Of a DNA stretch of 64,000 nucleotides, positions 1 through 64,000 are shown piece by piece. The notes under the pieces are model-generated. The model did not search any database. It worked only from the letters and a program-made list of their open reading frames with translations, and was not told the DNA's origin. Within the stretch, counting starts at the first letter, position 1; each line of letters begins with the position of its first letter. Both the position numbers and the translations under genes were made by a program. Source of the DNA: Cellulomonas fengjieae (lineage in GTDB: Bacteria; Actinomycetota; Actinomycetes; Actinomycetales; Cellulomonadaceae). The stretch is from NCBI RefSeq assembly GCF_018388465.1, contig NZ_CP074404.1, positions 1,116,001-1,180,000 on the forward strand, written 5' to 3'.

Positions 1-260
1 CCGAGTGGGCGACCAAGGACCCGATCGTGCGGATCGAGCGGCTGCTGAGGGCCCGCGGTGCGCTGTCCGACGAGCGCTCCGCCGAGATCGCCCGGACGGC
101 CGACGCGTTCGCCGCGCGGATGCGGGAGGGCTGCTACGGGCTGCCGGACCCCGAGCCGCTGAGCGTGTTCGACCACGTGCTCGTGGAGCCGACCGCCGAG
201 CTCGACCGGCAGCGCAGCCAGTACGCCGCCTACCTCGCGATGTTCGACGGGGAGGCGTGA
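1..260 (+). CDS. bkdA: Branched-chain 2-oxo acid dehydrogenase E1 alpha subunit, C-terminal end (partial)
   Basis: Only the last 85 or so residues are in the window; the frame is set by codons beginning at base 3 and the gene starts upstream. The tail (residues around EWATKDPIVRIERLL, then a helical segment ending in YLAMFDGEA) looks like the C-terminus of the thiamine-diphosphate E1 alpha subunit, which decarboxylates the 2-oxo acid and passes the acyl group to lipoyl-E2. The stop codon (258-260) overlaps the ATG of the E1 beta gene as TGATG, so the two subunits are translationally coupled. The identity rests mainly on the two following genes. Branched-chain specificity is inferred from the leucine-catabolic neighbourhood; a pyruvate enzyme is the alternative. 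Confidence 0.85.
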   Translation, partial: EWATKDPIVRIERLLRARGALSDERSAEIARTADAFAARMREGCYGLPDPEPLSVFDHVLVEPTAELDRQRSQYAAYLAMFDGEA

Positions 261-1267
261 TGACGACCATGACGCTCGCCGCTGCCCTGGGCTCGGGGTT
301 GCGGCACGCCCTCGACGACGACCCCACCGTGGTCCTGCTCGGCGAGGACATCGGGACGCTCGGCGGGGTGTTCCGCGTGACCGACGGGCTCCAGCGCGAC
401 TTCGGCGCCGACCGCGTCATGGACACCCCGCTGGCCGAGGCCGGGATCATGGGGGTCGCCGTCGGCCTCGCGTACCGCGGGTACCGGCCGGTCGTGGAGA
501 TCCAGTTCGACGGGTTCGTCTTCCCGGCGCTGGACCAGCTGATCACGCAGGTGGCGAGGATCCACTACCGGACCGGCGGCGCGGTGCGCATGCCGATCAC
601 GGTGCGGATCCCGTACGGCGGCGGCATCGGCGCGGTCGAGCACCACTCCGAGTCGCCCGAGGCCTACGTCGCCCACACGCCCGGCCTTCGCGTGGTGACG
701 CCCGCCGGCCCCCAGGACGGCCACACGATGCTGCGGCAGGCGATCGCGTGCGACGACCCCGTGGTGTTCTTCGAGCCGAAGCGGCGCTACTGGGTCAAGG
801 GCGAGGTCGACGAGTCCCTCGACGACGCCGCACCGCTGGACCGCGCGCGGGTGGTGGTCGAGGGCACCGACGTCACGCTCGTCGCGTACGGCCCGCTGGT
901 CGTCACGGCACGCGACGCGGCGCTGGCGGCGCAGGACGACGGGCTCTCGGTGGAGGTGGTCGACCTGCGCTCGCTGTCGCCGATCGACGTGGACACCGTC
1001 GAGGCGTCCGTGCGCCGGACCGGCCGGCTCGTCGTCACGCACGAGGCCCAGGGCAGCGGCGGACTCGGCGCGGAGATCGTCGCGAGCCTGGTCGACCGCT
1101 GCTTCGACGCGCTGAAGGCGGCGCCGGTGCGGGTGACCGGCTTCGACACCCCGTACCCGGCGGCCAAGGTGGAGGAGCACTTCCTGCCCGACCTGGACCG
1201 GGTGCTCGACGCGGTCGACCGCGTGATGGGCAGGGCGCACTCGCTGACCGGATGGAGGGCGTCATGA
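260..1267 (+). CDS. bkdB: Branched-chain 2-oxo acid dehydrogenase E1 beta subunit
   Basis: 335 residues, full length for the family. It pairs with E1 alpha to form the thiamine-diphosphate active site of the cytosolic 2-oxo acid dehydrogenase complex. The N-terminal pyrimidine-binding transketolase domain (about residues 1-175) carries VLLGEDIGTLGGVFRVT, FGADRVMDTPLAEAGIMG and the IPYGGGIGAVEHHSES segment. The C-terminal transketolase domain (about 200-330) ends with the typical FDTPYPAAKVEEHFLPD. The start is the ATG at 260, which overlaps the E1 alpha stop; an upstream open frame in the same phase from base 5 only reads through E1 alpha. The stop overlaps the E2 start as ATGA. Family assignment is secure. 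Substrate preference (branched-chain rather than pyruvate) is inferred from context. Confidence 0.93.
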   Translation: MTTMTLAAALGSGLRHALDDDPTVVLLGEDIGTLGGVFRVTDGLQRDFGADRVMDTPLAEAGIMGVAVGLAYRGYRPVVEIQFDGFVFPALDQLITQVARIHYRTGGAVRMPITVRIPYGGGIGAVEHHSESPEAYVAHTPGLRVVTPAGPQDGHTMLRQAIACDDPVVFFEPKRRYWVKGEVDESLDDAAPLDRARVVVEGTDVTLVAYGPLVVTARDAALAAQDDGLSVEVVDLRSLSPIDVDTVEASVRRTGRLVVTHEAQGSGGLGAEIVASLVDRCFDALKAAPVRVTGFDTPYPAAKVEEHFLPDLDRVLDAVDRVMGRAHSLTGWRAS

Positions 1268-2655
1268 CCACGATCGAGACGGTGACGCTGCCGGACCTGG
1301 GAGAGGGACTCACGGAGTCCGACCTCGTGGAGTGGGTCGTCGCGGTGGGGGACACCGTCGCGCTCAACCAGGTGGTCGCTGAGGTGGAGACCGTCAAGGC
1401 GTTGGTGCAGCTCCCGTCGCCGTACGCCGGGGTGGTCGCCGAGCTGCTCGTCGAGCCGGGCGTGACCGTGCCCGTGGGCACGGCACTGCTCACGATCGCG
1501 GTGGAGGAACCCGCGGTCGCCGAGGACGCGCAGCCCGCCGCACCCGAGGGCACCGCCGCACCGGAACCGGGCGCCGCCGCACCCGAGCGCACCGCCGTGC
1601 TCGTCGGGTACGGGCCGCTGGTCGGCTCCTCGGCGCGACCCTTGCGGCGCGCGCGGTCGGCGCAGTGGGCGGCGGCGCACGCGGGTGCGCAGGAGGCGCG
1701 GCTCGCGCTGGCGGGGCGACCGATCGGGCCGAAGGTGCTGCCGCCGGTGCGCAAGCTGGCGCACGACCTCGGCGTCGACCTCAACAAGGTGGAGTGGTCG
1801 GGGACCGACGGCATGATCACCCGCGAGGACGTGCTGCGTGCCGTCTCGAGCGCACCGGTCGCACCCGACGCCCGACGGCCCGACGCGCTGTCGGCGGCGC
1901 ACCGGCCCGGTCTCGCGGGGCCCGCAGGCCGACCGGCCGAGAGCCCGCCTGGCCAGCGCGAGACGCGCACGCCCGTCGCGGGCGTCCGCAAGCAGACCGC
2001 CGCCGCGATGGTGGCCAGCGCGTTCACGGCTCCGCATGCGTCCACGTCGCTGACGGTCGACGTCACCCCGACCCTCGAGCTGCTGACGGAGCTCCGGCGG
2101 GACCCGTCGCTGGAGGGTCATCGGTTGACCATCCTCACCGTCGTCGCCAAGGCCGTGACGCTCGCGCTCCGGGTCCACCCGGCGCTCAACGCGCACTGGG
2201 ACGAGCTGGCGGGGGAGATCGTCCAGTACGACTACGTGCACCTGGGCGTCGCCGTGGCGACGCCCCGCGGGCTGCTGGTGCCGACGGTCAAGGATGCGGA
2301 CCGCATGCGGCTGCCCGAGCTCGCCGATGCGGTGGCGGCACTCACCGAAGCGGCGCGGTCGGGGACGACGACGCCCGGCGACCTGGCCGGCGGCACGATC
2401 ACGATCACCAACATCGGGGTGTTCGGCGTCGACACCGGCACGCCGATCCTGGTGCCGGGGCAGGCCGCGATCCTGGCGATGGGCGCGATCCGGCGTCAGC
2501 CGTGGGAGTTCCAGGACCGGGTCGCGCTGCGCAGCGTGCTGACGCTCAGCCTGTCGTTCGACCACCGGCTGGTCGACGGCGCCGAGGCCGCGCGGTTCCT
2601 GGCCGACGTGGGCTCGATCCTCGCGCGACCCGGCTCGGTGCTGCGCATGGTCTAG
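1264..2655 (+). CDS. bkdC: Dihydrolipoyllysine acyltransferase (E2) of the branched-chain complex
   Basis: 463 residues. It accepts the acyl group from E1 on a lipoyl arm and transfers it to CoA, forming the core of the complex. One lipoyl domain lies at residues 1-80, with the modified lysine at K45 in ETVKALVQ. An Ala/Pro/Glu-rich linker follows (about 82-115), then a peripheral-subunit-binding domain at about 155-195 (PPVRKLAHDLGVDL ... GMITREDVL), a second linker, and the catalytic acyltransferase domain with the HRLVDG motif (H434, D438) near the C-terminus. The start ATG overlaps the E1 beta stop. No E3 gene follows; the complex must use a dihydrolipoamide dehydrogenase encoded elsewhere. 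A palindromic repeat that can act as a terminator follows the stop. Confidence 0.93.
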   Translation: MTTIETVTLPDLGEGLTESDLVEWVVAVGDTVALNQVVAEVETVKALVQLPSPYAGVVAELLVEPGVTVPVGTALLTIAVEEPAVAEDAQPAAPEGTAAPEPGAAAPERTAVLVGYGPLVGSSARPLRRARSAQWAAAHAGAQEARLALAGRPIGPKVLPPVRKLAHDLGVDLNKVEWSGTDGMITREDVLRAVSSAPVAPDARRPDALSAAHRPGLAGPAGRPAESPPGQRETRTPVAGVRKQTAAAMVASAFTAPHASTSLTVDVTPTLELLTELRRDPSLEGHRLTILTVVAKAVTLALRVHPALNAHWDELAGEIVQYDYVHLGVAVATPRGLLVPTVKDADRMRLPELADAVAALTEAARSGTTTPGDLAGGTITITNIGVFGVDTGTPILVPGQAAILAMGAIRRQPWEFQDRVALRSVLTLSLSFDHRLVDGAEAARFLADVGSILARPGSVLRMV

Positions 2656-2660
2656 TCCCC

Positions 2661-2722
2661 GGCGCCGAGCTCGTCACTCCGGGCCGACCTCGTCCGTTGC
2701 AACTGACGAGGTCGGCCCGGGC
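2661..2722. repeat. Palindromic intergenic repeat, copy 1 (probable terminator)
   Basis: This 62-base element lies between two convergent genes. A 16-bp perfect stem (2679-2694 with 2705-2720) encloses the 10-base loop CGTTGCAACT. A second copy with the same order of words lies at 4279-4338. It differs at a handful of positions, and one stem base pair is changed on both arms (GACC/GGTC here, GAGC/GCTC there), which argues that the fold matters. No T-run follows, as is usual in high-GC actinomycetes. Terminator function is inferred from its place after bkdC and after the hydrolase on the opposite strand. Confidence 0.7.
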
Positions 2723-2763
2723 TGACGAGGTGGGCGCGGCGTCACGGGTGCGCGCGGCGACCG

Positions 2764-3642
2764 TCAGGCGTCGAGGCGGCGGTAGAAGGCCAGCAGCGTC
2801 TCGGCGAGAGCGTCCGGTGCCTCCAGCGCAACGAGGTGCCCGATGCCGTCGATCGTCGCGGTGGTGACGTCCGTGGCGACCGCGTGCATCGTCCGGCTGG
2901 TGAACGGGCCGCTGCCGGCGTCGACCGCGAGGACCGGCATCGTCAGGCGGTGCTCCGCGGCGAGCCGCGCGATCTCATCGCCCTCCGTGAGCATCGAGCC
3001 GTAGATGCCGGTCGTCCCGCGCAGACCGTCGGGCCGCGAGTAGACCCGCGTGAGCTCGTCGACGTCCACGTCGGTGACGGCGCCCGGGGTCCCGTTCATC
3101 GCGGGGAGGGCGAAGCCGGTGAGGAACTCGCGCTCGCGGCCGACGAGCAGCAGCTCGGGGATGCCCGGAGCACCCAGGAACCCGACGTGCCACGACCCGC
3201 CGCGCGCCACGTCCGCGAACTGCTCCAGCCCGAACCCGGGCAGCGCCGCCTCGATGGCCGTGTAGCTGCGCAGGAGCTCGGGGTGCTGGGCGGCAAGGCG
3301 GAACGTGGGAGTTCCGCCGATGTCCTGGCCGGTGAGGTGGACCGCACCCAGGTCGAGGTGCGTGATGAGCCGACGCAGGCTCTCGGCGAACGTCGAGCTG
3401 GTGTAGTCGCCGGGCCGGGTGCCGGAGTCGCCGAACCCGGGCAGGTCGACCGCGATGACGCGATGCTCGGCGGCGAGCAGCGGGATCACCTTGTGGAACG
3501 CCCACCACGACTCCGGAAAGCCGTGGACCAGGAGCACGGGTGTCCCGGTGTCGCCGGCGCTGACGTAGTGCAGCTCGGTGCCGTCGAGCGTGGCGCGGTG
3601 GTGCGTCACCTCGGGGATCGAGGCGGGGGTCGTGGTGGACAT
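2764..3642 (-). CDS. Alpha/beta hydrolase of the epoxide hydrolase / haloalkane dehalogenase type
   Basis: 292 residues. The oxyanion-hole motif HGFP (40-43) and the nucleophile elbow GQDIGG, with Asp107 in place of serine, mark it as the Asp-nucleophile branch of the alpha/beta hydrolases, which open epoxides or remove halogens. The catalytic His lies near the C-terminus (GIGHLVALEAP). The chosen start at 3642 (MSTTTPAS) is preceded by AAGGAG; an open frame continues upstream through the operator region but has no ribosome site. The gene is divergent from a MarR regulator. Its promoter, TTGACG (3703-3708) with TACAGT (3679-3684) on this strand, is covered by three operator-like sites, so repression by that MarR and induction by the substrate or a related chemical are likely. 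The exact substrate is unknown. Confidence 0.85.
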   Translation of the reverse strand: MSTTTPASIPEVTHHRATLDGTELHYVSAGDTGTPVLLVHGFPESWWAFHKVIPLLAAEHRVIAVDLPGFGDSGTRPGDYTSSTFAESLRRLITHLDLGAVHLTGQDIGGTPTFRLAAQHPELLRSYTAIEAALPGFGLEQFADVARGGSWHVGFLGAPGIPELLLVGREREFLTGFALPAMNGTPGAVTDVDVDELTRVYSRPDGLRGTTGIYGSMLTEGDEIARLAAEHRLTMPVLAVDAGSGPFTSRTMHAVATDVTTATIDGIGHLVALEAPDALAETLLAFYRRLDA

Positions 3643-3660
3643 GTCGCTCCTTCGCGGTTG

Positions 3661-3722
3661 GACAACCAGGTTGTCGTAACTGTAGAAACCTGGTTGTCGA
3701 TACGTCAACCTGGTTGTCGTAA
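3661..3722. promoter_or_regulatory. Triple MarR operator and divergent promoter
   Basis: Three copies of an AACCWGGTTGTCG word occur in 62 bases: 3661-3675 is the perfect palindrome GACAACC-A-GGTTGTC, and partial palindromes occupy about 3685-3702 and 3705-3722. The sites start 20-23 bp apart, about two helical turns. On the minus strand they lie over the -35, in the spacer and downstream of the -10 of the hydrolase promoter. The third also overlaps the likely TAACAT -10 box (3720-3725) of the MarR gene. This is the classic layout of an autoregulated MarR repressor that also controls its divergent neighbour. Confidence 0.75.
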
Positions 3723-3731
3723 CATCGCGGC

Positions 3732-4205
3732 ATGACCCGATCAGGTGCCGACCTCGCGCTGCTGCTCCTGGGGGGCTTCCGTGCCCTCGCCGACGCGGGG
3801 AGCGCCGAGCTGGCCGAGCGCGGCTTCGACAAGATCCGGCCGATCCACGACTTCGCCCTGCACTCGATCGTCGCCGGCGCCGAGACGACGGCCGAGCTCG
3901 CGCACGAGCTCGGCATCTCGAAGCAGGCGGTGATCAAGACCGTCGGCTTCCTCGAGGCGGAGGGCTACGTGACCGTCGCGGCCGACGAGCGCGACGGCCG
4001 GCGCCGGCTCTACTCGCTCACCGAGAGGGGCCAGGAGCTGCTGCGCACGGGGCAGGAGGTGTTCGACGAGCTCCGGGACCGGTGGGCGCAGCGGATCGGC
4101 GCCGACCAGGTGGAGGCGCTCGGGGACGCGCTCGCCGACCTCGGCGTGCGCGCCCCCGCCCACCACGATGCCGCGGGCTGGTTCAGTGGGTCACCGGCCG
4201 AGTAG
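3732..4205 (+). CDS. MarR-family transcriptional repressor
   Basis: 157 residues, normal for the family. A winged helix-turn-helix spans about residues 45-110: TTAELAHELGISKQAVIKTV is the recognition helix region and DERDGRRRLYSLTERG is the wing and following helix. Flanking N- and C-terminal helices would form the dimer interface. It probably binds the three repeated sites just upstream and represses both itself and the divergent epoxide-hydrolase-like gene, with release by a small aromatic or hydrophobic ligand. The ATG lies 6 bases after a TAACAT box and has no Shine-Dalgarno sequence, which suggests a leaderless message. Ligand unknown. Confidence 0.88.
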   Translation: MTRSGADLALLLLGGFRALADAGSAELAERGFDKIRPIHDFALHSIVAGAETTAELAHELGISKQAVIKTVGFLEAEGYVTVAADERDGRRRLYSLTERGQELLRTGQEVFDELRDRWAQRIGADQVEALGDALADLGVRAPAHHDAAGWFSGSPAE

Positions 4206-4278
4206 GCCGGGCGCGTCAGCGTTCCCGGATCACCCAGGGCGGTCAGCGCACCGGCGCTGCTCACGGTCCTCGGGGGCA

Positions 4279-4338
4279 GGCGCCGAACTCGTCACTGCCG
4301 GCCGAGCTCGTCCGTTGCAGCTGACGAGCTCGGCGCGG
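4279..4338. repeat. Palindromic intergenic repeat, copy 2 (probable terminator)
   Basis: Second copy of the element at 2661-2722, again between convergent genes (MarR and the reductase-like gene). The stem GCCGAGCTCGTC (4301-4312) pairs with GACGAGCTCGGC (4323-4334) around a CGTTGCAGCT loop. Relative to copy 1 one stem pair is flipped on both sides. The outer part of the longer stem seen in copy 1 is not kept here. Confidence 0.68.
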
Positions 4339-4360
4339 ACGGACGGGCTCGCCCGCGCGG

Positions 4361-4963
4361 TCAGCGCAGCCGGTCGTAGACGAGTGACAGGGTGCCGTGC
4401 TCACCGGCCGACTGGCGCGCGAGTGCCCACTGCGCGGTCGGCAGGCCGGCGTCGAAGAGCCGCGGCCCGCCGCCGAGGAAGACCGGGAAGATCGTGAGCG
4501 CCAGCCGGTCCACCAGATCGTCGGCCAGCAGCGCCTTGATCACGCTCGCGCTGGACAGCACGAGGATGTCCCCGCCGTCGGCCGCACGCAGGTTCCCGAC
4601 CGCCTCAGCGGTCGGCGTGTCGACGATCGTCGTCCGCTCCCACGGCGCCTCGCTCAGCGTGGAGGACAGCACCACCTTCTCCACGTCGACGAGCCAGCGC
4701 GCGAACGCCTCGTCGCGCCCGTCGACACCGTCGGCGCCGATGACCGTGGGCCAGAAGCTGAGGAACCCCTCGGCGTTGCGCCGCCCGAGCAGCGCCGTCG
4801 TGGCCGGCTCCCAGAGGACCGTGAGGTGGTCGCGGGCGACGTCCGTGAACGCGTACGGCATCACCCAGCTCATGTCGTCGGGGTTGTCCGGGTGGGCGTA
4901 GTACCCGTCGAGAGACAGGCTCATGTTGGTGACGACCCGTCGGCCGGCTGCGTGCTCGGTCAT
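4361..4963 (-). CDS. Dihydrofolate reductase family protein (RibD C-terminal-like)
   Basis: 200 residues. The protein has the DHFR/RibD-C fold signature: an opening strand VVTNMSLSLDGYYAH, a central GRRNAEGF turn, a region with KVVLSSTL, the nucleotide-binding strand GGDILVLSSASVIKALL and a closing FLGGGPRLFD. Members are NADPH-dependent reductases of pteridine-like or unknown substrates; many are uncharacterised. The ATG overlaps the stop of the upstream ArsR/SRPBCC gene (4960-4963, ATGA), so the two form one operon on the minus strand. That pairing is common in actinomycetes, where the ArsR protein probably controls the reductase. The substrate cannot be deduced. Confidence 0.85.
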   Translation of the reverse strand: MTEHAAGRRVVTNMSLSLDGYYAHPDNPDDMSWVMPYAFTDVARDHLTVLWEPATTALLGRRNAEGFLSFWPTVIGADGVDGRDEAFARWLVDVEKVVLSSTLSEAPWERTTIVDTPTAEAVGNLRAADGGDILVLSSASVIKALLADDLVDRLALTIFPVFLGGGPRLFDAGLPTAQWALARQSAGEHGTLSLVYDRLR

Positions 4964-5796
4964 GTCGCGCTCCTCGTGTCGGTGTCGTGCGAGCCCGGGG
5001 CGCGGGTCGCCGCGAGCGTGTCGAGGCTCTGACCGAACCCCGTCCGGATGCCGGCGATGAAGTCCGCCGAGTCGACGGTGCTGTCGCTGATCCGGAAGTC
5101 GACGTCCAGCTCGGTGCCCTGCTCGGTGGGCCGGAGCGAGAGGTCGAGGTGGGACGTGAACGCGGCGCTGCCGTCGGGCAACAACGGGGACAGCCGGTAG
5201 GCGATGCGTTCCTGCGCTCGGACGTCCTCGACGACGCCCTCCGCGCGACCGGCGACCAACGCGGTGCCGTCGGCGTCCTCAGCCTCGCGGTACTCCAGGA
5301 CCACTCGACCGCCGGGCCGCGCCTCGAAGACCAGCTCGGAGATGCGCAGCCCCTCGGGCGCCCACCAGCGGGCGAGCAGGGCCGGATCGGTCAGTCGGTG
5401 CCAGACGGCCTCGGAGGACTCGGCGAGTGACCGGTGGAAGTGGAACAGCCGCTCGTCGGCCCATCCCGCTTGCTGGGCTGCGAGCCGCTCGGCGTCGAGC
5501 TGCAGCCCGTACGCGTCGAAGGCCTCCCGTGCGCCGGTCGCGGTGTCGGCGAGGGCGCCGAGGGCTGCTGCCAGCTCTCGCAGCGGACCCGGTTCGAGTG
5601 CGTAGATCCGGCGCTGGCCAGTGCGCTGAGAGGTGACGATGCCCGCACGTTCCAAGGTCTGCAGGTGCTTGGTCGTCTGGGGCTGGCGCGCGCCGGCGAG
5701 CTGTGCGAGCACACCGACCGAGCGTGGCCGCTCGGCCACCAGCGTCACCAGCCGCCAGCGCGCCGGGTCCGCGAGGGCCGTGAGGAGTACATCCAT
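4960..5796 (-). CDS. ArsR-type regulator fused to an SRPBCC (AHSA1) domain
   Basis: 278 residues. An N-terminal ArsR winged helix (about 1-90: LADPARWRLVTLVAERPRSV, then ARQPQTTKHLQTLERAGIV) is joined to a C-terminal START/AHSA1-like ligand-binding domain (about 115-265: SLAESSEAVWHRLTDPALLA, RWWAPEGLR, GGRVVLEY). No metal-binding cysteines are seen, so it is probably not a metal sensor; the SRPBCC half could bind a hydrophobic ligand. It is first in an operon with the DHFR-like gene. The ATG at 5796 has no clear ribosome site and lies just downstream of an inverted repeat, consistent with a short or absent 5' leader and autoregulation. Confidence 0.85.
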   Translation of the reverse strand: MDVLLTALADPARWRLVTLVAERPRSVGVLAQLAGARQPQTTKHLQTLERAGIVTSQRTGQRRIYALEPGPLRELAAALGALADTATGAREAFDAYGLQLDAERLAAQQAGWADERLFHFHRSLAESSEAVWHRLTDPALLARWWAPEGLRISELVFEARPGGRVVLEYREAEDADGTALVAGRAEGVVEDVRAQERIAYRLSPLLPDGSAAFTSHLDLSLRPTEQGTELDVDFRISDSTVDSADFIAGIRTGFGQSLDTLAATRAPGSHDTDTRSAT

Positions 5797-5805
5797 GTAC
5801 GGGAG

Positions 5806-5833
5806 TATTCTCGATAACGAATATGCGCGTCAA
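5806..5833 (-). promoter_or_regulatory. Putative ArsR operator and promoter
   Basis: Directly upstream of the ArsR/SRPBCC start lies the inverted repeat TATTC-N8-GAATA (5806-5823), AT-rich against a GC-rich background. On the minus strand TTGACG (rc 5828-5833) is a good -35 hexamer, and GAGAAT about 15 bp on could serve as a -10. The repeat sits between -35 and start, where a repressor would block polymerase. The assignment to the ArsR protein is by position only. Confidence 0.5.
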
Positions 5834-5886
5834 GGAATATTACGCTCGACGCCGGCCCGCTCCTCCGGTCTCCGCGTCGTGGAGGT

Positions 5887-6483
5887 TCACGCGTCCGGCT
5901 GCCCCAGGGCGGCCAGCGCCATCTGCTCCAGCAGGGCCCGGGTGCGGGCGGCCGTGACCGACCGGGCGCTGTGCGGGGTCGAGTTGAGCAGGCCGAACGT
6001 CGCCTGCGCGCGCAGGCGGAGCTCGGCGCGGTCGGTCGACGGGCTGAGCCGGGCCAGCACGTCGACCCACAGGGTGATGTAGCGCCGCTGCAGGTCGCGG
6101 ACCGACTCGCGGTCCGCGGGGGACAGGGCGTTCAGGTCGCGGTCCTGCACGCGGATGACGTCAGGGTCGCGCAGGGCGAAGTCGGCGTGGAAGCGGACGA
6201 GGGAGCGCAGCGCGTCGGCATCGTCGGGCGCCCGCTCGACCACGGCGCGGCCGCCGGCGAGCAACCCCTCGCTCACGCCGACCAGGAGCGAGGCGAGCAC
6301 CGCCTGCTTGCTGGGGAAGTGCCGGTAGACCGCCGGTCCGCTGATCCCGACCGACGAGCCGAGGTCCTCGATCGAGACACCGTCGAAGCCGCGGGTCGCG
6401 AACAGCCGCGCCGCCTCGGACAGCAGGGCGTCGCGACGCTCGGCCTTGGCGCGGACGCGGGCCGTCGTCGGGGCCTCGGACAT
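5887..6483 (-). CDS. TetR-family repressor of the leucine/branched-chain operon (BkaR-like)
   Basis: 198 residues. A TetR helix-turn-helix lies at about residues 20-65 ([20 protein letters not shown], then [18 protein letters not shown]), followed by an all-helical ligand domain. The chosen ATG (6483) has GGAGGAG eight or nine bases upstream; ATG at 6501 is an alternative that adds six residues. It is divergent from accD1-accA1-acyl-CoA dehydrogenase-maoC-citE. In Mycobacterium tuberculosis, as I recall, a TetR repressor at the same place (Rv2506, BkaR) controls the equivalent operon. A near-perfect 22-bp palindrome lies in the shared promoter region. The inducer is probably an acyl-CoA of leucine breakdown (inference). 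Confidence 0.87.
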
Positions 6484-6533
6484 CGTCGGGCGCTCCTCCA
6501 TGGACAACGGGGTGATCGAACACTAGCCTCATT

Positions 6534-6555
6534 TGAGTTAGCGATCACTAACTCA
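6534..6555. promoter_or_regulatory. TetR operator palindrome between bkaR-like gene and accD1
   Basis: The sequence TGAGTTAG-CGATCA-CTAACTCA is a 22-bp palindrome with 8-bp perfect arms around a GATC centre and a single mismatched pair. It is AT-rich compared with its surroundings and lies 51 bp upstream of the TetR start and 22 bp upstream of accD1. This is the expected position and form of a TetR dimer site controlling both directions. Confidence 0.78.
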
Positions 6556-6576
6556 GATCCCGTGGGGACAGCGTCG

Positions 6577-8175
6577 ATGGAGATGCTCAGCACGGCCGCC
6601 GACCCGGCCGCGGCCGCGTTCGCCGCGAACGACGAGTCCCAGCGCGCCCTCGTCGCGGAGCTCGAGGACCGGCTCCGCACCGCGGCGCTCGGCGGGCCGG
6701 AGCGTTCGCGGGACCGGCACGTGGCGCGCGGCAAGCTCCTGCCGCGCGAGCGGATCGACGTGCTGCTCGACGACGGCAGCCCGTTCCTCGAGGTCGCGCC
6801 GCTGGCCGCCGACGGGCTCTACGACGGCGAGGCACCCGGCGCCGGCGTGATCGCAGGCATCGGGCTGGTGCACGGCCGGCACGTGATGGTGCTCTCCAAC
6901 GACGCGACCGTGAAGGGCGGGACTTACTACCCGCTCACCGTGAAGAAGCACCTGCGCGCGCAGGAGATCGCGCTGGCCAACCGGCTGCCCTGCCTGTACC
7001 TGGTCGACTCCGGCGGGGCGTTCCTCCCGATGCAGGACGAGGTGTTCCCGGACCGCGACCACTTCGGCCGGATCTTCTTCCATCAGGCGCGGATGTCCGC
7101 CCGCGGCATCCCGCAGATCGCGTGCGTCATGGGCTCGTGCACCGCGGGCGGCGCCTACGTCCCGGCCATGAGCGACGAGACCGTGATCGTGCGCGGGCAG
7201 GGGACGATCTTCCTGGGCGGCCCGCCGCTGGTGAAGGCGGCGACCGGTGAGGTGGTCACGGCCGAGGACCTCGGTGGCGGCGAGCTGCACTCGCGGGTCT
7301 CGGGCGTGACCGACCACCTGGCGGAGAACGATGCGCACGCCCTGCAGATCGTGCGGGACATCGTCGCGACCCTGCCCGTCCCGACCGGCACCGCGTGGGA
7401 CGTGGCCGAGAGCCGGCCGCCCATGGTCGACGAGGGCCAGCTCTACGGCGTCGTGCCCACCGACCTGCAGACCGCCTACGACGTGCGCGAGGTGATCGCG
7501 CGGCTGGTGGACGGCAGCGAGCTGCACGAGTTCAAGCGCGAGTACGGGACCACGCTGGTCACCGGGTTCGCGCGGCTGCACGGGCACCCCGTGGGGATCG
7601 TCGCCAACAACGGCGTGCTGTTCAGCGAGTCGGCGCTCAAGGGTGCCCACTTCATCGAGCTGTGCGACCAGCGCGGCATCCCGCTGGTGTTCCTGCAGAA
7701 CATCTCGGGGTTCATGGTCGGCCGCGACTACGAGGCCGGTGGGATCGCCAAGCACGGCGCCAAGATGGTCACCGCCGTGGCGACGACCCGCGTGCCCAAG
7801 CTGACCGTGGTGATCGGCGGGTCGTTCGGGGCCGGCAACTACTCGATGTGCGGCCGCGCGTACGACCCGCGGTTCCTGTGGATGTGGCCCGCGAGCCGGA
7901 TCTCGGTCATGGGCGGGGCGCAGGCGTCGTCCGTGCTGGCCACGGTCCGCCGCGAGCAGCTGGGCGACCAGTGGTCCGCGGCGCAGGAGGAGGCGTTCAA
8001 GGCGCCGCTGCGGGCGCAGTACGAGACGCAGGGCAGCCCGTACTACTCGACCGCCCGGCTGTGGGACGACGGGATCATCGACCCCGCCGACACCCGTCGG
8101 ATCCTCGGCATGGCCCTCGACGTGTGCGCCACGGTGCCGCTCGGCGAACCGCGCCTCGGCCTGTTCCGGATGTGA
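6577..8175 (+). CDS. accD1: Methylcrotonyl-CoA carboxylase carboxyltransferase subunit (AccD1-like)
   Basis: 532 residues. This carboxyltransferase moves CO2 from carboxybiotin to 3-methylcrotonyl-CoA in leucine degradation. It shows the oxyanion and CoA-binding loops [31 protein letters not shown] and, in the C-terminal half, [20 protein letters not shown] and [20 protein letters not shown], which are characteristic of the methylcrotonyl-CoA rather than the acetyl/propionyl-CoA type. The ATG at 6577 has GGGGA about eight bases upstream; ATG 6583 is a weaker alternative. It opens a five-gene operon with biotin carboxylase, acyl-CoA dehydrogenase, MaoC and CitE, in the same order as the M. tuberculosis leucine operon. 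The operator palindrome upstream indicates TetR control. Confidence 0.92.
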
Positions 8176-8180
8176 CGGCG

Positions 8181-10085
8181 ATGTTCGGGACCGTGCTGGT
8201 GGCCAACCGCGGCGAGATCGCGTGCCGGGTCATCGCGACGCTGCACCGGCTCGGGATCCGGGCCGTGGCGGTGTTCACCGACGAGGACCGCGGGGCGCTG
8301 CACGTCACCCGCGCCGACGAGGCTCGCCGGATCGACAGCTACCTCTCGATCGACGCCGTGCTCGCGGCAGCGCGGTCGGCCGGGGCCGACGCGATCCACC
8401 CCGGCTACGGGTTCCTGTCCGAGAACGCCGACCTGGCGCGGGCGTGCGACGCGGCCGGCGTCGTGTTCGTCGGCCCCGGGGTCAAGGCGCTGGAGGTGAT
8501 GGGCGACAAGATCCGCGCCAAGGAGCACGTCAGCGCGGCCGGGGTGCCGGTGATCCCCGGGTCGTCGACCGTCGACGCAGCCGCCGCCGAGCGCGTCGGC
8601 TACCCGCTGCTGGTCAAGCCCTCGGCGGGTGGTGGCGGCAAGGGCATGGCCGTCGTGGAGCGTCCCGACGAGCTCGCCGCCGCGCTCGTCGGCGCCCGGC
8701 GGGTGGCCGCCGCCGCGTTCGGCGACGACACCCTGCTGCTCGAACGCCTGGTCAGGGCCCCGCGGCACATCGAGGTGCAGCTGCTGGCCGACGAGCACGG
8801 CGTGGTGAGACACCTGGGCGAGCGCGAGTGCTCGCTGCAGCGGCGGCACCAGAAGGTCATCGAGGAGGCGCCGTCACCGCTGCTCGACGTCGCGACCCGT
8901 GCGCGCATCGGCGAGGCCGCCTGCGAGGTGGCGCGCAGCGTCGGGTACGTGGGTGCCGGGACCGTGGAGTTCCTGGTCTCCGACGAGGCGCCGACGGAGT
9001 TCTTCTTCATGGAGATGAACACCCGGCTGCAGGTGGAGCACCCCGTCACCGAGCTGGTCACCGGGCTCGACCTGGTCGAGTGGCAGCTGCGGATCGCCGC
9101 GGGGGAGCCGTTGACGGTCGATGTCGCGATGACCGGCCACGCGATCGAGGCCCGCGTCTACGCCGAGGACCCGGCGCGCGACTTCCTGCCGAGCACCGGC
9201 ACGGTGCTGGTGCTCGAGGAGCCGACCGGTGAGGGGATCCGCGTGGACAGCGCGCTGCGGACCGGGCTCGAGATCGGCTCCACCTACGACCCGATGCTCG
9301 CCAAGGTGATCGCCTGGGCGCCCGACCGCGCCGGCGCGATCGCGCGGCTGGACCAGGCGCTGGCCCGCACGTCGCTCCTCGGCGTGCGCACGAACATCGC
9401 CTACCTGCGTCAGGTGCTCGCCGACCAGGAGGTGCGCGCCGGACGTCTGCACACCGGGCTGCTCGGGGGGCTGACCCCGGCGGTCGCCGCGGACCGCGTG
9501 CCGCTGATCGCCGCGGTGCTGTCGCGGGTTCCCGGGCGGGACGGAGCCTGGGGCTCGGACGGGTGGCGCCTGGGCGATGCGCGGCCGCTGCGCTTCGAGG
9601 TCGGCGACGTCGAGGTGTCCGTGCAGGGCTCGACGGTCACCGTCGGCGGTGACGAGCCCGTCGCGGCCCGGCTGGTGCGACGAGGGCCGACAGAGGTCGA
9701 GCTCGACCTGGACGGCGTCGTCCACCCGCTGCGACTCGTCTCGGACGGCCCCGTCACGTGGGTCGGCGACGTCGAGCTGCGCTTCCGCTCGCGCGTCGAG
9801 CGGCTGGCCGACGAGCTGGTGGCGCTGACCCGCGGCACGCGTCCCGCCGACCCGCAGGTCCGATCTCCGATGCCCGGCATCGTCGTGTCGGTGGACGTGC
9901 GCACCGGTGACGACGTGGTCGCCGGCCAGCACCTCCTCACCATCGAGGCGATGAAGATGGAGCACCGGGTCGTCGCGCCCAGCGACGGCATCGTCACCCT
10001 GGCGGTCCGACCGACCGACCGGGTGGCACTCGACCACGTGGTGGCCACCATCACCGGCCATCCCGACGAAGGGACCCCGGCATGA
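8181..10085 (+). CDS. accA1: Methylcrotonyl-CoA carboxylase biotin carboxylase/BCCP subunit (AccA1-like)
   Basis: 634 residues. It carboxylates biotin with ATP and bicarbonate for the partner AccD1. The biotin carboxylase part (1-450) begins FGTVLVANRGEIACRV and carries the ATP-grasp glycine loop KPSAGGGGKGM and the MEMNTRLQVEHPVTE motif. The C-terminal biotinyl domain (about 555-634) has the modified lysine K592 in EAMKMEH. I use ATG 8181, which matches the usual MF-TVLVANRGEIA start of relatives. GTG at 8172 is in frame, overlaps the accD1 stop as GTGA and would add three residues. The downstream gene overlaps its stop by ATGA. Confidence 0.92.
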   Translation: MFGTVLVANRGEIACRVIATLHRLGIRAVAVFTDEDRGALHVTRADEARRIDSYLSIDAVLAAARSAGADAIHPGYGFLSENADLARACDAAGVVFVGPGVKALEVMGDKIRAKEHVSAAGVPVIPGSSTVDAAAAERVGYPLLVKPSAGGGGKGMAVVERPDELAAALVGARRVAAAAFGDDTLLLERLVRAPRHIEVQLLADEHGVVRHLGERECSLQRRHQKVIEEAPSPLLDVATRARIGEAACEVARSVGYVGAGTVEFLVSDEAPTEFFFMEMNTRLQVEHPVTELVTGLDLVEWQLRIAAGEPLTVDVAMTGHAIEARVYAEDPARDFLPSTGTVLVLEEPTGEGIRVDSALRTGLEIGSTYDPMLAKVIAWAPDRAGAIARLDQALARTSLLGVRTNIAYLRQVLADQEVRAGRLHTGLLGGLTPAVAADRVPLIAAVLSRVPGRDGAWGSDGWRLGDARPLRFEVGDVEVSVQGSTVTVGGDEPVAARLVRRGPTEVELDLDGVVHPLRLVSDGPVTWVGDVELRFRSRVERLADELVALTRGTRPADPQVRSPMPGIVVSVDVRTGDDVVAGQHLLTIEAMKMEHRVVAPSDGIVTLAVRPTDRVALDHVVATITGHPDEGTPA

Positions 10086-11257
10086 CGTACGAGCTCACCC
10101 CCGAACAGCGCAAGCTCAGCGACGAGGTGCGCGACTTCGCGGACACCGTCGTGGCGCCGGCGGCCTACGAGTACGACACCTTGCGCGAGCTGCCCTACGA
10201 GATCATCGCGCAGATGGGCGAGATGGGGCTGTTCGGCCTGCCCTTCCCCACGGAGTACGGCGGTCAGGGCCGCGACTACGTGGACCTCTGCCTGGCGGTG
10301 GAGCAGCTGGCACGGGTGGACCAGTCCATCGCGGTGACGCTCGAGGCCGGGGTGGGGCTGGGCGCGATGCCGATCTGGCGCAGCGGGACCGAGGCGCAGA
10401 AGCGGGAGTGGATCCCCATGCTCGCGCAGGGGCGGGCGCTCGCGGGCTTCGGGCTGACGGAGGCCGACGCCGGGTCGGACGCGGGCGGCACGCAGACGAC
10501 CGCGCGCCTGGAGGGCGACGAGTGGGTCATCGACGGGACCAAGCAGTTCATCACCAACTCCGGCTCGAAGATCACGAAGCTCGTGACGATCACCGCGGTC
10601 ACGGGGGAGAGCGTCCGCGACGACGGGTCGGTGAAGAAGGAGCTCACCGCCATCCTGGTGCCCAGCGGGACGCCCGGGTTCACGGTCCTGCCCGCGTACG
10701 ACAAGGTCGGCTGGCACACGTCCGACACCCACCCGCTGCGGTTCGAGGACGTCCGTGTGCCCGCCGCGAACCTGCTGGGCGAGCGCGGTCGCGGGTTCGC
10801 GCAGTTCATCCAGACGCTCGACGAGGGCCGGGTCGCGTTCGCGGCCCTGTGCGCGGGGGCGGCGCTGGGCTGCTTGGAGGAGGCCATGCGGTACGCCCGG
10901 AGCCGCAACGTCTTCGGCCACCCGATCGGCCAGAACCAGCACATCGCGTTCACGATCGCCCGGATGGGGTCGCGGGCGCACTCCGCGCGGCTGGCCTGGC
11001 TGGACGCCGCTCACCGCCTGGTGGCCGGGCAGCCGTTCAAGCTCGAGGCCAGCCTGGCCAAGCTCATCGCGAGCGAGGCCGCGATGTCCAACGCGCGCGA
11101 CGCGACGCAGATCTTCGGCGGCTACGGCGTGATGAACGAGAACCCGGTGGCGCGGCACTACCGCGACTCCAAGATCCTGGAGATCGGCGAGGGCACGACG
11201 GAGGTGCAGCTGATGGTCATCGCGCGCGAGCTCGGCTTCTCGGGGTCCGCTCGGTGA
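10082..11257 (+). CDS. Acyl-CoA dehydrogenase (isovaleryl-CoA dehydrogenase-like)
   Basis: 391 residues. An FAD enzyme that introduces the alpha,beta double bond. The N-terminal helical domain begins YELTPEQRKLSDEVRDFADT; the substrate/FAD loop GFGLTEADAGSDAGGTQT and the C-terminal QIFGGYGVMNENPVARHYRD and KILEIGEGTTEVQ blocks are typical of short-chain members. In this operon it should oxidise isovaleryl-CoA to methylcrotonyl-CoA, the substrate of AccA1/AccD1; the equivalent gene in M. tuberculosis is fadE19. The ATG overlaps the accA1 stop and its stop overlaps the GTG of the next gene. Exact acyl specificity cannot be read from sequence. Confidence 0.9.
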   Translation: MTYELTPEQRKLSDEVRDFADTVVAPAAYEYDTLRELPYEIIAQMGEMGLFGLPFPTEYGGQGRDYVDLCLAVEQLARVDQSIAVTLEAGVGLGAMPIWRSGTEAQKREWIPMLAQGRALAGFGLTEADAGSDAGGTQTTARLEGDEWVIDGTKQFITNSGSKITKLVTITAVTGESVRDDGSVKKELTAILVPSGTPGFTVLPAYDKVGWHTSDTHPLRFEDVRVPAANLLGERGRGFAQFIQTLDEGRVAFAALCAGAALGCLEEAMRYARSRNVFGHPIGQNQHIAFTIARMGSRAHSARLAWLDAAHRLVAGQPFKLEASLAKLIASEAAMSNARDATQIFGGYGVMNENPVARHYRDSKILEIGEGTTEVQLMVIARELGFSGSAR

Positions 11258-11721
11258 CCCGGGACATCGAGCAGCGCGGGCTCTACTACGAGGAGCTCGA
11301 GCCGGACGTGCGGTACGTGCACCGCCCCGGACGCACCATGACCGAGGCCGACAACGTGCTGTTCTCGACGCTGACCATGAACCCGCAGGCCCTCCACCTG
11401 GACGCCGCCTGGTCCGCCGAGCAGCCGTTCGGGCAGCGGCTGGTGAACTCGATGATGACCCTGGCCGTCCTGGTGGGCAGCTCCGTAGCGCAGCTCACGC
11501 AGGGCACGATCGTCGCCAACCTCGGCCTCACCGACGTCCGTTTCCCCCACCCGCTGTTCCACGGCGACACGCTCTACTGCGACACCGTGGTGGTCGACAA
11601 GCGGCTCTCGGCGACGCGGCCGGGTGAGGGCGTCGTGACGCTCGAGCACACCGGCCGCAACCAGGACGACGTCGTCGTCGCGACGGCCACCCGGTCGGTG
11701 CTGTTCCGGTGCCGGCCGTGA
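11254..11721 (+). CDS. MaoC-family (R)-specific enoyl-CoA hydratase-like protein
   Basis: 155 residues, a single hot-dog domain. It begins with GTG overlapping the previous stop (GTGA). The N-terminal GLYYEELEPDVRYVHRPGRT and the TMTEADNVLFSTLT, NPQALHLD and HPLFHGDTLYCDT motifs are those of MaoC dehydratases (the Asp/His hydration pair lies around NPQALHLD). Together with the following CitE-like protein it probably handles a hydroxyacyl-CoA intermediate of leucine breakdown; the orthologous M. tuberculosis pair is Rv2499c/Rv2498c. The precise substrate is inference. Confidence 0.88.
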   Translation: MTRDIEQRGLYYEELEPDVRYVHRPGRTMTEADNVLFSTLTMNPQALHLDAAWSAEQPFGQRLVNSMMTLAVLVGSSVAQLTQGTIVANLGLTDVRFPHPLFHGDTLYCDTVVVDKRLSATRPGEGVVTLEHTGRNQDDVVVATATRSVLFRCRP

Positions 11722-12515
11722 GAGGACCGGCGCTGCTGTTCTGCCCGGCGGACCGGCCCGACCGGTACGAGAAGGCGGCGGCCCGGGCGGACTCGGTCAT
11801 CCTCGACCTCGAGGACGCGGTGGCCGCGGACGCCAAGGCGTACGCCCGGTCCGCGTTGGCCAGCCTGCCGCTGGATCCCGAGCGCACGATCGTCCGGGTG
11901 AACCCGGCTCCCGACCTGGCGGAGGACCTGCGCGCCCTGGCTGACACGGCGTACCGCACGGTGATGCTCGCCAAGACCGGCTCCGCGGCCGACGTCCGCG
12001 CGCTCGCGGACCACGAGGTGATCGCGCTGGTGGAGACGGCGTCCGGCGTGGTGAACGTCGCGTCGATCGCCGCCGTGCCGAACGTGGTCGCGCTCATGTG
12101 GGGGGCGGACGACCTGGTGGCGTCGCTGGGCGGCACGTCGAGCCGCCGGCCCTCCGGGGCGTACCGGGACGTCGCCGTGCACGCGCGGTCCGCGGTCCTG
12201 CTGGCAGCGGGCGCGGCGGGCAAGGTCGCGATCGACGCCGTGCACCTGGACATCGGCGACCTCGACGGACTCGCGGCCGAGGCGTCCGACGCCGCGGCCA
12301 GCGGGTTCGTGGCCACCGCCTGCATCCACCCGTCGCAGGTGCCCGTGGTTCGGGCGGCGTACCGGCCGGTCGAGGCGGAGGTCGAGCGGGCCCGCGCGGT
12401 GCTCGCCGCCGCCGTCGGGCAGCACGGCGCGTTCCGGTGGCAGGGGGCGATGGTCGACGGCCCGGTGCTCAAGCACGCCGAGGAGGTCCTGCGCCGGGCG
12501 GGAGCCCACCGTTGA
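11718..12515 (+). CDS. citE: CitE-like beta-hydroxyacyl-CoA lyase (HpcH/HpaI aldolase family)
   Basis: 265 residues. A TIM-barrel C-C lyase using Mg2+: the metal/CoA motifs LLFCPADRPDRYEKA, SVILDLEDAV, ALVETASGVV and MWGADDLVASLGG are all present, as is CIHPSQVPVV near the C-terminus. Stand-alone CitE proteins are not citrate lyase; the M. tuberculosis counterpart in the same operon position has been reported to act on beta-hydroxyacyl-CoAs in leucine dissimilation. GTG 11718 overlaps the maoC stop (GTGA), like the other junctions here; GTG 11709 would add three residues. Its 3' end and the bases just after it are repeated in decayed form at 13113-13287. Confidence 0.9.
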   Translation: MRGPALLFCPADRPDRYEKAAARADSVILDLEDAVAADAKAYARSALASLPLDPERTIVRVNPAPDLAEDLRALADTAYRTVMLAKTGSAADVRALADHEVIALVETASGVVNVASIAAVPNVVALMWGADDLVASLGGTSSRRPSGAYRDVAVHARSAVLLAAGAAGKVAIDAVHLDIGDLDGLAAEASDAAASGFVATACIHPSQVPVVRAAYRPVEAEVERARAVLAAAVGQHGAFRWQGAMVDGPVLKHAEEVLRRAGAHR

Positions 12516-12546
12516 CCGGTCCCGGCCGGCGGCGGACGATGCCCGG

Positions 12547-13092
12547 GTGGAGCTCCCGCCGTTCGCTGCGTGGCGGTTCGTCGACGCGGTCGACGGGTTC
12601 GAGGTGGTCTACGCCCGGCCGGGCCGTCTGCGCGGGCACACCTGCGCCGTCGAGGGCGGCCGGCCGTACGCAGTGACCTACGAGATCGCGGTGGACGCCG
12701 CGTGGCGCACGCGCTCCCTGATGGTCACGTCGGAGACCTTGGCCGGCGTCCGCAGCGCCCACCTGCAGTCGGACGGGGAGGGCGCCTGGACCGTGGACGG
12801 CGTCGCCGCGCCGCACCTGGACGGTCTGCTCGACGTCGACCTCGAGGCGTCCGCCTGCACCAACACGCTGCCCGTGCACCGGCTGGAGATGCCGGTGGGG
12901 CGGGCCGTCACCGCCGCGGCCGTCTACGTCCAGGCGTTCGACCTCGTCGTACGCCGACTGGACCAGACCTACCGCCGACTCGACGAGCACCGGTTCGCGT
13001 ACACGTCGGAGGGTGGCTTCGAGGCCGTGCTGACGTACGACGACGCCGGGCTGGTGGTCGACTACCCGGGGATCGCCGTCCGGTTCGCGTGA
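12547..13092 (+). CDS. Putative glycolipid-binding protein (DUF1089/PA1994-like)
   Basis: 181 residues, GTG start. The sequence pattern (YEIAVDAAWRTRSLMV, LDGLLDVDLEASACTNTLPV, HRLEMPVGRAV, then QTYRRLDEHRFAY and LVVDYPGIAVRF) is that of the putative glycolipid-binding family, a beta-barrel fold related to the lipoprotein localisation LolA/LolB proteins. No signal peptide is seen, so it is probably cytosolic; its function is not established in any organism I know. It lies 31 bases after citE and is bracketed by citE and a degraded copy of the citE 3' end, which suggests that it was inserted here. Confidence 0.8.
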   Translation: MELPPFAAWRFVDAVDGFEVVYARPGRLRGHTCAVEGGRPYAVTYEIAVDAAWRTRSLMVTSETLAGVRSAHLQSDGEGAWTVDGVAAPHLDGLLDVDLEASACTNTLPVHRLEMPVGRAVTAAAVYVQAFDLVVRRLDQTYRRLDEHRFAYTSEGGFEAVLTYDDAGLVVDYPGIAVRFA

Positions 13093-13112
13093 CCCGTCAG
13101 CTCCAGAAGCCC

Positions 13113-13287
13113 ACGAGCAGGTGCGGTGGGCGGCGCGCGGGGTTCTCGCCGCCGCCGTCGGGCAGCACGGCGTGTTCCGGTGGGGGGAGCTGGTCGACGG
13201 GCCGATGCTGAAGTACGCGCAGGAGGCCCCCGGCGCCGAGCGGGTGACAGCAGTCGTTGACCGGCCTGAGGCGGCGGCGGACGATGC
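13113..13287 (+). pseudogene. Decayed duplicate of the citE 3' end
   Basis: The translated words VLAAAVGQHGVFRW and LVDGPMLKYAQE mirror VLAAAVGQHGAFRW and MVDGPVLKHAEE at the end of CitE, and DNA similarity continues past the citE stop codon into GTTGACCGG ... GGCGGCGGACGATGC. The duplicate therefore copies DNA around 12392-12542, not only a protein motif. In the copy a shift has removed the stop, so the frame runs on into the LuxR gene; this extension should not be counted as part of LuxR. There is no start codon or upstream domain of its own. Confidence 0.75.
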
Positions 13288-13336
13288 GTACGGGGTCAGT
13301 CCCGGCGACGGCCCGGCGCGTACCCAGGGGGAGTCG

Positions 13337-14146
13337 GTGCGACGGACGGACAGGGACGGGTGGCTCGACCTGGCTAGCGACTGCCTGCGAGACGTCAGTC
13401 CGGTCATCGACTGGGCGGTCGTCGGACGGCTTCTCGCCGACCAGCTGCACACGCCCGTCGCAGGCGACTTCGTGTGGGCCCCGCAGGTGCCGGGGGTCGT
13501 GGCGGCGTACAAGCCGACGATCACGTTCGACCTGTCCGACGTCGCGTCGCGCGCGTCCAACCTGCACCCGCTGGCACGCCACTACGCGCGTACGCGCTCG
13601 ACGTCTGTTCTCGCCATCGACCAGGTGCCGGGTCCGGCCACGGACGCGGAGCGGGCCTACGTCGGAGAACTCACTGCGCACGGCATCGACCAGCACCTGT
13701 GGATACCCGTGCCGCCGGACGGCCGGGGTCTGCACGTGTGCGGTGCGTGCCGCGCGCGTGACCCGTTCACCGTCGAGGAGGTCGACGATGCCGTCTCCGT
13801 CCAACGACTGCTCTCGGCGATCGTCGCGCATGCCCGTGTCGTCCAGCAGTGGCGGGACCGACTGCTCGCCGCGACGGAGGATCTCCCGTGGGACGCTCCT
13901 GGGTCGACGTCGGTCGGCGACGGTGTCGCACTGACGCCGCGGGAGTGCGCCGTTCTCGACCTGTGCGCACGCGGGCTCACGTCGCAGGCGATCGCTCGTC
14001 GGCTACGGGTGTCTCCACGCACCGTCGAGAAGCACCTGGAGAACGCCTATCGCAAGCTCGGTGTTCGAGAGCGCGTGTCGGCCGTGCGTCGAGCGCGGAT
14101 CGTGGGCGCGATCGGAGCGCCGGAGTCGCTCCGAGCGAGCCGATGA
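13337..14146 (+). CDS. LuxR-family transcriptional regulator
   Basis: 269 residues from GTG 13337, which has a GGGGGAG ribosome site close upstream. The C-terminal helix-turn-helix (about 198-255: LTPRECAVLDLCARGLTSQA, then RRLRVSPRTVEKHLENAYRK) is a clear GerE/LuxR DNA-binding domain. The N-terminal 190 residues have no phosphoacceptor receiver motif; they include a CGACRARDPF stretch and resemble a GAF-like sensor only loosely. The open frame extends upstream to 13121, but that part is the citE vestige. The signal and targets are unknown. A strong hairpin spans its stop codon. Confidence 0.82.
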   Translation: MRRTDRDGWLDLASDCLRDVSPVIDWAVVGRLLADQLHTPVAGDFVWAPQVPGVVAAYKPTITFDLSDVASRASNLHPLARHYARTRSTSVLAIDQVPGPATDAERAYVGELTAHGIDQHLWIPVPPDGRGLHVCGACRARDPFTVEEVDDAVSVQRLLSAIVAHARVVQQWRDRLLAATEDLPWDAPGSTSVGDGVALTPRECAVLDLCARGLTSQAIARRLRVSPRTVEKHLENAYRKLGVRERVSAVRRARIVGAIGAPESLRASR

Positions 14147-14161
14147 CTCACTCGGAGCGAC
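14125..14161. terminator. Bidirectional terminator hairpin
   Basis: GTCGCTCCGAG (14125-14135) pairs perfectly with CTCGGAGCGAC (14151-14161) around a 15-base loop that contains the LuxR stop codon. It lies between two convergent genes, so it can serve both. Confidence 0.65.
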
Positions 14162-14168
14162 GACCCGG

Positions 14169-15473
14169 TCAGGCCGCCGGCCGGTGCGGCAGGCTGTAGT
14201 TCCCGCTGCGCGTGGCTTCCACAGGCCGGTGCGGGCCGCCCGCAGGGCACACCGAGCCCTGCTGGGAGTTTCCCCCGTTGAAGAACAGCCCCTGGCAGGC
14301 GGAGCACCACCGCCAGTCGTCCTGGCGCGCCGGGCTCCCCGTCGCGTTGTGGAAGAGGCTGTACCTGCCCGACCCGGACAGGTCCGGGTGCGTGTGCGTC
14401 CCGCCCTCCGGGCACGACGACTGCGCGACGGCGTTCCCCCAGAACAGTCCCTGGCACTTGTTGCACCACGCCCAGCCCTCCTGACGCTGTTCGCTCGGCT
14501 CGGCGTAGAGCGGGATCGAGTACATGCCGGAATGGCTGGTGGACTGCGGGGTGTGGGGACCACCGGCGGGGCATGCGGAGTCGGCCTGGAGCTCGCCGAA
14601 GAAGAGCCCCTGGCACGCGCTGCACCAGCGCCAGCCGGGCTGCAGCTTGACGTCCGGCACCCCCACACCACCGATCTTCTGCACCTGCACGAAGATCGAG
14701 TAGACGCCCTTGAGATAGGGGTCATCCGCGTACTTCAGCTCCATGATCCCCTGGCCCAGGCCGTTCTGGTTCCAGGACGAGAGGAGCTCGGCCGTGTCCG
14801 ACGTCAGCGCGATCGTCTGGGCGTTGAACGTGTAGGCGTCGTTGTCGGCGTTGGCCGGATCCCTCTTGATGCCGATCGGGCGGCTGGCCGCGGTGCCGAA
14901 CAGCGTCCAGATCCCGCTGAGCGACCCGACGGTCTGGATCCCGAGAGACACGGCGTCGAAGACTGGTTTGGCAACCGGCCAGATCCCACCGAAGATCTCC
15001 TTGGCGCGCTGGCCGTAGGTGTTGTCGGTCTTCAGAAGCCAGTCGATGAACGCGTCGTACGTGGCGTTGCCCGGGTCCCACTCCCAGATCGTCGGCGTCA
15101 GGAAGGTCGCACGGTCGTCGGTGACGTCTCCCTCCCAGATGACGTAGGGCGGGACCCGGCTCGAGTTGAGCCGGCCCTGTGTGTTCCACGGCTCGAGCGT
15201 CGCGGGGAACCGGTCGCCCGAGAGGATCCCGCCCATCCCGTTGGGCCCGTCGGCCTGGCCGGCCTTCACGCGGTTCGGCAGCCGCCACGTGTCACCCATG
15301 ACCTCGCTGTCGCTGTCGAGACCGATCCCGACCAGCGTCCCGTCCTTGTCGAAGGTCTTCGTGTTGACGGAGATGAAGACCTCGTCGCCCTTGCCATCCC
15401 CTTGCAGGGCGTCGTCCTTGGACTGCGCTCTGCACCACCACCCGTTGACCGTGACGCGGTACCTGCCTGCCAT
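14169..15473 (-). CDS. Uncharacterised protein with three C-terminal Cys-rich (zinc-ribbon-like) repeats
   Basis: 434 residues. ATG 15473 is preceded by AGGAGG. Residues 1-270 form an unrecognised domain with a beta-rich start (AGRYRVTVNGWWCRAQ) and EVFISVNTKTFDKDG, LTPTIWEWDPG and KEIFGGIWPVAKPVFDAVSL; the end of this part, YLKGVYSIFVQV, is followed directly by three repeats of about 53 residues starting near 281, 334 and 387. Each repeat reads W-x-W-C-x2-C-Q-G-L-F-(F/W) ... C-P-x-G-G-x-H ... S-G-x-Y-S-(L/I), giving three cysteines and a histidine as possible zinc ligands. No signal peptide or membrane segment is evident. The repeat module recurs in my memory of other actinobacterial proteins, but no function is known to me. 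It stands alone between a terminator and a divergent ArsR operon. Confidence 0.75.
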   Translation of the reverse strand: MAGRYRVTVNGWWCRAQSKDDALQGDGKGDEVFISVNTKTFDKDGTLVGIGLDSDSEVMGDTWRLPNRVKAGQADGPNGMGGILSGDRFPATLEPWNTQGRLNSSRVPPYVIWEGDVTDDRATFLTPTIWEWDPGNATYDAFIDWLLKTDNTYGQRAKEIFGGIWPVAKPVFDAVSLGIQTVGSLSGIWTLFGTAASRPIGIKRDPANADNDAYTFNAQTIALTSDTAELLSSWNQNGLGQGIMELKYADDPYLKGVYSIFVQVQKIGGVGVPDVKLQPGWRWCSACQGLFFGELQADSACPAGGPHTPQSTSHSGMYSIPLYAEPSEQRQEGWAWCNKCQGLFWGNAVAQSSCPEGGTHTHPDLSGSGRYSLFHNATGSPARQDDWRWCSACQGLFFNGGNSQQGSVCPAGGPHRPVEATRSGNYSLPHRPAA

Positions 15474-15573
15474 GACTCCTCCTAGGCCGGTTCTCACTGC
15501 TTCCGTCTCGACGCTAGGGCGGGGGATCCACGGGACGGCATTCGCGATCCTGCGCAGAACCGTGCGTACAACC

Positions 15574-15609
15574 ACGTACGGCGACGTGAGTACGTAATTC
15601 CGTTATAGT
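15574..15609 (+). promoter_or_regulatory. Promoter and putative operator of the ArsR-peptidase operon
   Basis: TATAGT (15604-15609) is a near-consensus -10 box ending 7 bases before the ATG at 15617, which has no ribosome site, so the message is probably leaderless. Just upstream, ACGTAC (15574-15579) and GTACGT (15590-15595) form an inverted repeat with a 10-base spacer, a candidate site for the ArsR protein encoded immediately downstream. Confidence 0.6.
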
Positions 15610-15616
15610 CCATGTC

Positions 15617-16117
15617 ATGACCGACGACGACCGACTGGCCGCGCTCGAGCAGCGCGTCGCCGACCTGGAGCAACGGCTGCAACGCAACCCGCCCGCACCG
15701 GGAGCCCTCGACCCCGACGTCTTCTGGGCGCTCGAAGGCCTGAAGGAGCGCGTGAGCGAGCCCGGCGCGGTCCTGCTCACCGGTGCCGTGACGCTGCCCG
15801 ACGGCCGGACCGCGCACTGGCAGGAGGCCGCGGGAACCGAGGACCTCCTGGCCGGTGACTGGGCCGACTACGCGGACGTGCTCGCCGCGCTCGGGCACCC
15901 CGTGCGGCTGCGGCTGCTCGGGCGGGTACTTGCCGGGGCGAGCACCGCGCACGACCTGATGGATACCGAGGGCGTCGGCACGACCGGGCAGGTGTACCAC
16001 CACCTGCGTCAGCTGGTCGCGGCCGGCTGGCTGCGCGCGGTCGGTGGCGGCCGCTACGAGGTGCCCGTCGGGCGCGTCGTCCCCCTGCTCGTCAACGTAT
16101 TAGGAGCCCGACGATGA
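15617..16117 (+). CDS. ArsR-family winged-helix regulator with N-terminal coiled coil
   Basis: 166 residues. The first 25 residues (DDRLAALEQRVADLEQRLQ) form a short coiled coil. A winged helix follows at about 85-160 (ADVLAALGHPVRLRLLGRVL, then GTTGQVYHHLRQLVAAGWLR). No CxC metal site is present, so it likely senses something other than a metal. It overlaps the following M23 peptidase gene by ATGA, so the regulator and peptidase are co-translated. An inverted repeat over its promoter suggests autoregulation. Pairs of this kind are familiar from actinomycetes, but I know of no characterised example. Confidence 0.82.
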   Translation: MTDDDRLAALEQRVADLEQRLQRNPPAPGALDPDVFWALEGLKERVSEPGAVLLTGAVTLPDGRTAHWQEAAGTEDLLAGDWADYADVLAALGHPVRLRLLGRVLAGASTAHDLMDTEGVGTTGQVYHHLRQLVAAGWLRAVGGGRYEVPVGRVVPLLVNVLGARR

Positions 16118-16947
16118 AGCGCGCGATCGCGACGTGGCAGACCTGGTGGGTGCGGCTGTTCGTGCTGTCCGTCCTTGCCGGCCTGGTCCTGGACGTCCCT
16201 CAGCCGTGGGGCCTGCTGGTGTACGTGGCGACGATGGTGCTGTTCCTCGTGCGCCCCCCGCGCTCGGAGCGCCCGCCGGTCGAGCTGGCTCCGCCTGTCC
16301 GGGGGCGCTGGGTGGCCCTGAACAGCCCCGGCTCGGCCGTGCCGAGCCACGGGGTCAAGGCGTACGGGCAGGCCTACGCGGTCGACCTGCTGCAGCCCGC
16401 CGAGGACGCCCCGGCGAAGATCGGGTGGTCCCTGCGCACCCGGGCGCCGGAGTCGTACCGGTCGTTCGGTGCGCCGGTCTTCGCCATGGCCGACGGGACG
16501 GTGGTGGCGGCAAGCGACCGGCGGCGCGACCACCGCGCCCGGGACACCTGGCCGACGATCATCTGGATGATGACGTTCGAGGGGCTCGTCCGCGAGGTCG
16601 GCGGTGTGGGCTGGATCGTGGGCAACCACGTGATCGTGCAGCACGACGACGGCACGTTCGCGGCCTACGCCCACCTGCGCCGGGGCTCGCTGGCCGTCGC
16701 GACCGGGGACCGTGTGGTCGCCGGGCAGCAGCTCGCGGCCGTGGGGAACACCGGGAACACCTCCGAGCCGCACCTGCACGTGCAGCTCATGGACCGCGGC
16801 CGGCCGTCGGCGGCTGCGGGCATCCCGATGCACTGGCCCGACCTGGACATCGACCCGGCCGACACGGACGAGCGGTGGGGCACCGGCGAGCCGAAGCCGA
16901 CCGCGCTCGCGGGCTTCCCGGGCAACGGCCAGGTGTTCTCGGCATAG
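16114..16947 (+). CDS. Membrane-anchored M23 (LytM-type) peptidase
   Basis: 277 residues. Two hydrophobic stretches (about 12-27 and 30-46) anchor the N-terminus. The C-terminal part (about 80-250) is an M23 peptidase domain: YGQAYAVDLL carries the first metal Asp region, followed by FAMADGTVVAAS, GNHVIVQHDDG, AYAHLRRGSL and the SEPHLHVQL motif with the paired metal-binding histidines. Such enzymes cleave peptidoglycan cross-bridges or act as regulators of wall turnover. The gene shares an operon with the preceding ArsR protein. Whether all zinc ligands are kept is not certain, because the first His/Asp motif is atypical (GHxxxD is not seen). Confidence 0.8.
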   Translation: MKRAIATWQTWWVRLFVLSVLAGLVLDVPQPWGLLVYVATMVLFLVRPPRSERPPVELAPPVRGRWVALNSPGSAVPSHGVKAYGQAYAVDLLQPAEDAPAKIGWSLRTRAPESYRSFGAPVFAMADGTVVAASDRRRDHRARDTWPTIIWMMTFEGLVREVGGVGWIVGNHVIVQHDDGTFAAYAHLRRGSLAVATGDRVVAGQQLAAVGNTGNTSEPHLHVQLMDRGRPSAAAGIPMHWPDLDIDPADTDERWGTGEPKPTALAGFPGNGQVFSA

Positions 16948-16970
16948 GGGGTCTTGCACGTCCGCCCGAA

Positions 16971-17036
16971 CGGTCGAACGATGGACGGCACGGTCGAGAA
17001 CCGGCCGGATCCAAGGTGAACAACGACGTTCGACCG
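16971..17036. promoter_or_regulatory. Repeated CGGTCGA sites upstream of alkaline phosphatase
   Basis: CGGTCGAACG (16971-16980) is exactly inverted as CGTTCGACCG (17027-17036), and a further CGGTCGAGAA copy lies at 16991-17000, 20 bases from the first. The three half-sites fill the 103-base gap before the phosphatase start. The arrangement looks like binding sites for a regulator, possibly phosphate-related. The canonical PHO-box repeat pattern is not convincingly present. Confidence 0.4.
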
Positions 17037-17050
17037 AGGGATGGCACACG

Positions 17051-18361
17051 ATGCTCAGCTCACGACGCACATGGATAGGAGCGAGCAGTGCTGCGCTGCT
17101 CGCGGCGGGCCTGGCGACCAGCGGGATCGCGGGCGGTGGTGGTGACCGGGACGAGCGCGACCGGGGACGCGGTCAGGACCGGGCGGTCGCGAAGAACGTG
17201 ATCCTCATGGTCGGCGACGGCCTGAGCATCGCGGCGCGCGAGGCCACCCGGCTGGCCACGGTGGGCAAGGACGGCGAGCTGGCGATGGACTCGTTGCGGT
17301 ACGCGGGCTGGACCCACACCGACTCGCTCGACCCCGACGACGCGGTCACCGACTCCGCGGCGGGCGCCACCGCGTTCGCCACGGGCGTCCTGACGTACAA
17401 CGGGGCGGTCTCGGTCGACGTCGACGGCAACCCGGTCAAGACGCTGCTCGAGCACGCGAAGGACCTGCGCAAGGCGACCGGGTTGGTCTCGACCGCGCAG
17501 GTCACCGACGCAACGCCCGCCGCCTTCGGCGCGCACGTCCCGGACCGGGCCGACCAGAGCGAGATCGCCCGGCAGTTCATCCAGTCCAGCATGCCGGACG
17601 TCATCCTCGGCGGCGGCGAGGACTGGTGGTACCCGGTGGGTGACCCGGGCGCCTACCCCGACGACCCCGCGGACCCGCGCCCCGAGGAGAGCCGGAGCAC
17701 CATCGGCAACCTCGTCGAGCTGGCGGAGGGCGTCGGGTACGACTACGTCAGCACCCCCGACGAGCTCGCAGCGACCCGGTCGGACCGCGTGCTCGGCCTG
17801 TTCGCCAACGAGGAGATGTTCGAGCAGTTCCCGGAGGGGGAGGGTGACGAGTACGCCCCGGTGGTGCCGCTCACCACGATGACCACCAAGGCGCTCGACA
17901 TCCTCGACGACGACCGTCACGGCTTCTTCCTCATGGTCGAGGAGGAGGCGATCGACGAGTTCGCGCACAACAACAACGCGGCGCGGACCATCCAGGCGGG
18001 CCAGGCGCTGGACGCCACCGTGGCCGTGGTCCGGGAGTTCGCCGCCAGGCACCCCGGCACGCTGGTGCTCGTCGTCGGCGACCACGAGACCGGCGGGCTC
18101 GCGATCGAGAACGTCGACCCGGCCGACGAGTCCGGTGACCCCGCGAGCACCGACCCTGCGGTCTCCCGGAGCCTGGAGGACGGGCCGTTCCCGATCGCGA
18201 ACAGCGACCTGGAGTTCGTCGTCGACTGGACGACCGGCGGGCACACGGGCGCCGCGACACCGTTGACGGCGGATGGTCCGGCGGCCGAGCGCCTGGCGCG
18301 GGTGCAGGACAACACCGCCGTGTTCGACGTCGTGCTGGAGGCGATGCGCGGCCGGCGCTGA
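17051..18361 (+). CDS. Secreted alkaline phosphatase (PhoA superfamily)
   Basis: 436 residues. The N-terminus SSRRTWIGASSAALLAAGLA is an export signal with a twin-arginine-like start, so Tat export is possible. The mature protein has the family metal and catalytic motifs: NVILMVGDGLS (metal Asp), TDSAAGATAFATG (nucleophile Ser, T-D-S-A), VSTAQVTDATPAAFGAH, GDHETGGL and TTGGHTG (zinc histidines). It should hydrolyse phosphomonoesters outside the membrane, using zinc and magnesium. GAGGG lies ten bases before the ATG. The gene stands alone; repeated sites upstream suggest regulation. Confidence 0.92.
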   Translation: MLSSRRTWIGASSAALLAAGLATSGIAGGGGDRDERDRGRGQDRAVAKNVILMVGDGLSIAAREATRLATVGKDGELAMDSLRYAGWTHTDSLDPDDAVTDSAAGATAFATGVLTYNGAVSVDVDGNPVKTLLEHAKDLRKATGLVSTAQVTDATPAAFGAHVPDRADQSEIARQFIQSSMPDVILGGGEDWWYPVGDPGAYPDDPADPRPEESRSTIGNLVELAEGVGYDYVSTPDELAATRSDRVLGLFANEEMFEQFPEGEGDEYAPVVPLTTMTTKALDILDDDRHGFFLMVEEEAIDEFAHNNNAARTIQAGQALDATVAVVREFAARHPGTLVLVVGDHETGGLAIENVDPADESGDPASTDPAVSRSLEDGPFPIANSDLEFVVDWTTGGHTGAATPLTADGPAAERLARVQDNTAVFDVVLEAMRGRR

Positions 18362-18378
18362 CCGGACGCGCGCGACCG

Positions 18379-19242
18379 CTACACCCGCGCGGGCGACTCG
18401 GCGTCGGCTCGTCGATCCTCGGCGACGCCGAGTCGTCCGCGGGTGGCCGCGATCGCGATGATCGCCAGCCCGGCGAGCCCGAGGGCGGCCGGCCAGTTGT
18501 TCTCGACCGGCTCGCCGGTGAGGGTCCCGGCGGCGAACAGCGCCCAATTGACGCCGTTGTGGGCCAGGATCACGAGCAGCAGGGAGCCGCGGGAGCCGTT
18601 GGCCAGCCAGGAGAGCACGAACGACAGGCTGACCACGAGCACGAGGTAGGCCGGGAACTGGCTGGGGTCCTGCCGCGCGGTGTCCCACTCGTCGGTGAGG
18701 AACAGCGGTGCGTGCCAGAAGCAGTGGATGACCCCGAGGACGAGCGCCGCGGTCAGGGGGTGCAGCCGGTCCTGCAGCCGGGGGAGGGCGAAGCCGCGCC
18801 ACCCGGGCTCCTCCTGGATCGGGCCGCCGAGCAGGTACGTGAGGTAGGTGGTGGTCAGCACCGCCAGCACCCCGACCGCGCCGCCCTCGAGCACCACGGA
18901 CGTCCCGGGTGCCAGCAGGTACCAGATGCCGACCGCGAGCGGGACGGCGACGAGGGCGAGGACGTACCAGGCCGGGTGGGCGCGCCACTGCAGCATGCGA
19001 CGCAGGAGCCGGTTGAGCCCGTCGCTGCCCTCGGTGATGCGGGTGACCAGCAGGCCGGCGGCGAAGGGCCCGGCGAACATCCCCAGCTGGTTGATGCCGG
19101 CGACCGCGGAGAACGGCAGGTCGAACGGCAGGAGGCCGAGCCCGCTCCGGGAGAGCCACCACGGGCTCCACGCGACCCAGGAGCCGACGTAGGCGAGGAC
19201 GAAGAACGCCGTCAGCGGATGGCGGCGGATCAGGGTGGGCAT
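18379..19242 (-). CDS. CPBP-family intramembrane metalloprotease (Rce1-like)
   Basis: 287 residues with about seven or eight hydrophobic segments. The family's three motifs are all present: IQEEPGWRGF (paired glutamates and Arg), CFWHAPLF and ILAHNGVNW, which together form the intramembrane zinc/glutamate active site. Bacterial members process or protect membrane peptides, and some act in bacteriocin immunity; the substrate here is unknown. ATG 19242 has GGAAGA upstream. An 11-bp stem hairpin ends just before that ribosome site. It may be transcribed with the small gene at 19370-19672. Confidence 0.88.
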   Translation of the reverse strand: MPTLIRRHPLTAFFVLAYVGSWVAWSPWWLSRSGLGLLPFDLPFSAVAGINQLGMFAGPFAAGLLVTRITEGSDGLNRLLRRMLQWRAHPAWYVLALVAVPLAVGIWYLLAPGTSVVLEGGAVGVLAVLTTTYLTYLLGGPIQEEPGWRGFALPRLQDRLHPLTAALVLGVIHCFWHAPLFLTDEWDTARQDPSQFPAYLVLVVSLSFVLSWLANGSRGSLLLVILAHNGVNWALFAAGTLTGEPVENNWPAALGLAGLAIIAIAATRGRLGVAEDRRADAESPARV

Positions 19243-19251
19243 CGGTGTCTT

Positions 19252-19283
19252 CCGGTCGGCGGGAGGGAGCTGCCGCCGACCGG
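19252..19283 (-). terminator. Hairpin between the DUF5808-like gene and the CPBP protease gene
   Basis: CCGGTCGGCGG (19252-19262) pairs with CCGCCGACCGG (19273-19283) around GAGGGAGCTG. It lies downstream of the small gene on the minus strand and directly before the ribosome site of the CPBP gene, so it could terminate the first transcript or modulate translation of the second. Confidence 0.5.
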
Positions 19284-19369
19284 CGACGTCGATCAGGGCG
19301 CGTCGATGCTGGTCAGCGAGTCGGCGACAGTACAGGTCGCCGCCGCTGGGCGAGCCACGCGTCCGAGGG

Positions 19370-19672
19370 TCAGCCGGCGCTGACCCGCTGCCGGACGAGC
19401 TGGACCACCCGCCCGGCGTTGAGCGTCCAGCCGACGCCGAACGCCCGGGGGTTGATCACGTGCGCGCCCTGCGGGTCCCACATCCGCTGCTTGAGACGGG
19501 CGAACGTCGGCACCCGGAAATCGTAGGGCACGAACCCCACGCGGCCGTGCCACTCGCGCTCGTCGGCCGGGGTGCGCAGCTCCTTGACGACGGCGGCGAC
19601 CGCCAGCGCCACCGTGACGAGCCTGATCAGTCTCTGGAGGTCGAACCCTGGGTCCCGCTCGCCGTGCGACAT
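19370..19672 (-). CDS. Small DUF5808-like protein
   Basis: 100 residues from ATG 19672, which has GGAG six bases upstream. One hydrophobic segment (LIRLVTVALAVAAVVKEL, about 15-32) is followed by a conserved-looking C-terminal module, GFVPYDFRVPTFARLKQRMW and HVINPRAFGVGWTLNAGRVV. The FGxGWTLNxGR ending is the mark of DUF5808, usually found next to membrane segments. Function unknown. It could be co-transcribed with the CPBP protease downstream. Confidence 0.72.
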   Translation of the reverse strand: MSHGERDPGFDLQRLIRLVTVALAVAAVVKELRTPADEREWHGRVGFVPYDFRVPTFARLKQRMWDPQGAHVINPRAFGVGWTLNAGRVVQLVRQRVSAG

Positions 19673-19719
19673 CTCGACTCCTTCGTCCGGTGGAGGGTCC
19701 ATCGTCCACCCGGCGGGCC

Positions 19720-20283
19720 TCAGCCCTCCAGCACCCCGCCGAGCAGGCCGAGCGCCCGGGTGACCGCGTCGCGGACCTCGTCGTCGGAGATGGAGGTCGC
19801 GACGACGCCGTAGACCATGCGCTGGACCAGCAGCACGTCGCTCGCCGTCAGGCTGTCCGGCACGAGTCCGGCGGCCTGGGCGCGCGGCAGGGTCGCCTGG
19901 ATGAGCGCGGGCAGCCGGTCGGCGAGGTCCGTCTGGGCGAGGTCCCGGCGGGTGGCCAGGAACATCTCGACGAACGCGGACTCCTCGACGGTGAGCTCCA
20001 GCAGGCGCGACCAGAGCCGCCCGAAGGCGCCGGCGTCGGGCTCGGCGGCGATGGCCTCGAGCTCCGCGAAGTGCTGCTCGAACACCGCCAGGGCCAGGTC
20101 GAGCCGCGTCGGGAAGTGCCGGTACAGAACGCCCTGCCCGACGCCGGCCTCCTGCGCGATGGCGCTGAGCGGCGCGAGGTAGCCGCGCTGGGCGAACACG
20201 CGCCGGGCCGCGTCGATGAGCGCCCGGCGGTTCTCCGGTGCAGCGGCCGGACCTCGGTTGCTTCTGCGCGGCACTTTGGGCAT
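19720..20283 (-). CDS. TetR-family transcriptional regulator
   Basis: 187 residues. The helix-turn-helix lies at about 20-65 (LIDAARRVFAQRGYLAPLSA, then GVGQGVLYRHFPTRLDLAL) with a helical C-terminal ligand domain. It is divergent from a KstD-like flavoprotein, with an 18-bp palindrome in the 54-base gap, so it probably represses that gene and itself. The ATG follows TAGGAT by six bases; this could be a -10 of a leaderless transcript or serve as a weak ribosome site. The ligand is perhaps a steroid or polycyclic ketone, by context only. Confidence 0.86.
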   Translation of the reverse strand: MPKVPRRSNRGPAAAPENRRALIDAARRVFAQRGYLAPLSAIAQEAGVGQGVLYRHFPTRLDLALAVFEQHFAELEAIAAEPDAGAFGRLWSRLLELTVEESAFVEMFLATRRDLAQTDLADRLPALIQATLPRAQAAGLVPDSLTASDVLLVQRMVYGVVATSISDDEVRDAVTRALGLLGGVLEG

Positions 20284-20300
20284 TCTTTCATCCTAGACAT

Positions 20301-20318
20301 CCGGACAAGGCTGTCCGG
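20301..20318. promoter_or_regulatory. TetR operator palindrome
   Basis: CCGGACA-AGGC-TGTCCGG is a perfect 7+7 inverted repeat midway between the divergent TetR and KstD-like start codons, the expected place for a shared operator. Confidence 0.72.
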
Positions 20319-20337
20319 TTAAGCCGAGGGAGAGTCC

Positions 20338-21969
20338 ATGTCCGAGCTCAGCTACGACGTCGTGGTCGTCGGGACCGGTGGTGCCGGCTTCGCCGCAGCC
20401 ATGGGCGCGGCCGACGAGGGCCTGCGCGTCCTCATGCTGGAGTCCACCGACAAGTGGGGCGGCAGCACCGCCATGTCGGGCGGCGGCATGTGGCTGCCCA
20501 ACAGCCCGCTCATGCAGCGGGACGGGATCGGCGACTCGCGCGAGGAGGCCCTCGCCTACCTGGAGGCCACCGTCGGCGACGACTACCGCGCCACGTCGCG
20601 GGAGCGCAAGGAGGCGTTCGTCGACGGGATCGAGGACTTCGTCACGACGGCGGAGAAGTACGGCATGAGCTTCGTCCGCTCGACGGACTACCCCGACTAC
20701 TACCCGGAGCTGCCCGGGGGCAAGATCGGGCGCGCGATCGAGGTCGACCCGTTCGACTCCAAGAAGATCGGCTCGTGGTGGAAGACCACCCGGGCGCTGA
20801 TGCCGCTGCCGTTGAAGACCGACGACGTCTGGCTGCTGGCGCGTGCCTGGTCGACGCCGGCCGGCTTCGTGCGCGGCGCGAGCTTCGTGTTCCGCACGCT
20901 CGGCGGTGCCGTCCAGGGCAAGCGCCGCGTCGGCACCGGTGCTGCGCTGGCCTGCTCGTTCCTCGACATCGTGGTCCAGAAGCAGCGCACCGAGCTCTGG
21001 CTGAGCTCGCCGCTCCGGGGCCTCGTCGTCACCGACGGCCGAGTCACCGGCGTGCAGACGGTGCGCGACGGCAAGCCCGTCACGATCACCGCGACCCGCG
21101 GTGTCGTGCTCGCGGCCGGCGGCTTCGACCACAACACCGTGCTGCGCCAGAAGTACCAGGGCGTCGACGGCAACCCGTCGGGCAACCCGGGCAACGTCGG
21201 CGAGACCATCGAGATGACCGAGGACATCGGCGCGGCGTTCGAGCTCATGGACGACGCCTGGTGGGGCGCCTCCGTGGAGCCGCTGCCCGGCGCGGGCGCC
21301 GGCTTCCTGGTCAGCGAGCGCTCGATGCCGCACTCGATCATCGTCGACTCCGAGGGCGACCGGATCGCCAACGAGTCCGAGTCCTACGTCGACCTCGGCC
21401 ACCACATGCTCGAGCACGACAAGGACGGCACGTACTGGCTGCTCGCCGACGCCCGCCACGCGCACCGTTACCTGCGCACCTACGCCATGGACCCGCGCGC
21501 CAACAAGGCCATGGTGGAGGCCGGCATCCTGGTGAAGGCGTCGACCCTGCCGGAGCTCGCGCGCGGCATGGGGATCGAGACGTCCCGCCTGAAGGCGACG
21601 ATCGAGCGGTTCAACGGCTTCGCACGCTCGGGTGTCGACGCGGACTTCGGCCGCGGCAACTCGGCGTACGACCGCTACTACGGCGACCCGATGGTGCACC
21701 CGAACCCGAACCTCGGTCCGATCGAGAAGGGTCCGTTCACCGCGTTCAAGATCGTCCTCGGCGACCTGGGCACCAAGGGTGGCGTCGTCACGGACGCGGA
21801 CGCCCGCGTGCTGCGCGAGGACGGCTCGGTCATCGAGGGCCTGTACGCGGCCGGCAACGTCTCGGCCTCCGTGATGGGCCGGACCTACCCCGGTCCTGGG
21901 TCGACGATCGGACCCGCGGTCGTGTTCGGGCTGCGGGCAGCCCGCCACATGGGGCGCTCCACCCGCTGA
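20338..21969 (+). CDS. FAD-binding dehydrogenase, 3-ketosteroid delta1-dehydrogenase-like
   Basis: 543 residues. The N-terminal FAD Rossmann motif is VVVGTGGAGFAAAMGA, followed by LESTDKWGGSTAMSGGGMW. The C-terminal NVSASVMGRTYPGPGSTIGP block is typical of KstD, whose catalytic tyrosine sits in this TYPG context. KstD enzymes introduce a C1-C2 double bond into 3-ketosteroids. No other steroid genes are seen nearby, so a different 3-oxo substrate is possible. ATG 20338 has GAGGGAGAG upstream. Expression is probably governed by the divergent TetR. A strong terminator hairpin follows the stop. Confidence 0.85.
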   Translation: MSELSYDVVVVGTGGAGFAAAMGAADEGLRVLMLESTDKWGGSTAMSGGGMWLPNSPLMQRDGIGDSREEALAYLEATVGDDYRATSRERKEAFVDGIEDFVTTAEKYGMSFVRSTDYPDYYPELPGGKIGRAIEVDPFDSKKIGSWWKTTRALMPLPLKTDDVWLLARAWSTPAGFVRGASFVFRTLGGAVQGKRRVGTGAALACSFLDIVVQKQRTELWLSSPLRGLVVTDGRVTGVQTVRDGKPVTITATRGVVLAAGGFDHNTVLRQKYQGVDGNPSGNPGNVGETIEMTEDIGAAFELMDDAWWGASVEPLPGAGAGFLVSERSMPHSIIVDSEGDRIANESESYVDLGHHMLEHDKDGTYWLLADARHAHRYLRTYAMDPRANKAMVEAGILVKASTLPELARGMGIETSRLKATIERFNGFARSGVDADFGRGNSAYDRYYGDPMVHPNPNLGPIEKGPFTAFKIVLGDLGTKGGVVTDADARVLREDGSVIEGLYAAGNVSASVMGRTYPGPGSTIGPAVVFGLRAARHMGRSTR

Positions 21970-21976
21970 CGACGCC

Positions 21977-22006
21977 GTCGCGCGGCCGCTGCGGCGGCCG
22001 CGCGAC
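21977..22006. terminator. Strong GC-rich terminator hairpin
   Basis: GTCGCGCGGCCGC (21977-21989) pairs perfectly with GCGGCCGCGCGAC (21994-22006) around a TGCG tetraloop, between two convergent genes. Confidence 0.75.
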
Positions 22007-22008
22007 GC

Positions 22009-22869
22009 CTACAGCACCTCGTGCAGCCGGGCGGCGAACTCCACCGGCTGGCCCGGCTGGCCGTACTCGTCGCCGAGGAACCCGCCGTGGTTGCTGGGGA
22101 AGACGGTCAGCTCCTGACCGAGCAGCTCGGCTAGCGCCGCCGACGACCGCCACGTCATGGTGTCCTTGCTCTCGATGCCGGCGGCGATGAGCACGCGGGT
22201 CGACGCCGCCCTGAGCGCGTCGATGTCGGGGCGGTAGGCGGTGACGGCGTTGGAGACGCCGGACAGCAGCGGGTCGGTGCGGGTGCCGTCGTCCTGCGTC
22301 GGCAGGCCGAAGACCGCCGGGTCGGGGAGCTCACGGCCGAAGTCGTCGGGGAACTCGCCCTGGACCGACGTCAGGGCGATGAAGGCCGCCATCCCCGCGC
22401 CCCACCCGCGCTGGTCGTAGGCCTCCTGGACCCGCTGCTCCGCGGCGAACGCCGCATCGGCGTCGGGCAGCACCGTCAGCAGGGGCGGCTCGTGCGCGAC
22501 GAACGTGCGGACGTCCTCCGGGTGGGTGGCGACCAGGTGCAGCCCCGTCACGGCGCCACCGCTGCTGCCGAACAGGTCGACCTGCCCGCCGAGCTCGGCG
22601 ATGAGCAGGTGCAGGTCCTCGGCCTGCCGCTCGGGGGTGTGGGTCGCCTCGCCGTCGCTGCGCGTGCTGCGCCCCAGACCGCGCGGGTCGTAGGTGACCA
22701 CCGTCCGGTCGGGGAAGTGTGACGCCAGCGTGCCGAACCCGGACGCGCCCATCGGCTGTCCGATGAGCAGCAGCGGCGGGCTGCCGTCCGCCGCCGGGAC
22801 CGGTCCGCGGACGTCGTAGGTCAGGGTTGCTCCCGGCACGTCGAGCGTGTGCGTGGCTGGGTTCGTCAT
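22009..22869 (-). CDS. Alpha/beta hydrolase
   Basis: 286 residues. ATG 22869 has AGGAG six bases upstream. The core shows VTYDPRGLGRSTR, the nucleophile elbow LFGSSGGAVTG (Ser in G-S-S-G-G), a cap region and a late Asp/His pair (IAAGIESKD ... FPSNHGGFLGDEYG). The Ser-nucleophile and the position of the HGGF histidine suggest an esterase or C-C hydrolase of the TAP/epoxide-like subfamily. No signal peptide. The substrate is unknown and the gene appears monocistronic. Confidence 0.82.
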   Translation of the reverse strand: MTNPATHTLDVPGATLTYDVRGPVPAADGSPPLLLIGQPMGASGFGTLASHFPDRTVVTYDPRGLGRSTRSDGEATHTPERQAEDLHLLIAELGGQVDLFGSSGGAVTGLHLVATHPEDVRTFVAHEPPLLTVLPDADAAFAAEQRVQEAYDQRGWGAGMAAFIALTSVQGEFPDDFGRELPDPAVFGLPTQDDGTRTDPLLSGVSNAVTAYRPDIDALRAASTRVLIAAGIESKDTMTWRSSAALAELLGQELTVFPSNHGGFLGDEYGQPGQPVEFAARLHEVL

Positions 22870-22892
22870 CAGGGCTCCTGTCGGCGGCGACT

Positions 22893-22933
22893 CTGCGGCT
22901 CGGGACACTGCGGCTCGGGACACTGGGGCTCGG
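22893..22933. repeat. 15-bp tandem direct repeat, 2.7 copies
   Basis: The unit CTGCGGCTCGGGACA occurs at 22893-22907 and 22908-22922, followed by a partial third copy with one change. It lies 24-64 bases upstream of the hydrolase start on the minus strand and could carry direct-repeat regulator sites or simply be a slippage repeat. Confidence 0.6.
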
Positions 22934-22967
22934 CCAGTATCCGACCGCCGCCCGCCCGCGGTCGAGG

Positions 22968-24809
22968 TCAGGGGAGCAGCAGCCTCACCGCCTGCGTCGT
23001 CCGGTCGCTGCTCAGCGCCCACGTGCCGTCGTCGGTCGGGACGAGCGTCCAGGCACCGCACTCCTGGTGGCGGCCTGCCCGCACGAGCGTGAGGTCGGCG
23101 CCGAGGCAGGCGACCGCGCCGCGGCGTGCATCGGCGCCGACGGAGAGCACGGTGTACGCCGCCGTTCCGGCCACCGGCTCGAAGCGCCAGGTCTGGCACG
23201 CCCGCTCGTCGCGAGGCTGGAAGCCGACCGTGCCCGCACGGTGACCGGACCGCGACTGGCACCGCGCCGCGGTCAGGGTCCGGTGCGGGTCCGTCGGGCT
23301 GGCCAGCAGCACGTCGCCCACGGGCTCCACGCGGAACTGCTGCTCGGTGCCGCCCGTCGGGGAGCTGATGAGCACGTCGGAGCCCGCCGCCGGGGCACCC
23401 TGGACGGTCCACGCCCGGTTGCCCGGCAGGATGCTCGCGATCGTCGTCCAGCCGTCGCCGGGGGCGGCGAAGGTCCACCGCTGGCAGTCGTTGTTCGCCA
23501 GGAACCCGAGCCAGCCCCACTGTGCGACGTCGCCGCCGTCGACGTTGCTGCAGGCAGCCACCTCGGCCACGTTGTTGCTGTACCGGTTGAGGATCCGGGT
23601 GCCGTTGCCGCGGTCGGACAGCTGCCACTGCTGGCAGGCGTTGTCGAGGTCGTCCCACAGCGCGATGTCCGCACCCTCGTAGCCGCAGCCGGCGTTGTCC
23701 ACGACGGCGGTGCCGCCCCTCGGCACGATCTGCACGAAGGCGTCGCCGTGGCCGATCGAGCGGCTCGGGTTGATCGGGTCGCTGATCACCGGCCAGCCGT
23801 CGCGTCCCCACGTCAGGGTGCGCACGTTCAGACGCGGCGCCCCGCCGTCGGTCGCGTCGTAGTAGTGGTTCACGAAGTACCCGGTGCGGCCCTTCTTGTC
23901 CATCAGCAGGTCACCGCCGCCCGCGCCGACGAACTCGTTGTAGCCGCGCAGGACCTCCGTGCCGCCCTTGTCGTCCAGCAGCGGGACGCCGTCCGCGTCC
24001 ACGTACGGTCCCGTGAGGTCGGGGGAGCGGCCGACGACCGTCCGGTAGTCGCTCTCCACGCTGCGGCAGCAGTAGTCCCAGGACAGGAACAGGTAGTAGT
24101 AGCCGTCGTGCCACGCGAACGTCGGGTTCTCCTCGGCGTTCGGCGCGAACTGGCGCTGCGCGATCCGCACCGGCTGCGCGCCGGCGACCGGCTTGCCGGT
24201 CGCGTCGTCGACCGGCACCACGTGGATGCCGGAGAAGAACGAGCCCCAGGAGAGCCACGTCCCCCCGTCGGCGTCCGTGACGATGTTCGGGTCGATCGCG
24301 TTGAACGTGTCCACGCCCGGCTGCGAGCGCACGACCAGCCCTTGGTCCTCCCACTGCGCGTTCGCCAGGGTCGGGGAGGTCAGCAGCCCGATCACGGAGT
24401 TGTTGGTGCCGAACTGGGAAGCGGCGTAGTAGAGGCGCCACTCGGTGCCGGACCAGGAGAGGTCCGGGGCCCAGGCGTCGCGCGGCGCGTTCTGCGGGGT
24501 CACGCCCAGCGACTCGAGCACCCAGGCGGGCAGCTCCGTGATCGCCGGGCCGAGCTCCTCCCAGTGGACCAGGTCCCGCGACCGCTTGAGCGGCAGGTAC
24601 GTGTTGTCGAACGCCGCGTCGCCGGTGATGGCGACGTAGTACCAGCCCTTCTCCTTGACCATCGTCGGGTCGTGCGCGATGGGGTCGACGGGCCGGGTGG
24701 CGGGGGGCCGGTGCGTCGCGGCGGTCGCGGCCGCGGGTGAGGCCAGGCCGATCACCCCGAGCAGGCCCGCGATCGTGATCAGGACCAGTGACGCCGGTGT
24801 GCGCTTCAT
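22968..24809 (-). CDS. Secreted GH43-like glycosidase with ricin-type lectin module
   Basis: 613 residues. A signal peptide (residues 1-31, KRTPASLVLITIAGLLGVIG ... PAAATA) precedes a five-bladed propeller domain with GH43 features: DPIAHDPTMVKEKGWYYVAI (catalytic base Asp), RDAWAPDLSWSGTEWRLYYA, NAIDPNIV and NPTFAWHDGYYYLF. The C-terminal 230 residues contain QXW-type repeats (DNACQQWQLSDRGNGTRI, NNDCQRWTFA, RACQTWRFEP) of a ricin-B/CBM13-like lectin fold. The likely action is on arabinan or a related plant polysaccharide outside the cell. ATG 24809 has GAGGAA upstream; the open frame continues far upstream without a start signal. A LacI-type operator lies within its promoter. Confidence 0.88.
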   Translation of the reverse strand: MKRTPASLVLITIAGLLGVIGLASPAAATAATHRPPATRPVDPIAHDPTMVKEKGWYYVAITGDAAFDNTYLPLKRSRDLVHWEELGPAITELPAWVLESLGVTPQNAPRDAWAPDLSWSGTEWRLYYAASQFGTNNSVIGLLTSPTLANAQWEDQGLVVRSQPGVDTFNAIDPNIVTDADGGTWLSWGSFFSGIHVVPVDDATGKPVAGAQPVRIAQRQFAPNAEENPTFAWHDGYYYLFLSWDYCCRSVESDYRTVVGRSPDLTGPYVDADGVPLLDDKGGTEVLRGYNEFVGAGGGDLLMDKKGRTGYFVNHYYDATDGGAPRLNVRTLTWGRDGWPVISDPINPSRSIGHGDAFVQIVPRGGTAVVDNAGCGYEGADIALWDDLDNACQQWQLSDRGNGTRILNRYSNNVAEVAACSNVDGGDVAQWGWLGFLANNDCQRWTFAAPGDGWTTIASILPGNRAWTVQGAPAAGSDVLISSPTGGTEQQFRVEPVGDVLLASPTDPHRTLTAARCQSRSGHRAGTVGFQPRDERACQTWRFEPVAGTAAYTVLSVGADARRGAVACLGADLTLVRAGRHQECGAWTLVPTDDGTWALSSDRTTQAVRLLLP

Positions 24810-24869
24810 CGGGGGTTCCTCGTCTTCCACCTCGTCGTGGGGCCGGACCGCCTGCACCAGCGATACTTC

Positions 24870-24892
24870 TACAACGTTGCAAACTGCGTCAA
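24870..24892 (-). promoter_or_regulatory. Promoter with LacI-family operator for the GH43 gene
   Basis: On the minus strand TTGACG (rc 24887-24892) is a good -35, and TAGAAG follows about 15 bases later as a possible -10. Between them lies a CAACGTTG core (24872-24879) flanked by T and A, the shape of operators bound by LacI-family sugar regulators. Repression relieved by an arabino-oligosaccharide is a reasonable guess. No LacI gene lies in this window. Confidence 0.6.
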
Positions 24893-24987
24893 GGGTGTGA
24901 CCACCGTCTCGGAAGAGGTCCTCCCGCCCTACCGTTGCGGACAGGGGCTGGAGTTCACCGGTCGCGACCACAGCCCTGGGGAGCTCC

Positions 24988-26376
24988 GTGTCCGACACCA
25001 CCGCACAACCCGCGCGCCGGTTGCGCCTGCCGTCCTTCTCCGTCCAGGTCCTGCTCGGTCTCGGGCTCGGCATCGCGCTCGGGTGGGTCGCCCTGCGCAT
25101 CGGACCGGCCGCGGACGGTGCCCCGAACGGGCTGGCGACGGCCCTCGACACGATCGGCACCTCGTTCGTCACCCTGCTCAAGGCGATCGTGCCGCCGCTG
25201 GTCTTCCTCGCGATCGTCGCCTCGATCGCCAACCTCCGGCAGGTCACCAACGCCGCGCGACTCGCCTGGCAGACGCTGCTGTGGTTCGCGATCACGGCCG
25301 CGATCTCCGTGCTGATCGGCATCGGCCTGGGTCTGCTGCTCCAGCCCGGCAAGAACTCCGCTCTGAGTCCGGAGGCCGGCTCGGAGGTGGGCGCCACCGC
25401 CAGCTGGCTCGACTTCCTCAACGGGCTCATCCCGAGCAACTTCCTCGGCCTGGGCGCCAGCACGCAGACGGCCGACGACGGCTCGCTCACCACGGGGATC
25501 TCGTTCAACGTCCTGCAGATCGTGGTGATCGCGATCGTCGTCGGCGTCGCCGCCTACCGCACCGGACCGGCGGCCGAGCCGTTCCTGGGCTTCACGCGCT
25601 CGGCGCTGGCGATCGTGCAGAAGATCCTCTGGTGGGTCATCCGGCTCGCCCCGCTGGGCACCCTGGGCCTCATCGGCGGGGCCGTCGCGACGTACGGATG
25701 GGACCTGCTGGCACCGCTCGGCACGTTCGCGGCGGCGATCTACGTCGGCCTGGGCCTCGTGCTGTTCGTCGTCTACCCGGTCATCCTGCGCACCAACGGG
25801 CTCGGCGTCATGAGGTTCTTCCGCGGGGCGTGGCCCGCGATCGAGCTCGCGTTCGTGTCGCGGTCGTCGGTCGGCACCCTGCCCGTGACCCAGCGCGTGG
25901 TCGAGCGCAACCTCGGCGTGCCTCGGTCGTACGCGTCGTTCGCGGTCCCGCTCGCCGCGACGACCAAGATGGACGGCTGCGCCTCGATCTACCCGGCGAT
26001 CTCCGCGATCTTCATCGCCCAGCTGTTCGGCATCGACCTGTCGCTGACGGACTACCTGCTCATCGCGTTCGTCTCCGTGGTCGGATCGGCCGCGACGGCC
26101 GGTCTGACCGGGGCCGTCGTGATGCTCACGCTCACCCTGTCGACTCTCGGGCTGCCTCTCGCGGGGGTCGGGCTGCTGCTCGCGATCGACCCGATCCTGG
26201 ACATGGGCCGCACGGCCGTGAACGTCGCCGGGCAGGCACTCGTGCCGACGATCGTGGCGAAGCGGGAGGGGATCATCGACCTCGACCAGTACGCGTCGGC
26301 GTCGGCCGACGACCTGTTCCGCGACGACGTCGAGGAGCGCCCGGTCGTGCAGCCGTCGCCTGCGCCGGTGTCCTGA
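24988..26376 (+). CDS. Dicarboxylate/amino acid:cation symporter (DctA/GltP family)
   Basis: 462 residues, GTG start with GGGGAG upstream. About eight membrane helices plus two re-entrant loops of the DAACS/SLC1 fold are expected. The loop motif SRSSVGTLPVTQR (the SSSxxTLP hairpin) and the last-helix motif DPILDMGRTAVNVAGQ (substrate- and sodium-binding Asp/Arg/Asn) are both present. It imports dicarboxylates or acidic/neutral amino acids with Na+ or H+. It is divergent from the GH43 gene and convergent with dinB, with only six bases between stops. The substrate is not resolved. Confidence 0.9.
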   Translation: MSDTTAQPARRLRLPSFSVQVLLGLGLGIALGWVALRIGPAADGAPNGLATALDTIGTSFVTLLKAIVPPLVFLAIVASIANLRQVTNAARLAWQTLLWFAITAAISVLIGIGLGLLLQPGKNSALSPEAGSEVGATASWLDFLNGLIPSNFLGLGASTQTADDGSLTTGISFNVLQIVVIAIVVGVAAYRTGPAAEPFLGFTRSALAIVQKILWWVIRLAPLGTLGLIGGAVATYGWDLLAPLGTFAAAIYVGLGLVLFVVYPVILRTNGLGVMRFFRGAWPAIELAFVSRSSVGTLPVTQRVVERNLGVPRSYASFAVPLAATTKMDGCASIYPAISAIFIAQLFGIDLSLTDYLLIAFVSVVGSAATAGLTGAVVMLTLTLSTLGLPLAGVGLLLAIDPILDMGRTAVNVAGQALVPTIVAKREGIIDLDQYASASADDLFRDDVEERPVVQPSPAPVS

Positions 26377-26382
26377 GGGCTC

Positions 26383-27579
26383 TCACGCGTCGGGCAGCAG
26401 CGGCACCGTGATCCCCTCGCCGCGGCGCAGCAGGCTGGCGCGCACCATGGCCTGCGTGCCGAACCGCACCGCGACCGCGTCGACGGCCTGGTCGAGCCCG
26501 GTCCGGTCCGGGTGCTCGAGCGGCAGGGCCAGCTGGACGAACTCGTCGGACCCCAGCCCGCTCAGCGCGACGCCGACGAGCGTGATGCCGCGCTCCCGGA
26601 TGAGCGGTCCGGCGGCCTCCAGCAGGCCGAGCGCCGCCGCGGAGATGTCCTCGGAGGAGTCGGTGGCGCAGGGGAGCGAGCGGGACCGCGTCGCCTTGGT
26701 GTAGTCCTCGAACCGCAGCCGCAGCACCACCGTCCGCGCGATCCGGTCGGCCTTGCGCATGCGCCGGCACACCCGGTCGACGAGCCCGAGCAGGGCCGCG
26801 CGGACGTGCTCCGGAGCGTGCGGGCCATGCCCGAGCGCGCGCTGCGCACCGATGGAGCCCCGCGATCCGCCGACGACCACCTTCGCCGGCGTCTGCCCGT
26901 GCACCACCGCGTACAGGTGCCGGCCACCGGCAGGGCCGAGCACGCTCGTGAGCACCGAGCGAGGCAGCTCGGCGACGTCCCCGGCGGTCTGCAGCCCGTA
27001 GGCGTGCAGCTTGGCCGCCGTCACTGCGCCGACGCCCCACAGCATCTCGACCGGCAGCGGGTGGAGGAACGACTCCTCGTCGGCCGGCAGGACGAGGAGC
27101 AGGCCGTCCGGCTTGGCCACCCGCGACGCGACCTTGGCCAGGAACGGCGTGCGGGCGACGCCGACGGTGATCGGCAGGCCGACGGTGTCCCGGACCCGGG
27201 CGCGCAGCCGTGCCGCGATGTCGACCGGTGGCACGTCGATCCGGTGCAGGCCGCCGACGTCCAGGAACGCCTCGTCGATCGACACGCCCTGCACCAGGGG
27301 AGTGGTCTGGTGGAAGATCTCGAACACGGCCCTGCTCGCCTCGACGTAGGCGTCGAACCGCGGTCGGACGATGACCAGGCCCGGGCACAGGGCGCGCGCC
27401 TGCCGGCCGCCCATCGGCGTGGTGACACCGCGCCGCTTGGCCTCGTACGACGCGGCGAGGATCACCCCGCCGCCGCCGACCGCGACCGGGCGGTTGCGCA
27501 GCCGGGGGTCGTCGCGCTGCTCGACGGAGGCGTAGAAGGCGTCGAGGTCGGCATGCAGGATCGTGGAGCGCACGAACAC
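26383..27579 (-). CDS. dinB: DNA polymerase IV (Y-family, DinB)
   Basis: 398 residues. A Y-family translesion polymerase: ILHADLDAFYASVEQ (palm metal Asp), ASYEAKRRGV, and GVSIDEAFLDV (the SIDE catalytic motif), followed by thumb helix-hairpin-helix and little-finger domains. GTG 27579 lies seven bases after TACGTT (rc 27587-27592), so the message is probably leaderless; GTG 27573 is an alternative two residues shorter. A perfect actinobacterial LexA box covers the start, so the gene should be induced by DNA damage. No beta-clamp motif was positively identified at the C-terminus, which ends GITVPLLPDA. Confidence 0.92.
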   Translation of the reverse strand: MFVRSTILHADLDAFYASVEQRDDPRLRNRPVAVGGGGVILAASYEAKRRGVTTPMGGRQARALCPGLVIVRPRFDAYVEASRAVFEIFHQTTPLVQGVSIDEAFLDVGGLHRIDVPPVDIAARLRARVRDTVGLPITVGVARTPFLAKVASRVAKPDGLLLVLPADEESFLHPLPVEMLWGVGAVTAAKLHAYGLQTAGDVAELPRSVLTSVLGPAGGRHLYAVVHGQTPAKVVVGGSRGSIGAQRALGHGPHAPEHVRAALLGLVDRVCRRMRKADRIARTVVLRLRFEDYTKATRSRSLPCATDSSEDISAAALGLLEAAGPLIRERGITLVGVALSGLGSDEFVQLALPLEHPDRTGLDQAVDAVAVRFGTQAMVRASLLRRGEGITVPLLPDA

Positions 27580-27586
27580 ATGTTCG
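27573..27586. promoter_or_regulatory. LexA (SOS) box
   Basis: CGAAC-ACAT-GTTCG is a perfect match to the actinobacterial/Gram-positive LexA consensus (CGAACNNNNGTTCG). It overlaps the dinB start codon and transcription start on the minus strand and lies 29 bases before the VOC gene on the plus strand. A weaker overlapping half-match, CGAACGTACGTCTG, lies at 27585-27598. Direct LexA control of dinB is very likely; control of the VOC gene is possible. Confidence 0.85.
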
Positions 27587-27614
27587 AACGTACGTCTGAC
27601 ACTAGGGTCGTGTC

Positions 27615-27995
27615 ATGCACCGGATCATGCTGCGGGAGGTCATCATCGACGCCCCTTCCGCCGACATCGACGCGGTCACCAGCTTCTGGGCCGCCGCGCT
27701 CGCGGCGACGCCCCACCCGGTCCCGGGCGAGCCGTACGTGGCGCTGCGCGGCGCCGCCTCGTTGCCGCAGGTCGCCACGCAGGACATCGGCGACGACCCC
27801 GTGCCGCGGTTCCACCTGGACATCGAGACGGACGACCTCGAGGCAGAGATCGCCCGCCTCGAAGGGCTCGGGGCCACCGTGCGCGCACGCTTCGGCACCT
27901 ACGCCGTGCTGACCGACCCCGTCGGGCTGCTGTTCTGCCTGCTTCCGCCGGAGTCGGAGGAGTTCGCGCTGCGGTCCGCGACCGTCGGGGGCTGA
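27615..27995 (+). CDS. VOC-family protein (glyoxalase-like)
   Basis: 126 residues. One vicinal-oxygen-chelate domain, recognisable by the opening IIDAPSADIDAVTSFWAAAL, the mid-strand RFHLDIETDDLEAEIARLEG and the closing VLTDPVGLLFCLLP. Metal ligands are not all obvious, so it may be a binding or resistance-type rather than a catalytic member. The ATG follows TAGGGT (27603-27608) by six bases, so it may be leaderless, although AGGG could also act as a ribosome site. It is divergent from dinB across a LexA box. Function unknown. Confidence 0.75.
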   Translation: MHRIMLREVIIDAPSADIDAVTSFWAAALAATPHPVPGEPYVALRGAASLPQVATQDIGDDPVPRFHLDIETDDLEAEIARLEGLGATVRARFGTYAVLTDPVGLLFCLLPPESEEFALRSATVGG

Positions 27996-28009
27996 GCCGG
28001 CCGCCGCGC

Positions 28010-28123
28010 TCAGTCGAAGAACGGAGGCAGGTCCGTCGAGTCGTCGGTGCGCTCGACCGTCACGGTCTCGCGCTGCTTCTCGGGCGCGCTCTGCACGGAC
28101 GTTCGCCACCAGGGTGCGTTCAT
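28010..28123 (-). CDS. Small 37-residue ORF
   Basis: An ATG at 28123 preceded by GAGG eight bases upstream opens a 37-codon frame ending at TGA 28010. The predicted peptide starts NAPWWRTSV, has a charged middle (PEKQRETVTVERTDD) and ends DLPPFFD. The Trp-Trp and Phe-Phe pairs and the charged core look more protein-like than random high-GC frames, and the frame ends cleanly 15 bases after the convergent VOC gene. No function can be given. It might be a small regulator or a remnant. Confidence 0.45.
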   Translation of the reverse strand: MNAPWWRTSVQSAPEKQRETVTVERTDDSTDLPPFFD

Positions 28124-28175
28124 GGTCACGATCCTCACCCCGGCAGCGGAGCCCGATCCGGGACGTAGGGCCCGG

Positions 28176-28556
28176 TCACTCCCAGACGAAGGCCGGACGC
28201 AGCTCCGCCACGCTGCCAGGCCCCGCGAACTGTGTCGCGATCTGCTCGGCCCGCTCGCGCGTGGCGCAGTCGATCAGGAAGAACCCCGCCACGTGCTCCT
28301 GCGTCTCGGCGAAAGGGCCCTCGCTGGCCAGCGACTCCCCGGATCGCCACCGGTACACGGTGGCCGATGCCGGGTCCGCGAGTGCCTCGCCGGTGACCAG
28401 CTCGCCGCTCGCGGACAGCTCAGCGAGCAGCCCGTCGAAGGCGCGATCCGCCGCGTCCAGCTCCGCGGTCGGCACCGCGCGTCCCTCGTCGGTGAACCGG
28501 TCGGTGGGGTGTCCCCACGGCTTGGGGTTGGAGTGGATGAGGATGACGTACTTCAC
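28176..28556 (-). CDS. YCII-related (DGPF) domain protein
   Basis: 126 residues, GTG start with a strong AGGAGG. A ferredoxin-like alpha-beta domain of the YCII family: KYVILIHSNPKPWGH at the start and SEGPFAETQEHVAGFFLIDC with the D/E-G-P-F motif. Such proteins often accompany ECF sigma factors or act as small dehydrochlorinase-like enzymes; here no sigma factor is adjacent. It lies 9 bases after the MocA-like gene on the same strand, so they may be co-transcribed. Role unknown. Confidence 0.85.
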   Translation of the reverse strand: MKYVILIHSNPKPWGHPTDRFTDEGRAVPTAELDAADRAFDGLLAELSASGELVTGEALADPASATVYRWRSGESLASEGPFAETQEHVAGFFLIDCATRERAEQIATQFAGPGSVAELRPAFVWE

Positions 28557-28565
28557 GGGGGCCTC

Positions 28566-29159
28566 CTACGGCTCTGGTGCGGTCGGGGGATGACGTGCGG
28601 GCCCGGGGGTTCTCGACACGTCCTCGTCGAGCCCGTCGTGCAGGTCGGCGCACTCGACCTCGACGACCCCGTGCGCGACCAGGTAGTCGCGCGCGCCGCG
28701 GTCTGCGGTGAGAGCGTCGGCCAGCGGCGTCCAGTGGTCGGCGCCGATGAGCACCGGGTGTCCGGGCCGCCCGCCGTAGACCGCCTGGCGGAGGGTCTGC
28801 CGGTCCCACGCGCTCGTGAGCCGCTCGACCACGGTGACGGGCGTGCCGGGCAGGTCCACGAGGGTCACCACGACGGCGTCGCCCGTGGCACGGGCCAGCC
28901 CGGTGCGCAGCGACTCGCCCAGACCGTCGGCCCAGCGGTCCGCGACGACCGCGGTCACGCGCTCGTCGTCGGGCACGAGGGGGCGGGCCTCGTCGGCCCC
29001 GGCACCCAGCACGACGACGACGTGTGCGCAGCCGCCGTCGAGCAGCAGGTCCACCGCGTCGGCCAACCACGTGGACACCAGCGCCTTGGGTCCACCGTGC
29101 CGCGTGCCCGCGCCGGCCGCGAGCACGAGCCCGCTCAGGCTTGCGCGACGTGGAGGCAC
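28566..29159 (-). CDS. MobA/MocA-like nucleotidyltransferase (molybdenum cofactor maturation)
   Basis: 197 residues from GTG 29159. The N-terminal LSGLVLAAGAGTRHGGPKAL is the nucleotide-binding signature of MobA/MocA enzymes, followed by GCAHVVVVLGAGADE and VVVTLVDLPGTPVTVV (metal Asp) and GGRPGHPVLIGADHW. These enzymes add CMP or GMP to molybdopterin. Placed beside xanthine dehydrogenase genes, it probably matures that enzyme's cofactor. The start is uncertain because there is no good ribosome site; the open frame continues upstream through the uraD promoter. Confidence 0.82.
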   Translation of the reverse strand: MPPRRASLSGLVLAAGAGTRHGGPKALVSTWLADAVDLLLDGGCAHVVVVLGAGADEARPLVPDDERVTAVVADRWADGLGESLRTGLARATGDAVVVTLVDLPGTPVTVVERLTSAWDRQTLRQAVYGGRPGHPVLIGADHWTPLADALTADRGARDYLVAHGVVEVECADLHDGLDEDVSRTPGPARHPPTAPEP

Positions 29160-29210
29160 GTCCCGTACGGTGCCAGTGCGCGAGTGCCGAGCGCTACAGG
29201 AGGCGGTCAG

Positions 29211-29672
29211 ATGATCGACGACGGACCCGAGACGCGGTCGTTGCTGACGACCGCCCTGCACGTCAGGCGGTGGGTCGACGAGGTCGCCTCCGGTTGTCCG
29301 TACCCGTCGCTCGACGCCCTCGTCGGCGTCGCGGACCTCGCCGCCCGCCCGCTGAGCACCGCCGAGGTCGACGAGGCCCTCTCCGCCCATCCCCGCATCG
29401 GCGCGACCACCACGGGTCTCAGCACCGCCGAGCAGTCGGCGTCGGCGACCGACGACCCCGCGCTCGTGGCGGCGATGGACGCAGGGAACCGGGCGTACGA
29501 GGAGCGGTTCGGGCGCATCTTCCTCATCCGCGCGGCCGGTCGCAGCCGGACGGAGATCCTCGACGAGCTCCACCGCCGGCTGGGGCTCTCGGACGACGAC
29601 GAGTCGGCCGAGGTCGCCGACCAGCTGCGCCAGATCGCGCTGCTGCGCCTCCGGACGCTGTTCGCGTCATGA
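29211..29672 (+). CDS. uraD: 2-oxo-4-hydroxy-4-carboxy-5-ureidoimidazoline (OHCU) decarboxylase
   Basis: 153 residues. It catalyses the last step from urate to S-allantoin. The helical OHCU domain shows LSAHPRIGATTTG (catalytic His in HPRIG), SATDDPALVAAMDAGNRAYE and RFGRIFLIRAAGRS. ATG 29211 has a strong AGGAGG. The stop overlaps the ATG of uraH (ATGA), and the two enzymes act consecutively on the unstable products of uricase. It is divergent from the MocA-like gene. Confidence 0.92.
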   Translation: MIDDGPETRSLLTTALHVRRWVDEVASGCPYPSLDALVGVADLAARPLSTAEVDEALSAHPRIGATTTGLSTAEQSASATDDPALVAAMDAGNRAYEERFGRIFLIRAAGRSRTEILDELHRRLGLSDDDESAEVADQLRQIALLRLRTLFAS

Positions 29673-30001
29673 GCCAGCTGACGACGCACGTCCTCGACAC
29701 GGCCCTCGGCCGGCCCGCCGCCGGTGTCCCGGTGTCGCTGCTCGGGTGGGCGTCGGGACGCTGGGACGAGCTGGGGTCCGCGGTGACCGACGGCGACGGC
29801 CGCGCGCGCTCGCTCGGGCCGGACCGTGTGCCCCCCGGGCGGTACCGCCTCGTGTTCGACACCGCCGCGTACTTCGCCGCGACCGACCAGGTGGGGTTCC
29901 ACCCCGAGGTCGTCGTGGTGTTCGAGGTCGTGGACGATGCGCACTACCACGTGCCGTTGCTGCTGAGCCCGTTCGCGTACTCGACGTACCGCGGGAGCTG
30001 A
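29669..30001 (+). CDS. uraH: 5-hydroxyisourate hydrolase (transthyretin-like)
   Basis: 110 residues. It hydrolyses 5-hydroxyisourate, the uricase product. The N-terminal TTHVLDTALGRPAAG (family histidine) and the C-terminal tetrapeptide YRGS, the hallmark of HIU hydrolases as opposed to transthyretin, are present, as is HYHVPLLLSPFAYSTYRGS. It starts within the uraD stop codon. Confidence 0.94.
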   Translation: MSQLTTHVLDTALGRPAAGVPVSLLGWASGRWDELGSAVTDGDGRARSLGPDRVPPGRYRLVFDTAAYFAATDQVGFHPEVVVVFEVVDDAHYHVPLLLSPFAYSTYRGS

Positions 30002-30024
30002 CGGCGGGGCGCCACGGGGCGCGC

Positions 30025-30498
30025 TCAGTACTCGATCCGCGTGGGGCGGGCCAGCCACGCGTCCATCGGGTCGGACGCGCTGGGCACCCGGTGGCCGACG
30101 ACGGGCATGGCCCGCGTGCCCGGGCTGGCCCCGAACTGGTCCCAGAACACGCTGTCGTCGAAACCCGCGCGCGCGGCGTCCTCGCGGTCGGCGGCGAACA
30201 GCACCCGGTCGACCCTCGCCCACAGGCAGGCGGCGAGGCACAGCGGGCACGGCTCGCACGACGTGTAGAGCGTGCAGCCCGCGAGCGAGAAGCTCCCGAT
30301 CGCCTGGCACGCCGCGCGGATCGCGAGGACCTCGGCGTGCGCGGTCGGGTCGTTGTCGCGCGTGACCCGGTTCTGACCCGTGCCGATCACCACGCCCGCG
30401 CGGACCACGAGCGCCCCGAACGGCCCGCCGCCGTCGGCCACGTTGGAGGTCGCGAGCGCGACCGCCTGGGACAGCCAGGCCTCCTCGTGCGGGGTCAC
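30025..30498 (-). CDS. Cytidine/deoxycytidylate-type nucleoside deaminase, probably guanine deaminase
   Basis: 157 residues from GTG 30498, which overlaps the uricase stop (GTGA). The zinc site is H54-A-E56 (PTAHAEVLA) and P83-C84-P-L-C87 (SCEPCPLC). The GGGPFGALVVRAGVVIG opening and the C-terminal DDSVFWDQFG resemble bacterial GuaD, which turns guanine into xanthine and so feeds the neighbouring xanthine dehydrogenase. An upstream GTG (30522) would overlap uricase by 28 bases and is less likely. The guanine specificity is from context. Confidence 0.85.
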   Translation of the reverse strand: MTPHEEAWLSQAVALATSNVADGGGPFGALVVRAGVVIGTGQNRVTRDNDPTAHAEVLAIRAACQAIGSFSLAGCTLYTSCEPCPLCLAACLWARVDRVLFAADREDAARAGFDDSVFWDQFGASPGTRAMPVVGHRVPSASDPMDAWLARPTRIEY

Positions 30499-31388
30499 GG
30501 TGCGCCCACCGAACGCGTCCACGCGCTGCCCGCATCCGGCGCACCGTCACGCACGACGACCGCCTCGATGAGCCCGTAGGGGCGGTCGGCCGCGAAGAAC
30601 ACCTCGCCGGGGTTGTCGAGCCCGAACGGGCTGAGGTCGGCCAGGAGGTGGTGCTTGTTCGGGGCGGCGAACCGGATCTCGACGACCTCGGGGACGGCGT
30701 CGAGCACGGCCCGCCCCATCTCCCACAGCGTCTGCTGCAGGGCGAGCGAGTGCTGGGTCGCGAACGTCGACAGGAGGGTGGAGCGCACGGTGGCGTAGGT
30801 GGCGTCGAAGTCGAGCTCCGTGCCGGCGTACCGCCACTGCGCCAGCAGCGAGGTGGCCAGCACGCGGTCGGTGGTCTCGGGGAGCGTCGTGTACGCGTCC
30901 TGGAGGAACCCGCGGAACTCCGAGCCGGTCGACTTGAGCACCGTCAGGTCCCGGAGCCCGGCGACCACCCACGTCCCGTCGGCGTCGACCGTGACCGACG
31001 CCGTCCGGACCTCCTGACCGCTGCGCACCCAGGTGTGGTCGTGCTCCGCACGGTCGACGAGGACGCGGACCCAGGCGTGCTCGTCGACGTCGACCCGTGC
31101 GCCGGACACCGGCGCCACGTCGTCCACGAAGTGCCGGGCGAGCAGGGTCGCGAACCGCTCGGGCGAGGCGACCCCGTGCTCCTTGGCGTACGCGAACGCC
31201 GTGTTCTTCTGGGTGTCCGTCGGCAGCACCGCCGACTGGTCGCCGTCGAGGTAGGCGGCCGCGAAGTCGCCCCGCAGCGCCGTCGAGACGTTGAGGTCCC
31301 GGATCTCGTGGCGTGGCGTGTCCCGCACGATCCGCACGACGCGTGTCTCGGCCTTGCCGTACTGGTGCGCGCGCAGTCGGGCCGTCAT
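30495..31388 (-). CDS. uox: Urate oxidase (uricase)
   Basis: 297 residues, typical length, two T-fold domains. Catalytic residues are recognisable: K12 in YGKAETRV, T57 in LPTDTQKNTAFAYAK, the F-L-Q-D region SEFRGFLQDAYTTLPET with RYAGTELDF, and the N/H of AAPNKHHLLADL. It oxidises urate to 5-hydroxyisourate, which UraH and UraD carry on to allantoin. ATG 31388 has no good ribosome site. The operon with the guanine deaminase-like gene is divergent from xdhC. Confidence 0.93.
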   Translation of the reverse strand: MTARLRAHQYGKAETRVVRIVRDTPRHEIRDLNVSTALRGDFAAAYLDGDQSAVLPTDTQKNTAFAYAKEHGVASPERFATLLARHFVDDVAPVSGARVDVDEHAWVRVLVDRAEHDHTWVRSGQEVRTASVTVDADGTWVVAGLRDLTVLKSTGSEFRGFLQDAYTTLPETTDRVLATSLLAQWRYAGTELDFDATYATVRSTLLSTFATQHSLALQQTLWEMGRAVLDAVPEVVEIRFAAPNKHHLLADLSPFGLDNPGEVFFAADRPYGLIEAVVVRDGAPDAGSAWTRSVGAP

Positions 31389-31535
31389 GGCCGCAGTGTG
31401 CCCGGGCGATGTGACATGCAGGTTTCCTCCTGGCCGGGACGCGGCGGGGCGGATGTGCCGCACCATCGACGTTACTCACGCGGTCTAGGCTCGTCGCACC
31501 CGTCAGCCCGCGCTCGTGTCCGGGAGGTGACCGCC

Positions 31536-32516
31536 GTGCTCGAGCTCGCAGGCCGTCTGCTCGCCGCGCTGGCCGAGGGGCACCGCGTGGCGGTCGCCAC
31601 GGTCGTGTCGATGACGGGCAGTGCCCCGAGCGTCGTCGGCACGTCGATGGCCGTCGACGACACCGGCGCCGTCACCGGGAGCGTGGCGGGCGGCTGCGTC
31701 GAGGCCAGCCTGTACGAGCTGTGCACCGCCGCGCTCGGCGGTGCGGCGCCGGTGGTCCAGGAGTACGGCGTCACGGACGAGGACGCGTTCGCCGTCGGGC
31801 TGACGTGCGGCGGGGTGCTCCGGGTGCACGTGCGCGAGCTCGGTCCGGAGGACGTCCCCGTGCTCACGGCCGCGGCGCGCGGCGACGACGCCGTGCTGGT
31901 GACCCCCCTGGACGGACCGCTGCCGGATCACGTGCCCCCCGTCGACCGGTCGGGGCTCGTGCGGGTCGACGGGGGGGTCGAGGTGTTCGTGGAGGTGGCG
32001 GGGGCGCCGTCGCGCATGGTCGTGTACGGCGGGCTCGAGTTCTCCTCCGCTCTCGCCGTGGTGGCGCGCGCCGCGGGGTTCCGCGTCACCGTGTGCGACG
32101 CCCGCCCGGTGCTGGCCACACCGCGTCGGCACCCGGCTGCGGACGAGGTCGTCGTCGACTGGCCGGTCCGGCACCTGGGGCAGCAGCGCCTGGGCGCCCG
32201 TGATGCCGTGTGCGTGATGGCCCACGACGACCGGTTCGACGCCGAGCTGGTGCTCGCGGCCCTGCGGTCGGGGGCCGGGTTCGTCGGCGCGATGGGCTCG
32301 CGCCGCACGCAGGACCGGCGCACCGCGGAGCTGCTGGGGCTCGGCGCCACCGATGCGGAGCTGGCGCGGCTGCGCGCACCGATCGGCCTCGACATCGGCG
32401 CATCGACCCCTGGCGAGACCGCGGTCTCCGTCCTCGCCGAGGTCCTCGCGGCACGCACCCACGCGAGCGGCCTGCCCCTGACGGCCCTCACCGGCCCGAT
32501 CCACCACCGGGTATAA
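31536..32516 (+). CDS. xdhC: XdhC-family molybdenum cofactor insertion protein
   Basis: 326 residues. GTG 31536 lies eight bases after GGGAGG; GTG 31527 is also in frame. The N-terminal XdhC/CoxI domain (VVSMTGSAPSVVGTSMAVDD, GSVAGGCVEASLYE, GLTCGGVLRVHV) is followed by a Rossmann domain (MVVYGGLEFSSALAVVARAA; GFVGAMGSRRTQDRRTAELL). XdhC binds and sulfurates the Mo cofactor and hands it to xanthine dehydrogenase, whose genes converge on it. A pair of hairpins follows the stop. Confidence 0.9.
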   Translation: MLELAGRLLAALAEGHRVAVATVVSMTGSAPSVVGTSMAVDDTGAVTGSVAGGCVEASLYELCTAALGGAAPVVQEYGVTDEDAFAVGLTCGGVLRVHVRELGPEDVPVLTAAARGDDAVLVTPLDGPLPDHVPPVDRSGLVRVDGGVEVFVEVAGAPSRMVVYGGLEFSSALAVVARAAGFRVTVCDARPVLATPRRHPAADEVVVDWPVRHLGQQRLGARDAVCVMAHDDRFDAELVLAALRSGAGFVGAMGSRRTQDRRTAELLGLGATDAELARLRAPIGLDIGASTPGETAVSVLAEVLAARTHASGLPLTALTGPIHHRV

Positions 32517-32517
32517 C

Positions 32518-32627
32518 GCAACGTCCGAGCAGATGGCTGCTGGGGCGTACATCTGCTCGGACGTTGCGGGTGGGGTGGGGGCAGCGTCCGAGCGAGTGGG
32601 CGCTGGGGCAGCCGCTTGCTCGGACGC
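32518..32627. repeat. Tandem pair of related palindromic elements (terminator / REP-like)
   Basis: The first hairpin has perfect 17-bp arms (32518-32534 with 32551-32567) and a 16-base loop. The second has a perfect 10-bp outer stem, GCGTCCGAGC / GCTCGGACGC (32584-32593 with 32618-32627), extendable to about 16 bp with wobble pairs. The two share the words CGTCCGAGC, GCTGGGGC and GCTCGGACG, so one is a diverged copy of the other. They lie between convergent xdhC and xanthine dehydrogenase and would terminate both. Confidence 0.75.
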
Positions 32628-32638
32628 AGGAGGCGCGG

Positions 32639-35332
32639 TCAGGGGTTGGCGAGGCGCCAGAGGCGGTCGGCGGTCATGGGGAGCTCGTGCGGGCGGACAC
32701 CGAGGGCGTCGCGGACGGCGTTGGCCAGCGCCGGGGCGACCGGGTTGTAGGGGGCCTCGCTCATCGACTTGGCGCCCAGCGGGCCGAGGTCGTCCGACGT
32801 CCGGGCGAACAGCACCTCGGTGCGGGGCAGGTCGACCATCTGCGGCACGTGGTAGCTGCGGAACGAGGCGGTGGTCACGCGACCCTCGTCGTCGAGCAGC
32901 ATCTGCTCGTACAGCGCGGTGCCGACGGCCTGACCCGTGCCGCCCTCGACCTGTCCGCGGAGCTGCTCCGGGTGCAGGACGGTGCCCGCGTCGACCGCCT
33001 GCACGGACCGCAGGATGGTGACCTCACCGGTCGCGGGGTCGACGGCCACGCGGAACCCGTGCACGTTGAACGCGACCGACCGCGGGGAGCCGTCGTGCGT
33101 GCCCTGGCCGGTGATCCCCGGCGCGGTGCGCGCGATCTCGGTCAGCGGCACACCGCTCGCCGAGTCGGGGGTCAGGTCCCGGGCGTCCCAGGTGCGCGGC
33201 TCGTCGCTGGGGTGGTCGCGCAGCGCCGCGGCGGCGAGGATCTTGCCGCGCAGCTGCAGCGCGGCCCGGTGCAGGGCGAGCCCGGCGACGACGACCCCGG
33301 CGGACCCGAACGCGCCGGTGTCGTACCCGGCGACGTCCGTGTCGGACTGCCGGACGACGATCCGGTCGACCGTGGTGCCGAGCGCCTGGGCGACCAGCTG
33401 GCCGTGCACCGTGGTGGTGCCGTTGCCGAACTCGGTGGTGCCGACGCTCGCCTCATACCGGCCGTCGTCGAGCAGCCGGACCGCCGCCTCCGCGTAGTGC
33501 CCGCGTGGCGCGATCGTCGCGATCATGGCGACGGCCATCCCCGCACCGACGACGGTCCCGGGCGGCGCCGGCAGGTCCGCCGACCCGTCGGCCAGGGCCG
33601 CCTGCACCAGGTCCAGGCACTGGTCCATGCCGTACGAGTGCATGTCGAGGTCGCCCACCTCCTCGGGGTCGACGACCAGCAGCCGGTCGCCCGGCACGAC
33701 GACGTTGCGCCGACGCAGGTCGAACGGGTCGATCCCGACGGACCGCGCGAGGTCGTCCATGGCCGACTCGATCGCGAAGATGACCTGCCCGAGGCCGTAC
33801 CCGCGGAACGCCCCCGACGGGAGCGTGTGTGTGTAGACGGACTCGGCGTCGACGCGCTTGTTGGCGCACCGGTACACCGCCATGGACTCGCTCACGCCGT
33901 GGAACATGACGCCCGGCCCGTGGTTGCCGTAGGCCCCGGTGTCGGTCAGCACGTCGATCCGCATCGCGGTCAGCACGCCGTCGTCGTCGGCGCCGAGCTC
34001 GACGTCGACGCGGACAGGGTGCCGGCTGGGCACGATCGTGAACTCGTCGGCGCGCGTCATCTCGTACTGCACCGGCCGCCCGGTGCGCAGGACCGCGAGC
34101 GCGACGACGTCCTCGGTGAGCAGCTCCTGCTTGCCGCCGAAGCCGCCGCCCACCCGACCGGTCAGGACCCGGACGCGCGCGGGGTCGAGCGCGAAGATGT
34201 GCGCGATCTCGTCCCGGACCAGGTACGGCACCTGCGTGCTGGTGCGCAGGACCAGCCGACCGTCCTCGTCGAGCCAGCCGCGCGTCGCGTGGGTCTCCAG
34301 GGCGGCGTGCGAGACGCGGCTCGTGCGGTAGGTGCCGCCCACCCGGTGCGCGGACGCGGCGAGCGCCTCGGGCACCGACCCCATCTGCGCGTGCAGCTGG
34401 GCGACGACGTTGCGTCCCGGTTCCGAGATCCGCGCCTCGGGCCCCTTGTCGCCGTGCACCAGGGGAGCGCCGGGTGCGCGGGCGGCCTCCGGGTCGACGA
34501 CCGCGGGGAGCACCTCGTAGTCGACCTCGATCAGGGCGAGCGCCCGCGACGCCTCCCGCAGCGACTCGGCGACCACGACGGCGACGCGCTGCCCGTGGAA
34601 GCGCAGGACGGGGTCGAGCACCCGGGTGTCGTCGGGGTCGTCGAGGCGCGACTCGTGGCGGGCCGTCGAGAAGAGCGTGGCGGGGGCGTCCTCGTGCGTC
34701 AGCACCGCGACCACGCCCGGGGCGGCCAGCGCGGCCGCGGTGTCGATCCGCAGGACGCGCGCGTGGGCGTGCGGGCTGCCCAGCACCGCGAGGTGGGTGA
34801 GGTCGGTGGCGCGGACGTCCAGCGTGAACGGCTCGCGGCCCGTGACGATCCGGCGCGCGGCGGGGGAGCGCACGGAGCGGCCGGCGTCGTGGCCCGCCAG
34901 GGGTTCGACGGTGTTGCAGCGGCGGGCGACCGCGTCGCAGATGGACCGGTAGCCGGTGCAGCGGCAGAGGTTGCCCTTGAGCAGCCGCGCGGTCTCCTCG
35001 GCGTCGCCGTCGGTGAGCCCGAGTCCGGCGACCGTCGTGACCAGCCCCGCGGTGCAGAACCCGCACTGGAACGCGGCGGCGTCGACGAACGCCTGCCCCA
35101 CCTCCGGGTCGAGCCCGGCCACGGTGGTCACCGCGCGCCCGTCCGCCCGGTACGCGGGGACCAGGCACGAGTGGGTGGGCCGGCCGTCGAGCAGGACCGT
35201 GCAGGCGCCGCAGTCGCCCGAGTCGCAGCCCTTCTTCACCTCCACGTACCCGTGCTCGCGCAGCAGCGTCCGCAGCACCTGGCCGGGCGCGGGCTCGGCC
35301 TGCACGGGCGAGCCGTTCACCTCGAACCTCAT
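32639..35332 (-). CDS. Xanthine dehydrogenase, fused [2Fe-2S] and molybdopterin subunits
   Basis: 897 residues. N-terminal plant-type ferredoxin domain with cysteines C36, C41, C44 and C56 (GCDSGDCGACTVLL), then a second [2Fe-2S] domain with C90, C93, C123 and C125 (QCGFCTAG; NLCRCTGYR). From about residue 145 the molybdopterin-binding domain follows (TGREPFTLD, LTGRVGGGFGGKQE, SGAFRGYGLGQ, VGTTEFGNGTTTV), with the probable catalytic Glu859 in GAKSMSEAPYNP. The FAD subunit is a separate gene upstream; ATG 35332 overlaps its stop. The usual order is three separate subunits or one chain, so this two-part fusion is less common. With guanine deaminase, uricase, UraH and UraD around it, xanthine to urate is the likely reaction. 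Confidence 0.9.
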   Translation of the reverse strand: MRFEVNGSPVQAEPAPGQVLRTLLREHGYVEVKKGCDSGDCGACTVLLDGRPTHSCLVPAYRADGRAVTTVAGLDPEVGQAFVDAAAFQCGFCTAGLVTTVAGLGLTDGDAEETARLLKGNLCRCTGYRSICDAVARRCNTVEPLAGHDAGRSVRSPAARRIVTGREPFTLDVRATDLTHLAVLGSPHAHARVLRIDTAAALAAPGVVAVLTHEDAPATLFSTARHESRLDDPDDTRVLDPVLRFHGQRVAVVVAESLREASRALALIEVDYEVLPAVVDPEAARAPGAPLVHGDKGPEARISEPGRNVVAQLHAQMGSVPEALAASAHRVGGTYRTSRVSHAALETHATRGWLDEDGRLVLRTSTQVPYLVRDEIAHIFALDPARVRVLTGRVGGGFGGKQELLTEDVVALAVLRTGRPVQYEMTRADEFTIVPSRHPVRVDVELGADDDGVLTAMRIDVLTDTGAYGNHGPGVMFHGVSESMAVYRCANKRVDAESVYTHTLPSGAFRGYGLGQVIFAIESAMDDLARSVGIDPFDLRRRNVVVPGDRLLVVDPEEVGDLDMHSYGMDQCLDLVQAALADGSADLPAPPGTVVGAGMAVAMIATIAPRGHYAEAAVRLLDDGRYEASVGTTEFGNGTTTVHGQLVAQALGTTVDRIVVRQSDTDVAGYDTGAFGSAGVVVAGLALHRAALQLRGKILAAAALRDHPSDEPRTWDARDLTPDSASGVPLTEIARTAPGITGQGTHDGSPRSVAFNVHGFRVAVDPATGEVTILRSVQAVDAGTVLHPEQLRGQVEGGTGQAVGTALYEQMLLDDEGRVTTASFRSYHVPQMVDLPRTEVLFARTSDDLGPLGAKSMSEAPYNPVAPALANAVRDALGVRPHELPMTADRLWRLANP

Positions 35333-36129
35333 GCCAGCTCCTCCCTGACCTGCTCGGCCAGCCGCACCGTCATGGCGCGCCGCCAGGCGGGGGCACCGTG
35401 CGGGTCGTCGTACCAGTCGTCGACGGCCTCGATCCCGGCGCGCAGCTCCGCCGCCGAGGGCGGCGCGAGGAAGGCGAGGCGATGCGGTCGCGTGACGCCG
35501 GCCGTGAGGGTCACGACGAGCCCGCCCGCCGGATCCCGGCGGCCCACCACGATCGCGCCGGAACGGCCGTGCCGGCTCAGGGCGGCGCGCCGGAACGCGG
35601 CGGGCTGCGCCAGCACCTCGCGGTCGACCGCCACGGAACGCAGCACCTCGCCGGTCCGGAGCGAGGTGATCCGCACGCCGGTGACCAGGTCGGCCACGGC
35701 GACCCGGCGCTCGCCGCCGTCGGGAGTCCACACGACCGCCGTCGCGTCCAGGGCGACCGCGAGCGTGATGAGCGCGCCGGCGGGCAGCGCCAGGCAGATG
35801 TTCCCGCCGACCGTGGCCCAGTCCCAGATCTTCTCGGACGCCACCAGCGACCGCGCGCACCGCTGGACCAGGTGCTGCGAGTGCCAGCCGGGCACCGGCG
35901 GCAGGTCGGCGAGCGACCTGATCGTGCAGGTGGCGGCCAGCGACAGGCCGTCGGCGTTCGCTTCCACCGCGGGCCAGCCCAGGGTGGTGAGGTCGACGAG
36001 CTCCTCGAGGTCGGGCTGGGGCTCGGAGAACAACCACGTGCCCCCCGCCAGCGGCGCGCTGCGGGGGCCGAGCGCGAGCTCGGTCCGGTCGTGTGCCGCA
36101 CGGATGCGGTCCAGCGAGGTCAGGTCCAT
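35329..36129 (-). CDS. Xanthine dehydrogenase FAD-binding subunit
   Basis: 266 residues from ATG 36129 (DLTSLDRIRAAHDR), the usual type of N-terminus for this subunit; ATG 36165 would add twelve residues. Motifs: LAGGTWLFSEPQPDLEELVD (FAD pyrophosphate loop, first part of the AGGTxL motif), EKIWDWATVGGNICLALPAG (second FAD motif, ATVGGN) and a C-terminal CO dehydrogenase flavoprotein-like domain. It passes electrons from the Fe-S clusters to NAD+ or another acceptor. It is first in the two-gene operon with the fused subunit. No clear ribosome site precedes either start. Confidence 0.88.
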   Translation of the reverse strand: MDLTSLDRIRAAHDRTELALGPRSAPLAGGTWLFSEPQPDLEELVDLTTLGWPAVEANADGLSLAATCTIRSLADLPPVPGWHSQHLVQRCARSLVASEKIWDWATVGGNICLALPAGALITLAVALDATAVVWTPDGGERRVAVADLVTGVRITSLRTGEVLRSVAVDREVLAQPAAFRRAALSRHGRSGAIVVGRRDPAGGLVVTLTAGVTRPHRLAFLAPPSAAELRAGIEAVDDWYDDPHGAPAWRRAMTVRLAEQVREELA

Positions 36130-36208
36130 GGTCCGCCGAGTGAACCGTACCCACGTGTCGGGCATGTGACGAGGAGCGGCTGTCGGAGCGGGGCCCTAGC
36201 GTCTGACC

Positions 36209-36604
36209 ATGAGCATCCGACACCTGCGCCAACCGACCGTCGACTGCGCCGAGCCACGCGAGCTCGCGGAGTTCTACCGGCAGCTGCTGGGCTGGGAGTT
36301 TGCACCCGGCCACGAGACCCCGGACCCCGAGGGGGACGAGTACCTCCTGATCGTCGACCCGGAGCGCTCGGCGCGCATCGGGTTCCAGCGCTCGGACGCC
36401 GTGGTCACGCCGTGGCCGGGCGGTGCGCGGGTGCACCTGGACCTCGACGTCGCAGACCTGGACGTCGGCCACCAGGACGCCCTGCGCCTGGGTGCCCGGG
36501 TGCTGACCGGCACGCCGGAGGAGGAGGGGCACGCGGACGACCCGTTCCGCGTGTACGAGGACCCGTCGGGGCACCCGTTCTGCCTGTGCCTCGGCGACGG
36601 CTGA
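36209..36604 (+). CDS. VOC-family protein (glyoxalase-like)
   Basis: 131 residues. One vicinal-oxygen-chelate domain with the actinobacterial type pattern RQPTVDCAEPRELAEFYRQL, YLLIVDPERSARIGFQR, RVHLDLDVADLDVGHQDALR and a closing VYEDPSGHPFCLCLG with a candidate metal His/Glu. The ATG follows TAGCGT (36197-36202) by six bases without a ribosome site, so it is probably leaderless. It stands alone; substrate unknown. Confidence 0.82.
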   Translation: MSIRHLRQPTVDCAEPRELAEFYRQLLGWEFAPGHETPDPEGDEYLLIVDPERSARIGFQRSDAVVTPWPGGARVHLDLDVADLDVGHQDALRLGARVLTGTPEEEGHADDPFRVYEDPSGHPFCLCLGDG

Positions 36605-36618
36605 GCGCGCACGCTCAG
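36601..36618. terminator. Small hairpin overlapping two convergent stop codons
   Basis: CTGAGCG (36601-36607) pairs with CGCTCAG (36612-36618) around CGCA. The stem contains the stop codons of both convergent genes, a compact bidirectional terminator. Confidence 0.5.
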
Positions 36619-37445
36619 GCAGCCGGCCGGAACTCCGTCAGCTCCTCGCGACCCGCCTCGATGACGAGGTAGCTGCTCTCCGGCACCTCGTGCCACGCGC
36701 CCTTCAGGTCGCCGAGCGGCTCCGAGACCACCACGCGCGTCGAGTCCGCGAGGTTGTGCAGGACCGGGTTCTCCGGGTACTGCGCCTTGAGCACGGCCAC
36801 GTCGGTGTTCCGGAACAGCGACCGGCTCTGCCCCTCGGTCGAGTACCGGAAGGCCCACACCCGCGTGCCGTCGGTGGTCGCCACGGTCATCTGCACGGGG
36901 AACGCGATGCCGTGCGCGCGCGCCACCTCCTCCACCAGGCCGACCGCGCGGGAGACCGCGGTCGGCGGGTCCTGCTGCAACCCGAACGTGAGGGCCAGGT
37001 AGAAGAGCACCTCCGAGTCCGTCGACCCCTCGATGTACGGGTAGAGCTCCGGGTCGACGGCCAGCACGAGGTCGCGCTTCATCGCCGCGAAGCCGGCGAG
37101 CAGACCGTTGTGCATCCAGAGCCAGCGCCCGTGCCGGAACGGGTGGCAGTTGGTCTGCTGCACGGCGGAGCCGCTGGTCGCACGAATGTGCGCAAGCATC
37201 AGGGGGGTGCGGATGTGGGTGGCGAGCTCGCGCAGGTTGCGGTCGCTCCAGGCCGGCTCGATGCTGCGGAACAGTCCCGGGTTCGGGTCGTGCTCGTCGT
37301 ACCAGCCGACGCCGACCCCGTCGCCGTTGGTCGCCTCCGCACCCAGCCGGCTGTGCAGGCTCTGCACGACGAGCGAGTTGGTGGGCTTGTAGAGCAGGTC
37401 GTCGATGAGGATCGGTGATCCGGTGTATGCGAGCCAGCGACACAT
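36615..37445 (-). CDS. Class II glutamine amidotransferase (YafJ/EgtC-like)
   Basis: 276 residues, ATG 37445 with AAGGAGG. The N-terminus MCRWLAYTGSPI exposes Cys2 as the Ntn nucleophile after Met removal. Further motifs: NGDGVGVGWYDEHDPNPG, MLAHIRATSGSAVQQTNCHP, WLWMHNGLLAGFA and GSTDSEVLFYLAL. It is a stand-alone glutaminase domain as in EgtC, the gamma-glutamyl hydrolase of ergothioneine synthesis, but no egt genes are near, so the more general class II amidotransferase name is safer. Probably cytosolic and monocistronic. Confidence 0.88.
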   Translation of the reverse strand: MCRWLAYTGSPILIDDLLYKPTNSLVVQSLHSRLGAEATNGDGVGVGWYDEHDPNPGLFRSIEPAWSDRNLRELATHIRTPLMLAHIRATSGSAVQQTNCHPFRHGRWLWMHNGLLAGFAAMKRDLVLAVDPELYPYIEGSTDSEVLFYLALTFGLQQDPPTAVSRAVGLVEEVARAHGIAFPVQMTVATTDGTRVWAFRYSTEGQSRSLFRNTDVAVLKAQYPENPVLHNLADSTRVVVSEPLGDLKGAWHEVPESSYLVIEAGREELTEFRPAA

Positions 37446-37499
37446 GTCGGCCTCCTTGCCGGGTGGCTGTCCCTCTAGGACACCACCTGGCGCGACGTG

Positions 37500-38153
37500 T
37501 CACCAGGGCGGCGTCGGCAGCCCTTCGTCGTAGGTGCCGCCCGGGCCGCAGCCGCCGACGTACTCGCTGGGCATGTTCGGGTACACCTCGACCCAGTACC
37601 GACGGGCCAGCGCCTGCGCCTCGACCGGTGAGGCGCCGAGCTCGGTGGCCATCGCCGCGTCGCGCTGCATCGCGGCGCACTCGGCCTGGGCCTCGTTGAC
37701 GATCCCCTCCATGTGCATGGTCTCGTGGGTCACCACGTGCACGGCGACCACCTGGTCGAGCGAGGGCGACGCCTTGGTGGATCCGAGCCAGGCGCGCAGG
37801 TTGCCGCAGGGGCCGAACTTGATGAGCGTGGAACGCTCCGGGACGCCGTCCGGGCCCCAACGGACGTAGCCGAGCTCGCCGCCGACGTCGACGAACGCCT
37901 GCCCGAGGCTCTGGCAGTGCACCTCCACCGGTTCGCCCGCCACCCTGCTGGCTGCACCCTCGAGGCGGTGCTCGACCCAGGCCTCGACCATCATCGGGAT
38001 CGCGCAGCACGTCGCCATGGCGAGGGCGAGGCCGACGCTGATCCTGGGGAAGGGCGCGATGCGGCCGAGGGAGTCCACGCGTCGGCCCATCCACCGCACG
38101 ACGATGCTCGCCGCGAGGGCGAGGAAGCCGATCAGCGCGACGGCGAGGAGCAC
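37500..38153 (-). CDS. Membrane protein with an extracytoplasmic HExxH metallopeptidase-like motif
   Basis: 217 residues, GTG start three bases after the MarR stop with GAGGGG at the junction. Two hydrophobic segments (about 2-19 and 40-55) precede a 160-residue domain containing THETMHMEGIVNEAQAECAA: H-E-T-M-H is a zincin-type HExxH motif with a downstream Glu, plus cysteines (CQSLGQ, GPCGNL, GGCGPGG) that could form disulfides outside the membrane. I do not recognise the family; peptidase activity is inferred from the motif only. Translation is probably coupled to the upstream MarR gene. Confidence 0.65.
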   Translation of the reverse strand: MLLAVALIGFLALAASIVVRWMGRRVDSLGRIAPFPRISVGLALAMATCCAIPMMVEAWVEHRLEGAASRVAGEPVEVHCQSLGQAFVDVGGELGYVRWGPDGVPERSTLIKFGPCGNLRAWLGSTKASPSLDQVVAVHVVTHETMHMEGIVNEAQAECAAMQRDAAMATELGASPVEAQALARRYWVEVYPNMPSEYVGGCGPGGTYDEGLPTPPW

Positions 38154-38156
38154 CCC

Positions 38157-38648
38157 TCAGTCATCGGTCGTCGGAGCCTCGACCATGACGTGCGACGGGT
38201 CCAGGGCCTCGAGGATGCAGGCCATGACGCGGTCCAGGTCGGCCACGTCCGCGGGGGTCAGCGGATCGATCACGGTCTGGCGGACGGTCGCCACGTGCCC
38301 GGGTGCGGCGGCGACGACGGCGTCCCACCCGGCCGGCGTGAGGACCGCGTTCGTCGCGCGCCGGTCCTGCGGGCACGGTTCCCGCCGGACGAGACCGCGC
38401 GTCTCCAGCCGCGAGACCACGTGGGAGAGGCGTGCCAGGGTGGCGTTGGTGCGGGCCGCGAGCGCGGTCATCCGCAGCGTGCGGTCCGGCGCCTCGGAGA
38501 GCATGGCGAGCGTGAAGTACTCGAAGTGGCTCAGGTCCGAGTCGCGCTGGAGCTGGGACTCCAGGGCGCCGGGCAGCAGCTCGACCACGGCGATGAGCTT
38601 CTTCCAGGCAGCCAGCTGCTCGGGGCTCAGCCAGCGCGTGTCCGTCAT
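38157..38648 (-). CDS. MarR-family transcriptional regulator
   Basis: 163 residues. Winged helix at about 45-115 (LSHFEYFTLAMLSEAPDRTL, TNATLARLSHVVSRLETRGL, then CPQDRRATNAVLTPAGWD as wing). It is divergent from an NADP-binding reductase-like gene and a VOC gene, with inverted repeats between them, and upstream of the HExxH membrane protein. The ATG follows TACGAT (rc 38656-38661) by seven bases without a ribosome site, so it is likely leaderless. It probably represses both directions; the ligand is unknown. Confidence 0.87.
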   Translation of the reverse strand: MTDTRWLSPEQLAAWKKLIAVVELLPGALESQLQRDSDLSHFEYFTLAMLSEAPDRTLRMTALAARTNATLARLSHVVSRLETRGLVRREPCPQDRRATNAVLTPAGWDAVVAAAPGHVATVRQTVIDPLTPADVADLDRVMACILEALDPSHVMVEAPTTDD

Positions 38649-38669
38649 GCGACCGATCGTAGCAAATAC

Positions 38670-38706
38670 TTGACGCTACAACTATTGGCGGTACAGTCGT
38701 TGTAGC
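38670..38706 (+). promoter_or_regulatory. Promoter and MarR operator upstream of the F420-reductase-like gene
   Basis: TTGACG (38670-38675) and TACAGT (38692-38697) are separated by 16 bases and drive the reductase-like gene. The inverted repeat GCTACAAC (38675-38682) / GTTGTAGC (38699-38706) brackets the spacer and -10, and further TAGCAA words flank it. This is the likely MarR binding region. Confidence 0.62.
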
Positions 38707-38729
38707 AACAACCAATCGAGGAGGACGCG

Positions 38730-39341
38730 ATGAGCACGGTGACGATCGTCGGCGCAGGGAACATGGGCGGGGCCATCGCCTGGCGCGTCATCGCCGGCGG
38801 CAACGAGGCCCAGGTGCTCACGCGCCAGCCGCTCAAGGTCGCCATCCCCGGGGCGACGCACGGCCGGGTGGGGGACCCGATCACCGGCGACATCGTGGTG
38901 CTCGCGCTGCCGTACGGGGCCGTGGCCGAGGTGCTCGCCCGGTACGAGGGCCAGCTGGACGGCAAGGTGCTGGTCGACCTGACCAACCCGCTGGACTTCT
39001 CGACCTTCGACTCGCTCGTCGTGCCGGTCGGCAGCTCCGCCGCCGAGGTCATCGCGCAGGCCGTGCCGGGTGCGTCCGTGCTCAAGGCGTTCAACACGAA
39101 CTTCGCCGCAACCCTGACCAGCGGCGCCGTGGGCCAGGAGGACACCACCGTGCTCGTCGCGGGCGACGACGCGGACGCCAAGGCGGCGCTCACGTCGGTG
39201 GTCGAGGCCGGCGGGCTGCGTGCGGTGGACGCCGGGTCGCTCAAGCGCGCGCACGAGCTCGAGGCGCTCGGTTTCCTGCAGCTCACGCTCGCGGCGGCCG
39301 GGAAGACGTCGTGGACCGGCGGATTCGGGCTGACGGCATGA
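38730..39341 (+). CDS. NADPH-dependent F420 reductase-like NAD(P)-binding protein
   Basis: 203 residues. The N-terminal Rossmann motif VTIVGAGNMGGAIAWRVIAGG and LTRQPLKVA are like those of F420:NADP+ oxidoreductases and 6-phosphogluconate-dehydrogenase-type proteins. Later blocks are DIVVLALPYGAVAEVL, VDLTNPLDF and SVLKAFNTNFAATL. It may reduce or oxidise F420 with NADP(H), or a different small substrate. GAGGAGG precedes the ATG. It is coupled by ATGA overlap to the VOC/dioxygenase-like gene and controlled by the divergent MarR (inference), suggesting a small aromatic-detoxification unit. Confidence 0.82.
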   Translation: MSTVTIVGAGNMGGAIAWRVIAGGNEAQVLTRQPLKVAIPGATHGRVGDPITGDIVVLALPYGAVAEVLARYEGQLDGKVLVDLTNPLDFSTFDSLVVPVGSSAAEVIAQAVPGASVLKAFNTNFAATLTSGAVGQEDTTVLVAGDDADAKAALTSVVEAGGLRAVDAGSLKRAHELEALGFLQLTLAAAGKTSWTGGFGLTA

Positions 39342-40189
39342 GCGAGGTGCTGGACGGCCGGACCGACGTCGGCGCCGTCACCCTGAAGGTCGGCGACCTG
39401 GACGCCATGACCGACTACTACGCCCGCGGCATCGGGCTGAGCGTTCTCGGCCAGGAGGGTGACCGCGTGACCCTCGGCCGACGCGGCGTCGCGTCGGTGG
39501 TGCTCGAGCACACCCCGCTGCTCAAGCACGCGCCCGCGTCGGCGGCCGGGCTGTTCCACACCGCGATCCTGTTCGACCAGCAGGGCGACCTGGCCTCGTC
39601 GGTCTACTCGGTCGCGCGGCACTTCCCGAACTCGTTCACCGGCAGCTCCGACCACCTGGTGTCCAAGGCGCTCTACTTCGACGACCCCGAGGGCAACGGC
39701 GTCGAGCTGTACTGGGACCGGCCGCGCGAGCAGTGGGGCTGGCGCAACGGCCAGGTCGCGATGGCCAGCGAGTACCTCGACCCGAACGGGTTCCTGCGCG
39801 AGAACCTCACCGACCCGGACGCGCTCGACGGGGCCGCCGCGGTCGGCCACGTGCACCTGAAGGTCGGCGACATCGCCACCGCCCGCCAGTTCTACGTCGA
39901 CACCGTCGGGTTCGAGATCACGGCCGAGTACGGCACGCAGGCGCTGTTCGTCTCGGCCGGCGGCTACCACCACCACCTCGCCATGAACACGTGGCAGAGC
40001 CGGGGTGCACAGGGCCGCTGGCCCGCGCTCGGGCTGGGCGAGGTTGCCATCGAGCTGCCGACGGATGACGAGCGCGGTGCGCTGGGTGCCCGCCTGGCGA
40101 GCCGGGGCATCGCCACGCGCGACGACGGTCGCGAGCTGGTGTTCGAGGACCCGTGGAACAACGAGATCCGGGTCGTCGTCACCGGCTGA
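39338..40189 (+). CDS. Two-domain VOC protein (catechol 2,3-dioxygenase-like)
   Basis: 283 residues: two tandem VOC modules (about 10-125 and 145-280). Motifs: VGAVTLKVGDLDAMTDYYAR, LFHTAILFDQQGDLA, LYFDDPEGNGVELYWDRP in the first; VGHVHLKVGDIATARQFYVD, GGYHHHLAMNTWQS and LVFEDPWNNEIRV in the second, whose two His and one Glu could bind Fe(II). This resembles CatE-type extradiol dioxygenases or ring-cleaving relatives. It overlaps the preceding reductase gene (ATGA). Its 3' end is duplicated in vestigial form at 44553-44723. Confidence 0.85.
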   Translation: MSEVLDGRTDVGAVTLKVGDLDAMTDYYARGIGLSVLGQEGDRVTLGRRGVASVVLEHTPLLKHAPASAAGLFHTAILFDQQGDLASSVYSVARHFPNSFTGSSDHLVSKALYFDDPEGNGVELYWDRPREQWGWRNGQVAMASEYLDPNGFLRENLTDPDALDGAAAVGHVHLKVGDIATARQFYVDTVGFEITAEYGTQALFVSAGGYHHHLAMNTWQSRGAQGRWPALGLGEVAIELPTDDERGALGARLASRGIATRDDGRELVFEDPWNNEIRVVVTG

Positions 40190-40290
40190 CGGCGGACACC
40201 TCGACGGCGGGCGTTGTGCGCCCCGGCCAGGAACGTCTCGCGGGAGACCACGAACCAGAGCGTGAACCCGACGACGTCAGGTCGTGACTG

Positions 40291-40328
40291 GGCCGGTGGG
40301 CACGGGCCGAGACCTGTGCCCACCGGCC
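40291..40328. terminator. Terminator hairpin
   Basis: GGCCGGTGGGCAC (40291-40303) pairs perfectly with GTGCCCACCGGCC (40316-40328) around a 12-base loop. It lies between the two-domain VOC gene and the convergent EthD-like gene. Confidence 0.72.
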
Positions 40329-40341
40329 TGGGGCGGTGGGT

Positions 40342-40647
40342 TCAGTCCCCGACCTCCGAGAGCAGGAACTCGACACCACCGGTGGCGAGGTCGACGGCAT
40401 CGCGTGCGACGGCCGCGCCGTTCTCGTGCTCGAAGGCAGCCACGGCCGTGTCGTAGTCGGCGAAGTACAGATCGGCGGTGCGCCACCGCGGCCGCGGGGT
40501 GCCGTCCTCCTTGGGAAAGACCTTGCCGTACTCCGCGCGCAGGATGTCCGGGACCTGCTTCACGATCTCCTGGTGCGCCGTGTAACGACGCTCGAACTCG
40601 TCCTCGTCAACCGGGTTGCCATAGATCATGGTGAGCTTGGCGGTCAT
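40342..40647 (-). CDS. EthD-family small protein
   Basis: 101 residues from ATG 40647, with AAGGA upstream. A dimeric ferredoxin-like fold of the EthD type: KLTMIYGNPVDEDEFERRY, HQEIVKQVPDI and the closing VARDAVDLATGGVEFLLSEV. EthD was found beside ether-degrading P450s; most relatives have no known reaction. It precedes, on the same strand order, a secreted hydrolase and an FAD oxidoreductase, all within a cassette flanked by VOC 3'-end copies. Confidence 0.82.
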   Translation of the reverse strand: MTAKLTMIYGNPVDEDEFERRYTAHQEIVKQVPDILRAEYGKVFPKEDGTPRPRWRTADLYFADYDTAVAAFEHENGAAVARDAVDLATGGVEFLLSEVGD

Positions 40648-40724
40648 GGTGTCCTTCTCTCGTCGATGGGATGGCTCGGATTCGGGTGTCAGCTCGAGCG
40701 CGGTGCGGCTGGGAGGGCGGGGGC

Positions 40725-41516
40725 TCACCTCGCGGCTCGCTCGATGACGTCGGTGACGACGTCGGGGCGGCTGAGCATGACGGCGTGGGAGGCGTCCACC
40801 TCGGTGACGTGGGCGCCCGTGCGGCCGATCATCATGCGCTGGAGCGCGGGGGCGATGGCGTGGTCACGTCGGGTGAGGAGGGCCCAGGAGGGGATGGTGC
40901 GGTAGCCCTCGACCACGCTGGCGTCGGTGACGGTCGCGGAGTTGGCGGGCCGCTGGGTGATGGCGAGGTCAGCGGCGGTCGTCTTGTCGAGATCGCCGGC
41001 GAACACCTCACGGAACTCGGCCGGGTCGATCGTGACGTCCACGCCGCCGGGGACCGGCGTGTAGACCAGGGGGAGGCCCGACCCCTCGGTGAGCCCTGCG
41101 AGGGTCTCTCCCTTGGCGGGGATGAACGCGGCGATGTACACCAGGGACTTGACGTCGGGCACCGAGGTGGCCGCGTTGGTGATGACGGCGCCACCGTAGG
41201 AGTGGCCGACGAGCACCTTGGGCCCCGTGATCGCGGTGAGGTAGCTGCTGAGGTACGCGGTGTCACTCGTCAGACCCTGCAGCGGGTTGGCGATGGCCCG
41301 GACCGGGTAGCCGTCCTTTCGCAGCCGCTGGATGACCGGATTCCAGCTGGAGGAGTCCGCCCAGGCGCCGTGGACGAGCACCACCGTCGGCTTGGGCGAC
41401 GTGGGGTGCTTGCCGCCGGCCGGTGAGGCGCCGGTTGCCGTCGCCGGCAGCGTCGCGGCGAGCAGGGCTGCCGCGGTGGCGCCGATGAAGGCCCTCCGAA
41501 GGGTGTGAGTACGCAT
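40725..41516 (-). CDS. Secreted alpha/beta hydrolase
   Basis: 263 residues. A signal peptide (about 1-29, RTHTLRRAFIGATAAALLAA) is followed by an alpha/beta hydrolase domain: VVLVHGAWADSSSWNPVI (HGAW oxyanion motif), the nucleophile elbow LVGHSYGGAVI, YIAAFIPAKGETLA and a late His in DASHAVMLSRPDVV. It looks like the esterase family close to salicylate/methyl-ester esterases and EstC. It is exported, perhaps by Tat or Sec (LRRAF is a weak twin-arginine). The open frame continues upstream without a start signal; ATG 41516 is the natural start. The substrate is unknown. Confidence 0.85.
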   Translation of the reverse strand: MRTHTLRRAFIGATAAALLAATLPATATGASPAGGKHPTSPKPTVVLVHGAWADSSSWNPVIQRLRKDGYPVRAIANPLQGLTSDTAYLSSYLTAITGPKVLVGHSYGGAVITNAATSVPDVKSLVYIAAFIPAKGETLAGLTEGSGLPLVYTPVPGGVDVTIDPAEFREVFAGDLDKTTAADLAITQRPANSATVTDASVVEGYRTIPSWALLTRRDHAIAPALQRMMIGRTGAHVTEVDASHAVMLSRPDVVTDVIERAAR

Positions 41517-41613
41517 GACGATGTTCCTCTCGTGATGGGTTCGTGCTGTCTCCTTCGCCTGTCGCGGTCGCGGCAGGACATCCAGCAGGCCGGGCGTTCA
41601 GTCGCCCGGACGG

Positions 41614-43074
41614 TCAGCGGCCGTAGGCTTCGAGCAGCCGGAGCCACACCTCGCTGATCGTGGGGAACGCCGGGATCGCGTGCCAGAGCCGGTCCAACGG
41701 AACCTCGCCGACGACCGCGATCGTCGCCGCGTGCAGCAGCTCCGCGACGTCGGGACCGGCGAGCGTGAAACCGACGATGACCTGACGCTCCTCGTCGACG
41801 ACCATGCGCGCCTGGCCTCGGTATCCGTCGGCGTGCAGGGTGGAGCCTTGGACGGCGCCCAGGTCCTGGTCGACCACCCGGATCCGCAGCCCGGCGGCCG
41901 CGGCGGCGGCCGCGGTCAACCCCACCGAGGCGATCTCGGGGTCGGTGAAGACCACTTGAGGCACCGCACGTTGGTCGGCCGTTGCCACGTGCCGACCCCA
42001 CCGGCCGTCCTGGACCGGTTCGCCCTTGGCGCGCGCCACGATGACGTCTCCCACGGCTCGGGCCTGGTACTTGCCCTGGTGGGTCAGCAGCGCGCGCCCG
42101 TTGACGTCACCGGCGGCGTACAGCCACCCGCCTCCGACCGGTGCGCCGTCGGCGGCGAGGATGCGGAGTGTGTCGTCGACCTCGAGCCGCGCGCCCGGGG
42201 TCAGGCCGACTGTGTCCAGCCCGATGTCCTGGGTCCTCGGCACCCGGCCTGCCGCCACGAGGATCTCGTCGGCCTCGATCTGCTCACCATCGGCGAGACC
42301 GATGTGCACCGTTCCGTCGGGCCCGCGCTGCACGGATGTGGTCTCCGTGCCGAGCCGCACCGACACACCGGCGTCCCGCAGCGAGTCGACGACCAGGTCT
42401 CCGGCGAACGGCTCCGCACGCGGAAGCACCCCGTCGCGTACCAGCATCGTCACCGACGCACCGAGCTCCGCGAACGCGGTCGCCATCTCCGAGGCCACGG
42501 CCCCGCCGCCGAGGATGGCGAGCCGGCCGGGAACTGCAGCAGCCGCGGCCGCCTCCCGGTTGGTCCACGGGTCGGCCTCCCGCAGGCCGGCGACGTCAGG
42601 GATCAGTGCGCCGCTCCCGGTGGCGATGACGACCGCGTGACGTGCATTCAGCACCGTGGTCGCACCGTTGCCGCCGGTCACCTCGACGACTCGGGTGGAG
42701 GTGATGCGACCCCGCCCGCGGTACAGCGAGACGCCCGCCTGTCCGAGCCAGGACACCTGGCTCTGGTCGTTCCAGTGCGAGGCGAAGTCGTCGCGCCGGC
42801 GCAGAACGGCCGCCACGTCCAGGCTTCCCGTCAGGGCCTCCCGTGCTCCGGGTACCTGTCGGGCCGCTCGGAGCGCCGCCCCGCTGCGCAGCAGCGCCTT
42901 TGTCGGGATGCACGCCCAGTAGGAGCACTCACCGCCGACCAGCTCCCGCTCGACGACGGCCGCGCTGAGACCGCCCTGCCGCACGCGGTCCGCGACGTTC
43001 TCGCCGACCGGACCAGCTCCGATGATGATGACGTCGTAGGTCGTGTCGGTGCCTGTGTCCGTGTCCGTGACCAT
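41614..43074 (-). CDS. Pyridine nucleotide-disulfide oxidoreductase family protein (Lpd/mercuric-reductase-like)
   Basis: 486 residues. FAD motif YDVIIIGAGPVGENVADRVR, redox motif GGECSYWACIPTKALLR (C-x4-C with an unusual SYWA insert), NAD(P) motif LAILGGGAVASEMATAFAEL, second FAD motif GWLYAAGDVNGRALLTHQGK, and the dimerisation domain at the C-terminus. The usual catalytic HPT-x-E dyad is altered: PAFPTISEV has Phe where the active-site His is expected. Substrates other than lipoamide are therefore likely. It follows the DUF308 gene, with its ATG two bases before the stop of that gene on the minus strand, so the two are one operon. Confidence 0.87.
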   Translation of the reverse strand: MVTDTDTGTDTTYDVIIIGAGPVGENVADRVRQGGLSAAVVERELVGGECSYWACIPTKALLRSGAALRAARQVPGAREALTGSLDVAAVLRRRDDFASHWNDQSQVSWLGQAGVSLYRGRGRITSTRVVEVTGGNGATTVLNARHAVVIATGSGALIPDVAGLREADPWTNREAAAAAAVPGRLAILGGGAVASEMATAFAELGASVTMLVRDGVLPRAEPFAGDLVVDSLRDAGVSVRLGTETTSVQRGPDGTVHIGLADGEQIEADEILVAAGRVPRTQDIGLDTVGLTPGARLEVDDTLRILAADGAPVGGGWLYAAGDVNGRALLTHQGKYQARAVGDVIVARAKGEPVQDGRWGRHVATADQRAVPQVVFTDPEIASVGLTAAAAAAAGLRIRVVDQDLGAVQGSTLHADGYRGQARMVVDEERQVIVGFTLAGPDVAELLHAATIAVVGEVPLDRLWHAIPAFPTISEVWLRLLEAYGR

Positions 43075-43075
43075 G

Positions 43076-43633
43076 TCAGCTCTCCTGCGCTGCTCGGCCC
43101 AGGCGCAGCGCCGAGGCGAGGAAGAAGATGCCGCCGAGAGCGGCGTAGCCGGCCAGCCCGGCCAGGGGCGGGGCGTCGGCGCCGGCCGCGATGATGAAGC
43201 CGGCGCCGACGAGAACGGAGAGGCCGCCGCTGAGGACCATCGGCCACTGGCCGCCGACCGCGCGGCGGGCGACCCCGATCGTCAGCTGCACGAGCCCCGA
43301 GATGACGGCCCACGTTCCCCACACGCGCAGGACAGCAGGCACGCCCGACGTGCAGGCGATGGCGACACCGACGGCCGCGAGCACGCTGACCGCGATGTTC
43401 ACGTACAGCGCGCGCGCCTGCCCTGCGGCGTGGGAGGAGCGGAGGTCGACGACCGCCGCGGCGGCATCGACGGCGGGGTAAAGGACGAGCAGGGCGACGC
43501 TGGCCGGACCCAGGTCGGACCTGGTGAGGTACAGCAGGACTGCCCAGGCGATGGCGAACCCGAACCGGGCGTAGTAGAGCCGGCGCAGACCGTGCGCCAG
43601 ACCGGGCATGGTGGGTGGGGCGACGGTGGTCAT
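43076..43633 (-). CDS. DUF308 (HdeD-like) membrane protein
   Basis: 185 residues with about six hydrophobic segments (for example AIAWAVLLYLTRS, SVALLVLYPAVDAAAAVVDL, GTWAVISGLVQLTIGVA, MVLSGGLSVLVGAGFIIAAG). The repeated pairs of short helices match the DUF308/HdeD family of small membrane proteins, whose role is unclear (acid or stress tolerance in enterics). It is first in the operon with the Lpd-like oxidoreductase and divergent from a TetR gene. Confidence 0.78.
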   Translation of the reverse strand: MTTVAPPTMPGLAHGLRRLYYARFGFAIAWAVLLYLTRSDLGPASVALLVLYPAVDAAAAVVDLRSSHAAGQARALYVNIAVSVLAAVGVAIACTSGVPAVLRVWGTWAVISGLVQLTIGVARRAVGGQWPMVLSGGLSVLVGAGFIIAAGADAPPLAGLAGYAALGGIFFLASALRLGRAAQES

Positions 43634-43804
43634 GATGACCCCTCTCGGACGGCTCGCGGACGGGCGGAGCGAGTCAGCGAGTGTCTCGGGCGCCGAACCA
43701 GCGCCCTACGAGCCGACCCTGGGGACCGATCGCGGCGGCGCCCCGAACGGCGCGTCGTGAGTGAACCCCGTCCTCACCCCTCCTCATTGGATGCGTTGAG
43801 AGGT

Positions 43805-43846
43805 AAAAGTAGCATCGGATGTAGCGATTGGATAGATGCTACTTTT
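43805..43846. promoter_or_regulatory. TetR operator overlapping the regulator's promoter
   Basis: AAAAGTAGCATC (43805-43816) is exactly inverted as GATGCTACTTTT (43835-43846) with an 18-base spacer, an AT-rich island in GC-rich DNA. TACTTT (43840-43845) in the right arm serves as a -10 box six bases before the ATG at 43852. TetR binding here would shut off its own leaderless message and could act on the divergent DUF308 operon. Confidence 0.78.
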
Positions 43847-43851
43847 GCCGT

Positions 43852-44466
43852 ATGGAAGGCAGACGCGACAGGAAGAAGCGGCAGACCGGCGAGCGGATCC
43901 GGGCCTCCGCGCTGGAGCTGTTCGCACAGCACGGCTACAGGCAGACGACGATCGCGGCGATCGCCGAGCACGCGGACGTCGCGACGCGGACGGTCACGCT
44001 GCACTTCCCCACCAAGGCAGACCTGCTGTTCGCCGGCGATCCGTTCGCACCGGAGTCGTTGGCTGCCCGCCTCGCCGACCGCACCGGCGACACGCTCGAC
44101 GCGTTCGGCGAATGGCTCCACGACACGATTCGCGACCTGGGTGAGTACGACGAGGACCTGGGCCGCCCGCCTGGCGAGATGCTCTCCCTGCACGCCATGC
44201 GCCCGGCTCTGATCGCCGAGGACCCCGACCTGGCCAGCCGGGCACACGTCTTCTACAGCGAGCTCGAGCGCGTGACCGCCGAGTCGCTCGCGCAGGAGCT
44301 CGGCACGTCGGCAGATGGGCTCGCCCCCCGCCTGACCGCGTACACGCTGGTGGGCGGCCTACGCGAGCTGTACAGGGTCGACGAGGCGAGCCGCGACACG
44401 CTGCCCGCCCTGGTCGACCGCGTGCTCGCCTTCGCCCGCGCCGGCCTGCACACGCTGACGACATAG
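43852..44466 (+). CDS. TetR-family transcriptional regulator
   Basis: 204 residues. Helix-turn-helix at about 15-60 (RIRASALELFAQHGYRQTTI, then ADVATRTVTLHFPTKADLLF), with a helical sensor domain containing LGEYDEDLGRPPGEMLSLHA. A TTG 24 bases upstream would add eight residues (DRCYFCR), but lies inside the operator, so ATG 43852 is preferred. It likely controls the divergent DUF308/oxidoreductase/hydrolase/EthD cassette. The ligand is unknown. Confidence 0.86.
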   Translation: MEGRRDRKKRQTGERIRASALELFAQHGYRQTTIAAIAEHADVATRTVTLHFPTKADLLFAGDPFAPESLAARLADRTGDTLDAFGEWLHDTIRDLGEYDEDLGRPPGEMLSLHAMRPALIAEDPDLASRAHVFYSELERVTAESLAQELGTSADGLAPRLTAYTLVGGLRELYRVDEASRDTLPALVDRVLAFARAGLHTLTT

Positions 44467-44552
44467 TCGGTGCCCGCGTCGCGGCGGATCCGCGCACCGA
44501 TCAGGCTCCTGCCGGGTGGCGAGGCCTCGTCCTACATCGCGGCCGCGGAGCG

Positions 44553-44723
44553 CGCCCCGCGCTCGGGCTGGGCGAGGTCAGCATCGAGCTGCCGACGGAC
44601 GACGAGCGCGGCGCCCTGGACGTCCGCCTGGCGAGCCGCGGCTTCGCGACCCCCGACGACGGCCGCGTGCTGGCCTTCGAGGACCCGTGGAACAACGAGA
44701 TCCGCGTGGCCGTCGCCGGCTGA
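44553..44723 (+). pseudogene. Vestigial 3' end of a VOC gene (duplicate of 40013-40189)
   Basis: In one frame this stretch reads PALGLGEVSIELPTDD, then RLASRGFATPDDGRV and FEDPWNNEIRVAVAG followed by TGA. That is the last 56 residues of the two-domain VOC protein with about a dozen changes. No start, RBS or N-terminal part exists. The DNA is clearly similar over about 170 bases. It is a truncated duplicate, not a gene. Confidence 0.85.
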
Positions 44724-44729
44724 CCGCCC

Positions 44730-45404
44730 TCAGGTGGTGATGCTGCGGGAGGTGTCGACGGCGACGGCGCTCACCCAGGCCCAGGCCAGCACGATTCCCG
44801 CGGTGAGAGCCAGCACCCCGGCCGGTCCGGGGGACGTCGAGATCATCGCGAACCCACCGAGGAGCGCCACCGCGGCGGCCGACGACAGCGCCGCACCGAG
44901 CGAACGCCGCTGCGAGGCGAACCGCCGTGCGACGACCACCATCGCGACCGCCAGGGCGACGAACCCGACGCCGGACGTCAGCAGGTGCAGCGTCCCGTGC
45001 GCGGTGGGCGTCGTGGGGGCAGCCGAGCCCACCGGGAAGCCGCCCGCCGGGTCGGCGCGGAAGACACCGCCCAGCACGAGGCCGGCGCCGTAGACGGTGA
45101 TCAGCCGCGGCACCCAGCGGTGTCCGGGACCGGCGACCAGGGCCCGCCGCAGCCCGGCCGCGAACGCGAGGACCATGACGCCGGTCAGCAGGAGGTTGGC
45201 CACCTGGATCCAGCCGAGCGGACCGTTGGCCAGCGTGGACCAGGCGTGCCGGGTCAGGTCGAACCCCTCGCGCGTCAGCGCCTGGGCCAGGGACACGATC
45301 ACGTAGAACGGTCCCGCCAGGACCCCGTAGCGGAGCAGGGACCGGGTGGTCCGGACGGCGGGGTCGACGGTGCCGCTGTGCGACGAGACGGGCGTGGCGG
45401 ACAT
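44730..45404 (-). CDS. DUF998-family membrane protein
   Basis: 224 residues from ATG 45404, with GAGGAG upstream. About six membrane helices. Typical DUF998 features are LRYGVLAGPFYVIVSLAQAL, GFDLTRHAWSTLANGPLGWI (the conserved SxLxxGxxGWIQ turn), GVFRADPAGGFPVG and the TAHGTLHLLTSG histidine segment. Such proteins are common integral membrane proteins of unknown role. It lies downstream of the large LuxR gene on the same strand. Confidence 0.82.
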   Translation of the reverse strand: MSATPVSSHSGTVDPAVRTTRSLLRYGVLAGPFYVIVSLAQALTREGFDLTRHAWSTLANGPLGWIQVANLLLTGVMVLAFAAGLRRALVAGPGHRWVPRLITVYGAGLVLGGVFRADPAGGFPVGSAAPTTPTAHGTLHLLTSGVGFVALAVAMVVVARRFASQRRSLGAALSSAAAVALLGGFAMISTSPGPAGVLALTAGIVLAWAWVSAVAVDTSRSITT

Positions 45405-45495
45405 GCGGGCTCCTCGGTGCCGGCGGCCGGTCGGACCCGGCCGAACACCCACTCGTCGAACGGCCGGCTCGCTCTTCGACACCCGGCAGCAGGTG

Positions 45496-48204
45496 TCAGG
45501 CCGGGATCGCGTCCGCCAGCTCCGACCGCGAGCGGATCCCGAGCTTGAGGTAGACGTTGCGCAGGTGGTACTCGATCGTCTTCGGGCTGAGGAACAGGGC
45601 TGCGGCGGCCTCGCGGGTGGTGCGTCCGGACGCCAGCATGAGGGCGACCTGCAGCTCCTGGGGGGTCAGGCGGTCCAGGCCCGTGGCGCTGCGGCGCTGC
45701 GCGGTCTCGCCGGTGGCGCGCAGCTCGGCCGCCGCCTGGTCGGCCCACGGGACCGCACCCAGGCGGTCGAAGGCGGCCAGTGCGGACCGCAGGTGCGGGC
45801 GGGCGTCCGAGCGGCGCTTCAGCCGGCGCAGCCGGGAGCCGTAGGCCAGCTCGGTGCGACCGGTCTCGAACGCGTCGGGCGTGTGCTGGTGGTAGGCGAG
45901 GGCGACCGAGAAGCACACGTCCACGTCGGCGTCGGGACAGGTCAGGCCGGCCGCGCGCGCTGCCCGGGCCATCGACCAGGGCTGGCCCTTGACCTCGGCG
46001 CGCTCGGTCAGCGCGGCGGCCAGGGCGCCCGCCTCCGCCGACCTGCCCAGGTGGACCATCGCCTCGACCATCTCGGCGGCGGGCGAGAGGTCGACGTCCC
46101 GCATGCCCCGCTGCGTGAGTACCTCGTCGAGCGCACGGAACCGCTCGAGCGCCGCGTCGGTGCGGCCGAGCGCGAGCTCGCGCTCGGCGAGGGCGGTCAG
46201 GGCCCAGACCTCGAAGAACCCGAGGTGGTGCTCCACGGACAGCGCCAGCGCCTCCTCGGCGTGCTCCCGGCACGCCTCCAGGTCGCCGCGGCGCGCCTCG
46301 AGCCAGGACAGCCCGGCGAGGCACGCGGTGACGTCGGTGGCCTGCCCGGCCTCGCGCGCGAGCTGGACGCCCTCGGTGTACCCGGCGACGGCGTCGTCCC
46401 ACCGGTCGGTGGTCGCCTGGTCCCGGGCGACGTAGAACAGGAGGATCGGCAGCCCGCCGATGTCGCTGCGCCGCCGCGAGTGGGCCACGACCGTCGGGAT
46501 GACCTCGCGCCCCGCCGCGCTCTCGCGCAGGAACAGCGGGCCGATGACGAGCCACGGCGCCAGCTGGGGGTCGTCCAGGAACGCGTCGACGTCCGCCATC
46601 GCGGTCCGCAGGATGTCGGGACCGCCGTGGCCGGCGAGGATGTCCGCCACGGCGATCGCCACGGCTCCGACGAACCGCGCGCGCGGGGACCGCGGCTCCA
46701 GCCGGGCGAGCAGTGCCGCGGCCGTCTGGGCGGTCGGGACGTCACCGGCGAACTGGCACGCCTCGATGCCGGCGGCGAGCAGCGCGACGGCGGTGTCGGG
46801 GTCGTCCGGCGCGGCCCGGGTCCCGGCGGCGAGGAAGACGTCGCGCGCGCGCTCGACCGATCCGGTGCGCGCGGCGACGGCACCGTCCAGCGCGTCGGCA
46901 CGGGTGCGCAGCTCGGGAGGCTGGGGCAGCACCGACGCGCGCGCCAGCAGGTCGCGTGCGGCGTCCGGCAGACCGGCGCGCCACGCGCTCTCGGCGGCCG
47001 CGACCAGGCGCTGGACGCGGTCGGCGGCGTCCGGGGTCAGCCGCGCGGAGCGCTCGAACCCGGCGGCCGCGACCGCCCACGCACCTCGCGCACGAGCCCG
47101 GCGTGCGGCGTCGTCCAGCACGTCCGCCACCGCCGCGTCCGGGGTCGCGGTCGCCTCGCCGAGGTGCCACGCGCGCCGGTCGACGTCGTCGGCGGGCACC
47201 GCCTGCGCCAGGGCGGCGTGCACCGCGCGGCGCTCCGCGGGAGCCGCCTCCGCGTAGATGCCGGAGCGCACCAGGTCGTGGCGGAAGGTGATCCGGCCGC
47301 CGTCGACGGTGAGCAGCTGCTCACGCGCCGCCTCGTCGAGGTCAGCGACCGACACCCCCAGCAGCGCGCAGGCGCCCGTCGTCGCGTCGAGGTCGCCCCC
47401 GGCGGCGGCCGCGAGGAGCAGCGCGGTCCGGGCGGCCACGGACAGCACGTCGGCGCGGCGCGCGAACGTCCGGGCCAGGGACGCGGGGACCGGCACCGGT
47501 GCACCCGGGGGCAGGGCGTCGAACCCCTCGTCGGTGAGCTCGAGCAGGGCGAGCGGGTTGCCGCCGGTCGAGGCCAGCAGCCGTGACCGCGCGTCCGTCG
47601 AAAGGCGGTGGCCCAGCGACCCCGCCAGCTCGGCGGCGTCGGCGTCCGCGAGACCTCCGAGGAGCAGCGACGGCAGGCCTGCGGAGCCGACGACCGACGG
47701 CGCCTCGTCGCGCACCGTGAGCAGCACGACGACGGGGTCGGCGGTGAGGCGGCGGGCCGCGAAGCACAGCGCCTGCGCGGACGGCGGGTCGAACAGGTGG
47801 GCGTCGTCGACGAGGACCGCCAGAGGGCCGTCCTCGGCCACGCGGCTGAGGAGGCTGAGCACCGCGGCGCCGACCGCGAAGCGCTCGCCGCCCGAGCCGG
47901 GGACCAGGGCGAGCGCCGAGCCGAGCGCCTCGGCCTGCGGCGCGGGGATCGCCCCGAGGTGGTCCAGCACCGGCCGCAGCAGCTGCAGCAGGCCGCCGAA
48001 CGGCACCTCCCGCTCGGCGTCGATCCCGGCGGCCCGCAGCACGCGCATGCCGGCGTCGGTCACGGCGGCCGCTGCGTCCTCGAGCAGGGCGCTCTTGCCG
48101 ATCCCGGCCTCGCCGGCGAGCACGAGGGTGCCGCTCTCACCCACGCGCGAAGCGGCCACCAGCCTCCCGATGACCTGACGCTCGCGCTCGCGACCGACCA
48201 GCAC
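45496..48204 (-). CDS. Large LuxR-family (LAL/MalT-type) ATPase transcriptional regulator
   Basis: 902 residues. N-terminal AAA/STAND ATPase: Walker A GEAGIGKSALLE (31-42), Walker B-like LAVLVDDAHLFD, and sensor-like STGGNPLALLEL. A long helical, TPR-like middle region (about 340-830) follows, then a C-terminal LuxR helix-turn-helix (LTPQELQVALMLASGRTTRE, LFLSPKTIEYHLRNVYLKLG). LAL regulators often activate adjacent biosynthetic or catabolic genes; here the divergent genes encode a methyltransferase and a hydrolase-glycosyltransferase fusion. The GTG start lies six bases after TAGACT (rc 48211-48216), so the message is probably leaderless. Confidence 0.9.
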   Translation of the reverse strand: MLVGRERERQVIGRLVAASRVGESGTLVLAGEAGIGKSALLEDAAAAVTDAGMRVLRAAGIDAEREVPFGGLLQLLRPVLDHLGAIPAPQAEALGSALALVPGSGGERFAVGAAVLSLLSRVAEDGPLAVLVDDAHLFDPPSAQALCFAARRLTADPVVVLLTVRDEAPSVVGSAGLPSLLLGGLADADAAELAGSLGHRLSTDARSRLLASTGGNPLALLELTDEGFDALPPGAPVPVPASLARTFARRADVLSVAARTALLLAAAAGGDLDATTGACALLGVSVADLDEAAREQLLTVDGGRITFRHDLVRSGIYAEAAPAERRAVHAALAQAVPADDVDRRAWHLGEATATPDAAVADVLDDAARRARARGAWAVAAAGFERSARLTPDAADRVQRLVAAAESAWRAGLPDAARDLLARASVLPQPPELRTRADALDGAVAARTGSVERARDVFLAAGTRAAPDDPDTAVALLAAGIEACQFAGDVPTAQTAAALLARLEPRSPRARFVGAVAIAVADILAGHGGPDILRTAMADVDAFLDDPQLAPWLVIGPLFLRESAAGREVIPTVVAHSRRRSDIGGLPILLFYVARDQATTDRWDDAVAGYTEGVQLAREAGQATDVTACLAGLSWLEARRGDLEACREHAEEALALSVEHHLGFFEVWALTALAERELALGRTDAALERFRALDEVLTQRGMRDVDLSPAAEMVEAMVHLGRSAEAGALAAALTERAEVKGQPWSMARAARAAGLTCPDADVDVCFSVALAYHQHTPDAFETGRTELAYGSRLRRLKRRSDARPHLRSALAAFDRLGAVPWADQAAAELRATGETAQRRSATGLDRLTPQELQVALMLASGRTTREAAAALFLSPKTIEYHLRNVYLKLGIRSRSELADAIPA

Positions 48205-48314
48205 GGGTCGAGTCTAGGGAGCACACCAGGGGGGTCCCCTGATGCGGTCGGACCGTGGGGGCGGCCAGTGTCGATCGGGACAGATCGGACACCACCATCG
48301 AGGAGTGCACCACC

Positions 48315-49394
48315 ATGACCGAGACCCTTCCCCCGCGGACGATCGACCCCGACAAGCTCATGTCCTTCGTGTTCCGGTCCGTCGACGAGGTCGGTGCCAC
48401 CCTGAACACCGCGATGGTCGTCATGGGTGACAAGTTGGGCTACTACACAGCGATGGCCGACGGCCGGCCGGTCACGCCCGCCGGGTTGGCCGAGCAGACC
48501 TCGACCAGCGAGCACTACGCCCGCGAGTGGCTGAACAACCAGGCCGCCGGCGGTTACGTCGACTACGACGCGCAGACGCACCGCTACACGCTGCCCGCCG
48601 AGCACGCGGTGGCGCTCGCGGACCCGACCAGCCCCGCCTACCTGCCGGGGTTCTTCCAGATCGCCCTGGGCACCGTGCACGACGCACCGGACATCTTCGA
48701 GGCGGCCCGCGACGGTGACGGCCTGGGCTGGCACGAGCACCACACCGACGTGCACCACGGGTGTGAGCGCTTCTTCCGCACCATGTACAACGGGCACCTG
48801 CTCACCGAGTGGATCCCGGCGCTCGAGGGGGTCGCCGCCAGGCTCGAGGCCGGCGGCACGGTTGCCGACGTGGGCTGCGGGCACGGCGCCTCGACGATCC
48901 TGCTGGCCAGGGCGTTCCCGAACTCCACGTTCGTCGGCTCGGACTATCACGAGGCGTCGATCGAGATTGCCCGCGAGCGGGCCGTGGCGGCCGGGGTGGC
49001 GGACCGCGTGACGTTCGAGGTGGCCCCCGCGACCTCGTTCACGGGCACCGGCTACGACCTGATCGCGATGTTCGACTGCCTGCACGACATGGGAGACCCG
49101 GTGGGTGCGGCCCGGCACGTGCGCGACGCGATCGCCGACGACGGCACGTGGATGGTCGTCGAGCCGATGGCGGGCGACCGCGTCGAGGACAACCTCACCC
49201 CGGTCGGTCGGGCGTACTACGGCTTCTCGACGTTGCTGTGCACCCCCGCGTCGCTGAGCCAGGACGTCGGCCTCGCGCTCGGCACGCAGGCGGGCCCGGC
49301 CAAGATCCGCGACGTCTCCACGGCCGCCGGGTTCACCGCGTTCCGGACCGCGGCGTCGACCCCGTTCAACAACGTGTTCGAGGTCCGTCCGTGA
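48315..49394 (+). CDS. SAM-dependent methyltransferase with N-terminal winged helix
   Basis: 359 residues, ATG with GAGGAG upstream. An N-terminal winged-helix dimerisation region (about 20-95: YYTAMADGRPVTPAGLAEQT, STSEHYAREWLNNQAAGGYV) precedes a class I methyltransferase domain: GGTVADVGCGHGASTILLAR is the SAM-binding loop (motif I), followed by TFVGSDYHEASIEIARERA and YDLIAMFDCLHDMGDPVGAA. The layout is that of plant/bacterial small-molecule O- or C-methyltransferases. It overlaps the following fusion gene (GTGA), suggesting action on the same product, a small molecule rather than nucleic acid or protein (inference). Confidence 0.87.
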   Translation: MTETLPPRTIDPDKLMSFVFRSVDEVGATLNTAMVVMGDKLGYYTAMADGRPVTPAGLAEQTSTSEHYAREWLNNQAAGGYVDYDAQTHRYTLPAEHAVALADPTSPAYLPGFFQIALGTVHDAPDIFEAARDGDGLGWHEHHTDVHHGCERFFRTMYNGHLLTEWIPALEGVAARLEAGGTVADVGCGHGASTILLARAFPNSTFVGSDYHEASIEIARERAVAAGVADRVTFEVAPATSFTGTGYDLIAMFDCLHDMGDPVGAARHVRDAIADDGTWMVVEPMAGDRVEDNLTPVGRAYYGFSTLLCTPASLSQDVGLALGTQAGPAKIRDVSTAAGFTAFRTAASTPFNNVFEVRP

Positions 49395-51562
49395 CTCGGG
49401 ACACCCTCCAGGCGGACACTGCTCGGGTGAGTGCTCACCCGAGCAGGTCCGCCGATCCCGACGTCGTCGGCGTCACCGTGCGGGACGGGGTCGAGCTGGC
49501 GTACGAGGTGTTCCACGACGACCACCCGCTGACCGTCGTGCTCGTGCCTACGTGGTCGATCGTGCCGTCGCGGTTCTGGAAGGCGCAGATCGGGTTCCTG
49601 GCGCGGCACTACCGCGTCATCACGTTCGACGGGCGGGGCAGCGGTCGCTCGGGTCGGCCGGACGGGGCCGAGCAGTACACGGACCGGCAGTACGCCGACG
49701 ACATCCTGGCCGTGCTCGACGCGACCGGGACCGAGCGGGCGGTCCTGGTCACCGAGTCGTGCGGCGCCTCGTGGGCGGTGCACGTCGCGGCGGGCGACCC
49801 CGACCGGGTGCTGGCCCTCATGGCGATCGCCCCCTCGTGCGGCCTGGACGTGGCCACGCCCGGCCGCGACCACGTGCCGTGGGACGAGCCCCTGGCCAGC
49901 ACCGACGGCTGGGCCAAGTACAACAAGCACTACTGGGTGGGCGGCGGCTACGACGACTTCACGGACTTCTTCTTCCGGGCGATGTTCTCGGAGCCGCACT
50001 CGACCAAGCAGATCGAGGACTGCATCGGCTGGGCGCACGAGATCAGCCCGCAGACCCTGGCGGACACGACCGCGGGCCGGCTCGGCTGCGAGGGGGCGGT
50101 GTGCGAGCCGGTCGCGCCGCTGGCCCGCCAGGTGAAATGCCCCGTCGTCGTCGTGCACGGCACTGAGGACCGCATCCGGCCGCACACGTTCGGGGAGCGA
50201 CTGGCCGAGCTCACCGGGGGCGAGCTGGTGCTGCTGGAGGGGGCCGGGCACGGTCCGTCCGCTCGCGACCCGGTCAAGGTCAACCACCTGATCGCGCAGC
50301 TCGTCGACCGGTTCGCCCCGCCGGCCCCGCGCCGGACCTGGGTGCACGCCGCGCGCCGGCCGCCGCGCGCGCTGTACCTCTCGTCGCCGATCGGGCTCGG
50401 CCACGCGCAGCGGGACGTCGCCGTCGCCGCCGAGCTGCGCGCCCTGCGCCCCGGGCTGCAGGTCGACTGGCTCGCGCAGGATCCCGTCACCCGGGTGCTG
50501 GCCCGGCACGGGGAGACGGTGCACCCCGCGTCGGCGTGGCTGCGCAACGAGTCCGGTCACATCGAGCACGAGGCCGGCGAGCACGACCTGCACGCGTTCC
50601 AGGCGCTCCGCCGGATGGACGAGCTCATGGTGCACAACTTCATGGTGTTCGGCGAGGTGGTGGCCGACGGCGACTACGACCTGGTGATCGGCGACGAGGC
50701 GTGGGAGGTGGACCACTTCCTGCACGAGAACCCCGAGCTCAAGCGGTTCTCGTTCGCCTGGATGACCGACTTCGTCGGGTGGCTGCCGATGCCCGACGGA
50801 GGTCCGCGCGAGGCCGCGCTGACCGCGGACTACAACGCCGAGATGATCGAGCAGCGGGCCCGGTTCGCGCGCGTGCGGGACGCGTCGGTGTTCGTCGGCG
50901 ACCCGGACGACGTGGTCGAGGACGACTTCGGCCCGGGGCTGCCCAGCATCCGCACCTGGACCGAGGAGAACTTCGACTTCGCCGGGTACGTCACCGGGTT
51001 CGACCCGGCCGCGCTGGAGGGGGCCGAGCGGCTGCGCGCGGAGCTCGGCGTGCGGCCGGGGGAGAAGCTCTGCCTGGTGACGGTGGGCGGCTCCGGCGTC
51101 GGGACGTCGCTGCTGCGGCGCGTCATGGACGCCGTGCCGCTGGTGCACGAGCTCGCCCCCGAGCTGCGGTTCGCCTTCGTGACCGGCCCCCGGATCGACC
51201 CCCGGTCGCTGCCCACGGGCGACGGGTCGATCGTGCTGGGCTATGTCCCGGACCTGTTCCGGCACCTCGCGGCCTGCGACGTCGCGGTGGTGCAGGGCGG
51301 GCTGACGACGACGATGGAGCTCACCGCGCTGGGCAAGCCGTTCGTCTACGTGCCGCTGCGCCACCACTTCGAGCAGAACCTGCACGTGCGCAGGCGGCTG
51401 ATGCGGTACGAGGCCGGACGCCACCTCGCCTACGAGGACGCGCTCGACCGGGACGGGCTCGCGGAGGCCGTCGTCAAGGAGGCCGGCCGCGACGTGCGGT
51501 ACCGGCCGGTCGCGACCGACGGCGCCCAGCGCGCGGCGGCGCTCCTGGCACGACTGGTCTAG
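49391..51562 (+). CDS. Fusion of an alpha/beta hydrolase and a GT-B glycosyltransferase
   Basis: 723 residues, GTG overlapping the methyltransferase stop. Residues about 25-300: alpha/beta hydrolase with VITFDGRGSGRSGRPDGAEQ, the nucleophile elbow VTESCGASWAVHVA (Ser in E-S-C-G), VVVVHGTEDRIRP and a late His in GAGHGPSARDP. A Pro/Arg-rich linker (about 300-325) joins a GT-B fold (about 328-723): YLSSPIGLGHAQRDVAVAAE, then LVTVGGSGVG and the nucleotide-sugar binding VVQGGLTTTMELTALGKPFV with LRHHFEQNLHVRRRL, as in GT1/MurG-like enzymes. Both domains look intact. The fusion suggests sequential ester or amide hydrolysis and glycosyl transfer on one compound. Substrates unknown. Confidence 0.85.
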   Translation: MTRDTLQADTARVSAHPSRSADPDVVGVTVRDGVELAYEVFHDDHPLTVVLVPTWSIVPSRFWKAQIGFLARHYRVITFDGRGSGRSGRPDGAEQYTDRQYADDILAVLDATGTERAVLVTESCGASWAVHVAAGDPDRVLALMAIAPSCGLDVATPGRDHVPWDEPLASTDGWAKYNKHYWVGGGYDDFTDFFFRAMFSEPHSTKQIEDCIGWAHEISPQTLADTTAGRLGCEGAVCEPVAPLARQVKCPVVVVHGTEDRIRPHTFGERLAELTGGELVLLEGAGHGPSARDPVKVNHLIAQLVDRFAPPAPRRTWVHAARRPPRALYLSSPIGLGHAQRDVAVAAELRALRPGLQVDWLAQDPVTRVLARHGETVHPASAWLRNESGHIEHEAGEHDLHAFQALRRMDELMVHNFMVFGEVVADGDYDLVIGDEAWEVDHFLHENPELKRFSFAWMTDFVGWLPMPDGGPREAALTADYNAEMIEQRARFARVRDASVFVGDPDDVVEDDFGPGLPSIRTWTEENFDFAGYVTGFDPAALEGAERLRAELGVRPGEKLCLVTVGGSGVGTSLLRRVMDAVPLVHELAPELRFAFVTGPRIDPRSLPTGDGSIVLGYVPDLFRHLAACDVAVVQGGLTTTMELTALGKPFVYVPLRHHFEQNLHVRRRLMRYEAGRHLAYEDALDRDGLAEAVVKEAGRDVRYRPVATDGAQRAAALLARLV

Positions 51563-51867
51563 AGATCGACCAGGTCGAGGCGCACCCGCACGGGGTCACC
51601 CACGTCGAGGCCCTCGGCCACGCGCACCGCCTTCTTCACGGGCAGCACGTACGTGTCAGTCGACGGGAAGATCGAGGTCCGCCAGACGCTGGCCCCGATG
51701 CTCACCTCGACCCGCACGGACCCGAAGCCGCGCCCGGTCTCGCCGACGAGGTCCAGCACCTCGTCGGCCACCTGCGTGGGCAGGCTGACGAACATCCACG
51801 CGTCCGTCTTGCGGGCGCTCCACAGCCACAGCGGCGCCTCGAACTCGTAGGTCACGGGTCCGATCAT
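51559..51867 (-). CDS. DUF1905-family protein
   Basis: 102 residues, starting at ATG 51867 (IGPVTYEFEAPLWLWS); GTG 51855 is an alternative. The DUF1905 barrel is recognisable by WMFVSLPTQVADEVLDL, GFGSVRVEVSIGASVWRTSI and TYVLPVKKAVRVAEGLDVGD. It is often fused to or followed by a YdeI/OmpD-like domain, which is absent here. The stop overlaps the convergent fusion gene's stop (51559-51562). Function unknown. Confidence 0.82.
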   Translation of the reverse strand: MIGPVTYEFEAPLWLWSARKTDAWMFVSLPTQVADEVLDLVGETGRGFGSVRVEVSIGASVWRTSIFPSTDTYVLPVKKAVRVAEGLDVGDPVRVRLDLVDL

Positions 51868-51909
51868 GCCCGCCCTGGGAGATGCCGGGGCGACACCCTG
51901 CCGCGCCTG

Positions 51910-51977
51910 CGAGATCGTGGCTTCGGCACCAGATCGCGCCTTCGCACGCACGCTCTCGTGCCATTGCCACGATCTCG
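51910..51977. repeat. Palindromic element between divergent DUF1905 and DinB-like genes
   Basis: CGAGATCGTGGC (51910-51921) pairs with GCCACGATCTCG (51966-51977), and GGCAC inside pairs with GTGCC, giving a long imperfect stem. The left half contains a degenerate direct repeat (GAGATCGTGGCTTCGGCAC then CAGATCGCGCCTTCGCAC). Unlike the other palindromes it lies between divergent starts, so it is not a simple terminator. It may be a REP-type element. Confidence 0.6.
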
Positions 51978-52066
51978 TCGAGCCGCGGGGATCAGCACAG
52001 CTTGTCGCGCGGTCCGCCGAGGGGCCACGTAGCGTCGGTGCTCTCCGAGACACAGGGTGGTGCCGC

Positions 52067-52579
52067 ATGGATGTCGCCGAGCTGCTGATCGAGTCGTACG
52101 GACGCGTGGACGGCGTGCTGACGCAGGCCGTCGACGGACTCCAGGTGGACGACCTGGCGTTCCGGCCGGACCCCGCGGCCAACTCCATCGCGTGGCTCGC
52201 GTGGCACGCCGCGCGCGGCGAGGACGCGCAGATCGCCGACGTCGCGGGCGTGGAGCAGCTCTGGACGAGCCAGGGCTGGGCCGACCGCTTCGACCTGCCG
52301 TTCGACGACGCCGACACCGGCTACGGGCACAGCCCGCAGGAGGTCGGCCGGGTGCGGGCCGGTGCGGACCTGCTGCTCGCGTACTACCGGGCGGTCGCCG
52401 AGCGCACGCGCGACTACCTGGCCGGGCTGCGCGAGGGTGACCTCGACCGCGTGGTCGACGAGGGCTGGGACCCGCCGGTGACCCTCGGGGTGAGGCTGGT
52501 CAGCATCGTCGGGGACAGCCTCCAGCACGCAGGCCAGGCGTGCTACGTGCGTGGTCTGCTGGAGCGCGCCCGCACGTAG
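52067..52579 (+). CDS. DinB-superfamily (DUF664-like) protein
   Basis: 170 residues. Four-helix DinB/mycothiol-transferase fold: LLIESYGRVDGVLTQAVDGL, SIAWLAWHAARGEDAQIADV (His region), LLLAYYRAVAERTRDYLAGL and the closing SIVGDSLQHAGQACYVRGLL with a conserved His. Members are metal-binding thiol transferases (mycothiol-dependent) or uncharacterised. It is followed after nine bases by rlmC. The substrate is unknown. Confidence 0.82.
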   Translation: MDVAELLIESYGRVDGVLTQAVDGLQVDDLAFRPDPAANSIAWLAWHAARGEDAQIADVAGVEQLWTSQGWADRFDLPFDDADTGYGHSPQEVGRVRAGADLLLAYYRAVAERTRDYLAGLREGDLDRVVDEGWDPPVTLGVRLVSIVGDSLQHAGQACYVRGLLERART

Positions 52580-52588
52580 GCTCGGGCC

Positions 52589-53713
52589 ATGCGGTGTGCG
52601 TACTTCGATGCGGGGGTCTGCCGCTCCTGCACATGGATGGGGCGCCCGCACGGTGAGCAGGTCGCCGACAAGGAACGGCACTGCGCCGACCTGCTGGGCG
52701 AGCGCGCCGACCTGCGCTGGCTGCCTCCGGTGACCGGCCGCGAGTCCCGTTACCGCAACAAGGCCAAGATGGTGGTCGGCGGGAGCGCCGAACACCCGAG
52801 GCTGGGCATCCTCGACGCCGGCGGCCGCGGCATCGACCTGCAGGGCTGCGGCCTGTACCCGGGGACGCTCGCCGCGTCGTTCCCGCTGCTCGCCGCGTTC
52901 GTCACCCGCGCGAACCTCACGCCGTACGACGTGCCGACGCGCACGGGCGAGCTCAAGAACCTGCTGGTCACGCAGTCCCCGGACGGCGAGCTGATGGTGC
53001 GGTTCGTGCTGCGCTCGCAGGAGCCGGTCGCCCGGATCCGCAAGCACCTGCCGTGGCTGCTGGACGCCGTGCCGCAGCTGCGCGTGGTGTCCGTGAACCT
53101 CCTGCCCGACCACCGGGCCGTGCTCGAGGGTGACCGGGAGATCCCGCTCACCGAGACGCAGACGCTGCGGATGCGCGTCAACGGGATCGACCTGCACCTG
53201 CGCCCGCAGAGCTTCTTCCAGACCAACACGGAGGTCGCGGCCGCGCTGTACCGGCACGCCACGTCGTGGGTGGAGGAGCTGGCACCGGCGTCCGTGTGGG
53301 ACCTGTACTGCGGGGTCGGCGGGTTCGCCCTGCACGTCGCAGCGCCGGGGCGGGAGGTCGTCGGCATCGAGACCAGCGTCGAGGCGATCGCCAGCGCGAC
53401 CCAGAGCGCGTCCGCGCGCGGCCTGTCCGGTGTGCGGTTCGCGGCCGGCGACGCGACGCAGTTCGCCCTCGCGGCCGAGAGCGCCCCTGAGCTCGTGATC
53501 GTGAACCCGCCGCGGCGGGGGATCGGCGACGAGCTCAGCCGCTGGCTGGAGGACTCGGACGTGCGGCACGTCGTCTACTCCAGCTGCAACGCCGCCTCGC
53601 TCGCCCGGGACCTGGCGGTGATGCCGTCGCTGCGCCCGCGACGCGCCCAGGTGCTCGACATGTTCCCGCAGACCCCGCACTACGAGGTGCTGACGCTGCT
53701 GGAGCGGGTCTAG
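52589..53713 (+). CDS. rlmC: 23S rRNA (uracil-747-C5)-methyltransferase RlmC
   Basis: 374 residues. Iron-sulfur cysteines C3, C11, C14 (CAYFDAGVCRSC) and C87 (LQGCGLYP) sit exactly as in E. coli RlmC. The SAM-binding part shows LRPQSFFQTNTEVAAALYRH, VWDLYCGVGGFALHVA and NPPRRGIGDEL; the catalytic cysteine is C333 in VYSSCNAASLARDL. It methylates a uracil in 23S rRNA helix 35. RlmC and RlmCD/RlmD are related; the short N-terminus without a TRAM domain fits RlmC. TAGGCT (52577-52582, overlapping the preceding stop) ends six bases before the ATG, so an own leaderless promoter is likely. Confidence 0.93.
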   Translation: MRCAYFDAGVCRSCTWMGRPHGEQVADKERHCADLLGERADLRWLPPVTGRESRYRNKAKMVVGGSAEHPRLGILDAGGRGIDLQGCGLYPGTLAASFPLLAAFVTRANLTPYDVPTRTGELKNLLVTQSPDGELMVRFVLRSQEPVARIRKHLPWLLDAVPQLRVVSVNLLPDHRAVLEGDREIPLTETQTLRMRVNGIDLHLRPQSFFQTNTEVAAALYRHATSWVEELAPASVWDLYCGVGGFALHVAAPGREVVGIETSVEAIASATQSASARGLSGVRFAAGDATQFALAAESAPELVIVNPPRRGIGDELSRWLEDSDVRHVVYSSCNAASLARDLAVMPSLRPRRAQVLDMFPQTPHYEVLTLLERV

Positions 53714-53725
53714 CGCCCAGAGCTC

Positions 53726-53754
53726 TTGGACAGAGGTCCAGAAGACGGTATGAA
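53726..53754 (+). promoter_or_regulatory. Promoter of the FMO-like gene
   Basis: TTGGAC (53726-53731) and TATGAA (53749-53754) are 17 bases apart, and the ATG follows the -10 by five bases, suggesting a leaderless message. TGGACAGAGGTCCA (53727-53740) is a small palindrome over the -35 that could be an operator. Confidence 0.6.
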
Positions 53755-53759
53755 GGGCC

Positions 53760-54887
53760 ATGAGCAGTGCTCGCGTCCTCGTCATCGGTGCCGGTCCGGG
53801 CGGGCTCGCGGTCGCGGCCGCCCTCGGCCGCAGGGGCGTGCCTGACCTGGTGCTCGAACGGACGGACGACGTCGGCTCCTCGTGGCGCGGGCACTACGAC
53901 CGGCTGCACCTGCACACCACCCGGCGCGGGTCGAGCCTGCCCGGGATGCCGATCCCGCGGGCGTCCGGGCGCTGGGTCGCGCGCGCGGACGTCGTCGACT
54001 ACCTGGAGCGGTACACCGCGCACCACGGGATCGACGTGCGCACCGGGGTCGAGGTCACGCGCGTGGCGCGGGCCGGCCACGGCACCTGGGCGCTCGAGAC
54101 GGCGACCGGGGAGTCGTTCACGGGGCCGACGGTCGTGGTCGCCACGGGGTACAACCACACGCCCGTGCCGCCCGCCTGGCCCGGGGTCGAGACGTTCCGC
54201 GGTGAGCTGGTGCACGCGTCGACCTACCGGAACCCCGCCCCGTACCGCGGCAGGGACGTGCTCGTCGTGGGGGCCGGGAACACCGGGGCGGAGATCGCCG
54301 TCGACCTCACGGAGGGCGGAGCGGCGCGCGTCCGGCTGGCCATCCGCACGCCCCCGCACATCGTCCGGCGCTCGAACCTCGGCTGGCCCGCCCAGGGCAC
54401 CGGGATCCTGGTGCGGCACCTGCCGGTCCCGGTGGTGGACCGCATCGCGGCCGTGGTGGCCCGGGTCGAGGTGCCGGACCTCTCCGCCTACGGGCTTGCG
54501 CGGCCCACCACCGGGCTCTACTCGCGCGTCTTGGCGGGCTCGGTCCCGCTGCAGGACGTCGGGCTCCTCGCCGCCGTCCGGGCACGGCGGGTGGAGCCGG
54601 TCGCGGCCGTGGAATCGTTCGACGACGGCGCGGCGGTGCTGGCCGACGGCTCCCGACTGACCCCCGACGTGATCATCGCGGCCACCGGGTACCGCCGCGG
54701 GCTCGAGGCGCTGGTGGGGGACCTGGGCGTGCTCGACGACCGCGGACTCCCGCGCGTGCACGGCCCGCGCACGTCGCACGACGCCCCGGGGCTCTACTTC
54801 ACCGGCTACACCAACCCGATCAGCGGCATGTTCCGCGAGCTGCGGATCGACGCCGGGCGGATCGCGCGGGCGGTCGCTCGCCGCTGA
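53760..54887 (+). CDS. Flavin-containing monooxygenase-like NAD(P)/FAD oxidoreductase
   Basis: 375 residues. FAD motif VLVIGAGPGGLAVAAALGRR, then SSWRGHYDRLHLHTTRRGSS, VVVATGYNHTPVPP, the NADPH motif VLVVGAGNTGAEIAVDL and IIAATGYRRGL. The organisation (two GxGxxG motifs and the ATG motif) is that of flavin-containing or YUCCA-type monooxygenases, which oxygenate nitrogen, sulfur or indole-pyruvate-like substrates. The substrate is unknown. The gene is transcribed alone from a clear -35/-10 promoter. Confidence 0.87.
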   Translation: MSSARVLVIGAGPGGLAVAAALGRRGVPDLVLERTDDVGSSWRGHYDRLHLHTTRRGSSLPGMPIPRASGRWVARADVVDYLERYTAHHGIDVRTGVEVTRVARAGHGTWALETATGESFTGPTVVVATGYNHTPVPPAWPGVETFRGELVHASTYRNPAPYRGRDVLVVGAGNTGAEIAVDLTEGGAARVRLAIRTPPHIVRRSNLGWPAQGTGILVRHLPVPVVDRIAAVVARVEVPDLSAYGLARPTTGLYSRVLAGSVPLQDVGLLAAVRARRVEPVAAVESFDDGAAVLADGSRLTPDVIIAATGYRRGLEALVGDLGVLDDRGLPRVHGPRTSHDAPGLYFTGYTNPISGMFRELRIDAGRIARAVARR

Positions 54888-55001
54888 GCGTGGCGCCTCA
54901 CGGCACGACGGTGAACGTCAGGTGCGTCGCCTCGTCGGTCGCGACGACGTCCGTGCTCGGCGGCCCAATGACGGCGGTCGGCGTCCGACGTGCTGGGGCG
55001 T

Positions 55002-55397
55002 TCAGGCCTCGTCGGGGAAGAACCGCATCAGGTCGTAGTTGGCGACCAGGCGCGCGAAGCCCAGGGGAGTCTGACCCGACGCGTTCTGCGCCTCCTTGTC
55101 CGCACCCGCCTCGAGCAGCACCCGGACCACCTCGCCGTCGGAGTCCCGGACCTTGCCCAGCGCGACCAGGAGGGGGGTCGCACCGAACCTGTTGCGCGCC
55201 TCGAGGTCCGCGCCCGCCTGCAGCAGCAGGCGGGCGACGTCGGCGTGCAGGGACTGCGCGGCGAAGTGCAGGGGAGTGAACCCCGCCTGGTCGGCGAGGT
55301 CGGGGTCCTCTCCCTGCGCGAGCAGGCGCTCCACTGCGGCCGTGTCCCCGTCGAGCGCGGCGTAGTGCAGCTCCGATCGTCCCGCGCGGTCGGTCAC
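55002..55397 (-). CDS. Ankyrin-repeat protein, probable immunity protein of the Rhs toxin
   Basis: 131 residues, GTG 55397 with GAGGAG upstream. Three to four ankyrin repeats: SELHYAALDGDTAAVERLLA, FTPLHFAAQSLHADVARLLL, ATPLLVALGKVRDSD and QTPLGFARLVANYDLMRFF. No signal peptide, so it is cytosolic. It starts nine bases after the stop of the giant Rhs gene on the same strand, the classic place for the immunity gene of a polymorphic toxin, and ankyrin proteins are among the recognised immunity families. It would bind and block the GH-E nuclease. Immunity function is inferred from position. Confidence 0.82.
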   Translation of the reverse strand: MTDRAGRSELHYAALDGDTAAVERLLAQGEDPDLADQAGFTPLHFAAQSLHADVARLLLQAGADLEARNRFGATPLLVALGKVRDSDGEVVRVLLEAGADKEAQNASGQTPLGFARLVANYDLMRFFPDEA

Positions 55398-55406
55398 CGG
55401 GTCTCC

Positions 55407-58400
55407 TCAGGGCATCTCGTAGCGGTGCGACCAGTTGTTCTCCGGCCGCTCGATCTGGAACAGGTTGGGGTCGTTGACGTAGTCGTTGAGCTGGTCACGC
55501 GACCACCCCTGCTCGATGGACTTGTCGCGCACGCGCCACCACTCGTTGCCATAAGTGTGACCGAAGTGGAAGGGCCCCTCGATCGGCTGCTGGTCGTTCT
55601 CGTCGATCAGACGGCCCTTCCCGTCGCGCGGTGCCCGCTCCAGCACCTCGTCGCGCACCCACTGCCGGATGTACGGGCGCGACACCTGGGGCGCCGGACC
55701 CGTCTCGGGGTCGACGATGAACCGCCCGCGGTCGTCGATGGCGCGGCCGGACGCGTTGCGGCGGACGGTGCCGTCCTCGGCGCCGGTCTGCGGCGGCTGG
55801 CCCGCGGCGCCGGGCGCACCGGGCACGGAGGCCGTGGGGACGAAGGAGGTCGACAGGTCGACCGGCGTCGTCATGTCCGCAGCGGTGTCACCCGCGGCAG
55901 CACGGCACATGAGCAGGCTGACCTCGCACAGGCGTGCGGCGTCCACCGGCAGGACGCCCACCGGGTTGGCGATCTCCGGCCGCGTGGTCAGCGACTCCGA
56001 GTGGTCCGGCTCGTTCGCCCAGTTCGAGCTGGGCAGTGCCGCGAGGATGCCCTGGAGCGCGGCGTTCATCTCGGCGAGGGCGCGCACCATGTCGTCGATG
56101 GCCCGGCCGATCTGGCTGATGGCCTGGTTCATCTGGCTGAGGCCCTGGTTCGCCTGGCTGAGCCCGCTGTTCATCTGGCTCAGGCCCTGGTTCGCCTGGC
56201 TGAGCCCGCTGTTCATCTGGCTCAGGCCCTGGTTCGCCTGGGTGAGCCCGCTGTTCATCTGGCCGAGACCCTGGTTCATCTGGCCGAGACCCTGGTTCGC
56301 CTGGCCCAGACCCTGGTTGGCCCCCGCGATGCCCGTGTTCATCTGGCCGATGCCGGCGTTCATGTCCGTCAGCGCGGTGGTGGTCTGGGTCAGACCCTGC
56401 AGGGCGGGACCCATGTTGATCTCGGGAGCGAAGCTGCCCAGACCTGAGAAGTCGAACTCGGGGACCGACGGCGCGGTGAACCCGGGTGACCGTCCCGGGG
56501 ACGGTCCCTCCTGAGGGCTCCTGCCCGGTCCGGTCGCGGGTGTGACGGAAGGTGCCTGGGGTGCCGTGGTGGTCGGCGTCTCCTGGGAGTGCTGGTAGAT
56601 CGCCACCCCCGCGACGACGACCACGACGACGACCACCACGACCGCCACGACGACGGCGGCCGTGGTCACGGCGGCCGCGGCCGCGAGGACGGCGCTGGCC
56701 TGCGCGACGCCCTGCGAGATGGCGGCGACGGCCGCGAAGCCGGGGACGAACTGACCGGTCGGGTCGCTGTTGCCGACCGGGTTCCCGGCTGCGTAGGCGT
56801 ACCGGTTCGCCTGGTCGAGCGGCACCTGCGCGGCGTCCCGCGTGACGAACGACCCGGTCGTCGGGTCGTACCACCGGGACTGCATGTGCACGAGGCCCGA
56901 CTGCGCCGTCCACTGACCCTGGTAGCCCAGACCGCCCGCGGCACGCTCACCGGTGGGCAGCCCCCACGGGGTGTACCCGGTGGACTGGTTCAGCACGCCA
57001 CCGTCCCCGAGGGTCGCGACGACGTCACCGTGCCCGTTCTGGACGGTCGGGCGACCGTCCACGGCCAGCAGCGCGCCGCCGACCCGGCCGTAGCGGTGCT
57101 CGCCCGCCGTGGAGGGCTCCTTGGCGAGCCCGGCGTACTGGAACGCCTGCGTGCCCGCCGTGGCGATCCGACCGAGGGCGTCGTAGGAGTACTGCGTCGT
57201 GGCGTCCGACGTGAGCTGGCCGAACGCGTCGAACGTCGACCGGGTCGTCTCGCCCTCGGTGGTCACCGCGCTGCGCGTGCCGCGAGGACTCCACTCGAAG
57301 GTGGACGCACCGTCGGCTAGCAGCCGGTTGCGCTCGTCGTACGTGGACGTCACGCCGTCGCGGGCCACCACGTTGCCCGCGCGGTCCAGCGTCTGCGTGT
57401 GCTGGGTCCCGTCCGGGTCGACCCAGCCGGTCAGCTGGGAGGCGGCGTCGTAGGCGTACGTGGTCGTGCCGGCGTCCGCGGTCGTGGCCGGGCCCACCGT
57501 CTTCGTCGCGAGCCTGCCCGCGGCGTCGTAGGTGCCCGACCAGGCGTAGGTGGAGCCGACCGTGTCCGACGTGAGGCGGCCCGCCGCGTCGTAGGAGAAC
57601 GAGCGGGACGTGCCGTCGGCGTACGTCTCGCTGAGCGGCAGCCCGGCGGACGTGTACGCGTACGTGCGGCGCAGACCGTCGACCGTCGCGGAGCTGAGTC
57701 GCCCGGCGCGCGTCCAGGTCGCGGAGTACGCCCCCGACGCGTCGGCGCCCGCGACCGCGCGGCCGGCAGCGTCGTACGTGGTGGTGGTGTCTCCGGCCGG
57801 TCCGGAGGCGGCGATCAGCAGCCCACGTCCGTCGTACGTGAAGCGCTGGACGCCGTCCGGGTGCGAGGCCCCGGTGATCCGCCCCGACGCGTCGTACTCG
57901 TAGGTCCGCTCGGCGGGCTGCGCGCCGCCGCCGGAGCCGGCCTCGGTCAGCACACGGCCGTCGGCGTCGAACGTGCGCGTCGTCCGGACGCCGCCCGGCT
58001 CGACCGCGGTGACGGCGTTGCCCACGACGTCGAACGACGTCGTCCACGTGCGGCCGGCGAGCGCGGGGTGCGCAGCCGTCGGCGGCTCGACGACCGTCGT
58101 GGGCCGGCCGAGCGCGTCGCGGGTGATGTCGGTGGCGTGGCCCCGGGGGTCCACGATGCGCGTGAGGTCGCCGGCGGCGTCGTACGAGAGCGTCGTCGTC
58201 GCGCCGACCGCCGTGGCCTGGCTCCGCATCCGCCCGGCGGCGTCCCACGTCCACGCGCCACCGGTGCCGAGCGGCCCGCTCGCGGTGAGCTGGTTGCCCG
58301 CGGGGTCGTACGTCGCGGTCGTGGTCTCGATGACCGCGTCCCCCGCGCCGAGGCGCGTCTTCTTCACCGGGTTGCCGACGCCGTCGTACTCGACGACGGC

Positions 58401-61400
58401 CGTCTGCCCGCCGCTGGCGATGCGGGTCTGCCGGCCCAGGGCGTCGTAGCCCACGGTGACGGCGACCGAGTCGGCGTCCGTGGCGGAGGTCAGGTTGCCG
58501 AACGTGTCGTAGCCGAGCCGGGTGACGGCACCCAGGGGGTCGGTCACCGCGGTCGCGCGGCCGGCGTCGTCGTAGGCGAACGTCGTGGTGTAGGCGGTCG
58601 TGCCGTCCCAGCTCGTCGCCGAGGTCCGCAGGCCCCGCTTGTCGTAGGCCCACGTGGCCTTCCGGCCCGTGGGGTCGGTCATGGCGGTGACGTCACCCGC
58701 GTCCGACCACGTCCAGGTCGAGACGCGCGGCGTCCCGCCGGCCGTCGCGGGCGGCTCGGTCGTCGTCGCCGCGCGGCCCAGCACGTCGTACGTGTGGGAG
58801 GTGACGCGGCCCGCGGCGTCGGTCTCCGAGGTCAGGTCCCCGGCGGCGTCGTACGCGCGCGTCACCGTCGGCGTCGTGACCGAGCCGTCGGCGAGCGTCA
58901 CCCGGGGAGCGGTGACGGAAGCCACGCGACCCCCGGCGTCGTACGCGACGGTCGTCCTGGCGCCCGTCTGGTCCACCACCACGGACTGGCGTCCGAAGGC
59001 GTCGTACCCGAAGCGGGTGGTGGGCCGGGACGAGCGGGTGCCGGACGCGTCGGTGACCGCGGTCAGCGGCTCGGCCACCGAGGTGACCTGACCGGTCGCG
59101 TCGTAGGTGTACGTCGTGGACCACGCGGGGTCGCCCACCGCGGAGCCGCGCTGGTCCGTCGTCGCGGTCAGGCGTCCCGCCTCGTCGTACGCGTGACGGG
59201 TCACCCGCTCGTCGGCGGTGCGTCCGCTCGCGACCAGCACGGCGCGGCCGGCGGTGTCGTACTCGGTGCGCGTGTACGACAGCACGCCCGTCGCGTCACC
59301 CACGGACTGCCGGGTGACCCGTCCGGCGGCGTCACGCGTGTAGGTCGTCACCCGCGGCCCGGTGGACTCGCGGGAGAGCCGCCCGAGCGCGTCGTAGGTG
59401 TACGACGTCGTCGACAGGCCGTTGGCCGTGGACACCGAGGTCACGTTGCCCAGGGCGTCGTACGCGTAGGCCTGCTCGATGACGTCCCTGCCACCGCTGG
59501 CGCCGACCGCGGTGACGCTCGTGAGGCGGCCGTCCAGCCGGTAGGCGTACCGGCGCACCTGGCCGGCGGCGTCCGTCGCGGTCGCCAGCCTGCCGACCGC
59601 GTCGTAGGTCGCGGTCGCCAGGCGGACGTCCCGCGGTGCGGCGGCCTTGTCCAGCGGGTCGCGGTACCCCATGAGGGTCGAGGTCAGGGGTCGCCCGAGC
59701 GCGTCGAACGTCGAGGAGACGACCGCGCCGCGCGCGTCCGTCGACGAGGTCACGTTGCCCAGGGCGTCGTAGGTGTACGCGGCCTGACGCGAGCCGTCGG
59801 GTCCGACGACCTTGACCACCCGTCCGAGCGTGTCGTAGCTCGTCGCGACCGTGGAGACCGCACCGCTGCGCAGGTCGGACGTGCGCTGCTCGCTGGGACG
59901 TCCACCCGCGTCGAGCACCGTCTCGGTGCGGACCTGCCGGGTCACGCCGCTCACGGAGTCGGCGACCGCGGGGCCGGTCGTCGAGCGCACCACGCCGTCG
60001 TCGAACCAGCCGAAGGTGGACGTCGACGTCGTGCCGCCCGCGACGCTGGAGATCGTCGCGGTGCGGCCGAGCGTGTCGTAGGTGTAGCCCGTCGCCAGTC
60101 CGGCGGGGGTCGTGACCGTGCGGACCTGGCCGCTCGAGGCGTACGCGTACTGGACCGCGCCTCCACCCGGGGTGGTGACCTTGGCCAGCAGCCCGGCCGG
60201 TACGGTGCCACCCCCCACGGCGGTCTCGCTGCCGGTGGTGTAGGCGTACACCTGACGGGGCGCGGCCGGGGACGCGGTGAGCGAGCCCTGGACCTCCGCG
60301 GTCAGGCGCCCGGCGGCGTCGTACTCGTACGACGTCATGTCGGTGCCGGAGACGTACACGTTGTCCCCGCACCACCAGCCCCGCGGGTCCTGGACGCTCT
60401 TGAGCTTGCCGTAGGTGACGCCGGCGGCCTTGTAGTAGGTGAAGCACTGCGTCGTGTAGGTCGTCGGGGTCTGCCACACGCTGCGGGAGGCGATGAAGCC
60501 CTCCGGGGAGTAGGCGAGCGTGAGCCCACCGCCCGCGGCGTCCTGGTAGCGGGCCAGCCGGCCGGCGGAGTCGTACGTCCACGTCTGCGCGCCGCCGAGC
60601 GCGTCGACCTGCCTGGTGACGCGCGAGTCGGCGTCGATCGTGTACGTGGTGGCCACCGCGCCCGGCCCGGTCGAGGTCACCTTGGTGCCGCCCGTGACGG
60701 CAGAGCGGGCGAACGTCCACCTCGTGCCCGCGGCGTCCGCCACGCTCGCCGCGACGGCGCCCGAGCCGTACGTGACGGTGGCGCGCACGGCGCCGGAGGG
60801 GTCACCGACCGACGTGATGGCGTTGGGGTACGTGGCATTGGCGTACGCGTAGGTGGTGCACCGCACGACCGTGCCGAGCCCGGGGGCGCACGCCTTCGTC
60901 AGGCGGTCGCCCGAGTAGGTGTAGTTCCACTCGCTGACGACGCCGCTCGGTGCCGGGCCGGCGGCGATCTTCGTGATGTGCGCACCGCTCCACGTGACGG
61001 TGAGGGTGCGGCCGGACTTGGCGTCCTTGAGCTGGGTGGGCTTCTTGGTGGTCGCGTCACGCGTGACGTTGACGACGTTGCCCGACTGGTTCTTGACCGA
61101 GAGCAGGCCGAGGTTGTCGAGCGTGAAGGTCGAGCCCTGCCCGTCGGACACGGTGTACGCGGTGCAGGTCGAGCACTTGGTCAGGGTGGTCCCGAGGTTG
61201 CCCGGCGCGCCGGCGAAGCTGCCGTCGGGGTTGGCGGCGAACCCTTCGACGTGCCCGTCGGCGAACTGCACGACGGGGCCCGCCGCGCCCGACGGGGTCG
61301 AGACGGACATGTCGAACACCGACGTCCACCCCGCGCCCAGGGCCCGCACGGCCGTGTCGACGCTGCGATAGCTCCGGGAGATCGCCAGCGAGCCACCGGC

Positions 61401-62594
61401 GACCGCGACGGCCGCGTCGATCGACTCCGAGGTGAAGGCCCCGGAACCGACGCTGACCCCGTGGTCGTACGGTGCGCGGCGGTCGGCGACGACCTTGGCC
61501 TGCGCGGGCACCGGCACGATCGGGTAGAAGGTGCGCTCGGGGTTGAAGATCGTGCCCATGTACGGGTTGTCGCGGATGGCGACGGACCACGTGTAGCCGC
61601 GGTTCCAGTACAGGGTCGTTGTCGGGACGGTGATGGTGCGACTCGCCTGCCAGGACGAGTTCCACGTCATGGCGCCGTCGTAGGACGTGATCGTGAACTG
61701 GTACTGGTACGTCGCGCCGGGCACGGGCCGGCTGATCGAGGCGGTCAGCACCGGCGTGCGCGTGGTCAGGACGGCCGCGTCGGCAGGACTGACCAGCACC
61801 GGTGTGTCGCTGTCGGGCGCGGACAGCGTCGCGCCGGTCGCGAACACGCGCACGTCGTTGAACCAGGTGCCCCAGGCCGACGTGGCACCGGGCTGACCCT
61901 CGGAGACCTCCACCGACCACGAGTACGTGGAGTTCGCCTTCAGCTTCCCGGCGGGCACCGTCCACGAGCCCGTCGTCCACGCGGACTGCGCCGCGATGGG
62001 GGTGTCATTCGTGCAGGAGCTCGAGCCGGCCGATGTCGTGCCCGGGCAGACGGTGAACCGGAAGATGTACGACACGCCGCTGACCGGTTCCGCGACCTTC
62101 GCCTTCAGCGTCGGCGTCAGCCCGAGGTTCACCGCGTTGTCCGCGGGAGACGTCTGGCTCGACCGCAGCGGTGCGTCGTCCTGGGGTGCGGCGGCCAGGC
62201 CGTTCGCGCCCATGGCGACGGCGCCGGGCTTGCGCGCCGAGCGGACCGTGTCGCGGATCTCCGCGGGTGTCATGAGGTGCGGGTCGGCGGCGGTCCCGCC
62301 GTCGAGGTGCACGAGGCGCGGACCGCTCAGCGGCGCGAGCCGGGGGGGACCGGCCGGCGGCGCGGCGGGCTCGATCAGCGGCGGCAGGGCGACGGCGCTC
62401 ATCGAGCCCGTGCGGGTGCCGTCGGTGTCGGCGGGCGGGGTGGCCGCGTCCGCGGTGGCCGTGCGGTCGAGCGCCGCCTCGACGGTGGCCGCGCGGGGCG
62501 GCGCCTCCGCCACGTCGGTGGTCAGGGTGGCGACCAGCGCCACACCGGTGACCGCGGCAACCCACGACGCACGTCCTGCCGACCGCCGGCGCAT
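55407..62594 (-). CDS. Rhs/YD-repeat polymorphic toxin with GH-E-type HNH nuclease tip
   Basis: 2395 residues, ATG 62594 with GGAGG seven bases upstream. Order: signal peptide (1-31), low-complexity Pro/Ala region, two fibronectin-like domains (about 115-330), a long run of YD repeats (about 340-1900) and the Rhs core end (SRWYDPTTGSFVTRDA, AYAAGNPVGNSDPTGQ at about 1938-1948). After the core come a hydrophobic segment rich in valine (about 1975-1999), a Pro/Thr linker, 15 heptads (2078-2182), a variable linker and the C-terminal toxin. The last 54 residues (GH at 2345-2346, then NNWSHRYE with the terminal Glu2393) fit the GH-E family of HNH/EndoVII nucleases, though I could not check this by search. 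It should be exported, cell-wall-associated like WapA, and deliver a DNase or RNase into neighbours. Confidence 0.88.
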   Translation of the reverse strand: MRRRSAGRASWVAAVTGVALVATLTTDVAEAPPRAATVEAALDRTATADAATPPADTDGTRTGSMSAVALPPLIEPAAPPAGPPRLAPLSGPRLVHLDGGTAADPHLMTPAEIRDTVRSARKPGAVAMGANGLAAAPQDDAPLRSSQTSPADNAVNLGLTPTLKAKVAEPVSGVSYIFRFTVCPGTTSAGSSSCTNDTPIAAQSAWTTGSWTVPAGKLKANSTYSWSVEVSEGQPGATSAWGTWFNDVRVFATGATLSAPDSDTPVLVSPADAAVLTTRTPVLTASISRPVPGATYQYQFTITSYDGAMTWNSSWQASRTITVPTTTLYWNRGYTWSVAIRDNPYMGTIFNPERTFYPIVPVPAQAKVVADRRAPYDHGVSVGSGAFTSESIDAAVAVAGGSLAISRSYRSVDTAVRALGAGWTSVFDMSVSTPSGAAGPVVQFADGHVEGFAANPDGSFAGAPGNLGTTLTKCSTCTAYTVSDGQGSTFTLDNLGLLSVKNQSGNVVNVTRDATTKKPTQLKDAKSGRTLTVTWSGAHITKIAAGPAPSGVVSEWNYTYSGDRLTKACAPGLGTVVRCTTYAYANATYPNAITSVGDPSGAVRATVTYGSGAVAASVADAAGTRWTFARSAVTGGTKVTSTGPGAVATTYTIDADSRVTRQVDALGGAQTWTYDSAGRLARYQDAAGGGLTLAYSPEGFIASRSVWQTPTTYTTQCFTYYKAAGVTYGKLKSVQDPRGWWCGDNVYVSGTDMTSYEYDAAGRLTAEVQGSLTASPAAPRQVYAYTTGSETAVGGGTVPAGLLAKVTTPGGGAVQYAYASSGQVRTVTTPAGLATGYTYDTLGRTATISSVAGGTTSTSTFGWFDDGVVRSTTGPAVADSVSGVTRQVRTETVLDAGGRPSEQRTSDLRSGAVSTVATSYDTLGRVVKVVGPDGSRQAAYTYDALGNVTSSTDARGAVVSSTFDALGRPLTSTLMGYRDPLDKAAAPRDVRLATATYDAVGRLATATDAAGQVRRYAYRLDGRLTSVTAVGASGGRDVIEQAYAYDALGNVTSVSTANGLSTTSYTYDALGRLSRESTGPRVTTYTRDAAGRVTRQSVGDATGVLSYTRTEYDTAGRAVLVASGRTADERVTRHAYDEAGRLTATTDQRGSAVGDPAWSTTYTYDATGQVTSVAEPLTAVTDASGTRSSRPTTRFGYDAFGRQSVVVDQTGARTTVAYDAGGRVASVTAPRVTLADGSVTTPTVTRAYDAAGDLTSETDAAGRVTSHTYDVLGRAATTTEPPATAGGTPRVSTWTWSDAGDVTAMTDPTGRKATWAYDKRGLRTSATSWDGTTAYTTTFAYDDAGRATAVTDPLGAVTRLGYDTFGNLTSATDADSVAVTVGYDALGRQTRIASGGQTAVVEYDGVGNPVKKTRLGAGDAVIETTTATYDPAGNQLTASGPLGTGGAWTWDAAGRMRSQATAVGATTTLSYDAAGDLTRIVDPRGHATDITRDALGRPTTVVEPPTAAHPALAGRTWTTSFDVVGNAVTAVEPGGVRTTRTFDADGRVLTEAGSGGGAQPAERTYEYDASGRITGASHPDGVQRFTYDGRGLLIAASGPAGDTTTTYDAAGRAVAGADASGAYSATWTRAGRLSSATVDGLRRTYAYTSAGLPLSETYADGTSRSFSYDAAGRLTSDTVGSTYAWSGTYDAAGRLATKTVGPATTADAGTTTYAYDAASQLTGWVDPDGTQHTQTLDRAGNVVARDGVTSTYDERNRLLADGASTFEWSPRGTRSAVTTEGETTRSTFDAFGQLTSDATTQYSYDALGRIATAGTQAFQYAGLAKEPSTAGEHRYGRVGGALLAVDGRPTVQNGHGDVVATLGDGGVLNQSTGYTPWGLPTGERAAGGLGYQGQWTAQSGLVHMQSRWYDPTTGSFVTRDAAQVPLDQANRYAYAAGNPVGNSDPTGQFVPGFAAVAAISQGVAQASAVLAAAAAVTTAAVVVAVVVVVVVVVVAGVAIYQHSQETPTTTAPQAPSVTPATGPGRSPQEGPSPGRSPGFTAPSVPEFDFSGLGSFAPEINMGPALQGLTQTTTALTDMNAGIGQMNTGIAGANQGLGQANQGLGQMNQGLGQMNSGLTQANQGLSQMNSGLSQANQGLSQMNSGLSQANQGLSQMNQAISQIGRAIDDMVRALAEMNAALQGILAALPSSNWANEPDHSESLTTRPEIANPVGVLPVDAARLCEVSLLMCRAAAGDTAADMTTPVDLSTSFVPTASVPGAPGAAGQPPQTGAEDGTVRRNASGRAIDDRGRFIVDPETGPAPQVSRPYIRQWVRDEVLERAPRDGKGRLIDENDQQPIEGPFHFGHTYGNEWWRVRDKSIEQGWSRDQLNDYVNDPNLFQIERPENNWSHRYEMP
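56049..56363 (-). repeat. 15 tandem 21-bp (7-residue) repeats within the Rhs gene
   Basis: Fifteen consecutive heptads (residues 2078-2182), the first twelve nearly uniform: (M/A)-N-(Q/S/T)-G-(L/I)-x-(Q/G). In the DNA, 21-bp units alternate in 42-bp pairs (MNSGLSQ ANQGLSQ). Leu/Ile and Met/Ala are spaced 3 and 4 apart, the a/d pattern of a coiled coil. It lies between the membrane segment and the toxin. Confidence 0.9.
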
Positions 62595-62944
62595 AGCCGT
62601 ACCTCCACCCGATGGGAACACATGACCTGGCGGTCGCGCTCAACCATCGGCGGCGACGGAGGGGAGCATAGGGCACGTCAGAGCTGTTGTGTACCGCCCA
62701 TACGAGTCGCGGACGGCGCCCTGACCTGGGCCGACGTCGGCAAGGCCCGGCGCCGGGCGGCGACCGCGAGAGCGGGGAGCCCGTCGGCGATGCGCCGGCT
62801 GACGCCCGGGCGGTCCGGTGCTTGCGCCGTTCGGCTGGTTCGTCCGACCGAAGGGGGCGCCAGAGCGCAAAACGCCCACGCGGGCGCCCCTGAACGCGGT
62901 ATAACCGACGCGCCCACACCCGCGCGGATCGAGGACGCCGACAC
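62595..62944. other. 350-base intergenic region between the Rhs and NfeD genes
   Basis: Divergent promoters are expected here. For the NfeD/flotillin operon, TATAAC (62900-62905) is a possible -10 box with no clear -35. GGGGCGCC (about 62856-62863) and GGCGCCCC (about 62883-62890) could form an 8-bp hairpin just upstream. The rest shows no ORF with a ribosome site, no tRNA and no repeat that I can support. Confidence 0.4.
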
Positions 62945-63457
62945 ATGCTCTTCTTCTGGGTCATCGCCGGCGTCGCGCTGCTGCTCCTGGTCCTGGTGGT
63001 GACCGTCGGCGATCTCTTCGACGGCGTGCTCGACGCCCTGGACTTCACGGGCGGCTACCTGTCGTCCACGGCCGTCCTGTCGTTCCTGGCCACCTTCGGC
63101 ATCGTCGGCGGTCTCCTGCTGGGCACGACGGACGTGAGCCTGCTGGTCGCGTCGCTCGGTGGGGTCGTGGCGGGCGCGGTGGTCGGCGCAGGCGCGGCCG
63201 TCGCCACCCGCTCGCTGACCGACGGACCCACGGCACACCAGATCACCAGCAGCGACTACGTCGGTCAGGCCGCTACCGTGACCACCTCGATCCCGGCCGT
63301 CGGGCTCGGGCAGGTCTCGCTCGTCGTGGCCGGGCAGAGCACCGCGCTCGCGGCCCGCGCGGACGGCCCCGTGCCCCTCGGCGCAGGTGTCACCGTCGTG
63401 GCCAACCTCGGTCCGGGTGTCGTCCAGGTCGCCACCACGTCGTCCCTCTCGCTCTAG
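62945..63457 (+). CDS. NfeD-like membrane protein
   Basis: 170 residues. Three to four hydrophobic segments (LFFWVIAGVALLLLVLVVTV, STAVLSFLATFGIVGGLLLG, LLVASLGGVVAGAVVGAGAA) are followed by a C-terminal OB-fold domain (about 100-165: YVGQAATVTTSIPAVG, GQVSLVVAGQSTALAARA, GAGVTVVANLG). This is the layout of NfeD short forms (NfeD1b/YuaF type), which partner flotillin in membrane microdomains; flotillin follows 9 bases downstream. The operon is divergent from the Rhs gene. Confidence 0.87.
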   Translation: MLFFWVIAGVALLLLVLVVTVGDLFDGVLDALDFTGGYLSSTAVLSFLATFGIVGGLLLGTTDVSLLVASLGGVVAGAVVGAGAAVATRSLTDGPTAHQITSSDYVGQAATVTTSIPAVGLGQVSLVVAGQSTALAARADGPVPLGAGVTVVANLGPGVVQVATTSSLSL

Positions 63458-63466
63458 GAGCTCCCT

Positions 63467-64000
63467 GTGCTGCTCGAACCCTTGCTGCCCGTCGTCGGCG
63501 TGGCCGGCCTGGTCCTCGTCGTCCTGGTCGTCGGCATCGCGATCGCCAAGCGGTACCGGGTGGCCAAGCCCAACGAGGCGTTCATCGTCACGGGGCGCAA
63601 GGGCAAGACCTCGGGCGACCTGTCCGGGCAGAAGGTCGTGACCGGCGGCGGCGTGTTCGTCCTGCCGTTCGTCCAGCAGCTGTCCGTCCTGGACATGTCC
63701 TCGCGCCGGATCACCGTCGAGGTCAACGGCGCGCCGTCGTCGCAGGGCATCGCGCTGACCGTCTCCGGAGTCGCGATCGTCAAGGTGCACAACGAGGACG
63801 TCTCCATCCGGGCGGCGGCCCAACGCTTCGGCAGCCAGCAGGAGGAGATCGACAGCTTCACCACGAACCAGCTCTCGGGAGCGCTGCGCGCGATCGTCGG
63901 CAACCTGACCGTCGAGCAGGTCATCCGCGACCGCGAGTCCTTCTCCCAGCAGGTGCTCGAGTCGGTGACCGGGTCCCTCACGGCGCAGGGCCTGAGCCTG
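63467..64000 (+). CDS. Flotillin/SPFH-domain protein (partial, runs off the window)
   Basis: 178 residues are visible; the gene continues beyond the window. GTG 63467 lies six bases after AGGAG. A membrane segment (about 8-25, VVGVAGLVLVVLVVGIAIA) precedes an SPFH/Band-7 domain (YRVAKPNEAFIVTGRKGKTS, GGGVFVLPFVQQLSVLDMSS, ITVEVNGAPSSQGIALTVSG, QQVLESVTGSLTAQGLSL). Flotillins scaffold lipid-ordered membrane domains and interact with NfeD proteins. The C-terminal helical and repeat region lies outside. Confidence 0.9.
   Translation, partial: MLLEPLLPVVGVAGLVLVVLVVGIAIAKRYRVAKPNEAFIVTGRKGKTSGDLSGQKVVTGGGVFVLPFVQQLSVLDMSSRRITVEVNGAPSSQGIALTVSGVAIVKVHNEDVSIRAAAQRFGSQQEEIDSFTTNQLSGALRAIVGNLTVEQVIRDRESFSQQVLESVTGSLTAQGLSL

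What the first reader, a model, noticed from the sequence alone, without database searches (positions are those of the whole stretch)
55002..62594. Rhs polymorphic toxin with a membrane segment and a heptad stalk between Rhs core and nuclease tip, plus ankyrin immunity protein
The order is signal peptide, Fn-like domains, YD repeats, Rhs core, poly-valine hydrophobic stretch, coiled-coil-like heptads, variable linker and a C-terminal domain with the G-H ... N-x-S-H-x-Y-E pattern of GH-E nucleases. A valine-rich membrane helix and a long stalk after the Rhs core are not part of the textbook Rhs/WapA layout and might serve in membrane penetration or display of the toxin. The ankyrin gene nine bases downstream fits an immunity role.
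Basis: partly seen in the sequence, partly recalled or inferred. Interest (0 to 1): 0.7.

Follow-up and report, generated by a model that had tools for sequence, protein, structure and literature searches.

The report
Rhs nuclease toxin with ankyrin immunity
This looks like a large bacterial weapon protein that carries a nuclease tip, next to the gene for its antidote; the pairing is already known as a kind, and the only unusual part is a long, very regular helical stalk between shell and tip.

Summary
Window 62594-55407 (-) encodes a 2395-aa Rhs protein: signal peptide, weak Ig-like domains, 28 Rhs-repeat matches, Rhs core ending PxxxxDPxG, a very hydrophobic segment, a Pro/Ser/Thr/Gly-rich spacer, 17 uninterrupted heptads and a GH-E nuclease tip. 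A 131-aa ankyrin protein follows after 9 bases. The nuclease call is firm by sequence (PF14410, 64.6 bits, cut-off 25). The ankyrin pairing is well supported: the 5 GH-E relatives that I examined (of 29 records found), from two phyla and two other delivery types, each have an ankyrin gene directly downstream, and this is the only Ank_2 match in its genome. The pairing was listed in print in 2012 (Tox-GH-E with Imm-ank and RHS). The heptad stalk is the real oddity: 18 in-phase positions against at most 5 elsewhere in the sample. Its function is unknown; I infer a coiled-coil spacer. Eight relatives with the same flanks lack the locus. Verdict: a GH-E/ankyrin Rhs toxin with an unusual linker; modest interest.

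The parts
55407..62594 (-). Rhs polymorphic toxin gene, 2395 aa plus stop; other in-frame starts are GTG 62621 (9 codons upstream) and the start of a database copy at residue 18
62502..62594 (-). Sec-type signal peptide, about residues 1-31 (basic start, hydrophobic core, AEA)
   Evidence: read from the translation; no predictor was run
61911..62180 (-). Ig-like domain, residues 139-228 (best stretch; a second stretch was counted, its place not shown)
   Evidence: Big_5 PF13205 22.5 bits, below its cut-off 23.6; no solved relative by sequence of residues 40-375
61248..61463 (-). DUF6531, residues 378-449
   Evidence: 35 bits, cut-off 24.1
56976..61247 (-). RHS/YD repeats, about residues 450-1873
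   Evidence: RHS_repeat 365.1 bits, 28 stretches; outer limits are mine
56751..56975 (-). Rhs core, residues 1874-1948, ending in PxxxxDPxG plus Gln, with an earlier Asp (autoprotease dyad positions)
   Evidence: TIGR03696 61.3 bits, cut-off 32.5; motif
56592..56744 (-). hydrophobic segment, about residues 1951-2001 (Ala-rich then poly-Val)
   Evidence: KD mean 3.59; DNA repeat 56612-56655; one helix in the model, pLDDT about 45-64
56427..56579 (-). Pro/Ser/Thr/Gly-rich spacer, residues 2006-2056
   Evidence: 32 of 51 residues are P, S, T or G
56034..56390 (-). heptad stalk, 17 consecutive heptads, residues 2069-2187
   Evidence: DNA repeats of 21 and 42 bases; one helix 2062-2186 in the model, block pLDDT up to 93
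55773..56033 (-). linker, about residues 2188-2274
   Evidence: no family over its cut-off there; low pLDDT
55410..55772 (-). toxin cassette, about residues 2275-2395; upstream boundary from a 62% identical metagenome relative
55416..55616 (-). GH-E nuclease domain, residues 2327-2393
   Evidence: PF14410 64.6 bits, cut-off 25
55403..55408 (-). GAGGAG ribosome-binding-like site of the ankyrin gene, overlapping the toxin stop codon
   Evidence: read
55002..55397 (-). ankyrin-repeat immunity protein, 131 aa, GTG start
   Evidence: Ank_2 77.2 bits, cut-off 27.3; only Ank_2 match in the genome

Best explanation
A Sec-exported Rhs/WapA-type antibacterial toxin with its immunity gene. Shown by sequence: GH-E nuclease tip, Rhs core with both autoprotease aspartate positions, ankyrin partner; signal peptide by eye. 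Inferred: the shell folds outside the cell and cuts itself next to DPTG-Q, freeing a C-terminal piece of about 447 residues made of hydrophobic segment, spacer, stalk and nuclease. The hydrophobic segment then helps the piece enter or cross the membrane of a neighbouring cell. The stalk acts as a coiled-coil spacer, perhaps an oligomerising one. The nuclease cuts nucleic acid in the target's cytoplasm, and the ankyrin protein binds and blocks it in the producer and its kin. Rough odds: toxin/immunity pair 0.93; autocleavage 0.7; membrane step 0.5; stalk as spacer 0.4.
For: GH-E 64.6 bits and Ank_2 77.2 bits. Residues G2345, H2346, E2351, N2374, N2387, H2390, E2393 are invariant in 6 tips. Single Ank_2 match in 3.99 Mb. 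PMC3482391 Table 2 lists Tox-GH-E with Imm-SuFu and Imm-ank and RHS repeats (passages). The core keeps PxxxxDPxG and an earlier Asp; the matching two Asp of RhsA are needed for cleavage and killing (PMC8765631 passages). Three WXG GH-E toxins also have a hydrophobic stretch ahead of the tip, KD 2.04 to 2.51.
Against: No activity, secretion or binding was tested. The residue after DPxG is Gln, where the published consensus is Trp/Leu/Phe; Gln stands after the core model in 10 of 182 cores that fit my pattern and Leu in 97. The first Asp is in DAAQ, not DPxG. A segment this hydrophobic might stop Sec export and leave the tip inside the producer. The model of the tip is poor (mean pLDDT 55.1, pTM 0.31), so the fold was not checked by structure. 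The C-terminal piece is large for the published cavity of Rhs1, about 28,000 cubic angstrom (PMC8636562 passages). GH-E toxins are not tied to ankyrin alone: Table 2 also gives Imm-SuFu.
Confidence: 0.75

Rival explanations
1. The poly-valine tract and the heptads are neutral expansions of short DNA repeats in a tolerant linker, with no special function; the toxin works like any Rhs toxin.
For: Both tracts are tandem repeats in the DNA: 12- and 15-base units within 56612-56655, 21- and 42-base units over 56097-56347. No other protein with the stalk was found. pN/pS between 9 heptad units is 0.58, weak evidence of constraint.
Against: 17 of 17 heptads keep L/I in phase, including 8 outside the nine units used for the codon count that have diverged in sequence; plain slippage would not keep that phase. 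The model is one continuous helix. In a second copy of the protein with 10 substitutions in 2377 shared residues, none falls in the hydrophobic segment, stalk or tip, and no length differs there; two close copies say little, though.
Confidence: 0.3
2. The hydrophobic segment is a stop-transfer anchor in the producer: export stalls with the shell outside and the stalk and nuclease inside, guarded by the ankyrin protein, and export resumes on contact.
For: Mean hydropathy 3.59 over 19 residues, highest of 205; the immunity protein shows no signal peptide by eye.
Against: No assay; no charge bias that fixes the orientation is visible in the flanks (sequence printed). Autocleavage outside would strand the tip. 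CDI-type export arrest is recalled, not looked up.
Confidence: 0.1
3. The ankyrin protein is an unrelated neighbour.
For: Ankyrin repeats are general binding modules; binding not tested.
Against: and PMC3482391 Table 2 (its Table 3 row for Imm-ank names only Tox-AHH).
Confidence: 0.04

Closest known systems
Tox-GH-E / Imm-ank polymorphic toxin systems (PMC3482391, Tables 2 and 3; passages read)
   Same: GH, E, N, E motif, RHS repeats, ankyrin immunity partner, occurrence in Actinobacteria
   Different: The paper uses 'stalk' for the repeat region of long toxins; 'coiled' and 'heptad' do not occur in the part of the text that is held (300,000 of 357,715 characters)
Teneurin-like protein of Bacillus inaquosorum (PMC13018210; section 8 and passages read)
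   Same: YD shell, PxxxxDPxG cleavage site, predicted transmembrane region about 20 residues after it
   Different: Its C-terminal domain acts on membranes; no nuclease tip and no heptad stalk in what I read
WXG GH-E toxins of Mycobacterium prophages (MW584170, MW584194)
   Same: GH-E tip and ankyrin gene directly downstream; a milder hydrophobic stretch ahead of the tip
   Different: WXG100-type N-terminus, no RHS match
WapA of Streptococcus suis (PMC12704120; passages read)
   Same: Sec-exported Gram-positive Rhs toxin with cleaved C-terminal toxin
   Different: Two Rhs domains, SrtB and SecF-like partners
X-X-X-Leu-X-X-Gly heptad repeats (TIGR03057) in actinobacterial proteins
   Same: Heptad repeats; TIGR03057 17.3 bits here, below its cut-off 18.6
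   Different: Of 8 scanned among 29 such loci, 3 are ABC2-membrane-type proteins and none has an RHS match at E 1e-5

Membership tests
GH-E nuclease (PF14410) | Profile match above the curated cut-off | tested here: met
   64.6 bits in the full protein, 70.3 in the tip alone; cut-off 25
GH-E nuclease (PF14410) | Conserved GH, E, N, E residues | tested here: met
   Invariant in 6 tips; in a second set of 9, some of them fragments, G87, H88, E93, N129, H132, E135 are invariant and N116 is not
GH-E nuclease (PF14410) | HNH/EndoVII fold | tested here: inconclusive
   Model mean pLDDT 55.1, pTM 0.31; no convincing solved relative by sequence, best E 0.016 to a ribosomal protein
GH-E nuclease (PF14410) | Nuclease activity | not testable with these tools
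   needs an assay
Rhs/WapA polymorphic toxin | RHS repeats and Rhs-associated core | tested here: met
   365.1 bits, 28 stretches; TIGR03696 61.3 bits, cut-off 32.5
Rhs/WapA polymorphic toxin | DPxG-x18-DPxG autoprotease motif | tested here: inconclusive
   Second half PxxxxDPxG met; first half reads DAAQ with Asp kept; Asp spacing 24 instead of 22 (my count); Gln after DPxG
Rhs/WapA polymorphic toxin | Sec signal peptide in Gram-positive members | tested here: inconclusive
   Clear by eye; no predictor available; a database copy is given a start at residue 18
Rhs/WapA polymorphic toxin | Same shell with exchanged C-termini in related strains | tested here: inconclusive
   Nothing to compare: no relative of residues 40-375 in 80 other genus genomes at E 1e-15 or 375 other genomes of the order sample at E 1e-5, where only 5 candidates a genome were scored; closest shells seen about 33% identical; the one near-identical copy has the same C-terminus but for one residue
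Imm-ank immunity protein | Ankyrin repeats, directly downstream of the toxin | tested here: met
   Ank_2 77.2 bits, 9 bases
Imm-ank immunity protein | Neutralises the toxin | not testable with these tools
   needs a rescue or binding assay

The most novel reading that the evidence does not exclude
The C-terminal piece is a membrane-tethered, stalked nuclease: hydrophobic anchor, flexible spacer and an 18-nm coiled coil carry the tip across the thick actinobacterial wall, possibly as an oligomer, instead of holding the toxin unfolded inside the Rhs shell.
Probability: 0.12. Interest if true: 0.6.

Novelty: new variant of a known kind. Interest (0 to 1): 0.33.

Why it matters
How Sec-exported Rhs toxins of Gram-positive bacteria get their toxin into a target is open; PMC12704120 calls the translocation into recipient cells enigmatic (passage). 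A natural variant with an extreme hydrophobic segment and a separable, regular stalk would let one ask which linker part matters. The GH-E/ankyrin pairing in CDI, WXG and Rhs proteins also gives a family in which the toxin/immunity interface could be compared.

Tried and rejected
Relatives of the C-terminal region: protein searches with residues 1945-2215 and 2220-2395 returned one cluster. I first took it for the window's own protein; on checking, its representative P0003 is a second, near-identical copy (10 substitutions in 2377 shared residues, start given at residue 18). No other relative came back. One search scored only the 7991 candidates that share most words. A genome-contig scan with the tip found none, nor one with residues 40-375. 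Of 148 genomes searched with residues 1932-2395, 37 had a match at E 0.001, own included. The listed matches in other genomes overlap the stalk except two, G080 (query 1-113, at an Rhs core) and G061 (query 37-111); all lie in shorter frames.

Structure of the tip: too poor to search folds with, so no fold search was run. The single-sequence model of 1932-2395 is good only for the stalk helix.

Stalk ancestry: heptad hits in other actinobacteria look like independent low-complexity resemblance (8 of 29 loci scanned); rejected as homology.

Self-corrections: one search read only one strand and missed about half of the cores; one search used too strict a pattern and failed; replaced. One search took a wrong record for the window, so its empty result was void; repeated with the right one and with flank controls. 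One search failed for the same reason. Draft statements that I mended: that P0003 is the window's own protein; that the pairing spans three phylum-level groups (it is two); that the shell-exchange test was 'not met' (it is inconclusive).

Limits of the survey: 220 Rhs loci from the window's own phylum, taken from the strongest matches and mostly from frames of 1000 aa or more, so not a random sample; 3 had no core by my model (L147, L158, L159), 4 were open at the end and 8 were shorter than 60 aa, leaving 205. One kept row (L064) looks frame-shifted.
Full report
What is there. Both neighbouring genes are on the other strand: an FAD-type oxidoreductase ORF at 53760-54887 and an NfeD-like ORF at 62945-63457 followed by a flotillin-like ORF (names read from the translations, no family scan run). 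So the pair stands as its own two-gene unit.

Toxin anatomy. Pfam finds 28 RHS-repeat stretches, DUF6531 and, at 2327-2393, GH-E (PF14410) with 64.6 bits against a cut-off of 25. NCBIfam finds the Rhs-associated core at 1874-1948, 61.3 bits against 32.5. The N-terminal domains are Ig-like, just under the cut-off (Big_5 22.5 bits, cut-off 23.6), not clearly Fn. After the core come a hydrophobic segment, a spacer with 32 of 51 residues P, S, T or G, 17 heptads and a linker.

The tip and its partner. tblastn finds tip relatives in 22 plasmid records (20 Moraxella, 1 Conchiformibius, 1 Photobacterium) and in 6 Mycobacterium phage records; the PF14410 profile finds 2 of 396 genomes of the phylum, the window's own and G464. 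I examined 5 of these 29 other records: one Conchiformibius, one Moraxella, two Mycobacterium prophages and G464. In 5 of 5 the next gene downstream is an ankyrin protein. The 24 others were not examined; many of the Moraxella records look alike. The toxins are a CDI-type hemagglutinin, a stand-alone ORF beside CDI-type genes, and three WXG proteins, so the pair travels as a cassette between delivery types and between Pseudomonadota and Actinomycetota. Twelve columns, with G-H, E, N, N, H and E among them, are invariant in six tips. In the whole own genome there is one Ank_2 match, this gene. The 2012 survey of polymorphic toxins lists this pairing, with Imm-SuFu as another partner (PMC3482391, Table 2 passage), so this is confirmation and not discovery. 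Its Table 3 row for Imm-ank names Tox-AHH only.

The hydrophobic segment. In 205 C-termini of actinobacterial Rhs proteins (220 loci; 3 without core, 4 open, 8 short were left out), 77 including this one have a 19-residue stretch of mean hydropathy 1.6 or more within 120 residues after the core, 34 reach 2.0 and 5 reach 2.5. By sample: 55 of 128 in genus and order, 22 of 77 in the wider phylum. This protein is the most hydrophobic of all, 3.59; the next is 2.93. Part of the excess lies in a DNA repeat. A predicted transmembrane region at the same place is published for a Bacillus teneurin-like protein, whose exported C-terminal domain made E. coli permeable to a dye (PMC13018210 section 8). 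Three WXG toxins with GH-E tips also have a milder hydrophobic stretch ahead of the tip, 2.04 to 2.51. So the presence of the segment is ordinary; its strength is extreme.

The stalk. All 17 heptads from 2069 to 2187 end in Leu or Ile with Thr, Met, Ala or Ile at the third place. The longest in-phase L/I run in the C-terminal region is 18, against at most 6 in 2000 shuffles and at most 5 in the other 204 C-termini; if Val and Met are also allowed it is 19 against 8. The model gives one helix of 125 residues (2062-2186), with block pLDDT of 72 or more over 2062-2171; at 0.15 nm per residue that is about 18-19 nm (my arithmetic). Against function: the repeats are also DNA repeats of 21 and 42 bases, and pN/pS of 0.58 between nine units is weak support for constraint. 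A second copy of the protein, on another contig, has 10 substitutions in 2377 shared residues, nine before the C-terminal region and one in the linker (2229), none in hydrophobic segment, stalk or tip. No Rhs paper with a heptad stalk turned up in the listings of three searches (3, 0 and 5 papers); the library is open-access only.

Cleavage. The core reads ...RDAAQVPLDQANRYAYAAGNPVGNSDPTG-QF. Both aspartate positions of the published RhsA dyad are present, and mutation of either stops cleavage and killing there (PMC8765631 passages). Departures: DAAQ in place of the first DPxG, spacing 24 in place of 22 (my count), and Gln after DPxG; Gln stands there in 10 of the 182 cores that fit my pattern (of 217). 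Cleavage is likely but not shown. The piece set free would be about 447 aa, about sixth longest of 205 (median 246 in the genus/order part), and large for the 28,000 cubic angstrom cavity of Rhs1 (PMC8636562 passages), though this shell is longer too.

Origin. NfeD-like and oxidoreductase flanks occur together on one contig in eight other genomes of the genus. In all eight I searched the stretch between them: the end of the oxidoreductase matches in 8 of 8 and the start of the NfeD-like gene in 2 of 8 (only about 100 bases or less of each flank were held), and no part of the Rhs or ankyrin protein matches. The N-terminal domain has no relative in 80 other genus genomes (E 1e-15) or in the 375 other genomes of the order sample (E 1e-5, 5 candidates a genome scored). 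The best shells among plasmid-collection records, about 33% identical, are in Nonomuraea and Streptomyces; the three I read have no heptad stalk (longest run 2) and lower hydropathy (1.06 to 1.67). So the unit may have been acquired from a distant source; the donor is unknown.

Module boundary. The closest tip besides the second copy, 62% identical over 91% of the query, is a 139-aa metagenome protein (P0007). It matches from TVRRN on and differs upstream, so the cassette begins near residue 2275 and the stalk is not part of it.

Verdict.

Noticed in passing
G000:C1, L009 8876-2664 (-): A second Rhs protein in the same genome (2070 aa, 25 RHS-repeat stretches, PT-HINT 58 bits) with a weak EndoU-like tip (13.7 bits, cut-off 25.3) and a 159-aa downstream ORF without a family, perhaps its immunity gene.
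   Followed up: partly
window 54888-62944 and L269-L276: The stretch between the oxidoreductase and NfeD-like genes varies between species (about 2.7 to 7.3 kb in eight relatives, no Rhs or ankyrin match), as if it were a site of exchange.
   Followed up: partly
P0003 against window 55407-62594: A near-identical copy of the toxin exists on a 515-kb contig: 10 substitutions, 9 of them in the N-terminal part and shell, 1 in the linker; poly-valine tract and heptads unchanged. Its strain is not named.
   Followed up: partly
window 56612-56655: The poly-valine tract lies in a short DNA repeat that could change length by slippage; the one other copy seen has the same length.
   Followed up: partly
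L184: The Moraxella bovis plasmid carries a row of small nuclease and partner ORFs near an FhaC-type gene: a GH-E/ankyrin pair followed by an HNH/EndoVII nuclease.
   Followed up: no
L042 994-1050, L185 2036-2092, L186 2024-2080: Three WXG-type GH-E toxins have a hydrophobic stretch between their helical domain and the tip (KD 2.51, 2.04, 2.12).
   Followed up: partly
G072:C1, G065:C110, G161:C11, G275:C1, G375:C1: Rows of several Rhs-core matches in short frames lie within a few kb of each other, as expected of orphan toxin modules.
   Followed up: no
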